This document shows, piece by piece, positions 1-64,000 of a stretch of 64,000 nt of DNA. The DNA comes from Amaranthus tricolor. Its lineage: Eukaryota > Streptophyta > Magnoliopsida > Caryophyllales > Amaranthaceae. Below the pieces are notes generated by a model. The model saw only the letters and a program-made list of their open reading frames with translations. It did not search any database and was not told where the DNA came from. The first letter of the stretch is position 1, and every line of letters begins with the position of its first letter. Position numbers and translations under genes: made by a program. The stretch spans positions 22,643,106 through 22,707,105 of the forward strand of contig NC_080060.1 in assembly GCF_026212465.1 (NCBI RefSeq), written 5' to 3'.

Positions 1-500
1 ACTTGTTGCTATTCATCTTCACAAACTTGTTGCTGTTCTTGTTGTTTCTTTTCATCTACTGTACATCATCAAAGTTGTGTTTTGAAGGTAAATCTTTGCT
101 TCTGTTCTTGTTCATCATCAAACTTCGAATTTTCATAAACCTACTTGTTGCTTCTGTTTTGTTGCTGTTCTTGTTGCTTCTGTTCATCTACTGTACGTGT
201 GATAAATATCTAAAAAAAACCTAAATTAATTACCTTATTTTTATTTTGAACCAACTTCGAATTTTTTTGCTGTTCTTGTTGCTGTTCATCGAATATAATT
301 ATGTTTCTGTTCATCTTCTTGTTGTTGCTGTTCTTGTAAAAAATCTTGTTACGTTGTTGTTCTTGTTGCTTATTCTTGTTGTAAAAAATCGAATATAATC
401 TTGTTGTTCTTATTGTTGTAAATCCTTGCTTCTGTTCTTGTTCTTGTTGTTGTCTAAATGCTTAAATTTGCTTCTGTTCTTGTTGTTGTCATATTTGTTT
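1..500. repeat. Degenerate CTTGTTG/TTGCTGTTC low-complexity repeat
   Basis: Irregular runs built from TTG, CTT and GTT trinucleotides (TTGCTGTTCTTGTTG and variants) recur throughout. A longer phrase ending TTCATCTACTGTAC occurs near 52-65 and again near 183-196, which suggests a local duplication at roughly 134-bp offset. The open frame it creates on the + strand is only Leu/Phe-rich low complexity and is not convincing as a gene. It lies inside the transposon upstream of the transposase and may belong to a 5' leader or intron (inference). Confidence 0.6.
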
Positions 501-1356
501 TTCACAATTTAACTGATTTAATTATTTCGATTTTAAATATTTTTAGTTGTGTATGTTTTAAAAATTATTAAAAATTAATATTAATAAAATTTAAATTTTA
601 ACGAATTAAATAAAATTTTACTTTACTATGTTTCAACTTATAGATTTTACATAAAATACTGATTTTTACATAAATGAAATAATTGTTTTGAATTGAAGTG
701 AGTATCTAGTATTTTAATGATTGTATTTATTTGCTTGAGGGTTAGGGAAATAGGTGAAATTTTATTATGAAAATATTAATATATCATTTCTTATTTTTCA
801 TGTTATTTCTAATATATAGTTAATACAAAATAATAATACTCCTAGTTGATAAATAATACTAGTATATTATTATTTGTGGAGTAAATAATTTTTTGTTCAG
901 AAAGTATTTTTAATTTTTAAGTTTCTTGTTCGTTTAATATTGTATGATTCGTTTATGTTGTTGTTGGAGTTCATTGATAAGCCACTAGACCGGATTTTAA
1001 GGGTGAATTGGACTTATGCTTGTTTGTACTCTACATCTAGTTTGTAGCTAGTATCATAAATTTTCAAATAAGATCACTATTAGGTTATATAATTTGATGT
1101 ATATTAAAGTCAATTATAACTTTAAATTTTATTTTTTTAAAAATTTTTAGAAAGATCATTATAATCAAAGAGTTTAAGTGCCTTCAAATAATTTGTAGCA
1201 ATTCTAAAGTGACCAATTATAGTTATAAAGTAATCACCTACAAGTCATCATTAACAATCTTAAAAAACATTATTAATTATTAATTTTTATTGTTTTTATA
1301 TGAATATTATTAATTATTGTTTTGTTTTGAATCAATTATTAATCACACTAATTAGG
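501..1356. other. AT-rich non-coding DNA upstream of the transposase
   Basis: I see no convincing coding frame, RNA gene or repeat here. The stretch is very AT-rich with many short A and T runs. It probably holds the 5' leader, a first intron or promoter sequence of the transposase, but I cannot place a TATA box or a transcription start with confidence. Confidence 0.5.
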
Positions 1357-3977
1357 ATGACAAACGATTGTTCTTGGATGTATGGAAGCATTGAATCGTC
1401 AGAATTTATTGATGGCGTATTAGAATTTTGTAGTATTGCGGTTGAACATCAAGTTAGGACGGGGGAGTTGGTTTTTATTGCCCATGTGTCAATTGTGGCA
1501 ATGTATCAAAGGTAGATAGTGTTGATATCCTTAGGGAGCACATACTTCGACGTGGGTTTAGGCCTCAATATCATGTTTGGGTTTGGCATGGTGAGGAGGG
1601 AGTTTACAAAGAGAAAAGTGTTGTTGAGGACGTCAATAATGTGGTCGATGTCAATGAGGAGGTAGTAGAACATGTTGATGGGTATGAGACAGATGAAGAG
1701 AATGTCGATGAGGATGTGGATCGTGTTGATGAGATGATGGAGGGAGTCGAGGATGAGTTAGGAAAACGTCCTCGTGTTTTTGACTTTTTGACAGAGGCTT
1801 CTCAAAAGCCTTTGTACCCTAGATGTACAAAGTTCACCAAACTAACAGCAGTGTTGACAATTTTCAACATTAAGTCAAAGTTCAATTGGAGTGACGCTAG
1901 TTTCACAATGTTATTAGAAGCGTTAGGTGAGATGCTTCCTGAGGGAAATGAACTTCCAAAGTCGACATATTATGCCAAAAAGCTCATGTGTCCTTTCGGC
2001 TTAGACTACCAGAAGATTCATGCGTGTCCGAATGATTGTGTGTTGTATCGGAATGAAAAAGAGAACTTAGAAGAGTGTCCTAGGTGTAGGTTATCGCGCT
2101 ACAAGCGTAAAGGGGCTCGGGATGCTAAAGGGCCCCCGGCTAAGGTATTGTGGTATCTTCCAATAATACCTAGATTCAAGCGCTTGTTTTCTATAAAGAA
2201 AGATGCGTTAAATTTGAGGTGGCATGCAGATAGGGTGAAGAAAGGTCACTTGCTCACACATCCGTCTGATTCACCGGAGTGGAAGAGTATTGATAGGTTG
2301 CATAAGACTTTTGGGGATGAGGTTCGTAATTTAAGGCTTGGACTGTGTACGGATGGAATGAACCCATTCGGCAATCTTGGTTCTCAACATAGTACTTGGC
2401 CGGTACTTTTAGTGATCTATAATTTGCCACCTTGGTTGTGTATGAAGCGTAAGTACATAATGCTTTCGCTTCTTATCTCGGGTCCTAAACAACCTGGCAA
2501 TGACATAGATGTGTATCTTGCACCTCTCGTTGAGGATTTGAGAAAGATGTAGGATGAAGGCGTTTCAGTGTTTGATGCATATGCTAATGAAGAGTTCACC
2601 TTGCGAGCAATGCTTTTATGCATCGTTAATGATTTTCCGGCATATGGCAACTTATCGGGGTATAAGAACAAAGGGAAGAAAGCATGCCCAATATGTATCG
2701 ATGACATGGAATCCACATGGATTCCTAAGTGCAAACACGTATTCATGCACCATCGAAAGTTCCTCCCACGAGACCACCAATATCGTAAGAAGAAGAAGTT
2801 GTTCAACGGGGAGGTTGAGGACCGTGTAGCTCGTCGACCGTTGACCGATTATGAGGTTTATGAACAGGTTAAGGGAGTTGAGACTGTATTTGGTAAAACG
2901 GGGCAAGTGCAAGGGGGTGAAGACCGATTATTGAAAAAAGAATCAATCTTTTGGAAGCTTCCATATTGGAGAGATCTACAGGTTAGGCATTGTCTTGACG
3001 TTATGCATATAGAGAAAAATGTATGCGATGCCATACTTGGGACTCTCATGAACATTCCGGTTAACACAAAAGATGTTAGGGCCGTGCGAGATTGGTTTGA
3101 ACGTAAGGGTCTTCGTCCGGAGTTGTGGGCACATGTTAAGGTGAGTAAGAAAAGGAATAGAGCTGATGAAGTTGGTGGCAGTAAGAAGAAGATGAGTAAT
3201 GACAAAGTTTATTTGCCTCCAGCTTGCTACACATTGTCCAAAGCAGAGAAGCGGACATTTTGTGAGTGTTTGTATGGCATTAAGGTTTCGTCTGGGTACT
3301 CATCCAACATGAAGAGATTTGTGAGCCTAAATGGTGATCTGAAGTTGGGAAGCATGAAATCTCACGATTGCCTTGTAATGATGCAAGTGTTCTTACCAAT
3401 TGCAATCCGTGGAATACTGCCAAAACATGTGAGATATGCTATTACCGAGCTATGTTCGTTCTTCAACACAATTTGTAGTAAAGTTCTTGATCCCTTTAAA
3501 CTTGATGCACTTCAACTCGACGTGATTGTAACTTTATGCAAGTTTGAGATGTATTTTCCACCTTCTTTCTTTGACATAATGGTTCATCTTATTTTCCATC
3601 TTGTTCGTGAGATCAAGCTTTTGGGTCCAGTTTTTTTAAGGTGGTGTTATCCTTTTGAAAGACACATGGGTCTTTAACAAAACAAGGTGAGGAATCCAGC
3701 ACAACCCGAGGGGAGTATGATTCAAGGCACTGTGAGCGATGAGATTAGAAACTTTATAGCCGAGTATTTGGCCATGGCAAAGCCTATTGGACTTCCCACC
3801 TCTAGACATGAAGGAAGGCTTGAGGGAAAAGGAACAATTGGCTCCAAATCGGTCACACCTCCTCGAGAAAGCCTTCTACAAGCACACTTGTATGTGTTGC
3901 ATCATATTCCGGAAGTTCATCCTTTTTTGAGTGAGCATTTTGATATATTGCATGCTCACACTAATTTAATTGTATAA
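1357..3977 (+). pseudogene. TNP2-family CACTA transposase, decayed
   Basis: This is a CACTA transposase, which in an intact element cuts and pastes the transposon in the nucleus. The ATG at 1357 opens with CSWMYGSIESSEFIDGV, a transposase-associated domain, which continues after a frameshift as CPCVNCGN and ends near HVWVWHGE (about 1588). An acidic linker follows (about 1600-1770). The TNP2 core comes next: a Cys pattern HACPNDC...CPRC, CTDGMNPFGN, YNLPPWLCMKR, GPKQPGNDIDVYL, FTLRAMLLCIVNDFPAYGNL and DVMHIEKNVCDAILGTLM. A DUF4218-like region follows (LPPACYTLSKAEK, SHDCLVMMQVFLPIAIRGIL), then RNPAQPEGSMIQGTV. Three lesions break it: a 1-nt loss in the T run at 1472-1476, TAG at 2550-2552 where the family has Trp, and TAA at 3675-3677. 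Homology stops near 3960 (HFDILHAHT), so the usual C-terminal DUF4216-type region is missing. Pieces between lesions share one frame, so decay looks recent. Confidence 0.93.
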
Positions 3978-4107
3978 ATTGAAATAGCAAAAGAGTCCAA
4001 AGAGATCTTGGAGAGAGGTCGGTTCCTCAGCAAAGGTGTCGACTGGGTCAAAGTCGATGCCAAGCACTCCAATTTTGACTGATGAGGAGCTAAAATATCT
4101 CTCTTAA

Positions 4108-7100
4108 GATTACAAATGGCTGCACTATTGTGCATCTCGCATAAGTGAGGAGGAACCAATCATTTTGCCCCTGCTGAAGGAGCAATACTGCTTTATAGAG
4201 AGCTCGTTTGTAATTATTGGTCCTAGTGACATCGGGCAATTTTTGAGAGGAGAGATGCTGAACGTAGCTCTTTTCCATGTCTACATGAGGTGATGTTCAT
4301 TATCTTACAAGTTAGGCATTGTTGTTCGTTTAATTGTTTTAATGACCGAATTACTAACAAAATTCTCTTATTTTTGAGTTTAGTGCGGCTTACGAGGAGC
4401 TAAATTCTTGCGAACCTCCAATAAATATTGGATGGTTTTGTCCGGAGTCGATTTCGGGTAGTAAATGTAGAAATGATCTAGATCAGGTCAGAGCATACAT
4501 TGAGACTGCTTTGACTAACTCCCTTGCATCTAAACACACATTCATTCTGGCTCCATATTGGGAAGAGTAAGTTTTATTATTGAAATTGAACTTATCTTTT
4601 GATTTTTAAAGTCACCTAATCTCTAATTTGTTGATTTTAAATTTGTGTTTGCAGTTTGCATTGGATACTTTTGATCATTTGTCCTTTAACGAACACTGTG
4701 CACGTCTTCGACTCATTACAAAAACCTCAAAGCCCACCTCGCAACACAAGATTCAAATCGTTGTTGAATACGTACGTAATATTAATTATTTTACCAATTT
4801 GATTTAATTAAGTGTTATATAAATATATAAATAGTATTACTTTTCCCATGCGTTTCAGCGCAATGAAAAGAGTGCGTGGACAAATGGGATCTACATCTAG
4901 AGCCACATTTCCAAAATGGATAGCAAGAAAGGTACACAAATTCGATTTTAAGTTGCGATTTTAAGGGTTTTTAAGCGTTTTTGTCAATTTCACGCGTAAC
5001 GTAGGTCAAACATGGTTTGTTATGCACGAAACTTGGCACACAACACTATTTGGCATATATTATTGTGTTGAAATGGTTAAAATTGAAAATAATAGTCATA
5101 TGCTAGAAATTAGAAGTTAAGTTGCGATTTTAAGTGTTTTTAAGCGTTTTTGTCAATTTTGCGCGTAAAGTAGGTCAAACATGGTTTGTTATGCACGAAA
5201 CTTGGCACACAACACTATTTGTCATATATTATTGTGTTGAAACGGTTAGAATTGAAAATAATAGTCATATGCTAGAAATTAGAAGTTAAGTTGCGATTTT
5301 AAGGGTTTTTAAACGTTTTTGTCAATTTCGCGCGTAAAGTACTCAAACTTGGTTTTGATGCGAAACCGGGGCTGATTAAGGCCTTTGTTATGCAAGGATT
5401 AATGTTGTGCGTAAGCTTTGATTAATGACACAGTCAAAAACTACAAATGATCATGAAAAGAACACGAAACAACTACAAACACTTAAACAAAATTCTGATC
5501 TAGCAAACTGTCGAGCAGCCCTCCTTCAGCTCAGCTTCTAGGAGTCCACGGGGATTGTTAGAATGGTTTTAGGACCTTGATAGCTAGAGCCAAGTACCAA
5601 GATTCCATTTCCACTTTAGCCTAGGTCCTGGATGCATAGGTTTGGTCTCCACGTGTCGTGCAAGGTGGTCTGGTCACTAGTTTGCTGCTGTGTCAATTTC
5701 GCGCGTAAAGTAGGTCAAACATGGTTTGTTATGCACGAAACTTGGCACACAACACTATTTGGCATATATTATTGTGTTGAAATGGTTAGAATTTAAAATA
5801 ATAGTCATATGCTAGAAATTAGAAGATAAGTTGCGATTTTAAGGATTTTTAAGCGTTTTTGTCAATTTCGCGCGTAACATAGGTCAAACATGGTTTGTTA
5901 TGCACGAAACTTGGCACACAACACTATTTTGCATATATTATTGTGTTGAAATGGTTAGAATTGAAAATAATAGTCATATGCTAGAAATTAGAAGTTAAGT
6001 TGCGATTTTAAGTGTTTTTAAGCATTTTTGTCAATTTTGCGCGTAATGTAGGTCAAACATGGTTTGTTATGCATGAAACTTGGCACACAACACTATTTGG
6101 CATATATTATTGTGTTGAAATGGTTAGAATTGAAAATAATAGTCATATGCTAGAAATTAGAAGTTAAGTTGCGATTTTGAGGGTTTTTAATCGTTTTTGT
6201 CAATTTCGCGCGTAAAGTACTCAAACTTGGTTTTGATGCGAATCCAGGGCTGATTAAGGCCTTGGTTATGCAAGGATTAATGTTTTGCGTAAGCTTTGAT
6301 TAATGACACAGTCAAAAACTACAAATGATCATGAAAAGAACACGAAACAACCACAAACACATAAACAAAATTCTGATCTAGCAAACTGTCGAGCAACCCT
6401 CCTTCTGCTAAGCTTCTAGGAGTCCACGGGGATTGTTAGAATGGTTTTAGGACCTTGATAGCTAGATCCAAGTACCAAGATTCCATTTCCACTTTAGCCT
6501 AGGTCCTGGATGCATAGGTTTGGTCTCCACGTGTCGTGCAAGGTGGCTGGTCACTAGTTTGCTGCTGTGTCAATTTCGCGCGTAAAGTAGGTCAAACATG
6601 GTTTGTTATGCACGAAACATAGCACACAACACTATTTGGCATATATTATTGTGTTGAAATGGTTAGAATTTAAAGTAATAGTCATATGCTAGAAATTAGA
6701 AGTTAAGTTGCGATTTTAAGGATTTTTAAGTGTTTTTGTCAATTTCGCGCGTAAAGTAGGTCAAACAAGGTTTGTTATGCACGAAACATGGCACACAACA
6801 CTATTTGGCATATATTATTGTGTTGAAATGGTTAGAATTGAAAATAATAGTCATATGCTAGAAATTAGGTGTTAAGTTGCGATTTTAAGGGTTTTTAAGC
6901 GTTTTTGTCGATTTTGCGCGTAAAGTAGCTCAAACTTTGTTTGTTTTGCACGAAACTTGGCACGCAACACTATTTGGTATATATTATTGTGTAGAAGTTG
7001 TTAGAATTTAAAATCATAGTCATATTCTAGAATTTACGTGTTAAGTTGCGATTTTATGCGTTTTTAACCGTTTTTGACACTAACATCTATTTTCTCTTAG

Positions 7101-7392
7101 TGCTTTCAACAACCTTCTTCTTCCGTTGACTGCGGCTACTACGCGCTGAAGTTTATGGACGATATTATAAATTCCGTGAAGGACTTTGGAGTCGAAAATA
7201 TAGATGTCGTAAGTATTTATTACGCTCTTAATTAAATATATTATTGGTATAATCTAATGTTAATATCTTTTATTTTAATATTATATATAGGTTTTAAACG
7301 ACATTCCGAGGGAAACACGCCCTTTGAGAAGTGAAGAGATGCGCGAATTAAAAGAAAAGATAGCCGTGCATCTTGCTAATATTTGTCCTTGA
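4108..7392 (+). CDS. Ulp1/C48-like cysteine protease carried by the transposon, six exons
   Basis: Proteases of this family cleave SUMO or related ubiquitin-like tags; plant transposons often carry copies of unknown role. Exons are about 3988-4289, 4384-4566, 4655-4771, 4859-4931, 7101-7208 and 7291-7392, each internal junction GT-AG and in phase. From the codon after an in-frame TAA (4105-4107) to the TGA at 7390-7392 the joined frame is 254 codons. The catalytic layout is complete: His in DLHW (4659-4661), Asp in VFDSL (4710-4712), Gln in FQQP (7107-7112) and Cys in VDCGYY (7131-7133); His-Asp spacing is 17 residues, as in yeast Ulp1. The TAA lies about 40 codons before the domain. It is either a nonsense mutation (CAA to TAA is the simplest path) or intronic; the frame upstream is open back to 3982. 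The first in-frame ATG after it is at 4255, inside the domain. The fourth intron holds the 2.2-kb satellite block. Confidence 0.85.
4940..5363 (+). repeat. Intronic satellite, first block (about 2.5 monomers)
   Basis: The monomer landmark GTCAATTT recurs at 4983, 5152 and 5321, exactly 169 bp apart. The block carries CACGAAACTTGGCACACAAC, the exact reverse complement of GTTGTGTGCCAAGTTTCGTG, which is common in the downstream array. The last monomer is cut after about 42 bp by the 328-bp segment. Confidence 0.92.
5364..5691. repeat. 328-bp non-satellite segment, copy 1
   Basis: This sequence is unrelated to the satellite and less AT-rich than its neighbours. It begins near CGGGGCTGATTAAGGC and ends near CTAGTTTGCTGCTG. 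It replaces about 127 bp of a monomer. I do not recognise it; it could be a fragment of another transposon captured before local amplification. It is about 96% identical by eye to copy 2. Confidence 0.85.
5692..6240 (+). repeat. Intronic satellite, second block (about 3.2 monomers)
   Basis: Three full monomers and a 42-bp truncated fourth run head to tail in the same orientation as the first block, with the intron-type signatures GTAGGTCAAACATGG and AATTAGAAGTTAAG. The truncation point matches that before copy 1 of the 328-bp segment. Confidence 0.92.
6241..6568. repeat. 328-bp non-satellite segment, copy 2
   Basis: This is a near-identical repeat of 5364-5691, with roughly a dozen substitutions and small indels by eye. 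It sits in the same monomer register. The two copies are about 878 bp apart, which equals the 370-bp interrupted monomer plus three 169-bp monomers, so the composite block was duplicated as a unit. Confidence 0.88.
6569..7080 (+). repeat. Intronic satellite, third block (3 monomers)
   Basis: Three monomers run up to the splice acceptor. The last one (about 6910-7075) differs from the intron subfamily and resembles the reverse complement of the big array: GTAGCTCAAACTTTG, TTGTTTTGCACGAAAC, AAAATCATAGTC and TTACGTGTTAAG. Confidence 0.9.
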
Positions 7393-7616
7393 TAAATTGT
7401 AATTATAGTAGATTATTTTTTATACTTTAACGTGTATATATATATATATGTACGTAATATTATATTATATATACGAGCGAGAGTTTATTATTACTATTGC
7501 ATTATTATAATGTTGATTAATGTGATTATCATTGGATTAATCACTGTTATTACATTGTATTATTGTTGCATTATTATAAAGTTAAAACAGAAAAAGAACA
7601 AAAAAAAGAAAAAAGA
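7393..7616 (+). other. 3' non-coding region of the protease gene with AT microsatellite
   Basis: After the TGA the sequence is AT-rich with a (TA)n run near 7433-7450 and an A-rich stretch near 7588-7616. No convincing coding sequence is present; the longest open frame here runs through the terminal repeats of the transposon. A possible poly(A) signal AATAAA lies just downstream at 7651. Confidence 0.6.
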
Positions 7617-7840
7617 GGTAGTTGCTGCGGTTTTGAACATGACCGCAGCAAATAAAGAGTGTTATTTGCTGCGGTTTTCAACCATGACCGCAGCAAATAA
7701 CACTCTTTATTTGCTGCGGTTTATGCCCATGACCGCAGCAAATAAGGCCCATATTTGCTGTGGTTTTGAACCGCAGCAATTAAAGTACGACATTTGCTGC
7801 TATCACAATTGCTGGGGGCCAAAACCGCAGCAAATGATGT
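7617..7840. repeat. CACTA 3' subterminal inverted motifs (GCTGCGG / CCGCAGC)
   Basis: The core TTGCTGCGGTTTT and its complement ACCGCAGCAAAT alternate about every 20-50 bp (7622, 7642, 7664, 7687, 7711, 7732, 7770 and 7825, plus degenerate copies near 7754 and 7792). In CACTA elements such clustered subterminal motifs bind the transposon's DNA-binding protein (family knowledge). The facing pairs form several hairpins. Confidence 0.85.
7642..7720. repeat. Perfect 34-bp inverted repeat with 11-bp loop
   Basis: The left arm at 7642-7675 and the right arm at 7687-7720 are exact reverse complements. Each arm also starts with ACCGCAGCAAAT and ends with ATTTGCTGCGGT, so each arm can fold on itself as well. 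The arms include an AATAAA (7651-7656). Confidence 0.9.
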
Positions 7841-7854
7841 TTTTTCCACTAGTG
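7841..7854. repeat. CACTA 3' terminal inverted repeat end
   Basis: The T run followed by CCACTAGTG forms the element's right end. CCACTAGTGG is palindromic, so the exact border could be off by one base. The next bases (GAAAGTGCCAAAAA) match the satellite consensus, which fixes the junction at 7854/7855. Confidence 0.8.
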
Positions 7855-10800
7855 GAAAGTGCCAAAAAATCTTTAAAATCCATAAAATCGCAATTTAGCA
7901 CTTGACTATGAAGTTCAATTCTCGCCACTTTATCACAATAATCTATACCAAATAGTGTTGTGTGCCATGTTTCGTGAAAAACAAACCAAGTTTGAGCTAC
8001 TTTATGCGCGAAAGTGCCAAAAAAGCTTAAGAAACCATGGAATCGACACTTAGCACGGAATTTCTCGCATATGACTATGATTTTCAATTATAAGCATTTC
8101 AACACAATCATTTATACCAAATAGTATTGTGTGCCACGTTTCGTGCAAAACAAACCATGTTTGAGCTACTTTACGCGCGAAAGTTCCAAAAAAGCATAAT
8201 AACCCATAAAATCGCAACTTAGCACGTAATTTCTAGTATATGACTATTTTTAGCATAGAAATAGGATTTTCAATTCTAACAACTTCAACATAATAATATA
8301 TGCCAAATAGTGTTGTGTGCCATGTTTCGTACAAAACAAAGCAAGTTTGAGCTACATTATGTGCAAAAGTGCCAAAAATGTTTAAAAACACTTAAAACAG
8401 CAACTTAACACATAATTTCTAGCATATGACTATGATTTTCAATTCTATCCACTTCAACACAATAATATATACCAAATAGTATTGTGTGCGAAGTTTCGTG
8501 TAAAACAAACCATGTTTGAGCTACTTTACGAGCGAAAGTGCCAAAAAATCTTTAAAACCCATAAAATCGCCACTTAGCACATAATTTCTAGTATATGACT
8601 ATGATTTTCAATTCTAACCACTTCAACACAATAATATATACCAAATAGTATTGTTTGCCAAGTTTCGTGTAAAACAAACCATGTTTGAGCTACTTTACGA
8701 GCGAAAGTGTCAAAAAATCTTTAAAACCCATAAAATCGCAATTTAGCACATGACTATTAAGTTCAATTCTCGCCACTTTAACACAATAATCTATACCAAA
8801 TAGTGTTGTGTGCCAAGTTTCGGGAAAAAAAAAACCAAGTTTGAGCTTCTTTATGCGCGAAAGTGCCAAAAACGCTTAAGAAACCATGAAATCGAAACTT
8901 AGCACGGAATTTCTTGCATAAGACTATGATTTTCAATTATAAGCATTTGAACACAATAATTTATACCAAATAGTATTGTGTGCCAAGTTTCGCGCAAAAC
9001 AAACCAAGTTTGAGCTACTTTATGCGCGAAAGTGCCAAAAAAGCTTAAATACCCATAAAATAGAAACTTCTTAAGTAATTTCTAGCGTATGACTATGATT
9101 CTCAATTATAACCAGTTCAAGACAATAATATATACCATATAGTGTTGTGTGCCAAGTGTCGTGCAAAACAAACAAAGTTTGAGCTAATTTATGCGCGAAA
9201 GTGCAAGAAACTTATAAAAACCCTTAAAATCACAACTTAACACGTATATTCTAGCATATGACTATGAATTTCAATTCTAACCACTTCAAGAAAATAATAT
9301 ATGCCAAATTTTTTTGTGTGCCAAGTTTCGTGCGAAACAAACCAAGTTTGAGCTACTTTATGCGCGAAAGTGTCAAAAACGTTTAAAAACCCTTAAATTC
9401 GCAACTTAACACGTAATTTCTAGCATATGACTATGATTTTCAATTCTAACCACTTCAACACAATAATATACCAAATAGTATTGTGTGCCAAGTTTCGTGC
9501 AAAACAAACCAAGTTACTTTATGCGCGAAAATGGCAAAAACGTTTAAAAACCATTAAAATGGCAACTTAATACGTAATTTCTAGCGTATGACTATGATTT
9601 TCAATTCTAACCACTTCAACACAAGAATATACCAAATAGTATTGTGTGCCAAGTTTCGTGCAAAACAAACAAAGTATGAGCTACTTTATGCGCGAAAGTG
9701 CCAAAAAAGCTTAGAAACCCATAAAATCGCAACTTAACACGTAATTTCTATTATATGACTATGATTTTCAATTATAACCACTTCAACACAATAATATATA
9801 CCAAATAATTTTGTGTGCAAAGTGTCGTGAAAAAATAGCAAAGTTTGAGCTACTTTATGCGCGAAAGTGCCAAAAAAGCATAAAAACCCATAAAATCGCC
9901 ACTTAGCACGTAATTTCTAGTATATGACTATGATTTTCATTTATAACCACTTCAACACAATAATATATACCACATAGTATTGTGTGCCAAGTTTCCTGCC
10001 AAGAAAAAACAAAGTTTCAACTACTTTATGCAAGAAAGTGAAAAAAAAGCTTAAAAACCATTAATATTGCAACTTAGCACGTAATTACTAGCATATGATT
10101 GTGATTTAAAACCCATAAAATCGCAAATTAGCACATGACTATTAAGTTCAATTCTCGCCACTTTAACACAATAATCTATACCAAATAGTGTTGTGTGCCA
10201 AGTTTCGGGAAAAAAAACCAAGTTTGAGCTTCTTTAGGCGCGAAAGTGCCAAAAAAGCTTAAGAAACCATGAAATCGAAACTTAGCACGGAATTTCTAGT
10301 ATATGACTATCATTTTCAATTATAACCACTTCAACACAATAATATATACCAAATAATTTTATGTGCAAAGTGTCGTGAAAAAAAATACAAAGTTTGAGCT
10401 ACTTTATGCACGAAAGTGACAAAAAAGCTTAAAAACCATTAAAATCGCAACTTAGCACGTAATTACTAGCATATGACTGTGATTTTTAATTCTAACCACT
10501 TCCACACAAGAATATATACCAAATAGTATTGTGTGCCAAGTTTCGTGTAATACAATCCAAGTTTGAGCTACATTACGAGCGAAAGTACCAAAAATGCTTA
10601 AAAACCCTTAAAATCGCAACTTAACACGTAAATTTTAGCATTTATAAAGCATTTTCTATTTTAACCACTTCAAAACAATAATATATGCCAAATAGTTTTG
10701 TGTGCTAAGTTTCGTACAAAACAAACCAAGTTACAGCTACTTTATGCGCGAAAGTGCCAAAAACGCTTAAAAACCCTTAAAATAGAAACTTAACACGTAA

Positions 10801-13800
10801 TTTCTAGCATATGACTATAATTTTTAATTCTAACCACTTCAACAAAATAATATATGCCAAAGAGAATTTTGTGCCAAGTTTCGTGCAAACAAACCAAGTT
10901 TGAGCCACTTTATCCGCGATAATGCCAAAAACGCTTAAAAACCCTTAAAATCGCAACTTAACACGTAATTTCTAGCATATGACTATGATTTTCAATTCTA
11001 ACCACTTCAACACAAGAATATACCAAATAATGTTGTGTGCCATGTTTCGTGCAAAACAAACCAAGTTTGAGCTACATTGTGCGTGAAAGTGCCAAAAAAG
11101 CATAAAAACCCACAAAATCGCAACTTAGTACGTAATTTCTAGTATACGACTATGATTTACATTTATAACCACTTCAATAAATAATATATACCACATAATG
11201 TTGTGTGCCAAGTTTCGTGCAAAAAAAACCAAGTTTCAACTACTTTATGCACGAAAATAACCAAAAAGCTTAAAAACCATTAATATCGCAACTTAGCACG
11301 TAATTACTAGCATATGACTGTGGTTTTAAAATCTAACCACTTCAACACAACAATATATACCAAATAGTATTGTGTGCCAAGTTTCGTGAAAAACAAACCA
11401 AGTTTGTGCTACTTTACGAGCGAAAGTTCCAAAAACGCTTAAAACCCCTTAATTTCGCAACTTAACACGTAATTTTTAGCATATGACGAGGATTTTAAAT
11501 TCTAACCACTTCAACACAATAATATATGCCAAATAGTGTTGTGTGCCAAGTTTCGTACAAAACAAACGAAGTTTGAGCTACTTTATGCACGAAAGTGCCA
11601 AAAACGCTTAAAAACCCTTAAAATAGCAACTTAACACGTAATTTCTAGCATATGACTATGATTTTCAATTCTAACCGCTTCAACACAATAATATATGCCA
11701 AAGAGAATTGTGTGCCAAGTTTCGTGCAAAACAAACCAAGTTTGAGCTACTTTATGTGCGAAAATGCCAAAAATGCTTAAAAACCCTTAAAATGACCACT
11801 TAACACGTAATTTCTAGCATATGACTATGATTTTCAATTCTAACCACTTCAACACAAGAATATACCAAATAGTATTGTGTGCCAAGTTTCGTGCAAAAGA
11901 AACTAAGTTTGAGCTACTTTATGCGCGAAAGTGCCAAAAAAGCTTAAAAACCCATAAAATCGCAACTTAGCATGTAATTTCTAGTATATTACTATGATTT
12001 TCAATTATAACCACTTCAACACAATAATATATACCAAATCATTTTGTGTGCAAAGTGTCGTGCAAAAAAATACAAAGTTTGAGCTACTTTATGCACGAAA
12101 GTGACAAAAAAGCTTAAAAACCATTAAAATCGCAACTTAGCACGTAATCACTAGCATATGACTGTGATTTTAAATTCTAACCACTTCAACACAAGAATAT
12201 ATACCAAATAGTATTGTGTGCCAAGTTTTGTGTAAAACAAACCAAGTTTGAGCTACTTTACGAGCGAAAGTGCCAAAAACGCTTAAAAACCCTTAAAATC
12301 GCAACTTAACACGTAATTTTTAGCGTATAACAAGGATTTTCTATTTTAACCACTTCAACACAATAATATATGCCAAATAGTGTTGTGTGCTAAGTTTCGT
12401 ACAAAACAAACCAAGTTTGAGCTACTTTACGCGCGAAAGTGCCAAAAACGCTTAAAAACCCTTATAATAGCAACTTAACACATAATTTCTAGCATATGAC
12501 TATGATTTTAAATTCTTACCACTTCAACACAATAAAATATACCAAATAGCGTTGTGTGCCAAGTTTCGTGCAAAGTAAACCAAGTTTGAGCTACTTTATG
12601 CGCGAAAGTGCCAAAACCTTTGAAAAACCATTAAAATCGCAACTTAACACGTATATTCTAGCATATGACTATGAATTTCAATTCTAACCACTTCAACAAA
12701 ATAATATATGCCAAATTTTGTTGTGTGCTAAGTTTCGTGCAAAACAAACCAAGTTTGAGCTACTTTATGCGCGAAAGTGTCAAAAACGCTTAAAAACCCT
12801 TAAATTCACAACTTAAGACGTAATTTCTAGCATATTACTATGATTTTCAATTCTAACCACTTCAACACAATAATATACCAAATAGTATTGCGTGCCAAGT
12901 TTCGTGAAAAAAACAAACCAAGTTTGAGCTACTTTATGCGCGAAAGTGCCAAAAAAGCATAAAAACCCATAAAATCGCCACTTAGCACGTAATTTGTAGT
13001 ATATGACTATGATTTTCATTATAACCACTTCAACACAATAATATATACCACATAGTGTTGTGTGCCATGTTTCGTGCAAAAAAAATGAAGTTTCAGCTAC
13101 TTTATGCTCGAAAGTGACAAAAAACCTTAAAAACCATTAATATCGCAACATAGCACGTAATTACTAGCATATGACTGTGATTTAAAAATCTAACCACTTC
13201 AACACAAAAATATATACCAAATAGTATTGTGTGCCAGGTTTCGTGTAAAACAAACTAAGTTTGAGCTACTTTACGATCGAAAGTTCCAAAAACGCTTAAA
13301 AACCCTTAAAATCGCAACTTAAAACGTAATTTTTAGCATATAACTAGGATTTTCAATTATAACCACTTCAACATAATAATATATGTCAAATAGTGTTGTG
13401 TGCCATGTTTCGTACAAAACAAAGCAAGTTTGAGCTACTTTATGCGCAAAAGTGCCAAAAACATTTAAAAATCCTTAAAACAGCAACTTAACACGTAATT
13501 TCTAGCATATGACTATGATTTTCACTTCTAACCACTTCAACACAATAATATAAACAAAATAGTATTGTGTGCCAAGTTTCGTGTAAAATAAACCATGTTT
13601 GAGCTACTTTACGAGCGAAAGTACCAAAAAATCTTTAAAACCCATAAAATCGCAATTTAGCACATGACTATGAAGTTCAATTCTCGCCACTTTAATACAA
13701 TAATCTATACCAAATAGTGTTGTGTGCCAAGTTTCGTGAAAAACAAACCAAGTTTGAGCTACTTTATGCGCGAAAGTGCTAAAAAAGCTTAAGAAACCAT

Positions 13801-16800
13801 GAAATCGAAACTTAGCACGGAATTTCTCGCATTCGACTATGATTTTCAATTATAAGCATTTAACACAATAATTTAGACCAAATAGTATTGTGTGCCAAGT
13901 TTCGTGCAAAACCAACCATGTTTGAGCTACTTTATGCGCGAAAGTGCCAAAAACGCTTAAAAACCCTTAAAATAGCAACTTAACACGTAATTTCTAGCAT
14001 ATGACTATTATTTTAAATTCTTACCAATTCACCACATTAATATATACCAAATACTATTGTGTGCCAAGTTTCGTGCAAAACAAACCAAGTTTTAGCTACT
14101 TTATGCGCGAAAGTGCCAAAAACTTTTAAAAACCGTTAAAATCGCAACTTAACACGTATATTCTAGCATATGACTATGAATTTCAATTCTAACCACTTCA
14201 AAAAATAATATATGCCAAATTTTGTTGTGTGCCAAGTTTCGTGCAAAACAAACCAAGTTTGTGCTACTTTATGCGCGAAAGTGTCAAAAACGCTTAAAAA
14301 CCCTTAAATTCGCAACTTAACACGTAATTTCTAGCATATGACTATGATTTTCAATTCTAACCACTTCAACACATTAATATACCAAATAGTATTGTGTGCC
14401 AAGATTCGTGCAAAACAAACCAAGTTTTGAGCTACTTTATGAGCGAAAGTGCCAAAAAAGCATAAAAACCCATAATATCGCCACTTAGCACGTAATTTCT
14501 AGTATTTGACTATGATTTTCATTTATAACCACTTCAACACAATAATATATACCATATACTATTGTGTGGCAAGTTTCGTGCCAAGAAAAAACAAAGTTTC
14601 AACTACTTTATGCAAGAAAGTGAAAAAAAAGCTTAAAAACCATTAATATCGCAACTTAGCACGTAATTACAAGCATATGACTGTGATTTAAAAATCTAAC
14701 CACTTCAACACAACAATATATGCCAAATAGTATTGTGTGCCAGGTTTCGTGTAAAACAAACAAAGTTTGAGGTACTTTACGAGCGAAAGTTCCAAAAACG
14801 CTTAAAAACCCCTTAAATCGCAACTTAATACGTAATTTTTAGAATATAACTAGGATTTTCAATTCTAACCACTTCAACATAATAATATATGACAAATAGT
14901 GTTGTGTGCCAAGTGTCGTGCAAAACAAACCAAGTTTTAGCTACTTTATGCGCGAAAGTTACAAAAAATCTTAAAAACCCAAAAAGTCGAAACTTACAAC
15001 GTAATTTCTAGCATATGAGTATGATTTTCAATTCTAAACACTTCAACACTATAATATATACCAAATAGTATTGTGTGCCGAGTTTCGTGAAAAACAAACC
15101 ATGTTTGAGCTACTTTACGAGCGAAAGTGCCAAAAAATCTTTAAAACCCATAAAATCGCAATTTAGCACATGACTATGAAGTTTAATTCTCGCCACTTTA
15201 TCACAATAATCTATACCAAATAGTGTTGTGTGCCAAGTTTCCTGAAAAACAAACCAAGTTTGAGTTACTTTATGTGCGAAAGTGCCAAAAAAGCATAAGA
15301 AACCATGAAATCGACACTTAGCACGGAATTTCTCGCATATGACTATGATTTTCAATTATAAGCATTTCAACACAATATTTTATACCAAATAGTATTGTGT
15401 GCCAAGTTTCGTGCAAAACCAACCATGTTTGAGCTACTTTATGCGCGAAAGTACCAAAAACGCTTAAAAACCTTTAAAATAGCAACTTAACACGTAATTT
15501 CTAGCATATTACTATGATTTTAAATTCTTACCACTTCAACACAATAATATATACCAAATAGGGTTGTGTGCCAAGTTTCGTGCAAAACAAACCAAGTTTG
15601 AGCTACTTTATGCGCGAAAGTGCCAAAAACTTTTAAAAACCGTTAAAATCGCAAATTAACACTTATATTCTAGCATATGACTATGAATTTCAATTCTAAC
15701 CACTTCAACAAAATAATATATGCCAAATTTTGTTGTGTGCCAAGATTCGTGCAAAACATACCAAGTTTGAGCTATTTTATGCGCGAAAGTGTCAAAAACG
15801 CTTAAAAACCCTTAAATTCGCAACTTAACACGTAATTTCTAGCATATGACTATGATTTTCAATTCTAACCACTTCAACACAATAATATACCAAGTAGTAT
15901 TGTGTGCCAAGTTTCGTGCAAAAGAAACAAAGTTTGAGCTACTTTATGCGCGAAAGTGCCAAAAAACCATAAAAACCCATAAAATTGCCACTTAGCACGT
16001 AATTTCTAGTATATGACTATGATTTTCATTGATAACCACTTCAACACAATAATATATTCCACATAGTATTGTGTGCCATGTTTCGTGCCATAAAAAACCA
16101 AGGTTGAACAACTTTATGCACGAAAGTGACAAAAAAGCTTAAGAACCATTAGTATCGCAACTTAGCACGTAATTACTAGCATATGACTGTGATTTAAAAA
16201 TCTAACCACTTCAACACAATAATATATACCAAATAGTATTGTGTGCCAGGTTTCGTGTAAAACAAACAAAGTTTGAGGTACTTTATGCGCGAAAGTGCCA
16301 AAACGCTTAAAAACCCTTAAAATAGCAACATAACATGTAATTTCTAACATATCACTATGATTTTCAATTCTAACCACTTCAACACAATAATATATGACAA
16401 ACAGTGTTGTGTGCCATGTGTCGTGCAAAACAAACCAAGTTTGAGCTACTTTATGCGCGAAAGTGCCAAAAAATCTAAAAAACCCATAAGGTCGAAACTT
16501 ACCACGTAAGTTCTAGCATATGAGTATGATTTTCAATTCTAAACACTTCAACACTATAATATATACCAAATAGTATTGTGTGCCAAGTTTTGGTAAAACA
16601 AACCATGTTTAAGCTACTTTACGAGCGAAAGTGCCAAAAAATCTTTAAAACCCATAAAATCGCAATTATCTATACCAAATAGTGTTGTGTGCCAAGTTTC
16701 GTGAATAACAAACCAAGTTTGAGCTACTTTATGCGCGAAAGTGCCAAAAAAGCTTAAGAAACCATGAAATCGAAACTTAGCACGGAATTTCTCGCATATG

Positions 16801-19800
16801 ACTATGATTTTCAATTATAAGCATTTCAACACAATAATTTATACCAAATAGTATTGTGTTCCACGTTTTGTGCTAAACAAACCATGTTTGAGCTAATTTA
16901 TGCGCGAAAGTGCCAAAAAAGCATAACAACCCATAAAATCGAAACTTAGCACGCAATTTCTAGTATATGACTATGATTGTCAATCATAACCACTTCAACA
17001 CAATAATATATACGACATAGTGTTGTGTGCCAAGTTTCGAGCAAAAAAAAACCAAGTTTGAGTTACTTTTTGCACGAAAGTGACAAAAAATCTTAAAACC
17101 CATAAAATAGCAACTTAACACGTAATTTCTAGCATATGACTATGATTTTCAATTCTAACCACTTCAACACAATAATATATACCAAATAGTATTGTGTGTG
17201 AAGTTTCGTGTAAAACAAACCATGTTTGAGCTACTTTACGAGCGAAAGTGCCAAAAAATCTTTAAAACCCATAAAATAGCAACTTAACACGTAATTTCTA
17301 GTATATGACTATGATTTTCATTTATAACCACTTCAACACAATAATATATACCACATAGTGTTGTGTGAGAAGTTTCGTGCAAAAAAAAAACCAAGTTTCA
17401 GCTACTTTATGCTCGAAAGTGACAAAAAAGCTTAAAAACCATTAGCACGTAATTACTAGCATATGATTGTAATTTAAAAATCTAACCACTTCAACACAAC
17501 AATATATACCAAATAGTATTGTGTGCGCGGTTTCTTGTAAAACAAACCAAGTTTGAGCTACTTTACGATTGAAAGTTCCAAAAACGCCTAAAAACCTTTA
17601 AAATTGCAACTTAACACGTAATTTTTAGCATATAACTAGGATTTTCAATTCTAACCACTTCAACATATTAATATATGCAAAATAGTGTTGTGTGCCATGT
17701 TTCGTACAAAACAAAGCAAGTTTGAGCTACTTTATGCTTAAAAGTGCCAAAAACGTTTAAAAACCCTTTAAAACAGCAACTTAACAAGTAATTTCTAGTA
17801 TATGACTATGATTTTCAATTCTAAACACTTCAACACAATAATATATACCAAATATTATTGTGTGCCAAGTTTCGTGTAAAAGAAACCATGTTTGAGCAAC
17901 TTTACGAGCGAAAATATCAAAAAATCTTTAAAACCCATAAAATCGCAATTTAGCACATGACTATGAAGTTCAATTCTCGCCACTTCAACACAATAATCTA
18001 TACCAAATAGTGTTGTTTGCCATGTTTCGTGAAAAACAAACCAAGTTTGAGCTACTTTATGCGCGAAAGTGCCAAAAAAGCTTAAGAAACCATGAAATCG
18101 AAACTTAGCACGGAATTCCTCGCATAAGACTATGATTTTCAAAAATAAGCATTTCAACACAATAAATTATACCAAATAGTATTGTGTGCCAAGTTTCGTG
18201 CAAAACAAACCATTGTTGAGCTACTTTATGCGCGAAAGTGCCAAAAACGCTTAAAAACCCTTAAAAGAGCAACTTAACACGTAATTTCTAGCATATGACT
18301 ATGATTTTAAATTCTTACCACTTCAACACAATAATATATACCAAATAGTGTTGTGTGCCAAGTTTCGTGCAAAACAAACCAAGTTTGAGCTACTTTATGC
18401 GCGAAAGTGCCAAAAAAGCTTAAACACCCTTAAAATAGAAACTTCTTAAGTAATTTCTAGCATATGACTATGATTCTCAATTATAACCAATTCAACACAA
18501 TAATATATACCAAATAGTGTTGTGTGCCAAGTGTCGTGAAAAACAAACAAAGTTTGAGCTACTTTATGCGCGAAAATGCCAAAAACGCTTAAAAACCCTT
18601 AAAATCGCAAGTTAACGCGTATATTCTAGCATATGACAATGAATTTAAATTCTAACCACTTTAATACAATAATATAGTGTTGTGTGCCAAGTTTCGTGCA
18701 AAACAAACAAGTTTGAGCTACTTTATGCGCAAAAGTTCCAAAAACGCTTTAAAATTCTTAAAATCGCAACTTAACACGTAATTTATAGCATTTGACTATG
18801 ATTTTCAATTCCAATCACTTCAACAAAAAGATACACCAAATAGTATTGTGTGCCAAGTTTCGTGCAAAACAAACCAAGTTTGAGCTACTTTATGCGCAAA
18901 AGTGCCAAAAAAGCATAAAAACCCATAAAATCGCAACGTAGTGTTGTAATTACTCGCATATGACTGTGATTTTCAATTTTAACCACTACAACACAATAAT
19001 ATATGCCAAATAGTGTTGTTGCCAAGTTTCGTATAAAAGAAACCAAGTTTGAGCTAATTTATGCGCGAAAGTGCCAAAATCGTTTAAAAACCCTTAAAAC
19101 ATCATCTTAACACGTAACTTCTAGCATATGACTATGATTTTAAATTCTAACCACTTCAACATAATTATATATACCAAATAGTGTTGTGTGCCATGTTTCG
19201 CGCAAAACGAACCAAGTTTGAGCTAATTTATGCGCTAAAGTACCAAAACAGCTTAAATACCCATAAAATCGAAACTTAGCGAGTAATTTCTAGCATACGA
19301 CTATGATTCTCAATTATAACTAGTTCAATACAATAATATATACCAAACAGTGTTGTGTGCCAAGTGTCATACAAAACAAACCAAGTTTGAGTTACTTTAT
19401 GCGCGAAAGTGCCAAAAACTTTTAAAAACCCTTAAAATCGCAACTTAACACGTATATTCTAGCATAAGACTACGAATTTAAATTCTAAACACTTCTACAC
19501 AATAATATATGCCAGATAGAATTGTGTGCCAAGTATCGTGCAAAACAATCCAAGTTTGAGCTACTTTATGTGCGAAAGTGACAAAAAATCTCAAAAACCC
19601 ATAAATTCGAAACTTAGCACGTAATTTCTAGCATATGACTATGATTTTAAATTATAACCACTTCAACTCAATAACATATACCAAATTATAACCACTTCAA
19701 CTCAAAAACCCAAATATACCACTTAACACGTAATTTCTAGCTTTTGACTATTATTTTCAATTCTAACCAATTCAACACAAGAATATACCAAATAGTATTG

Positions 19801-21382
19801 TGTGCCAAGTTTCGTGCAAAACAAACCAAGTTTGAGCTACTTTTTGCGCGAAAGTGCAAAAAAAGCTTAAAAACTCTTAAAATCGCAACATAGCACGTAA
19901 TTTCTAGTATATGACTATGATTTTCAATTATAACCAATTCAACACAATAATATATACCAAATATTTTTGTGTGCAAAGTTCCGTTAAAAAAAAAGGAAAG
20001 TTTAGTTACTTTATACACGAAAGTGACAAAAAAGCTTAAAAACCATAATAATCGCAACTTAGCACGTAATTACTAGCATATAACTGTGATTTTAAATTCT
20101 AACCACTTCAACACAACAATATATACCAAATAGTATTGTGTGCCAAGTTTCGTGTAATACAAACCAAGTTTGAGCTGCTTTACGAGCGAAAGTGCCAAAA
20201 ACGCTTAAAAACCCTTAAAATCGAAACTTAACACGTAATTTTTAGCATATATCAAGGATTTTCAATTTTAACCACATAAACACAATAATATATGCCAAAT
20301 AGTGTTTTGTGCCAAGTTTCGTACAAAACATACCAAGTTTGAGCTAATTTATGCGCGAAAGTGCCAAAATCATTTAAAAACCCTTAAAACATCAACTTAA
20401 CACATAATTTCTAGCATATGACTATGATTTTCAATTCTAACCACTTCAACAAAATAATATATACCAAATAGTGTTGTGTGCCATGTTTCGTACAAAACGA
20501 ACCAAGTGTTAGCTACTTTATGCGCGAAAGTGCCAAAACAGCTTAAATACATAGAAAATCGAAACATAGAAAGTAATTTCTAGCATATGACTATGATTCT
20601 CAATTTTAACCATCTCAATACAATAATATATAACAAACAGTGTTGTGTGCCATGTGTCGTGCAAAAAAAACCAAGTTTGAGCTACTTTATGCGCAAAAGT
20701 GCCAAAAACTTTTAAAAACCCTTAAAATCTAACCACTTCTAGCATATGACTATGAATTTCAATTCTAACCACTTCAACACAATAATATATGCCAAATAGA
20801 ATTGTGTGCCAAGTTTCGTACAAAACAAACCAAGTTTGAGCTACTTTATGCGCGAAAATGCCGAAAACGCTTAAAAACCCTTAAATTCGCAACTTAACAC
20901 GTAATTTGTTAGCATATGACTATGATTTTCAATTCTAACCCCTTCAACACAACAATATACCAAATAGTATTGTGTGCCAAGTTTCGTGCAAAACAAATCA
21001 AGTTTGAGCTACTTTCTGCGTGAAAGTGCCAAAAAAGCTTAAAAACCCATAAAATCGCAACTAGCATGTAATTTATAGTATATGACTATGATTTTCAACT
21101 ATATGCACTTCAACACAATAATATATACCAAATAGTTTTGTGTGTAATGTTTCGTGATAAAAAATTCAAAGTTTGAGCTACTTTATGGACGAAAGTGACA
21201 AAAAAGCTTAAAAACCATTAAAATCGCAACTTAGCACGTAATTTCTAGCTTATGACTGTGATTTTAAATTCTAACCACTTCAACACAACAATATATACCA
21301 AATAGTATTGTGTGCCAAGTTTCGTGTAAAACAAACCAAGTATGAGCTACTTTACGAGCAAAAGTGCCAAAAACGCTTAAAA
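7855..21382 (-). repeat. Array block 1: diverged monomers in mixed order
   Basis: Monomers differ visibly from their neighbours. A recurring monomer pair can be followed: one with TACGAGCGAAAGT and GTGTAAAACAAAC, then one with TTTTTAGCATATAACTAGGAT (for example near 13170-13350, 14670-14850 and 17460-17640). A shortened type with TTTAGCACATGACTAT and CTCGCCACTTT recurs near 7900, 8750, 10130, 13660, 15170 and 17950. Spacings are multiples of the monomer, but I see no near-identical long repeats. Confidence 0.8.
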
Positions 21383-22060
21383 ACTCTTAAAAACGCAACT
21401 TAACACGTAATTTTTAGCATATAACAAGGATTTTCAATTTTAACCACTTCAACACAATAATATATGCCAAATAGTGTTGTGTGCTAAGTTTCGTACAAAA
21501 CAAACCAAGTTTAAGCTACTTTATGTACGAAAGTGCCAAAAAAGCTTCAGAAACCATGAAATCGAAACATAGCACAGAATTTCTAGCATATGACTATGAT
21601 TTTAAATTATAACCTTTTCAACGCAATAATTTATACCAAATAGTGTAGTGTGCCACGTGTCGTGCAAAACAAACAAAGATTGGGCTACTTTACGCGCGAA
21701 AGTGCCAAAAACGCATAAAAACCTCATAAAATCGCAACTTAACACGTAATTTTTAGCATATAACAAGGATTTTCAATTTTAACCACTTCAACAAAATAAT
21801 ATATGCCAAATAGTGTTGTGTGCTAAGTTTCGTACAAAACAAACCAAGTTTGAGCTACTTTATGTACGAAAGTGCCAAAAAAGCTTCAGAAACCATGAAA
21901 TCGAAACATAGCACGGAATTTCTAGCATATGACTATGATTTTAAATTATAACCATTTCAACGCAATAATTTATACCAAATAGTGTAGTGGGCGAAGTGTC
22001 GTGCAAAACAAACAAAGATTGGGCTACTTTACGCGCGAAAGTGCCAAAAAGGCTTAAAAA
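21383..22060 (-). repeat. Tandem duplication of a two-monomer unit (about 339 bp)
   Basis: The phrase GTGTTGTGTGCTAAGTTTCG followed by TATGTACGAAAGTGCC and GCTTCAGAAACCATG occurs twice, 339 bp apart (21471 and 21810), with only a few differences by eye. Confidence 0.8.
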
Positions 22061-25000
22061 CCTCTTAAAATCGCAACTTAACACGTAATTTCTAGCATAT
22101 GACTATGATTTTCATTTCTTACCACTTCAATACAATAATATATACCAAATAGTGCTGTGTGCCAAGTTTCGTGCAAAACAAACCAAGTTTGGGCTACTTT
22201 ATGCGAGAAAGTGCGAAAAAAGCTTAAATACCCATAAAATTAAAACTTCGCAAGTAATTTCTAGCATATGACTATGTATCTCAATTATAACCAGTTCAAC
22301 AAAATAATATATACCAAATAGTGTTGTGTGCCAAGTGTCGTGCAAAACAAACAAAGTTTGAGCTACTTTATGCGCGAAAGTGCCAGAAACTTTTAAAAAT
22401 CGTTAAAATTGGAACTTAACACGTGTATTCTAGCATATGACTATGAATTTCAATTCTAACCACTTAAACACAATAATATATGCCAAATTTTGTTGTGTGC
22501 CATGTTTTGTGCAAAACTAACCAAGTTTGAGCTACTTTATGCGCGAAAGTGCCAAAAACGCTTAAAAACCCTTAAATTCGCAACTTAACACGTAATTTCT
22601 AACGTAATAGTATGATTTTCTATTCTAAACATTTCAACACAATAATATACCAAATAGTATTGTGTGCCAAGTTTCCTGCAAAACAAACCAAGTTTGATCT
22701 ACTTTATGCGCGAAAGTGCCAAAAAAGCATAAAAGCCCATAAAATCGCAATTTAGCACTTAATTTCTAGCATACGACTATGAATTTCGATTATCACCACT
22801 TTAACACAATAATATAAACTAAATAGCCTTGTGTGCCAAGTTTTGTGAAAAACAAACCAAGTTTACGCTACATTATGCGCAAAAGTGCCAAAAAAGCTTA
22901 AGAAACCATGAAATCGAAACATAGCACGAATTTTCTAGCATATGACTAAGATTTTAAATTATAACCATTTCAACACAATAATTTATACCAAATAGTGTAG
23001 TGGGCAGTGTTTCGTGCAAAACAAAAAAAGATTAGGCTACTTTACGCGAGAAAGTGCCAAAAACGCTTAAAAACCTCTTAAAATCGCAACTTAACACGTA
23101 ATTTCTAGCATATGACTATGATTTTAAATTCTTACCACTTCAACACAATAATATATACCAAATAGTGTTGTATGCCAAGTTTCGTGCAAAACAAACCAAG
23201 TTTGAGTTACTTTATGCGCGAAAGTGCCAAAAAAGCTTAAATACCTATAAAATTGAAATTTAGCAAGTAATTTCTAGCATATGACTATGATTCTCAATCA
23301 TAACCAGTTCAACACAATAATATATACCAAATAGTGTTGTGTGCTAAGTGTCATGCAAAACAAACAATGTTTGAGCTACTTTATGCGCAAAAGTGACAAA
23401 AAAGATTAAAAACCCTTAAAATAGCAACTTAGCACGTAATTACTAGCATATGACTATGATTTTAAATTCTAACCACTTCAACATAACAATATGTACCAAA
23501 TAGTATTGTGTGCCAAGTTTTGTGTAAAACAAACAAAGTTTGTACTACTTTACGAGCAAAGTGTCAAAAACGCTTAAAAACCCTTAAAATCGCAACTTTA
23601 CACGTAATTTTTAACATATAACTAGGATTATCAATTCTAACCACTTCAACAAAATAATATATTTCAAATAGTGTTGTGTGCCAAGTTTCGTACAAAACAA
23701 ACTAAGTTTTAGATACTTTATGCGCGAAAATGGCAAAAAGTTTTAAAAACCCTTAAAATCGCAACTTAACACGTATATTCTAGCATATGACTATGAATTT
23801 CATTCTAACCACTTCAACACTATAATATATACAAAATTTTGTTGTGTGCCATTTTCGTGCAAAACAAACCAAGTTTGAGCTACTTTATGCGCGAAAGTGC
23901 CAAAAACGCTTAAAAACCCTTAAATTCGCAACTTAACACGTAATTTCTAGCATATGACTATGATTTTCAATTCTAAACACTTCAACACAATAATATACCA
24001 AATAGTATTGTGTGCCAAATTTCGTGCAAAACAAACCAAGTTTCAGCTACTTTATGCGCGAAAGTGCCAAAAAAGCATAAAAACCCATAAAATCGCAACT
24101 TAGCATGTGATTTCTAGTATATGACTATGATTTTCATTTATAACGACTTCAACACATTGATATATACAATATAGTGTTGTGTGCCAAGTTTCGTGCAAAA
24201 AAAAACCAAGTTTCAGCTACTTTATGCACGAAAGTTCCCAAAATGCTTAAAAACCCTTAAAATCGCAACTTAACACGTAACTTTTAGCATATAACTAGGA
24301 TTTTCAATTCAAACCACTTCAACATAATAATATATGCCAAATAGCGTTGTGTTACATGTTTCGTGCAAAATAAACCAAGATTGAGCTACTTTATGCGCGA
24401 AAGTGCCAAAAACATTTAAAAACCGTTAAAATCGCAAATTCACTCGTATATTCTAGTATATGACTATGAATTTCAATTCTAACCACTTCAACACAATAAT
24501 ATATGCCAAATTTTGTTGTGTGCCATGTTTCGTGCAAAACAAACCAAGTTTGATCTACTTTATGCGCAAAAGTGCCAAAAACTCTTAAAAACCCTTAAAT
24601 TCGCAACTTAACACGTAATTTCTAGCATATGACTATGATTTTATATTCTAATCACTTCAACACAATAATATACTAAATAGTATTGTGTGCCTAGTTTCGT
24701 GCAAAACAAACCAAGTTTGAGCTACTTTATGCGCGAAAGTGCCAAAAAAGCATAAAAACCCATAAAATCGTAACTTAGCACGTAATTTCTAATATATGAC
24801 TATGATTTTCATTTATAACCACTTCAACACAATAATATATACCACATAGTGTTGTGTGCCAAGTTTCGTGCTAAAAAAACCAACTTTGAGCTACTTTACG
24901 CGCGAAAGTGACAAAAAAGCTTAAAACCCTTAAAATCACAACTTAGCACTTAATTTCTAGCATATGACTATGATTTTAAATTATAACCATTTCAACTCAA

Positions 25001-28000
25001 AAATATATTCCGAATAGTGTTGTGTGTCAAGTTTCGTGCAAAACAAACCAAGTTTCAGCTTCTTTACGAGCGAAAGTGCCAAAAAATCTTAAAAACCCAT
25101 AAAATGAAAACTTAGCACGTAATTTCAAGCATATGACTGTGATTTGAAATTCTAACCACTTCAACACAATAATATATACCAAATAGTGTTATGTGCCAAG
25201 TTTCGTTTAAAAACAAACCATGTTTGAGCTTCTTTACGAGCGAAGTGCCAAAAAATCTTAAAAACCCATAAAATCGCAATTTAGCACTTAATTTCTAGCA
25301 TATGACTATGAATTTACATTCTCACCACTTTAACACAATAATATAATGTAAATAGTGTTGTGTGCCAAGTTTCGTGAAAAACAAACCATGTTTAAGCTAC
25401 TTTATACGCGAAAGTGCCAAAAAAGCATAAGAAACCATGAAATCGAAACATAGCACGGAATTTCTAGCATATGACTATGATTTTAAATTATAATCATTTC
25501 AACAAAACAATTTATACAAAATAGTGTAGTGTGCCAAGTGTCGTCCAAATCGAACAAAGATTGGGCTACTTTACGCGCGAATGTGCCAAAAACGCTTAAA
25601 AACCTCTTAAAATTGCAACTTAACACGTAATTTCTAGCATATGACTATGATTTTAAGTTCTTACCACTTCAACACAATAATATATACCAAATAGTGCTGT
25701 CTGCCATGTTTCGTGCAAAACAAACCAAGTTTGAGCTACTTTATGCGCGAAAGTGCCAAGAAAGCTTAAATACCCATAAAATTGAAACTTAGCAAGTAAT
25801 TTCTGGCATATGACTATGATTCTCAATTATAACCAGTTCAACAAAATAATATATACCAAATAGTGTTGTGTGCAGAGTGTCGTGCAAATCAAACAAAGTT
25901 TGAGCAACTTTATGCGCGAAATTGACCAAAAAGATTAAAAACCCTTAAAATCGCAACTTAGCACGTAATTACTAGCATATGACTGTGATTTTAAATTCTA
26001 ACCACTTCAACACAACAATATATACCAAATAGTATTGTGTGCCAACTTTCGTGTAAAACAAACCAAGTTTGAGCTACTTTACGAGCGAAAGTTCCCAAAA
26101 CGCTTAAAAACCTTTAAAATCGCAACTTAACACGTAACTTTTAGCATATAACTAGGATTTTCAATTCAAACCACTTCAACACAATAATATATGCCAAATA
26201 GTGTTGTGTGACAAGTTTCGTGCAAAATAAACCAAGATTGAGCTACTTTATGCGCGAAAGTGCCCAAAACATTTAAAAACCGTTAAAATCGCAAATTCAC
26301 TCGTATATTCTAGTATATGACAATGAATTTCAATTCTAACCACTTCAACAAAATAATATATGCCAAATTTTGTTGTGTGCCATGTTTCGTGCAAAACAAA
26401 CCAAGTTTGAGCTACTTTATGCGCGAAAGTACCAAAAACTCTTAAAAACCCTTAAATTCGCAACTTAACACGTAATTTCTAGCATATGACTATGATTTTG
26501 ACTTCTAACCAATTCAACACAATAATATACCAAATAGTGTAGTGTGCCAAGTGTTGTGCAAAACGAACAAAGATTAGGCTACTTTATGCGCGAAAGTGCC
26601 AAAAACGCTTAAAAACCTCTTAAAATTGCAACTTAACACGTAATTTCTAGCATATGACTATGATTTTAAATTCTTACCACTTCAACACAATAATATATAC
26701 CAAATAGTGCTGTGTGCCATGTTTCGTGCAAAACAAACCAAGTTTGAGCTACTTTATGCGCGAAAGTGCCAAAAAAGCTTAAATACCCATAAAATTGAAA
26801 ATTAGCAAGTAATTTCTAGCATATGACTATGATTCTCATAACCAGTTCAACAAAATAATATATACCAAATAGTGTTGTGTGCCAAGTGTCGTGCAAAAAC
26901 ACAAAGTTTGAGCTACTTTATGCGCGAAAGTGCCAAAAACTTTTAAAAAACCGTTAATATCGCAACTTAACACGTGTATTCTTGCATATGACTATGAATT
27001 TCAATTCTAACCACTTCAACACAATAATATATCCAAATTTTTTCTGCCATGTTTCGTGCAAAACAAACCAAGTTTGAGCTACTTTATGCGCGAAAGTGCC
27101 AAAAACGCTTAAAAACCCTTAAATTCGCGACTTAACACGTAATTGCTAGCATATGACTATGATTTTCAATTCTAACCAATTCAACACAATAATATACCAA
27201 ATAGTATTGTGTGCCATGTTTCGTGCAAAACAAACCAAGTTTAAGCTACTTTTTGCGCGAAAGTGCCAAAAAAGCATAAAAACCCATAAAATCGCAACTT
27301 AGCACGTAATTTCTAGTATATGACTATGATTTTCATTTATATCCACTTCAACACAATAATATATACCACATAGTGTTGTATGCCAAGTTTCGTGCAAAAA
27401 AAAACCAACTTTGAGCTACTTTTCGCGCGAAAGTGACAAAAATGCTTAAAACCCCTTTAAATCGCAACTTAGCACTTCATTTCTAGCATATGACTATGAT
27501 TATAAATTATAACCATTTCAACTCAATAATATATTCCAAATAGTGTTGTGTGTCATGTTCCATGCAAAACAAACGAAGTTTGAGCTTCTTTACGAGTGAA
27601 AGTGCCAAAAAATCTTAAAAACCCATAAAATGAAAACTTAACACGTAATTTCAAGCATATGACTGTGATTTTAAATTCTAACCACTTCAACACAGTAATA
27701 TATACCAAATAGTGTTGTGTGCCAAGTTTTGTGTAAAAGAAACGATGTTTGAGCTTCTTTACGAGCGAAAGTGCCAAAAAATCTTAAAAACCCATAAAAT
27801 CGCAATTTAGCACTTAATTTCTAGCATATGACTATGTATTTTAATTCTCACCACTTTAACACAATAATATAATGTGATTAGTATTGTGTGCCAAGTTTCG
27901 TGAAAAACAAACCAAGTTTAAGCTACTTTTTCCGCAAAAGTACCAAAAAAGCTTAAGAAACCATGAAATCAAAACATAGCACGAAATTTCTAGCATATGA

Positions 28001-28990
28001 CTATGATTTTAAATTATAACCATTTCAACTCAATAATTTATACCAAATAGTGTAGTGTGCCAAGTGTCGTGCACAACAAACAAAGATTGGGCTACTTTAC
28101 GAGCGAAAGTGCCAAAAACGCTTAAAAACCTCTGAAAATCGCAACTTAACATGTAATCTCTAGAATATGACTATGATTTTAAATTCTTACCACTTCAACA
28201 CAATAATATATACCAAATAGTGTTGTGTGCCAAGTTTCGTGCAAAACAAACCAAGTTTGAGTTACTTTATGCGCGAAAGTACCAAAAAAGCTTAAATACC
28301 CATAAAATTGAAACTTAGCTAGTAATTTCTAGCATATGACTATGATTCTCAATTATAACCAGTTCAAAAATATTAATAAATACCAAATCGTGTTGTGTGC
28401 CAAGTGTCGTGCAAAACAAACAAAGTTTGAGCTACTTTATGCGCTAAAGTGCCAAAAACTTTTAAAAACCGTTAAAATCACAACTTAACACGTATATTCT
28501 AGCATATGACTATGAATTTTAATTCTAACCACTTCAACACAATAATATATCCGAAATTTTGTTGTGTGCCATGTTTCGTGCAAAACAAACCAAGTTTGAG
28601 CTACTTTATGCGCGAAAGTGCCAAAAACGCTTAAAAACCCTTAAATTCGCAACTTAACACGTAATTTGTAGCATATGACTATGATTTTCAATTCTAACCC
28701 CTTCAACACAATAATATACCAAATAGTATTGTGTGCCAAGTTTCGTGCAAAACAAACCAAGTTTGAGGTACTTTATGCGCGAAAGTGCCAAAAAAGCATA
28801 AAAACCCATAAAATCGCAACTTAGCACGTAATTTCTAGTGTATGACTATGATTTTCATTTATAACCACTTCAACACTATAATATATACCACATAGTGTTG
28901 TGTGCCAAGTTTCCTGCAAAAATAAAAAACCAACATTGAGCTACTTTACGCGCGAAAATGACAAAAAAGCTTAAAAACCCTTAAAATCGC
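22061..28990 (-). repeat. Array block 2: mixed monomers with long-period partial repeats
   Basis: Diagnostic monomers recur at long multiples. AACTAGGATTTTCAATTCAA lies at 24293 and 26150 (1,857 bp, 11 monomers). A set including GACAAAAAGATTAAAAACCC-like units recurs about 2.5 kb apart near 23.4 and 25.9 kb. The repeats are clearly diverged, unlike the block downstream. Confidence 0.7.
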
Positions 28991-31661
28991 AACTTAACAC
29001 TTAATTTCTAGCATATGACTATGATTTTAAATTATAACCATTTCAATTCAATAATATATTACAAATAGTGTTGTGTGTCAAGTTTCGTGCGAAACAAACC
29101 AAGATTGAGCTTCTTTACGAGGGAAAGTGCCAAAAAATCTTAAAAACCCATAAAATCAAAACTTAGCACGTAATTTCAAGCATATGACTGTGATTTTAAA
29201 TTCTAACCACTTCAACAGAATAATATATACCAAATAGTGTTGTGTCCCAAGTTTCGTGTAAAACAAACCATTGTTGAGCTTCTTTACGAGCTAAAGTGCC
29301 AAAAAATCTTAAAAACCCATAAAATCGCAATTTAGCACTTAATTTTTAGCATATGACTACGTATTTTAATTCTCACAACTTTAACACAATAATATAATGT
29401 GATTAGTATTGTGTGTCAAGTTTCGTGAAAAACAAACCAAGTTTAAGCTACTTTGTCCGCGAAAGTGCCAAAAAAGCTTAAGAAACCATGAAATCAAAAC
29501 ATAGCAAGGAGTTTGTAGCATATGACTATGATTTTAAATTATAATCATTTCAACACAATAATTTATACCAAATAGTGTAGTGTGCCAAGTGTCGTGCAAA
29601 ACAAACAAATATTGGGCTACTTTACGAACGAAAGTGCCAAAAACACTTAAAAACCTCTTAAAATCGCAACTTAACATGTAATCTCTAGAATATGACTATA
29701 ATTTTAAATTCTTACCACTTCAACACAATAATATATACCAAATAGTGTTGTGTGCCAAGTTTCGTGCAAAACAAACCAAGTTTGAGCTACTTTATGCGCG
29801 AAAGTGCCAAAAAAGCTTAAATACCCATAAAATTTAAACTTGGCTAGTAATTTCTAGCATATGACTATGATTCTCAATTATAACCAGTTCAACACAATAA
29901 TATATACCAAATAGTGTTGTGTGCCAAATGTCGTGCAAAACAAACAAAGTTTGAGCTACTTTATGCACGAATGTGCCAAAAACTTTAAAAACCGTTAAAA
30001 TCGCAAATTAACACGTATATTCTAGCATATGACTATGAATTTCAATTCTAACCAGTTCAACACAATAATATATGCCAAATTATTTTGTCTGCCATGTTTC
30101 TAGCAAAACAAACCAAGTTTGAGCTACTTTATGCGCGAAAGTGCCAAAAACGCTTAAAAACCCTTAAATTCGCAACTTAACACGTAATTGCTCGCATATG
30201 ACTATGATTTTCAATTCTAACCAATTCAACACAATAATATACCAAATAGTATTGTGTGCCATGTTTCGTGCAAAACAAACCAAGTTTAAGCTACTTTATG
30301 CGCGAAAGTGCCAAAAAAGCATGAAAACCCATAAAATCGCAACTTAGCACGTAATTTCTAGTATATGACTATGATTTTCATTTATATCCACTTCAACACA
30401 ATAATATATACCACATAGTGTTGTATGCCAAGTTTCGTGCAAAAAAAAACCAACTTTGAGCTACTTTTCGCGCGAAAGTGACAAAAATGCTTAAAACCCT
30501 TTAAATCGCAACTTAACACTTAATTTCTAGCATATGACTATGATTTTAAATTATAACCATTTCAATTCAATAATATATTACAAATAGTGTTGTGTGTCAA
30601 GTTTCGTGCGAAACAAACCAAGATTGAGCTTCTTTATGATGGAAAGTGCCAAAAAATCTTAAAAACCCATAAAATCAAAACTTAGCACGTAATTTTAAGC
30701 ATATGACTGTGATTTTAAATTCTAACCACTTCAACACAATAATATATACCAAATAGTGTTGTGTCCCAAGTTTCGTGTAAAACAAACCATGTTTGAGCTT
30801 CTTTACGAGCTAAAGTGCCAAAAAATCTTAAAAACCCATAAAATCGCAATTTAGCACTTAATTTTTAGCATATGACTACGTATTTTAATTCTCACAACTT
30901 TAACACAATAATATAATGTGATTAGTATTGTGTGTCAAGTTTCGTGAAAAACAAACCAAGTTTAAGCTACTTTGTCCGCGAAAGTGCCAAAAAAGCTTAA
31001 GAAACCATGAAATCAAAACATAGCAAGGAGTTTGTAGCATATGACTATGATTTTAAATTATAATCATTTCAACACAATAATTTATACCAAATAGTGTAGT
31101 GTGCCAAGTGTCGTGCAAAACAAACAAATATTGGGCTACTTTACGAACGAAAGTGCCAAAAACACTTAAAAACCTCTTAAAATCGCAACTTAACATGTAA
31201 TCTCTAGAATATGACTATAATTTTAAATTCTTACCACTTCAACACAATAATATATACCAAATAGTGTTGTGTGCCAAGTTTCGTGCAAAACAAACCAAGT
31301 TTGAGCTACTTTATGCGCGAAAGTGCCAAAAAAGCTTAAATACCCATAAAATTTAAACTTGGCTAGTAATTTCTAGCATATGACTATGATTCTCAATTAT
31401 AACCAGTTCAACACAATAATATATACCAAATAGTGTTGTGTGCCAAATGTCGTGCAAAACAAACAAAGTTTGAGCTACTTTATGCACGAAAGTGCCAAAA
31501 ACTTTAAAAACCGTTAAAATCGCAAATTAACACGTATATTCTAGCATATGACTATGAATTTCAATTCTAACCACTTCAACACAATAATATATGCCAAATT
31601 ATTTTGTCCGCCATGTTTCTTGCAAAACAAACCAAGTTTGAGCTACTTTATGCGCGAAAGT
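28991..31661 (-). repeat. Higher-order repeat, about 1,519 bp (9 monomers), 1.75 copies
   Basis: AACTTAACACTTAATTTC at 28991 and 30510, and TAACCAGTTCAACAC at 29881 and 31400, are both 1,519 bp apart, and the sequence between is almost identical. The second copy leaves register near 31661. Confidence 0.85.
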
Positions 31662-32350
31662 GCCAAAAAAGCTTAAATACCCATAAAATTTAAACTTGGC
31701 TAGTAATTTCTAGCATATGACTATGATTCTCAATTATAACCAGTTCAACACAATATTATATACCAAATCGTGTTGTGTGCTAAGTGTCGTGCAAAACAAA
31801 CAAAGTTTGAGCTCTTTTATGCGCGAAAGTGCAAAAAACTTTTAAAAACCGTTAAAATCGCAACTTAACACGTATATTCTAGCATATGACTATGAATTTC
31901 AATTCTAACCACTTCAACACAATAATATATGCCAAATTTTTGTGTGTGCCATGTTTCGCTAAAAACAAACCAAGTTTGAGCTACTTTATGCGCGAAAGTG
32001 CCAAAAAATCTTAAAAACCTATAAAATCGCAATTTAGCACTTAATTTCTAGCATATGACTATTAATTTCAATTCTCACCACTTCAACACAATAATATAAT
32101 GTAAATAGTGTTGTGTGCCAAGTTTCGTGAAAAACAAAACAAGTTTAAGCTACTTTATGCGCGAAAGTGCAAAAAAAGCATAAGAAACCATGAAATCGAA
32201 ACATAGCACGGAATTTCTAGCATATGACAATGATTTTAAATTATAACCATTTCAACACAATAATTTATACCAAATAGTGTAGTCTGCCAAGTGTCGTGAA
32301 AAACAAACAAAGATTCGGCTACTTTACGCGCGAAAGTGCCAAAAACGCTT
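31662..32350 (-). repeat. Four linking monomers between two higher-order blocks
   Basis: Ordinary monomers of the central type, including one with the shortened AATATAATGTAAATAG segment near 32093. Nothing other than satellite is present. Confidence 0.7.
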
Positions 32351-35300
32351 AAAAACCTCTTAAAATCGCAACTTAACACGTAATTTCTAGAATATGACTA
32401 TGATTTTAAATTCTTACCACTTCAACACAATAATATGTACCAAATACTGTTGTGTGCCAAGTTTCGTGCAAAACAAACCAAGTTTGAGCTACTTTATGCG
32501 TGAAAGTGCCAAAAAAGCTTAAATATCCATAAAATTGAAACTTAGCAAGTAATTTCTAGCATATGACTACGATTCTCAATTATAACCAGTTCAACACAAT
32601 AATATATACCAAATAGTGTTGTGTGCCAAATGTCGTGCAAAACAAACAAAGTTTGAGCTACTTTATGCACGAAAGTGCCAAAAACTTTAAAAACCGTTAA
32701 AATCGCAAATTAACACGTATATTCTAGCATATGACTGTGAATTTCAATTCTAACCACTTCAACACAATAATATATGCCAAATTATTTTGTCTGCCATGTT
32801 TCTTGCAAAACAAACCAAGTTTGAGCTACTTTATGCGCGAAAGTGCCAAAAACGCTTAAAAACACTTAAATTCGCAACTTAACACGTAATTGCTAGCATA
32901 TGACTATGATTTTCAATTCTAACCAATTCAACACAATAATATACCAAATAGTATTGTGTGCCATGGTTCGTGCAAAACAAACCAAGTTTAAGCTACTTTA
33001 TGCGCGAAAGTGCCAAAAAAGCATAAAAACCCATAAAATCGCAACTTAGCACGTAATTTCTAGTATATGACTATGATTTTCATTTATATCCACTTCAACA
33101 CAATAATATATACCACATAGTGTTGTATGCCAAGTTTCGTGCAAAAAAAAACCAACTTTGAGCTACTTTTCGCGCGAAAGTGACAAAAATGCTTAAAACC
33201 CTTTAAATCGCAACTTAGCACTTAATTTCTAGCATATGACTATGATTATAAATTATAACCATTTCAACTCAATAATATATTCCAAATAGTGTTGTGTGTC
33301 ATGTTCCATGCAAAACAAACGAAGTTTGAGCTTCTTTACGAGTGAAAGTGCCAAAAAATCTTAAAAACCCATAAAATGAAAACTTAACACGTAATTTCAA
33401 GCATATGATTGTGATTTTAAATTCTAACCACTTCAACACAATAATATATACCAAATAGTGTTGTGTGCCAAGTTTCGTGTAAAACAAACGATGTTTGAGC
33501 TTCTTTACGAGCGAAAGTGTCAAAAAATCTTAAAAACCCATAAAATCGCAATTTAGCACTTAATTTCTAGCATATGACTATGTATTTTAAATCTCACCAC
33601 TTTAACACAATAATATAATGTGATTAGTATTGTGTGCCAAGTTTCGTGAAAAACAAACAAAGTTTAAGCTACTTTTTCCGCAAAAGTGCCAAAAAAGCTT
33701 AAGAAACCATGAAATCAAAACATAGCACGAAATTTCTAGCATATGACTATGATTTTAAATTATAACCATTTCAACTCAATAATTTATACCAAATAGTGTA
33801 GTGTGCCAAGTGTCGTGCAAAACAAACAAAGATTGGGCTACTTTACGAGCGAAAGTGCCAAAAACGCTTAAAAACCTCTGAAAATCGCAACTTAACATGT
33901 AATCTCTAGAATATGACTATGATTTTAAATTCTTACCACTTTAACACAATAATATATACCAAATAGTGTTGTGTGCCAAGTTTCGTGCAAAACAAACCAA
34001 GTTTGAGCTACTTTATGCGCGAAAGTGCCAAAAAAGCTTAAATACCCATAAAATTGAAACTTAGCTAGTAATTTCTAGCATATGACTATGATTCTCAATT
34101 ATAACCAGTTCAACAAAATAATAAATACCAAATCGTGTTGTGTGCCAAGTGTCGTGCAAAACAAACAAAGTTTGAGCTACTTTATGCGCTAAAGTGCCAA
34201 AAACATTTAAAAACCTCTTAAAATCGCAACTTAACACGTAATTTCTAGAATATGACTATGATTTTAAATTCTTACCACTTCAACACAATAATATGTACCA
34301 AATACTGTTGTGTGCCAAGTTTCGTGCAAAACAAACCAAGTTTGAGCTACTTTATGCGTGAAAGTGCCAAAAAAGCTTAAATATCCATAAATTGAAACAT
34401 AGCAAGTAATTTCTAGCATATGACTACGATTCTCAATTATAACCAGTTCAACACAATAATATATACCAAATAGTGTTGTGTGCCAAATGTCGTGCAAAAC
34501 AAACAAAGTTTGAGCTACTTTATGCACGAAAGTGCCAAAAACTTTAAAAACCGTTAAAATCGCAAATTAACACGTATATTCTAGCATATGACTATGAATT
34601 TCAATTCTAACCACTTCAACACAATAATATATGCCAAATTATTTTGTCTGCCATGTTTCTTGCAAAACAAACCAAGTTTGAGCTACTTTATGCGCGAAAG
34701 TGCCAAAAACGCTTAAAAACACTTAAATTCGCAACTTAACACGTAATTGCTAGCATATGACTATGATTTTCAATTCTAACCAATTCAACACAATAATATA
34801 CCAAATAGTATTGTGTGCCATGGTTCGTGCAAAACAAACCAAGTTTAAGCTACTTTATGCGCGAAAGTGCCAAAAAAGCATAAAAACCCATAAAATCGCA
34901 ACTTAGCACGTAATTTCTAGTATATGACTATGATTTTCATTTATATCCACTTCAACACAATAATATATACCACATAGTGTTGTATGCCAAGTTTCGTGCA
35001 AAAAAAAACCAACTTTGAGCTACTTTTCGCGCGAAAGTGACAAAAATGCTTAAAACCCTTTAAATCGCAACTTAGCACTTAATTTCTAGCATATGACTAT
35101 GATTATAAATTATAACCATTTCAACTCAATAATATATTCCAAATAGTGTTGTGTGTCATGTTCCATGCAAAACAAACGAAGTTTGAGCTTCTTTACGAGT
35201 GAAAGTGCCAAAAAATCTTAAAAACCCATAAAATGAAAACTTAACACGTAATTTCAAGCATATGATTGTGATTTTAAATTCTAACCACTTCAACACAATA

Positions 35301-37923
35301 ATATATACCAAATAGTGTTGTGTGCCAAGTTTCGTGTAAAACAAACGATGTTTGAGCTTCTTTACGAGCGAAAGTGTCAAAAAATCTTAAAAACCCATAA
35401 AATCGCAATTTAGCACTTAATTTCTAGCATATGACTATGTATTTTAAATCTCACCACTTTAACACAATAATATAATGTGATTAGTATTGTGTGCCAAGTT
35501 TCGTGAAAAACAAACAAAGTTTAAGCTACTTTTTCCGCAAAAGTGCCAAAAAAGCTTAAGAAACCATGAAATCAAAACATAGCACGAAATTTCTAGCATA
35601 TGACTATGATTTTAAATTATAACCATTTCAACTCAATAATTTATACCAAATAGTGTAGTGTGCCAAGTGTCGTGCAAAACAAACAAAGATTGGGCTACTT
35701 TACGAGCGAAAGTGCCAAAAACGCTTAAAAACCTCTGAAAATCGCAACTTAACATGTAATCTCTAGAATATGACTATGATTTTAAATTCTTACCACTTTA
35801 ACACAATAATATATACCAAATAGTGTTGTGTGCCAAGTTTCGTGCAAAACAAACCAAGTTTGAGCTACTTTATGCGCGAAAGTGCCAAAAAAGCTTAAAT
35901 ACCCATAAAATTGAAACTTAGCTAGTAATTTCTAGCATATGACTATGATTCTCAATTATAACCAGTTCAACAAAATAATAAATACCAAATCGTGTTGTGT
36001 GCCAAGTGTCGTGCAAAACAAACAAAGTTTGAGCTACTTTATGCGCTAAAGTGCCAAAAACATTTAAAAACCTCTTAAAATCGCAACTTAACACGTAATT
36101 TCTAGAATATGACTATGATTTTAAATTCTTACCACTTCAACACAATAATATGTACCAAATACTGTTGTGTGCCAAGTTTCGTGCAAAACAAACCAAGTTT
36201 GAGCTACTTTATGCGTGAAAGTGCCAAAAAAGCTTAAATATCCATAAAATTGAAACATAGCAAGTAATTTCTAGCATATGACTACGATTCTCAATTATAA
36301 CCAGTTCAACACAATAATATATACCAAATAGTGTTGTGTGCCAAATGTCGTGCAAAACAAACAAAGTTTGAGCTACTTTATGCACGAAAGTGCCAAAAAC
36401 TTTAAAAACCGTTAAAATCGCAAATTAACACGTATATTCTAGCATATGACTATGAATTTCAATTCTAACCACTTCAACACAATAATATATGCCAAATTAT
36501 TTTGTCTGCCATGTTTCTTGCAAAACAAACCAAGTTTGAGCTACTTTATGCGCGAAAGTGCCAAAAACGCTTAAAAACACTTAAATTCGCAACTTAACAC
36601 GTAATTGCTAGCATATGACTATGATTTTCAATTCTAACCAATTCAACACAATAATATACCAAATAGTATTGTGTGCCATGGTTCGTGCAAAACAAACCAA
36701 GTTTAAGCTACTTTATGCGCGAAAGTGCCAAAAAAGCATAAAAACCCATAAAATCGCAACTTAGCACGTAATTTCTAGTATATGACTATGATTTTCATTT
36801 ATATCCACTTCAACACAATAATATATACCACATAGTGTTGTATGCCAAGTTTCGTGCAAAAAAAAACCAACTTTGAGCTACTTTTCGCGCGAAAGTGACA
36901 AAAATGCTTAAAACCCTTTAAATCGCAACTTAGCACTTAATTTCTAGCATATGACTATGATTATAAATTATAACCATTTCAACTCAATAATATATTCCAA
37001 ATAGTGTTGTGTGTCATGTTCCATGCAAAACAAACGAAGTTTGAGCTTCTTTACGAGTGAAAGTGCCAAAAAATCTTAAAAACCCATAAAATGAAAACTT
37101 AACACGTAATTTCAAGCATATGATTGTGATTTTAAATTCTAACCACTTCAACACAATAATATATACCAAATAGTGTTGTGTGCCAAGTTTCGTGTAAAAC
37201 AAACGATGTTTGAGCTTCTTTACGAGCGAAAGTGTCAAAAAATCTTAAAAACCCATAAAATCGCAATTTAGCACTTAATTTCTAGCATATGACTATGTAT
37301 TTTAAATCTCACCACTTTAACACAATAATATAATGTGATTAGTATTGTGTGCCAAGTTTCGTGAAAAACAAACAAAGTTTAAGCTACTTTTTCCGCAAAA
37401 GTGCCAAAAAAGCTTAAGAAACCATGAAATCAAAACATAGCACGAAATTTCTAGCATATGACTATGATTTTAAATTATAACCATTTCAACTCAATAATTT
37501 ATACCAAATAGTGTAGTGTGCCAAGTGTCGTGCAAAACAAACAAAGATTGGGCTACTTTACGAGCGAAAGTGCCAAAAACGCTTAAAAACCTCTGAAAAT
37601 CGCAACTTAACATGTAATCTCTAGAATATGACTATGATTTTAAATTCTTACCACTTTAACACAATAATATATACCAAATAGTGTTGTGTGCCAAGTTTCA
37701 TGCAAAACAAACCAAGTTTGAGCTACTTTATGCGCGAAAGTGCCAAAAAAGCTTAAATACCCATAAAATTGAAACTTAGCTAGTAATTTCTAGCATATGA
37801 CTATGATTCTCAATTATAACCAGTTCAACAAAATAATAAATACCAAATCGTGTTGTGTGCCAAGTGTCGTGCAAAACAAACAAAGTTTGAGCTACTTTAT
37901 GCGCTAAAGTGCCAAAAACATTT
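32351..37923 (-). repeat. Higher-order repeat, 1,857 bp (11 monomers), three near-identical copies
   Basis: Copies run about 32351-34208, 34209-36065 and 36066-37923. The phrase AAAAACCTCTTAAAATCGC starts at each boundary at intervals of 1,858 and 1,857 bp. Only isolated differences are visible, such as TGACTGTGAATTTC in copy 1 against TGACTATGAATTTC in copies 2 and 3, and a one-base deletion near 34390. Confidence 0.93.
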
Positions 37924-40900
37924 AAAAACCGTTAAAATCACAACTTAACACGTATATTCTAGCATATGACTATGAATTTTAATTCTAACCACTTCAACAC
38001 AATAATATATCCGAAATTTTGTTGTGTGCCATGTTTCGTGCAAAACAAACCAAGTTTGAGCTACTTTATGCGCGAAAGTGCCAAAAACGCTTAAAAACCC
38101 TTAAATTCGCAACTTAACACGTAATTTGTAGCATATGACTATGATTTTCAATTCTAACCCCTTCAACACAATAATATACCAAATAGTATTGTGTGCCAAA
38201 TTTCGTGCAAAACAAACCAAGTTTGAGGTACTTTATGCGCGAAAGTGCCAAAAAAGCATAAAAACCCATAAAATCGCAACTTAGCACGTAATTTCTAGTG
38301 TATGACTATGATTTTCATTTATAACCACTTCAACACAATAATATATACCACATAGTGTTGTGTGCCAAGTTTCCTGCAAAAAAAAAAAAAACCAACATTG
38401 AGCTACTTTACGCGCGAAACTGACAAAAAAGCTTAAAAACCCTTAAAATCGCAACTTAACACTTAATTTCTATCATATGACTATGATTTTAAATTATAAC
38501 CATTTCAATTCAATAATATATTACAAATAGTGTTGTGTGTCAAGTTTCGTGCGAAACAAACCAAGATTGAGCTTCTTTACGAGGGAAAGTGCAAAAAATC
38601 TTAAAAACCCATAAAATCAAAACTTAGCACGTAATTTCAAGCATATGACTGTGATTTTAAATTCTAACCACTTCAACACAATAATATATACCAAATAGTG
38701 TTGTGTCCCAAGTTTCGTATAAACCAAACCATGTTTGAGCTTCTTTACGAGCTAAAGTGCCAAAAAATCTTAAAAACCCATAAAATCGCAATTTAGCACT
38801 TAATTTTTAGCATATGACTACGTATTTTAATTCTCACAACTTTAACACAATAATATAATGTGATTAGTATTGTGTGTCAAGTTTCGTGAAAAACAAACCA
38901 AGTTTAAGCTACTTTGTCCGCGAAAGTGCCAAAAAAGCTTAAGAAACCATGAAATCAAAACATAGCAAGGAGTTTGTAGCATATGACTATGATTTTAAAT
39001 TATAATCATTTAAACACAATAATTTATACCAAATAGTGTAGTGTGACAAGTGTCGTGCAAAACAAACAAATATTGGGCTACTTTACGAACGAAAGTGCCA
39101 AAAACACTTAAAAACCTCTTAAAATCGCAACTTAACATGTAATCTCTAGAATATGACTATAATTTTAAATTCTTACCACTTCAACACAATAATATATACC
39201 AAATAGTGTTGTGTGCCATGTTTCGTGCAAAACAAACCAAGTCTGAGCTACTTTATGCGCGAAAGTGCCAAAAAAGCTTAAATACCCATAAAATTTAAAC
39301 TTGGCTAGTAATTTCTAGCATATGACTATGATTCTCAATTATAACCAGTTCAACACAATAATATATACCAAATCGTGTTGTGTGCTAAGTGTCGTGCAAA
39401 ACAAACAAAGTTTGAGCTCTTTTATGCGCGAAAGTGCCAAAAACTTTTAAAAACCGTTAAAATCGCAACTTAACACGTATATTCTAGCATATGACTATGA
39501 ATTTCAATTCTAACCACTTTAACACAATAATATATGCCAAATTTTTGTTTGTGCCATGTTTCGCTAAAAACAAACCAAGTTTGAGCTACTTTATGCGCGA
39601 AAGTGCCAAAAAATCTTAAAAACCTATAAAATCGCAATTTAGCACTTAATTTCTAGCATATGACTATTAATTTCAATTCTCACCACTTCAACACAATAAT
39701 ATAATGTAAATAGTGTTGTGTGCCAAGTTTCGTGAAAAACAAACCATGTTTAAGCTACTTTATGCGCGAAAGTGCAAAAAAAGCATAGGAAACCATGAAA
39801 TCGAAACATAGCACGGAATTTCTAGCATATGACAATGATTTTAAATTAAAACCATTTCAAAACAATAATTTATACCAAATAGTGTAGTCTGCCAAGTGTC
39901 GTGAAAAACAAACAAAGATTCGGCTACTTTACGCGCGAAAGTGCCAAAAACGCTTAAAAACCTCTTAAAATCGCAACTTAACACGTAATTTCTAGAATAT
40001 GACTATGATTTTAAATTCTTACCACTTCAACACAATAATATGTACCAAATACTGTTGTGTGCCAAGTTTCGTGCAAAACAAACCAAGTTTGAGCAACTTT
40101 ATGCGTGAAAGTGCCAAAAAAGCTTAAATATCCATAAAATTGAAACTTAGCAAGTAATTTCTAGCATATGACTACGATTCTCAATTATAACCAGTTCAAC
40201 ACAATAATATATACCAAATAGTGTTGTGTGCCAAATGTCGTGCAAAACAAACAAAGTTTGAGCTACTTTATGCACGAAAGTGCCAAAAACTTTAAAAACC
40301 GTTAAAATCGCAAATTCACACGTATATTCTAGCATATGACTATGAATTTCAATTCTAACCACTTCAACACAATAATATATGCCAAATTTTTTTGTCTGCC
40401 ATGTTTCTTGCAAAACAAACCAAGTTTGAGCTACTTTATGCGCGAAAGTGCCAAAAACGCTTAAAAACCCTTAAATTCGCAACTTAACACGTAATTGCTA
40501 GCATATGACTATGATTTTCAATTCTAACCAATTCAACACAATAATATACCAAATAGTATTGTGTGCCATGTTTCGTGCAAAACAAACCAAGTTTAAGCTA
40601 CTTTATGCGCGAAAGTGCCAAAAAAGCATAAAAACCCATAAAATCGCAACTTAGCACGTAATTTCTAGTATATGACTATGATTTTCATTTATATCCACTT
40701 CAACACAATAATATATACCACATAGTGTTGTATGCCAAGTTTCGTGCAAAAAAAAACCAACTTTGAGCTACTTTTCGCGCGAAAGTGACAAAAATGCTTA
40801 AAACCCTTTAAATCGCAACTTAGCACTTAATTTCTAGCATATGACTATGATTATAAATTATAACCATTTCAACTCAATAATATATTCCAAATAGTGTTGT

Positions 40901-43900
40901 GTGTCATGTTCCATGCAAAACAAACGAAGTTTGAGCTTCTTTACGAGTGAAAGTGCCAAAAAATCTTAAAAACCCATAAAATGATAACTTAACACGTAAT
41001 TTCAAGCATATGATTGTGATTTTAAATTCTAACCACTTCAACACAATAATATTTACCAAATAGTGTTGTGTGCCAAGTTCGTGTAAAACAAACGATGTTT
41101 GAGCTTCTTTACGAGCGAAAGTGCCAAAAAATCTTAAAAACCCATAAAATCGCAATTTAGCACTTAATTTCTAGCATATGACTATGTATTTTAATTCTCA
41201 CCACTTTAACACAATAATATAATGTGATTAGTATTGTGTGCCAAGTTTCGTGAAAAACAAACCAAGTTTAAGCTACTTTTTCCGCAAAAGTGCCAAAAAA
41301 GCTTAAGAAACCATGAAATCAAAACATAGCACGAAATTTCTAGCATATGACTTTGATTTTAAATTATAACCATTTCAACTCAATAATTTATACCAAATAG
41401 TGTAGTGTGCCAAGTGTCGTGCAAAACAAACAAAGATTGGGCTACTTTACGAGCGAAAGTGCCAAAAACGCTTAAAAACCTCTGAAAATCGCAACTTAAC
41501 ATGTAATCTCTAGAATATGACTATGATTTTAAATTCTTACCACTTCAACACAATAATATATACCAAATAGTGTTGTGTGCCAAGTTTCGTGCAAAACAAA
41601 CCAAGTTTGAGCTACTTTATGCGCGAAAGTGCCAAAAAAGCTTAAATACCCATAAAATTGAAACTTAGCTAGTAATTTCTAGCATATGACTATGATTCTC
41701 AATTATAACCAGTTCAACAAAATAATAAATACCAAATCGTGTTGTGTGCCAAGTGTCGTGCAAAACAAACAAAGTTTGAGCTACTTTATGCGCTAAAGTG
41801 CCAAAAACTTTTAAAAACCGTTAAAATCACAACTTAATACGTATATTCTAGCATATGACTATGAATTTTAATTCTAACCACTTCAACACAATAATATATC
41901 CGAAATTTTATTGTGTGCCATGTTTCGTGCAAAACAAACCAAGTTTGAGCTACTTTATGCGCCAAAGTGCCAAAAACGTTTAAAAACCCTTAAATTCGCA
42001 ACTTAACACGTAATTTGTAGCATATGACTATGATTTTCAATTCTAACCCTTCAACACAATAATATACCAAATAGTATTTTGTGCCAAGTTTCGTGCAAAA
42101 CAAACCAAGTTTGAGCTACTTTATGCGCGAAAGTGCCAAAAAAGCATAAAAACCCATAAAATCGCAACTTAGCACGTAATTTCTAGTGTATGACTATGAT
42201 TTTCATTTATAACCACTTCAACACAATAATATATACCACATAGTGTTGTGTGCCAAGTTTCCTGTAAAAAAAAAAACCAACATTGAGCTACTTTACGCGC
42301 GAAAGTGACAAAAAAGCTTAAAAACCCTTAAAATCGCAACTTAACTCTTAATTTCTAGCACATGACTATGATTTTAAATTATAACCATTTCAATTCAATA
42401 ATATATTACAAATAGTGTTGTGTGTCAAGTTTCGTGCGAAACAAACCAAGATTGAGCTTCTTTACGAGGCAAAGTGCTAAAAAATCTTAAAAACCCATAA
42501 AATCAAAACTTAGCACGTAATTTCAAGCATATGACTGTGCTTTTAATTTCTAACAACTTCAACACAATAATATATACCAAATAGTGTTGTGTCCCAAGTT
42601 TCGTGTAAAACAAACCATGTTTGAGCTTCTTTACGAGCTAAAGTGCCAAAAAATCTGAAAACCCATAAAATCGCAATTTAGCACTTAATTTTTAGCATAT
42701 GACTACGTATTTTAATTCTCACAACTTTAACACAATAATATAATGTGATTAGTATTGTGTGTCAAGTTTCGTGAAAAACAAACCAAGTTTAAGCTACTTT
42801 GTCCGCGAAAGTGCCAAAAAAGCTTAAGAAACCATGAAATCAAAACATAGCAAAGAGTTTGTAGCATATGGCTATGATTTTAAATTATAATCATTTCAAC
42901 ACAATAATTTATACGAAATAGTGTAGTGTGCCAAGTGTCGTGCAAAACAAACAAATATTAGGCTACTTTACGAACGAAAGTGCCAAAAACACATAAAAAC
43001 CTCTTAAAATCGCAACTTTACATGTAATCTCTAGAATATGACTATAATTTTAAATTCTTACCACTTCAACACAATAATATATACCAAATAGTGTTGTGTG
43101 CCAAGTTTCGTGCAAAACAAACCAAGTTTGAGCTACTTTATGCGCGAAAGTGCCAAAAAAGCTTAAATACCCAAAAAAATTAAACTTGGCTAGTAATTTC
43201 TAGCATATGACTATGATTCTCAATTATAACCAGTTCAACACAATAATATATCCCAAATTGTGTTGTGTGCTAAGTGTCGTGCAAAACAAACAAAGTTTGA
43301 GCTCTTTTATGCGCGAAAGTGCCAAAAACTTTTAAAAACCGTTAAAATCGCAACTTAACACGTATATTCTAGCATATGACTATGAATTTCAATTCTAACC
43401 ACTTCAACACAATAATATATGCCAAATTTTTGTGTGTGCCATGTTTCGCTCAAAACAAACCAAGTTTGAGCTACTTTATGCGCGAAAGTGCCAAAAAATC
43501 TTAAAAACCTATAAAATCGCAATTTAGCACTTAATTTCTAGCATATGACTATTAATTTAAATTCTCACCACTTCAACACAATAATATAATGTAAATAGTG
43601 TTGTGTGCCAAGTTTCGTGAAAAACAAACCAAGTTTAAGCTACTTTATGCGCGAAAGTGCAAAAAAAGCATAGGAAACCATGAAATCGAAACATAGCACG
43701 GAATTTCTAGCATATGACAATGATTTTAAATTATAACCATTTCAACACAATAATTTATACCAAATAGTGTAGTCTGCCAAGTGTCGTGAAAAACAAACAA
43801 AGATTCGGCTACTTTACGCGCGAAAATGCTAAAAACGCTTAAAAACTTCTTAAAATCGCAACTTAACACGTAATTTCTAGAATATGACTATGATTTTAAA

Positions 43901-43930
43901 TTCTTACCACTTCAACACAATAATATATAC
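37924..43930 (-). repeat. Higher-order repeat, about 3.89 kb (23 monomers), 1.5 copies
   Basis: AAAAACCGTTAAAATCACAA at 37924 and 41813 marks a 3,889-bp period; AACTTAACNCTTAATTTCTA near 38453 and 42338 confirms it. Sequence at 28.5-29.8 kb is a further near copy of the beginning (28991 to 38453 is 9,462 bp, or 56 monomers). The second copy switches to another unit near 43930. Confidence 0.88.
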
Positions 43931-46900
43931 CAAATAGTGCTGTGTGCCAAGCGTCGTGCAAAACAAACAAAGTTTGAGCTACTTTATGCGCGAAAATGCC
44001 AAAAACTTTTAAAAACCGTTAAAATCGCAACTTAACAAGTATATTCTAGCATATGACTATGAATTGCAATTCTAACCACTTCAACACAATAATATATCCC
44101 AAATTTTGTTGTGTGCCATGTTTCGTGCAAAACAAGCAAAGTTTGAGCTACTTTATGGACGAAAGTGCCAAAAACTTTAAAAACCGTTAAAATCGCAAAT
44201 TAACACTTATATTCTAGCATATGACTATGAATTTCAATTCTAACAACTTCAACACAATAATATATGCCAAATTTTTTTGTCTGCCATGTTTCTTGCAAAA
44301 CAAACAAAGTTTAAGCTACTTTATGCGCGAAAGTGCCAAAAACGCTTAAAAACCCTTAAATTCGCAACTTAACACGTAATTTCTAGCATATGACTATGAT
44401 TTTCAATTCTAACCACTTCAACACAATAATATACCAAATAGTATTGTGTGCCATGTTTCGCGCAAAACAAACCAAGTTTGAGTTACTTTCGTGCGCGAAA
44501 GTGCCAAAAAAGCATAAAAACCCATAAAATCGCAACTTAACACGTAATTTCTAGCATATGACTATGATTTTCATTTATAAACCCTTCAACAAAATCATAT
44601 ATACCACATAGTGTTGTGTGCCAAGTTTCGTACAAAAAGAAAACCAACTTTGATCTACTTTACACGCGAAAGTGACAAAAAAGCTTAAAAACACTTAAAA
44701 TCGCAACTTAACACTTAATTTCTAGCATATGACTATGATTTTAAATTATAACCATTTCAACTCAATAATATATTCCAAATAGTGTTGTGTGTCAAGTTTC
44801 GTGCAAAACAAACCCAAGTTTCAGCTTCTTTACGAGCGAAAGTGCCAAAAAATCTTAAAAACCCATAAAATGAAAACATAGCACGTAATTTCAAGCATAT
44901 GACTGTGATTTTAAATTCTAACCACTTCAACACAATAATATATACCAAATAGTGTTGTGTGCCAAGTTTCGTGTAAAACAAACCAAGTTTGAGCTTCTTT
45001 ACGAGCGAAAGTTCGAAAAACTCTTCGAGCGAAAGTTCCAAAAAAGCTTAAGAAACCATGAAATCAAAACGTAGCACGGAATTTCTAGCATATGACTATG
45101 ATTTTAAATTATAACCATTTCAACACAATAATTTATACCAAATAGTGTAGTGTGCCAAGTTTCGTGCAAAACAAACAAAGATTGGGCTACTTTTCGAGCG
45201 AAAGTGCCAAACACGCTTAAAAACCCTTAAATTCGCAACTTAACACGTAATTTATAGCATATGACTATGATTTTCAATTCTAACCACTTCAACACAATAA
45301 TATACCAAATAGTGTTGTGTGCCAAGTTTCGTGCAAAACAAACCAAGTTTGAGCTACTTTATGCGCGAAAGTGCCAAAAAAGCATAAAAATCCATAAAAT
45401 CGGATCTTGTCACGTAATTTCTAGTATATGACTATGATTTTCCTTTATAACCACTTCAACACAATAATATATACCACATAGTGTTGTGTGCCAAGTTTCC
45501 TGAAAAAAAAAACCAACTTTGAGCTACTTTACGCGCGAAAGTGATAAAAAAAGATTAAAAACCCTTAAAATCGCAACTTAACACTTAATTTCTAGCATAT
45601 GACTATGATTTTAAATTATAACCATTTCAAGTCAATAATATATTCCAAATAGTGTTGTGTGTCAAGTTTCGTGCAACACAAACTAAGTTTGAGCTTCTTT
45701 ACGAGCGAAAGTGCCAAAAAATTTTAAAAACCCATAAAATGAAAACTTAACACGTACTTTCAAGCATATGACTCTTAAAAACCTATAAAATCGCAATTTA
45801 GCACTTAATTTCTAGCATATGACTATGAATTTCAAGTCTCACCACTTTAACACAATAATATAATGTAAATAGTGTTGTGTGCCAAGTTTCTTGAAAAACA
45901 AACCAAGTTTAAGCTACTTTATTCGCGAAAGTGCCAAAAAAGCTTAAGAAACCATGAAATCGAAATATAGCACGGAATTTCTAGCATATGACTATGATTT
46001 TAAATTATAACCATTTCAACACAATAATTTATACCAAATAGTGTAGTGTGCCAAGTGTCGTGCAAAACAAACAAAGATTGGGCTACTTTACGCACGAAAG
46101 TGCCAAAAACGCTTAAAAACCTTTTAAAATCGCAAGTTAACACGTAATTTCTAGCATATGACTATGAATTTAAATTCTTACCACTTCAACACAATAATAT
46201 ATACCAAATAGTGTTGTGTGCCAAGTTTCGTGCAAAACAAATCAAGTTTAAGCTACTTTATGCGCGAAAGCGCCAAAAACGCTTAAATACCCATAAAATT
46301 GAAACTTAGCAAGTAATTTCTAGCATATGACTATGATTCTCAATGATAACCAGTTCAACAAAATAATATATACCAAATAGTGCTGTGTGCCAAGCGTCGT
46401 GCAAAACAAACAAAGTCATACTTTATGCGCGAAAATGCCAAAAACTTTTAAAAACCGTTAAAATCGCAACTTAACAAGTATATTCTAGCATATGACTATG
46501 AATTGCAATTCTAACCACTTCAACACAATAATATATCCCAAATTTTGTTGTGTGCCATGTTTCGTGCAAAACAAGCAAAGTTTGAGCTACTTTATGGACG
46601 AAAGTGCCAAAAACTTTAAAAACCGTTAAAATCGCAAATTAACACGTATATTCTAGCATATGACTATGAATTTCAATTCTAACAACTTCAACACAATAAT
46701 ATATGCGAAATTTTTTTGTCTGCCATGTTTCTTGCAAAACAAACAAAGTTTAAGCTACTTCATGCGCGAAAGTGCCAAAAACGCTTAAAAACCCTTAAAT
46801 TCGCAACTTAACACGTAATTTCTAGCATATGACTATGATTTTCAATTCTAACCACTTCAACACAATAATATACCAAATAGTATTGTGTGCCAAGTTTCGC

Positions 46901-49900
46901 GCAAAACAAACCAAGTTTGAGTTACTTTCGTGCGCGAAAGTGCCAAAAAAGCATAAAAACCCATAAAATCGCAACTTAACACGTAATTTCTAGCATATGA
47001 CTATGATTTTCATTTATAAACCCTTCAACAAAATCATATATACCACATAGTGTTGTGTGCCAAGTTTCGTACAAAAAGAAAACCAACTTTGATCCACTTT
47101 ACACGCGAAAGTGACAAAAAAGCTTAAAAACCCTTAAAATCGCAACTTAACACTTAATTTCTAGCATATGACTATGATTTTAAATTATAACCATTTCAAC
47201 TCAATAATATATTCCAAATAGTGTTGTGTGTCAAGTGTCGTGCAAAACAAACCAAGTTTCAGCTTCTTTACGAGCGAAAGTGCCAAAAAATCTTAAAAAC
47301 CCATAAAATGAAAACATAGCACGTAATTTCAAGCATATGACTGTGATTTTAAATTCTAACCACTTCAACACAATAATATATACCAAATAGTGTTGTGTGC
47401 CAAGTTTCGTGTAAAACAAACCAAGTTTGAGCTTCTTTACGAGCGAAAGTTCGAAAAACTCTTCGAGCGAAAGTTCCAAAAAAGCTTAAGAAACCATGAA
47501 ATCAAAACGTAGCACGGAATTTCTAGCATATGACTATGATTTTAAATTAAAACCATTTCAACACAATAATTTATACCAAATAGTGTAGTGTGCCAAGTTT
47601 CGTGCAAAACAAACAAAGATTGGGCTACTTTTCGAGCGAAAGTGCCAAACACGCTTAAAAACCCTTAAATTTGCAACTTAACACGTAATTTATAGCATAT
47701 GACTATGATTTTCAATTCTAACCACTTCAACACAATAATATACCAAATAGTGTTGTGTGCCAAGTTTCGTGCAAAACAAACCAAGTTTGAGCTACTTTAT
47801 GCGCGAAAGTGCCAAAAAAGCATAAAAATCCATAAAATCGGATCTTATCACGTAATTTCTAGTATATGACTATGATTTTCCTTTATAACCACTTCAACAC
47901 AATAATATATATACCACATAGTGTTGTGTGCCAAGTTTCCTGAAAAAAAAAACCAACTTTGAGCTACTTTACGCGCGAAAGTGATAAAAAAGCTTAAAAA
48001 CCCTTAAAATCGCAACTTAACACTTAATTTCTAGCATATGACTATGATTTTAAATTATAACCATTTCAAGTCAATAATATATTCCAAATAGTGTTGTGTG
48101 TCAAGTTTCGTGCAAAACAAACTAAGTTTGAGCTTCTTTACGAGCGAAAGTGCCAAAAAATCTTAAAAACCCATAAAATGAAAACTTAACACGTACTTTC
48201 AAGCATATGACTGTGATTTTAAATTCTAACCACTTCAACACAATAATATATACCAAATAGTGTTGTGTGCCAAGTTTCGTGTAAAACAAACCATGTTTGA
48301 GCTTCTATACGAGCGAAAGTGCCAGAACATCTTAAAAACCTATAAAATCCCAATTTAGCACTTAATTTCTAGCATATGACTATGAATTTCAAGTCTCACC
48401 ACTTTAACACAATAATATAATGTAAATAGTGTTGTGTGCCAAGTTTCTTGAAAAACAAACCAAGTTTAAGCTACTTTATGCGCGAAAGTGCCAAAAAAGC
48501 TTAAGAAACCATGAAATCGAAACATAGCACGGAATTTCTAGCATATGACTATGATTTTAAATTATAACCATTTCAACACAATAATTTATACCAAATAGTG
48601 TAGTGTGCCAAGTGTCGTGCAAAACAAACAAAGATTGGGCTACTTTACGCACGAAAGTGCCAAAAACGCTTAAAAACCTTTTAAAATCGCAAGTTAACAC
48701 GTAATTTCTAGCATATGACTATGAATTTAAATTCTTACCACTTCAACACAATAATATATACCAAATAGTGTTGTGTGCCAAGTTTCGTGCAAAACAAACA
48801 AAGTTTAAGCTACTTTATGCGCGAAAGCGCCAAAAACGCTTAAATACCCATAAAATTGAAACTTAGCAAGTAATTTCTAGCATATGACTATGATTCTCAA
48901 TGATAACCAGTTCAACAAAATAATATATACAAAATAGTGCTGTGTGCCAAGCGTCGTGCAAAACAAACAAAGTTTGAGCTACTTTATGCGCGAAAATGCC
49001 AAAAACTTTTAAAAACCGTTAAAATCGCAACTTAATACGTATATTCTAGCATATGACTATGAATTGCAATTCTAACCACTTCAACACAATAATATATCCC
49101 AAATTTTGTTGTGTGCCATGTTTCGTGCAAAACAAACAAAGTTTGAGCTACTTTATACACGAAAGTGCCAAAAACTTTAGAAACCGTTAAAATCGCAAAT
49201 TAACACGTATATTCTAGCATATGACTATGAATTTCAATTCTAACCACTTCAACACAATAATATATGCCAAATTTTTTTGTATGCCATGTTTCTTGCAAAA
49301 CAAACCAAGTTTGAGCTACTTTATGCGCGAAAGTGCCAAAAACGCTTAAAAACACTTAAATTCGCAACTTAACGCGTAATTTCTAGCATATGACTATGAT
49401 TTTCAATTCTAACCACTTCAACACAATAATATACCAAATAGTATTGTGTGCCAAGTTTCGCGCAAAACAAACCAAGTTTGAGTTACTTTCGTGCGCGAAA
49501 GTGCCAAAAAAGCATAAAAACCCATAAAATCGCAACTTAACACGTAATTTCTAGCATATGACTATGATTTTCATTTATAACCCCTTCAACAAAATCATAT
49601 ATACCACATAGTGTTGTGTGCCAAGTTTCGCACAAAAAGAAAACCAACTTTGATCTACTTTACACGCGAAAGTGACAAAAAAGCTTAAAAACCCTTAAAA
49701 TCGCAACTTAACACTTAATTTCTAGCATATGACTATGATTTTAAATTATAACCATTTCAACTCAATAATATATTCCAAATAGTGTTGTGTGTCAAATTTC
49801 GTGCAAAACAAACCAAGTTTCAGCTTCTTTACGAGCGAAAGTGCCAAAAAATCTTAAAAACCCATAAAATGAAAACATAGCACGTAATTTCAAGCATATG

Positions 49901-50380
49901 ACTGTGATTTTAAATTCTAACCACTTCAACACAATAATATATACCAAATAGTGTTGTGTGCCAAGTTTCGTGTAAAACAAACCAAGTTTGAGCTTCTTTA
50001 CGAGCGAAAGTTCGAAAAACTCTTCGAGCGAAAGTTCCAAAAAAGCTTAAGAAACCATGAAATCAAAACGTAGCACGGAATTTCTAGCATATGACTATGA
50101 TTTTAAATTATAACCATTTCAACACAATAATTTATACCAAATAGTGTAGTGTGCCAAGTTTCGTGCAAAACAAACAAAGATTGGGCTACTTTTCGAGCGA
50201 AAGTGCCAAACACGCTTAAAAACCCTTAAATTTGCAACTTAACACGTAATTTAAAGCATATGACTATGATTTTCAATTCTAACCACTTCAACACAATAAT
50301 ATACCAAATAGTGTTGTGTGCCAAGTTTCGTGCAAAACAAACCAAGTTTGGGCTACTTTATGCGCGAAAGTGCCAAAAAA
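43931..50380 (-). repeat. Higher-order repeat, about 2.56 kb (15 monomers), 2.5 copies
   Basis: GCGTCGTGCAAAACAA marks 43951, 46394 and 48951. The first copy is shorter mainly because of a deletion of about 118 bp near 45773. Each copy carries the peculiar GAAAGTTCGAAAAACTCTTC insertion (near 45007, 47446 and 50007), which adds about 20 bp to one monomer, and an ACTTTCGTGCGCGAAAGT palindrome variant (near 44487, 46925 and 49486). Confidence 0.88.
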
Positions 50381-53300
50381 GCTTAAATACCCATAAAATT
50401 GAAACTTAGCAAGTAATTTCTAGCATATGACTATGATTTTCAATTATAACCAGTTCAACACAATAATATATACCAAATAGTGTTGTGTGCCATGTGTCGT
50501 GCAAAACATACCAAGTTTGAGCTACTTTATGCGCGAAAGTACCAAAAACTTTTAAAAACCGTTAAAATCGCAACTTAACACGTATATTCTAGCATATGAC
50601 AATGAATTTCATTTATAACCACTTCAACACAATAATATATTCCAAAATTTTGTTGTGTGCCAAGTTTCGTGCAAAACAAACCAAGTTTTACTTTATGCGC
50701 GAAAGTGCCAAAAACGCTTAAAAACCCTTAAATTCGCAACTTAACACTTAATTTCTAGTATATGACTATGATTTGAATTTATAACCACTTCAACACAATA
50801 ATATATACCACATACTGTGGTGTGCCAAGTTTCGTGCAAAAAAAAATCAAGTTTCAGCTACTTTATGCACGAAAGTGACAAAAAAGCTTAAAAACCATTA
50901 ATATCGCAACTTAGCACGTAATTACTCGCATATGACTCTTATTTTAAAATAGAACCACTTCATCACAACAATATACACCAAATAGTATTGTGTGCCATGT
51001 TTCGGGTAAAACAAACCGAGTTTGAGCTACTTTACGAGCGAAAGTTCCAATAACGCTTAAAAACCCTTAAAATCGCAACTTAACACTTAATTTTTAGCAT
51101 ATAACTAGGATTTTCAAATCTAACCACTTCAACACAATAATATATGCCAAATAGTGTTGTGTGCCATGTTTCGTACAAAACAAAGCAAGTTTGAGCTACT
51201 TTATGCGCGAAAGGGCCAAAAACGTTTAAAAACCCTTAAAACAGCAACTTAAAGCGTAATTTCTTGCATATGACTATGATTTTCAATTCTAACCACTTCA
51301 ACATAATAATATATACCAAATAGTGTTGTGTGCCATGATTCGTGCAAAACAAACCAAGTTTGAGCTACTTTATGCGCAAAAGTGCCAAAAAAGCTTAAAT
51401 ACCCATAAAAAATTGAAACTTAGCAAGTAATTCCTAGCATACGACTATGATTCTCAATTAGAACCAGTTCAACACAATAATATATACCAAATAGTTTTGT
51501 GTGCCAAGTGTCGTGCAAAACAAACCAAGTTTGACCTACTTTATGCGCGAAATTGCCAAAAACTTTTAAAAACCGTTAAAATCGCAACTTTAACACGTAT
51601 ATTCTAGCATATGATAATGAATCTAAATTCTAACCACTTTAACAAAATAATAATAATGCCAAATTTTGTTGTGAGCCAAGTTTCGTGCAAAACAAACCAA
51701 GTTTGAGCTACTTTATGCGCGAAAGTGTCAAAAACGCTTAAAAACCCGTAAATTCGCAACTTATCACGTAATTTCTAGCATATGACTAATATTTTCAATT
51801 CTAACCACTTCAACACAATAATATACCAAATAGTATTATGTGCCAAGTTTTGTGCGAAACAAACCAAGTTTTAGCCACTTTATGCACAAAAGTGCCAAAA
51901 AAAGCATAAAAACCCATAAAATCGCAACTTAGCACGTATTTTCTTGTATATGACTATGATTTCAATTTATAACCACTTCAACACAATAATATATACCACA
52001 TAGTGTTGTGTGCCAAGTTTCGTGCAAAAAAAAATCAAGTTTCAGCTACTTTATGCACGAAAGTGACAAAAAAGCTTAAAAACCATTAATATCGCAACTT
52101 AGCACGTAATTACTCGCATATGACTCTTATTTTAAAATAGAACCACTTCATCACAACAATATACACCAAATAGTATTGTGTGCCATGTTTCGGGTAAAAC
52201 AAACCGAGTTTGAGCTACTTTACGAGCGAAAGTTCCAATAACGCTTAAAAACCCTTAAAATCGCAACTTAACACTTAATTTTTAGCATATAACTAGGATT
52301 TTCAAATCTAACCACTTCAACACAATAATATATGCCAAATAGTGTTGTGTGCCATGTTTCGTACAAAACAAAGCAAGTTTGAGCTACTTTATGCGCGAAA
52401 GTGCCAAAAACGTTTAAAAACCCTTAAAACAACAACTTAAAGCGTAATTTCTTGCATATGACTATGATATTCAATTCTAACCACTTCAACATAATAATAT
52501 ATACCAAATAGTGTTATGTGCCATGATTCGTGCAAAACAAACCAAGTTTGAGCTACTTTATGCGCAAAAGTGCCAAAAAAGCTTAAATACCCATAAAATT
52601 GAAACTTAGCAAGTAATTTCTAGCATACGACTATGATTCTCAATTAGAACCAGTTCAACACAATAATATATACCAAATAGTTTTGTGTACCAAGTGTCGT
52701 GCAAAACAAACCAAGTTTGACCTACTTTATGCGCGAAAGTGCCAAAAACTTTTAAAAACCGTTAAAATCGCAACTTTAACACGTATATTCTAGCATATGA
52801 TAATGAATTTCAATTCTAACCACTTCAACACAATAATATATGCCAAATTTTGTTGTGAGCCAAGTTTCGTGCAAAACAAACCAAGTTTGACCTACTTTAT
52901 GCGCGAAATTGCCAAAAACTTTTAAAAACCGTTAAAATCGCAACTTTAACACGTATATTCTAGCATATGATAATGAATTTCAATTCTAACCACTTTAACA
53001 CAATAATATACCAAATAGTATTGTGTGCCCAGTTTTGTGCGAAACAAACCAAGTTTTAGCTACTTCATGCGCAAAAGTGCCAAAAAAGCATAAAAACCCA
53101 TAAAATCGCAACTTAGCACATATTTTCTAGTAAATGACTATGATTTCAATTTATAACCACTTCAACACAATAATATATACCACATATTGTTGTGTGCCAA
53201 GTTTCGTGCAAAAAAAAACAAGTTTCAGCTACTTTATGCACAAAAGTGACACAAAAGCTTAAAAACCATTAATATCGCAACTTAGCACGTAATTACTCGC

Positions 53301-56300
53301 ATAACACTCCATTTTAAAATAGAACCACTTCATCACAACAATATATACCAAATAGTATTGTGTGCCAAGTTTCGGGTAAAACAAACCAAGTTTGAGCTAC
53401 TTTACGAGCGAAAGTTCCAATAACGCTTAAAAACCCTTAAAATCGCAACTTAACACGTAATTTTTAGCATATAACTAGGATTTTCAATTCTAACCACTTC
53501 AACACAATAATATATACCAAATAGTGTTGTGTGCCATGTTTCGTACAAAACAAACCAAGTTTGAGCTACTTTATGCACGAAAGTGATAAAAAAGCTTAAA
53601 AACCATTAAAATCGCAACTTAGCACGTAATTACTAGCATATGACTGTGATTTTAAGTTCTAGCCACTTCAACAAAAAATATATATACCAAATAGTATTGT
53701 GTGCCAAGTTTCGTGTAAAACAAACCACGTTTGAGCTACTTGACGAGCGAAAATGCCAAAAAACGCTTAAAAACGCTTAAAATCGCAACTTAACATGTAT
53801 TTTTTAGCATATAACATGAATTTTCAATTTTAACCACTTCAACACAATAATATATGCCAAATAGTGTTGTGTTCTAAGTTTCATACAAAACAAACCACAG
53901 TTTGAGCTACTTTATGCGCGAAAGTGCCAAAAACGCTTAAAAACCCTTAAAATAGCAACTTAACACGTAATTTCTAGCATATGACTATGATTTTAAATTC
54001 TTACCATTTCAACTCAATATATATACCAAATAGTGTTGTGTGCCAAGTTTCGTGCAAAACAAACCAAGTTTGAGCTACTTTATGCGCGAAAGTGCCAAAA
54101 AAGCTTAAATACCCATAAAATTGAAACTTAGCAAGTAATTTCTAGCATATGACTATGATTTTCAATTATAACCAGTTCAACACAATAATATATACCAAAT
54201 AGTGTTGTGTGCCATGCGTGCAAAACATACCAAGTTTGCGCTACTTTATGCGCGAAAGTACCAAAAACTTTTAAAAACCGTTTAAAATCGCAACTTAATA
54301 CGTATATTCTAGCATATGACAATGAATTTCAATTATAACCACTTCAACACAATAATATATTCCAAAATTTTGTTGTGTGCCAAGTTTCGTGCAAAACAAA
54401 CCAAGTTTTACTTTTTGCGCGAAAGTGCCAAAAACGCTTAAAAAACCCTTAAATTCGCAACTTAACACGTAATTTCTAGTATATGACTATGATTTTCAAT
54501 TCTAACCACTTCAACACAATAATATACCAAATAGTATTGTGTGCCAAGTTTCGTGCAAAAAAACCAAGTTTGAGCTTCATTATACGCGAAATAGCCAAAA
54601 AAGCATAAAAAACCCATAACATCACAATTTAGCACGTAATTTCTAGTATATGAGTATGATTTTCATTCATAACCACTTCAACACAAAAATATATACCAAA
54701 TAGTGTTGTGTGCCATGTTTCGTACAAAAACAAATCAAGTTTGAGCTACTTTATGCTCGAAAGCGACAAAAAAAGCTTAAAAATCATTAAAATCGCAACT
54801 TAGCACGTTATTACTAGCATATGACAGTGATTTTAAATTCTAACCACTTCAACAGAACAATATATACAAAAATAGTATTGTGTGCCAAGTTTCGTGTAAA
54901 ACAACTTTTGAGCTACTTTATGCGCGAAAGTGCCAAAAACGTTTTAAAAACCCTTAAAACAGCAACTTAAAGCGTAATTTCTTGCATATGACTATGATTT
55001 TCAATTCTAACCACTTCAACATAATAATATATACCAAATAGTGTTGTGTGCCATGATTCGTGCAAAACAACCCAAGTTTGAGCTACTTATGCGCAAAAGT
55101 GCCAAAAAAGCTTAAATACCCATAAAATTGAAACTTAGCAAGTAATTTCTAGCATACGACTATGATTCTAAATTAGAACCAGTTCAACACAATAATATAT
55201 ACCAAATACTTTTGTGTGCCAAGTGTTGTGCAAAAACAAACCAAGTTTGCCCTACTTTATGCGCGAAAGTGCCAAAAACTTTTAAAACCGTTAAAATCTC
55301 AACTTTAACACGTATATTCTAGCATATGATAATGAATTTCAATTCTAACCACTTTAACACAATAATATATGCCAAATTTTGTTGTGAGCCAAGTTTCGTG
55401 CAAAACAAACCAAGTTTGAGCTACTTTATGCGTGAAAGTGCCAAAAACGCTTAAAAACCCTTAAATTCGCAACTTATCACGTAATTTCTAGCATATGACT
55501 AATATTTTCAATTCTAACCACTTCAACACAATAATATACTAAAATAGTATTATGTGCCAAGTTTTGTGCGAAACAAACCAACTTTTAGCTACTTTATGCG
55601 CAAAAGTGCCAAAAAAGCATAAAAACCCATAAAATCGCAACTTAGCACGTATTTTCTAGTATATGACTATGATTTCAATTTATAACCACTTCAACACAAT
55701 AATATATACCACATAGTGTTGTGTGCCAAGTTTCGTGAAAAAAAAAATCAAGTTTCAGCTACTTTATGCACGAAAGTGACAAAAAAGCTTAAAAACCATT
55801 AATATCGCAACATAGCACGTAATTACTCGCATATGACTCTTATTTTAAAATAGAACCACTTCATCACAACAATATACACCAAATAGTATTGTGTGCCATG
55901 TTTCGGGTAAAACAAACCGAGTTTGAGCTACTTTACGAGCGAAAGTTCCAATAACGCTTAAAAACCCTTAAAATCGCAACTTAACACTTAATTTTTAGCA
56001 TATAACTAGGATTTTCAAATCTAACCACTTCAACACAATAATATATGCCAAATAGTGTTGTGTGCCATGTTTCGTACAAAACAAAGCAAGTTTGAGCTAC
56101 TTTATGCGCGAAAGTGCCAAAAACGTTTAAAAACCCTTAAAACAGCAACTTAAAGCGTAATTTCTTGCATATGACTATGATATTCAATTCTAACCACTTC
56201 AACATAATAATATATACCAAATAGTGTTATGTGCCATGATTCGTGCAAAACAAACCAAGTTTGAGCTACTTTATGCGCAAAAGTGCCAAAAAAGCTTAAA

Positions 56301-58120
56301 TACCCATAAAATTGAAACTTAGCAAGTAATTTCTAGCATACGACTATGATTCTCAAATAGAACCAGTTCAACACAATAATATATACCAAATAGTTTTGTG
56401 TACCAAGTGTCGTGCAAAACAAACCAAGTTTGACCTACTTTATGCGCGAAAGTGCCAAAAACTCTTAAAAACCGTTAAAATCGCAACTTTAACACGTATA
56501 TTCTAGCATATGATAATGAATTTCAATTCTAACCACTTTAACACAATAATATACCAAAAAGTATTGTGTGCCCAGTTTTGTGCGAAACAAACCAAGTTTT
56601 TGCTACTTTATGCGCAAAAGTGCCAAAAAAGCATAAAAACCCATAAAATCGCAACTTAGCACGTATTTTCTAGTAAATGACTATGATTTCAATTTATAAC
56701 CACTTCAACACAATAATATATACCACATAGTGTTGTGTGCCAAGTTTCGTGCAAAAAAAAATCAAGTTTCAGCTACTTTATGCACGAAAGTGACAAAAAA
56801 GCTTAAAAACCATTAATATCGCAACTTAGCACGTAATTACTCGCATAACACTCCATTTTAAAATAGAACCACTTCATCACAACAATATATACCAAATAGT
56901 ATTGTGTGCCAAGTTTCGGGTAAAACAAACCAAGTTTGAGCTACTTTACGAGCGAAAGTTCCAATAACGCTTAAAAACCCTTAAAATCGCAACTTAACAC
57001 GTAATTTTTTGCATATAACTAGGATTTTCAATTCTAACCACTTCAACACAATAATATATACCAAATAGTGTTGTGTGCCATGTTTCGTACAAAACAAACC
57101 AAGTTTGAGCTACTTTATGCACGAAAGTGATAAAAAAGCTTAAAAACCATTAAAATCGCAACTTAGCACGTAATTACTAGCATATGACAATGATTTTAAG
57201 TTCTAGCCACTTCAACAAAAAATATATATACCAAATAGTATTGTGTGCCAAGTTTCGTGTAAAACAAACCACGTTTGAGCTACTTGACGAGCGAAAATGC
57301 CAAAAACGCTTAAAAACGCTTAAAATCGCAACTTAACATGTAATTTTTAGCATATAACAAGAATTTTCAATTTTAACCACTTCAACACAATAATATATGC
57401 CAAATAGTGTTGTGTTCTAAGTTCCATACAAAACAAACCAAGTTTGAGCTACTTTATGCGCGAAAGTGCCAAAAAACGCTTAAAAACCCTTAAAATAGCA
57501 ACTTAACACCGTAATTTCTAGCATATGACTATGATTTTAAATTCTTACCATTTCAACTCAATAATATATACCAAATAGTGTTGTGTGCCAAGTTTCGTGC
57601 AAAACAAACAAAGTTTGAGCTACTTTATGCGCGAAAGTGCCAAAAAAGCTTAAATACCCATAAAATTGAAACTTAGCAAGTAATTTCTAGCATATGACTA
57701 TGATTTTCAATTATAACCAGTTCAACACAATAATATATACCAAATAGTGTTGTGTGCCATGTGTCGTGCATAACATACCAAGTTTGCGCTACTTTATGCG
57801 CGAAAGTACCAAAAACTTTTCAAAACCGTTAAAATCGCAACTTAATACGTATATTCTAGCATATGACAATGAATTTCAATTATAACCACTTCAACACAAT
57901 AATATATTCCAAAATTTTGTTGTGTGCCAAGTTTCGTGCAAAACAAACCAAGTTTTACTTTTTGCGCGAAAGTGCCAAAAACGCTTAAAAACCCTTAAAT
58001 TCGCAACTTAACACGTAATTTCTAGTATATGACTATGATTTTCAATTCTAACCACTTCAACACAATAATATACCAAATAGTATTGTGTGCCAAGTTTCGT
58101 GCAAAAAAAACCAAGTTTGA
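50381..58120 (-). repeat. Higher-order repeat, about 3.54 kb (21 monomers), with nested 7-monomer unit
   Basis: CGCATAACACTCCATTTTAA recurs near 53298 and 56842, and ATAACANGAATTTTCAATTT at 53811 and 57354, both about 3,543 bp apart. ATTACTCGCATATGACTCTT recurs at 50921, 52109 and 55822, showing a nested unit of about 1.19 kb. A single monomer is also freshly duplicated at 52701-53040. Confidence 0.82.
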
Positions 58121-61100
58121 GCTACATTACAATTTAGCACGTAATTTAGCACGTAATTTCTAGTATATGACTATGATTTTCATTCATAACCACTTCCACA
58201 CAATAATATATACCACGTAGTGTTATGTGCCAAGTTTCGTGCAAAAAAAAACAAGTTTCAGCTACTTTATGCACGAAAGTAACAAAAAAGCTTCAACACC
58301 ATTAATATCGCAACTGAGCACGTAATTACTAGCATATGACTGTGATTTTAAAATCTAACAACTTCAACACAAAAATATATACCAAATAGTATTGTGTGCC
58401 GAATTTCGTATAAAACAAACCAAGTTTGAGCTACTTTACGAGCGAAAGTTCCAAAAACTCTTAAAAACCCTTAAAATCGCAACTTAACACGTAATTTCTA
58501 GCATATAACCAGGATTTTCAATTCTAACAACTTCAACACAGTAATGTATACCAAATAGTGTTGTGTGCCATGTTTCGTACAAAACAAATCAAGTTTGAGC
58601 TACTTTATGCACGAAAGCGACAAAAAAGCTTAAAAACCATTAAAATCGCAACTTAGCACGTTATTACTAGCATATGACTGTGATTTTAAATTCTAACCAC
58701 TTCAACAGAACAATATATACAAAAATAGTATTGTGTGCCAAGTATCGTGTAAAACAAACCCAGTTTGAGCTACTTTACGAGCGAAAATGCGAAAAACGCT
58801 TAAAAACCCTTAAAATCGCAACTTAACACGTAATTTTTAGCATATAACAAGAATTTTAAATTTTAACCACTTCAACACAATAATATATGCCAAATAGTGT
58901 TGTGTGCTATGTTTCATACAAAACAAACCAAGTTTGAGCTACTTTATGTGCGAAAGTGCCAAAAACACTTAAAATAGCAACTTAACACGTAATTTCTAGC
59001 ATATGACTATGATTTTAAATGCTTACCACTTCAACACAATAATATATACCAAATAGTGTTGTGTGCCAAGTTTCGTGCAAAACAAACCAAGTTTGAGCTA
59101 CTTTTTGCGCGAAAGTGCCAAAAAATCTTAAATACCCATAAAATGTAAACTAAGCAAGTAATTTCTAGCATATGACCATGATTCTCAATTATAACCAGTT
59201 CAACACAATAATATATACCAAATAGTGCTGTGTGCCAAGTGTCGTACAAAACATACCAAGTTTGAGCTACTTTATGCGCGAAAGTACCAAAAACTTTTAA
59301 AAAACGGTTAAAATCGCAACTTAACACGTATATTCTAGCATATGACAATGAATTTCAATTCTAACCACTTCAACACAATACTATACGAAATAGTATTGTG
59401 TGCCAAGTTTCGTGCAAAATAAACCAAGTTTAAGCTACTTTATGCGCGAAATAGCCAAAAAGGCATAAAAACCCATAAGATCACAACATAGCACGTAATT
59501 TCTAGTATATGACTATGATTTTCATTCATAACCACTTCAACACAAAAATATGTACCACATAGTGTTGTGTGCCAAGGTTCGTGCAAAAAAACCAAGTTTC
59601 AGCTACTTTATGCATGAAAGTAACAAAAAAGCTTCAAAACCATTAATATCGCAACTTAGCATCTAATTTTTAGCATATAACTAGGATTTTCAATTCTAAC
59701 CACTTTAACACAATAATATATACCAAATAGTGTTGTGTGCCATGTTTCGTACAAAACAAACCAAGTTTGAGCTACTTTTATGCGCAAAAGTGCCAAAAAC
59801 TCTTAAAAACCCTTGAAACAACAACTTAACACGTAATTTTTAGCATATGAGTATGATTTTCAATTCTAACCACTTTAACATAATATTATATACCAAATAG
59901 TGTTGTGTGCCATGTTTCGTGCAAAACAAACCAAGTTTGAGCTACTTTATGCGCGAAAGTGCCAAAAAAGCTTAAATACCCATAAAATTGAAACTTAGCA
60001 AGTAATTTCTAGCATATGACAAAGATTTTAAATTATAACCAGTTCAACACAATAATATATAGCAAATAGTGTTGTGTGCCAAGTGTCATGCAAAACAAAC
60101 CAAGTTAGAGCTACTTTATGCGCGAAAGTGCCAAAAACTTTTAAAAACCATTAAAATAGCAACTTTAACACGTATATTCTAGCATATGATAATGAATTTC
60201 AATTCTAACCACTTCAACACAATAATATATGCCAAATTTTATTGTGAGCCAAGTTTCGTGCAAAACAAACTAAGTTTGAGCTACTTTATGCGCGAAAGTG
60301 CAAAAAACGCAAAAAAAACCCTTAAATTCGCAACATAACACATAATTTCTAGCATATGACTAATATTTTCAATTCTAACGACTTCAACACAATAATACAC
60401 CAAATAGTATTGTGTGCCAAGTTTCGGGCGAAACAAAACAAGTTTACTTTATGTGAGAAAGTACCAAAAAAGCATAAAAACCCATAAAATCGCACCTTAG
60501 CATGTAATTTCAAGTATATGACTATGATTTTCATTCATAACCACTTCAACACAATAATATATACCATATAGTGTTGTGTGCCAAGATTCGTGCCAAGAAA
60601 ACCAAGTTTCAGCTACTTTATGCACGAAAGTAACAAAAAAGCTTAAAAACCATTAATATCGAAACTGAGCACGTAATTACTAGCATATGACTGTGATTTT
60701 AAAATCTAACCACTTCAACACAACAATATATACCAAATACTATTGTGTGCCAAATTTCTTGTAAAACAAACCATGTTTGAGCTACTTTACGAGCGAAAGT
60801 TTCAAAAACACTTAAAAACCCTTAAAATCGCAACTTAACACGTAATTTTTAACATATAACTAGGATTTTCAATTCTAACCACTTCAACAAAAAATATATA
60901 CCAAATAGTATTGTGTGCCAAGTTTCGTACAAAACAAACCAAGTTTGAGCTACTTTATGCGCAAAAGTGCCAAAAACGTTTAAAAACCATTAAAACAGCA
61001 ACTTAACACATATATTCTAGCATACGACAATGAATTTCAATTCTAACCACTTCAACACAATAATATATGACAAATTTTGTTGTGTACCAAGTTTCGTGCA

Positions 61101-64000
61101 AAAGAAACCAAGTTTGAGCTACTTAATGCGCGAAAGTGCCAAAAACGCTTAAAAACCCTTAAATTCGCATCTTAACACGTAATTTCTAGCATATGACTAA
61201 TATTTTCAATTCTAACCACTTCAACACAATAATATACTAAATAGTATTGTGTGCCAAGTTTCGTGCAAAACAAACCAAGTTTGAGCTACTTTATGCGCAA
61301 ACGTGCAGAAAAAGTCATAAAAACCCATAAAATCGCAACATAGCACGTATTTTCTAGTATATGACTATGATTTTCATTTATAACCACTTCAACACAATAA
61401 TATATACCACATAATGTTGTATGCCAAGTTTCGTGCAAAAAAAAAAATCATGATTCAGCTACTTTATGCACGAAAGTGACAAAAAAGCTAAAAAACCATT
61501 AATATCGCAACTTAGTACGTAATTACTAGCATATGACTGTTATTTGAAATTCTAACCACTTCAACACAACAATAAATACCAAATAGTATTGTGTGCCAAG
61601 TTTCGTGTAAAACAAACCAAGTCAAAAGTTCCAATAACGCTTAAAAACCCTTAAAATCGCAACTTAACACTTAATTTTTAGCATATAACTAGGATTTTCA
61701 ATTCTAATCACTTCAATACAATAATATATGCCAAATAGTGTGGTGTGCCATGTTTCGTACAAAATAAAGCAATTTTGAGCTACTTTATGCATGAAAGTGC
61801 CAAAAACGTTTAAAAACCCTTAAAACAGCAACTTAACACGTAATTTCTAACATAAAACTATGATTTTCAATTCTAACAACTTCAACATAATAATGTATAC
61901 CAAATAGTGTTGTGTGCCATGTATCGTGCAAAACAAACAAAGTTTGAGCTACTTTATGCGCAAAAGTGCCAAAAAAGCTTAAATACCCATAAAATTGAAA
62001 CTTAGCAAGTAATTTCTAGCATATGACTATGATTCTCAATTTGAACCAGTTCAACACAATAATATATACCAAATAGTGTTGTGTGGCAAGTGTCGTGCAA
62101 AACAAACCAAGTTTGAGCTACTTTATGCGCGACAGTGCCAAAAACTTTTAAAAACCGTTAAAATCGCAACTTTAACACGTATATTCTAGCATATGACAAT
62201 GAATTTCAATTTTAACCACTTCAACACAATAATATATGCCAAATTTTGTTGTGTGCCAAGTTTCGTGCAAAACAAACCAATTTTGATCTACTTTATGAGC
62301 GAAAGTGCTAAAAACGCTTAAAAACCCTTAAATTCGCATCTTAACACGTAATTACTAGCATATGACTGTGATTTTAAAATCTAACCACTTCAACACAACA
62401 GTATATACCAAATATTATTGTGTGCCAAATTTCGTGTAAAACAAACCATTTCAACACAATAATATATAACAAATAGTGTTGTGTGCCATGTTTCGTACAA
62501 AACAAACCAAGTTTGAGCTACTTTATGCGCGAAAGTGCCAAAAACGTTTAAAAAACCCTTAAAACAGAAACTTAACACGTAATTTCTAGCATATGACTAT
62601 GATTCTCAATTAGAACCAGTTCAACTCAATAATATATACCAAATAGTGTTGTGTGCCAAGTGTCGTGCAAAACAAACCAATTTTGAGCTACTTTATTCAA
62701 GAAAGTGCTGAAAACTTTTAAAAATCGTTAAATCGCAACTTTAAAACGTATATTCTAGCATATGACAATGAATTTCAATTATAACCACTTCAACACAATA
62801 ATATATGCCAAATTTTGTTGTGTTCCAAGTTTCCTGCAAAACAAACCAAGTTTGAGCTACTTTATGCGCGAAAGTGCCAAAAACGCTTAAAAACCCTTAA
62901 ATTCGAACCTTAACACGTAATTTCTAGCATATGACTAATATTTTCAATTCTAACCACTTAAGTACAATAATATACCAAATAGTATTGTGTGCCAAGTTTC
63001 GTGCAAAACAAACAAGTTTCAGCTACTTTATCCGCAAAAGTGCCAAAAAAAGCAAATAAACCCATAAAATCGCAACTTAGCACGTATTTTCTAGTATATG
63101 ACTATGATTTTCATTTATAACCACTTCAACACAATAATATATTTCACATAGTGTTGTATGCCAAGATTCGTGCAAAAAAAAAAATCAAGTTTCAGCTACT
63201 TTATGCACGAAAGTGACAAAAAAGCTTAAAAACCCTTAAAACAGCAACTTAACACGTAATTTCTAGCATATGACTAATATTTTCAATTCTAACCACTTCA
63301 ACATATTAATATATACCAAATAGTGTTGTGTGCCATGTTTCGTGCAAAACAAACCAAGTTTTAGCTACTTTATGCGCAAAAGTGGGAAAAAAGCTTAAAT
63401 ACCTATAAAATTGAAACTTAGCAAGTAATTTCTAGCATATGACTATGATTCTCAATTATAACCAGTTCAACACAATAATATATACCAAATAGTGTTGTGT
63501 GCCAAGTGTCGTGCAAAACAAACCAAGTTTGACCTACTTTATGCGCGAAAGTGCCAAAAACTTTTAAAAACCGTTAAAATCGCAACTTTAACACGTATAT
63601 TCTAGCATATGACAATGAATTTCATGTCTAACCACTTCAACACAATAATATATGCGAAATTTTGTTGTGTGCCAAGTTTCGTGCAAAACAAACCAAGTTT
63701 GAGCTAATTTATGCGCGAAAGTGCCAAAAACGTTTAAAAACCCTTAAATTCGCAACTTAACACGTAATTTCTAGCATATGACTAATATTTTCAAATCTAA
63801 GCACTTCAACAAAATAATATACCAAATAGTATTGTGTGCCAAGTTTCGTGCAAAACAAACCAAGTTTGAGCTACTTTATGCACGAAAGTGCCAAAAAAGC
63901 ATAAAAGCACATAAAATCGCAACTTAGCACGTAATTTCTAGTATATGACTATGCTTATCAATTATAACCACTTCAACACAATAATATATACCACATAGTG
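58121..64000 (-). repeat. Array block 3: diverged monomers, runs off the window end
   Basis: Monomer types of block 1 reappear (TTTTTAGCATATAACTAGGA near 58500, 59670, 60850 and 61675), mixed with CTTTAACACGTATATTC types. Several monomers are truncated or chimeric (58130, 61615, 62445). The array continues past 64000. Confidence 0.8.

What the first reader, a model, noticed from the sequence alone, without database searches (positions are those of the whole stretch)
4932..8700. One satellite family lies both inside a CACTA protease intron and in the 56-kb array beside the element
The intron carries about ten 169-bp monomers. Their phrase CACGAAACTTGGCACACAAC is the exact reverse complement of GTTGTGTGCCAAGTTTCGTG in the array, and the whole monomer can be aligned by eye. 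The intron of a mobile element is therefore either the birthplace of a major satellite or a vehicle that carries and re-seeds it. Tandem repeats inside transposons turning into satellites is a known idea, but a satellite in a protease intron facing its own array is, to my knowledge, unusual.
Basis: partly seen in the sequence, partly recalled or inferred. Interest (0 to 1): 0.9.

Follow-up and report, generated by a model that had tools for sequence, protein, structure and literature searches.

The report
Transposon intron made of satellite DNA
In this plant genome (apparently an amaranth) the 169-base repeat known as the likely centromere repeat of grain amaranths fills one intron of a jumping gene's protease in copy after copy, so the jumping gene carries the satellite around the genome and may be where it came from.

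Summary
Confirmed, and larger than reported. The intron at 4932-7100 of a CACTA Ulp1-type protease holds about 8.8 monomers of the 169-bp satellite that also forms the neighbouring array; it is the published Amaranthus putative centromeric repeat. It is not a single-copy accident: 44 of 45 assessable loci, window included, have it in the same intron (31 of 32 among loci picked without regard to the satellite), and the satellite-acceptor junction occurs 1,349 times genome-wide. In three copies of the deepest element clade satellite homology begins at the 5' splice donor. Intron-satellite type follows the element tree with a single change. The window element entered the array by ordinary insertion (TSD GAA), but its intron type (I) differs from the array's type (R), which is the intron type of the other element lineages. 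One 31.5-kb array elsewhere is element-derived: it carries an element-specific spacer and lies between a CACTA 5' end and the protease Cys exon. So 'vehicle that seeds arrays' is shown in one case. 'Birthplace' is favoured but not proven: ancient capture, or a satellite that created the intron, remain open without outgroup species. Satellites born in or carried by CACTA elements are known (Chenopodium, Arabidopsis); an intron made of a centromere-type satellite appears to be a new variant.

The parts
1..7854 (+). CACTA element, all but its first 558 bp; the full element is about 8,412 bp (C14:22642548-22650959)
   Evidence: 5' terminus CACTAGTGGAAAA at L021:9443 and 3' terminus CACTAGTG at 7847-7854, 3-bp TSD GAA on both sides
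1458..3977 (+). tnp2-type transposase region (Transpos_assoc, Transposase_21, DUF4218), interrupted by in-frame stop codons
4381..4931 (+). protease exons 4381-4566, 4655-4771, 4859-4931 (catalytic His and Asp region), here called exons 1-3
4932..7100 (+). satellite-filled protease intron (GT..AG, 2,169 bp)
4938..5366 (+). satellite block 1
5367..5690 (+). non-satellite spacer, copy 1
5691..6233 (+). satellite block 2
6234..6567 (+). non-satellite spacer, copy 2 (96.8% to copy 1, flanking satellite included)
6568..7079 (+). satellite block 3; its last monomer (6949-7080) is of the array (R) type
7081..7100 (+). non-satellite acceptor segment of the intron, shared with other copies of the family
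7101..7393 (+). protease exons 7101-7208 (catalytic Gln/Cys box, exon 4) and 7291-7393
7622..7771 (+). 3' subterminal repeats (TTGCTGCGGTTTT.. units) of the CACTA element
7847..7857 (+). 3' terminus CACTAGTG followed by target-site duplication GAA
7855..64000 (-). 169-bp satellite array, R type (308 monomers cut for analysis)

Best explanation
The 169-bp Amaranthus satellite is the body of one intron of the Ulp1-type protease gene in a large CACTA family. Shown: the satellite is in this intron across the family, with the same acceptor-side junction in most copies seen; its sequence type is inherited with the element; transposition spreads it; and in one place (C1:16.350-16.382 Mb) an element-derived block has grown to about 31.5 kb. 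Inferred: the satellite arose when the intron's own sequence was tandemly multiplied in an ancestral element; further growth of such blocks, freed from splicing by deletion, gave pericentromeric arrays such as the R-type array here. The window element later jumped into that array, which derives from other element lineages. Splicing would remove the block, so the protease can tolerate its growth.
For: Satellite in the intron in 44 of 45 loci that keep a flanking exon, and in 15 of 15 with an exon match on both sides. Among loci chosen by protease similarity only, 31 of 32; the exception (L042) shows 48 bp and then Ns. Junction GGCACT|AACATCTATTTTCTCTTAG: 1,349 genome-wide with up to 3 mismatches, reversed control 0, against 1,453 acceptor-plus-exon sites counted without the satellite end. 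All 12 clusters in the listed part of contig C1 (listing capped at 100 places) adjoin protease exons at this intron. Satellite homology starts at the donor in L052, L054 and L057; the donor 15-mer of L013 matches the monomer at 14 of 15, while the best of 20,000 shuffles reached 13. Intron type on the element exon tree: one change over 36 typed elements, the 25 I-type elements in one clade (97*), the 11 R-type ones outside it. The array is R type: its consensus is 98.2% to the intron consensus of L014 and L025, and 259 of 308 array monomers lie nearer R-clade than I-clade introns, 25 equal, 24 the reverse. The element-specific spacer sits in the units read of the C1 array, which lies between a CACTA 5' end and the Cys exon.
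Against: The monomer tree does not show the array nested inside intron monomers: the array can be held as one clade (p-AU 0.51), and the R-clade intron monomers as one clade are not rejected (p 0.10). No array monomer is over 93.5% identical to an R-clade intron monomer, so this array shows no recent exchange with the introns sampled. The donor match is weaker in other copies (12-13 of 15 in L012, L026, L028; 11 of 18 for the I-clade form). The ~45-nt part of the monomer not accounted for by the intron ends resembles neither flanking exon. The 3' end of the C1 array element was not found. Most satellite copies may lie in arrays rather than introns.
Confidence: 0.58

Rival explanations
1. Ancient capture: a pre-existing satellite entered the protease intron once, before this CACTA family radiated, and has been carried and modified since. 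The element is a vehicle but not the source.
For: One shared acceptor junction suggests one event, which could be a capture. CACTA elements of the same plant family are reported to capture satDNA: a 171-bp array inside C. quinoa CACTA elements (PMC8978399, sections 10 and 15). The array consensus is closest to the three-way ancestor of intron, array and A. hypochondriacus consensus: 4 private changes against 9 and 10.
Against: In L052, L054 and L057 no older intron sequence is left 5' of the satellite; homology starts at the donor itself. The 4-against-9 asymmetry is also expected because I is a derived element clade.
Confidence: 0.24
2. Satellite made the intron: satellite units inserted into the protease coding sequence and were turned into an intron, a monomer's GC becoming the GT donor. 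This is intron gain from tandem repeats.
For: The exon-intron border coincides with the satellite border. In some two-sided copies the intron is almost wholly satellite, e.g. L052 1907 of 1919 bp and L057 798 of 819 bp. Three of the nine PF02902 matches elsewhere in the genome run through profile positions 158-162 without a break at that place (C14:4508818 3-184 in one open frame; C9:23645661 135-192, with stops; C3:431512 146-191), i.e. no intron there.
Against: The ~19-nt acceptor is not satellite (best 10 of 19).
Confidence: 0.15
3. Local gene conversion from the adjacent array, or an assembly error, in this copy only.
For: Array and element are adjacent.
Against: Copies on many contigs carry the same intron structure. 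Intron monomers carry 9 private alleles of which no array monomer (308 cut) has more than 3, and identity to the intron consensus does not fall with distance from the element (Spearman 0.03).
Confidence: 0.01

Closest known systems
CficCl-61-40 satellite and CACTA-like element Jozin, Chenopodium (PMC7320549: abstract and concluding section read)
   Same: A major satellite of Amaranthaceae s.l. related to the inside of a CACTA element, with a proposed continuing supply of monomers from the element.
   Different: There a ~40-bp monomer comes from the tnp2 coding region; here a 169-bp monomer is the intron of the protease gene, present as a tandem block across the element family.
171-bp satDNA inside C. 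quinoa CACTA elements (PMC8978399: abstract, sections 10 and 15, and passages read)
   Same: Similar monomer size, array inside a CACTA element, same plant family.
   Different: Read by its authors as capture, close to the 3' end, in four scaffolds. Here the block is in a defined intron, shared over deep element clades with one acceptor junction, and is the genus's putative centromeric repeat. The two monomers were not aligned to each other here.
Putative centromeric 169-bp repeat of Amaranthus hypochondriacus (PMC5577786, passages read) and pericentromeric AmC4 of A. cruentus (PMC11678860, passages read)
   Same: Same family: 169 bp; published consensus 91.1% (hypochondriacus) and 90.5% (AmC4) to the array consensus.
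   Different: No CACTA or intron link for this repeat in the passages read. PMC5577786 does not hold the word CACTA. PMC11678860 mentions CACTA for genome proportions, and reports an AmC4-like tandem repeat in exon 3 of an A. tricolor non-coding RNA gene.
Arabidopsis ATENSPM-derived satellite arrays (Kapitonov and Jurka; known here only as cited in PMC7320549)
   Same: An internal region of an En/Spm element generates arrays.
   Different: Details not examined here.

Membership tests
CACTA (En/Spm) superfamily | tnp2-type transposase | tested here: met
   Transposase_21 E 4.1e-48 and 4.1e-30 on two reading-frame pieces
CACTA (En/Spm) superfamily | termini CACTA..TAGTG and 3-bp TSD | tested here: met
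   CACTAGTGGAAAA at the 5' end, CACTAGTG at the 3' end, GAA on both sides
CACTA (En/Spm) superfamily | subterminal repeats | tested here: met
   TGCTGCGGT/ACCGCAGCA units at both ends
Amaranthus 169-bp centromeric satellite | 169-bp monomer alignable to the published consensus | tested here: met
   array consensus 91.1%, intron consensus 88.8% to the A. hypochondriacus monomer
Amaranthus 169-bp centromeric satellite | long tandem arrays | tested here: met
   56 kb in the window; 12 of 14 points sampled from C14:22.30 to 22.73 Mb are satellite, one partly, one falls in an element copy
Amaranthus 169-bp centromeric satellite | CENH3 binding / centromere location | not testable with these tools
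   A. tricolor's published centromere unit is 126 bp (PMC9847342, passages), so a centromeric role in this genome is not claimed
CACTA-derived satellite (Chenopodium type) | monomer homologous to an internal part of the element | tested here: met
   intron body
CACTA-derived satellite (Chenopodium type) | monomer from the tnp2 coding region | tested here: not met
   low-threshold search of the monomer against window 1-4931 and 7101-7854 gives 21.1 bits, under the median of 100 shuffles (25.4)
satDNA captured by CACTA (C. quinoa type) | same satellite found free of the element in a species where no element carries it | not tested
   no second genome could be searched

The most novel reading that the evidence does not exclude
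A centromere-class satellite of a plant genus was born as an intron: the sequence from splice donor to just before the acceptor of a CACTA protease intron became a tandem block, was spread by transposition to over a thousand loci with clade-specific variants, and repeatedly escapes into large arrays. Its mirror image, a satellite that became a spliced intron in a transposon and then multiplied with it, is likewise not described in any paper that my searches listed.
Probability: 0.5. Interest if true: 0.88.

Novelty: new variant of a known kind. Interest (0 to 1): 0.78.

Why it matters
Where centromeric satellites come from is an old open question. Here one such repeat is tied to a single intron in a mobile element present in over a thousand copies, with intermediate stages: short intron blocks, multi-kb intron blocks and a 31.5-kb element-derived array. 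That turns the birth and dispersal of a centromere-type repeat into something datable and testable across amaranth genomes, and it shows how an intron can shelter a growing satellite inside a transposon.

Tried and rejected
Single-copy accident, local conversion or misassembly: rejected. Satellite made from other parts of the element: no signal over shuffles. Monomer containing exon 3 or 4 sequence: no support (p 0.79-0.94). Monomer trees as proof of direction: too little signal. Viral and prokaryotic contig collections for relatives: no confirmed hit. An outgroup through PF02902: 9 hits (150 of 342 candidates scored), which I take for host Ulp-type genes; that is my label, not tested. Three start near the place of our intron and three run through it, so they do not decide whether the intron is old. 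Right edge of the C14 array: satellite stops at about 22,732,397 beside sequence that I judged by eye to be a Copia-like retroelement; no intron junction there. In-register donor count: pattern AAAGGTACACAACACTATTTGGTATAT gave 5 exact and 14 one-mismatch sites; with 2-3 mismatches it also meets ordinary array monomers (7,822 in all), so only the 19 are used; by position they include L057 and L015.

Results that cut against or limit the claim: L055 and L056 had no exon 3 and no satellite beyond chance within the 3.1 kb fetched, and L029 had no exon 3; these three were left out of the 45. L031 is the window itself and was left out. L030 is a near-identical duplicate of the window element and is counted. 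L054's exon 4 was matched weakly and misplaced, so its place among the 15 two-sided copies and its intron length are approximate. L023 is a marginal I-type call (0.58 to 0.42). L034, L040 and L042 are I-clade loci without the spacer in the stretch fetched. The counts 1,349 and 1,453 come from different patterns and are not nested sets. L022-L051 are the best matches to the window's protease, so close relatives dominate; L052-L057 were chosen as divergent ones. The donor 15-mer tested was chosen after seeing the match.
Full report
WHAT IS THERE. The window is C14:22643106-22707105 of a 519.85-Mb assembly. It is very probably Amaranthus tricolor: the published assembly is 520.08 Mb (PMC9847342, passages), 8 of the 9 protein hits of the protease are A. 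tricolor models, and the contig length given for the best hit, P0001, equals that of C15. A CACTA element occupies the window up to 7854; its 5' end lies 558 bp left of the window, and the element is about 8.4 kb. Both flanks are satellite and both carry the 3-bp duplication GAA, so it inserted into an existing array. Its transposase frame is interrupted by stop codons. The Ulp1-type protease gene keeps its splice sites and what I read, from recalled knowledge of the family, as its catalytic motifs (LHW, VFDS, QQP, DCG).

THE INTRON. The other three resolved introns of the gene are 82-88 bp; the one between exon 3 (..KWIARK) and exon 4 (CFQQPSSSVDCGYY..) is 2,169 bp. Satellite makes up about 1.48 kb of it in three blocks, separated by two copies of a non-satellite spacer. 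The satellite is the 169-bp monomer published as the putative centromeric repeat of A. hypochondriacus (PMC5577786, passages) and as pericentromeric AmC4 (PMC11678860, passages). Array consensus to the first is 91.1%, intron consensus 88.8%.

NOT A ONE-OFF. The 20-base satellite phrase occurs 33,865 times exactly in the genome. All 12 clusters in the listed part of contig C1 adjoin protease exons at this intron. Of 48 loci (47 fetched plus the window), 45 keep exon 3 or exon 4; 44 of 45 have at least 100 bp of satellite there, and 15 of 15 with a match to both exons. Counting only the 35 loci chosen by protease similarity (window excluded), 32 keep an exon and 31 of 32 have the satellite; the exception has 48 bp and then Ns. 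The junction between satellite and acceptor is found 1,349 times with up to 3 mismatches, reversed control 0. The acceptor plus exon 4 start, asked without the satellite end, is found 1,453 times.

ANATOMY OF THE DEEP COPIES. In three copies of the deepest element clade (L052, L054, L057; exon 1 66-74% identical to the window's) satellite homology starts at the splice donor: intron nucleotide 1 corresponds to monomer position 12, with GT in place of the usual GC. The donor 15-mer of L013 matches the monomer at 14 of 15; in 20,000 shuffled monomers the best is 13; other copies give 12-13 of 15, and the I-clade donor form shows no such match. Nineteen genomic sites match the exon-donor-satellite string with at most one mismatch. 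The last ~19 nt before the acceptor are not satellite and are shared by the 11 copies and most of those; L052 has a variant.

INHERITANCE. Intron monomers fall into two types. On a tree of exon 1 and its surroundings, the 25 I-type elements form one clade (97*) and the 11 R-type ones lie outside it: one change over 36 typed elements, with L023 a marginal I call. The 3' edge monomer of the I-type intron here is still R type. The spacer is present only in I-clade loci and L023, L025 (27 of 48 loci). So the satellite travels vertically with the element.

FROM INTRON TO ARRAY. At C1:16,350,016-16,381,545 an array with a 779-bp unit (five units differ pairwise at 3-16 of 779 positions) contains the element-specific spacer. 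One end is the intron's acceptor junction with exon 4, the other runs into a CACTA 5' part whose terminus is at L078:3094. Continuity between the sampled ends rests on the regular phrase positions up to 16,376,481 and one sample. The transposase and the upstream protease exons were not found there. The C14 array in the window has no gap in satellite coverage over 60 bp, so no room for the spacer, and is R type: its consensus is 98.2% to the intron consensus of L014 and L025, and 259 of 308 of its monomers are nearer to R-clade than to I-clade introns. No array monomer is more than 93.5% identical to an R-clade intron monomer, so an origin from such introns is old or from unsampled ones.

WHAT IS NOT SETTLED. 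The monomer trees have little power. The published consensus is a little nearer to intron monomers (0.905) than to any array monomer here (0.882), which is suggestive only. Without elements from species lacking the array I cannot separate birth in the intron (favoured), ancient capture, and a satellite that became an intron. Of nine other Peptidase_C48 matches in the genome, three start at profile positions 158-161, near our exon 4 start (about 162), and three run through that place. On checking I had first told only the former; with both told, the hint that the intron is old is weak, and I moved 0.02 from the best explanation to the intron-gain rival.

KNOWN OR NEW. In Chenopodium, the CACTA element Jozin is linked to the major satellite through a tnp2 fragment (PMC7320549, abstract and section 8), and C. 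quinoa CACTA elements carry a 171-bp array read as captured (PMC8978399, sections 10 and 15). A paper on CACTA exon-intron structure (PMC4158355, passages) holds none of the words Ulp1, protease, satellite or tandem. In the searches, several with capped lists, I saw no title or abstract start describing this satellite in a CACTA intron; I read only passages of the Amaranthus papers, and subscription papers are not held. I therefore call it a new variant of a known kind.

Noticed in passing
C14:22.6166-22.6250 Mb (L030, L074): A second copy of the window's element lies 25,968 bp upstream (exon positions), identical over the 600 bp compared; a recent segmental duplication in the array or an assembly duplicate.
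   Followed up: partly
C1:16,349,886-16,383,693 (L020, L078): A CACTA deletion derivative whose interior is a ~31.5-kb array of a 779-bp unit (543 bp satellite plus 236 bp spacer).
   Followed up: partly
5367-5690 and 6234-6567: Spacer of unknown origin inside the intron satellite, flanked by repeats of TGTCAATTTCGCGCGTAAAGTA, restricted among the loci seen to one element clade and its nearest relatives.
   Followed up: partly
33988-41592: Identical array monomers at long spacings (starts 33988, 35845, 37703, about 1.86 kb apart, and 41592), pointing to a higher-order repeat of about 11 monomers.
   Followed up: no
C14:22.40-22.73 Mb (L068, L069, L085, L086): The array changes orientation, e.g. 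between 22,710,600 and 22,720,000 and between 22,400,400 and 22,450,000; the right edge at about 22,732,397 abuts what looks by eye like a Copia-type retroelement (L088).
   Followed up: partly
C10:14.763, 14.792, 14.821 Mb: Equal-scoring protease exon 4 matches about 29 kb apart, perhaps a segmental duplication containing the element.
   Followed up: no
L053:2016: A second copy of exon 4 preceded by only a short piece of acceptor sequence and no satellite, beside a normal satellite intron.
   Followed up: no
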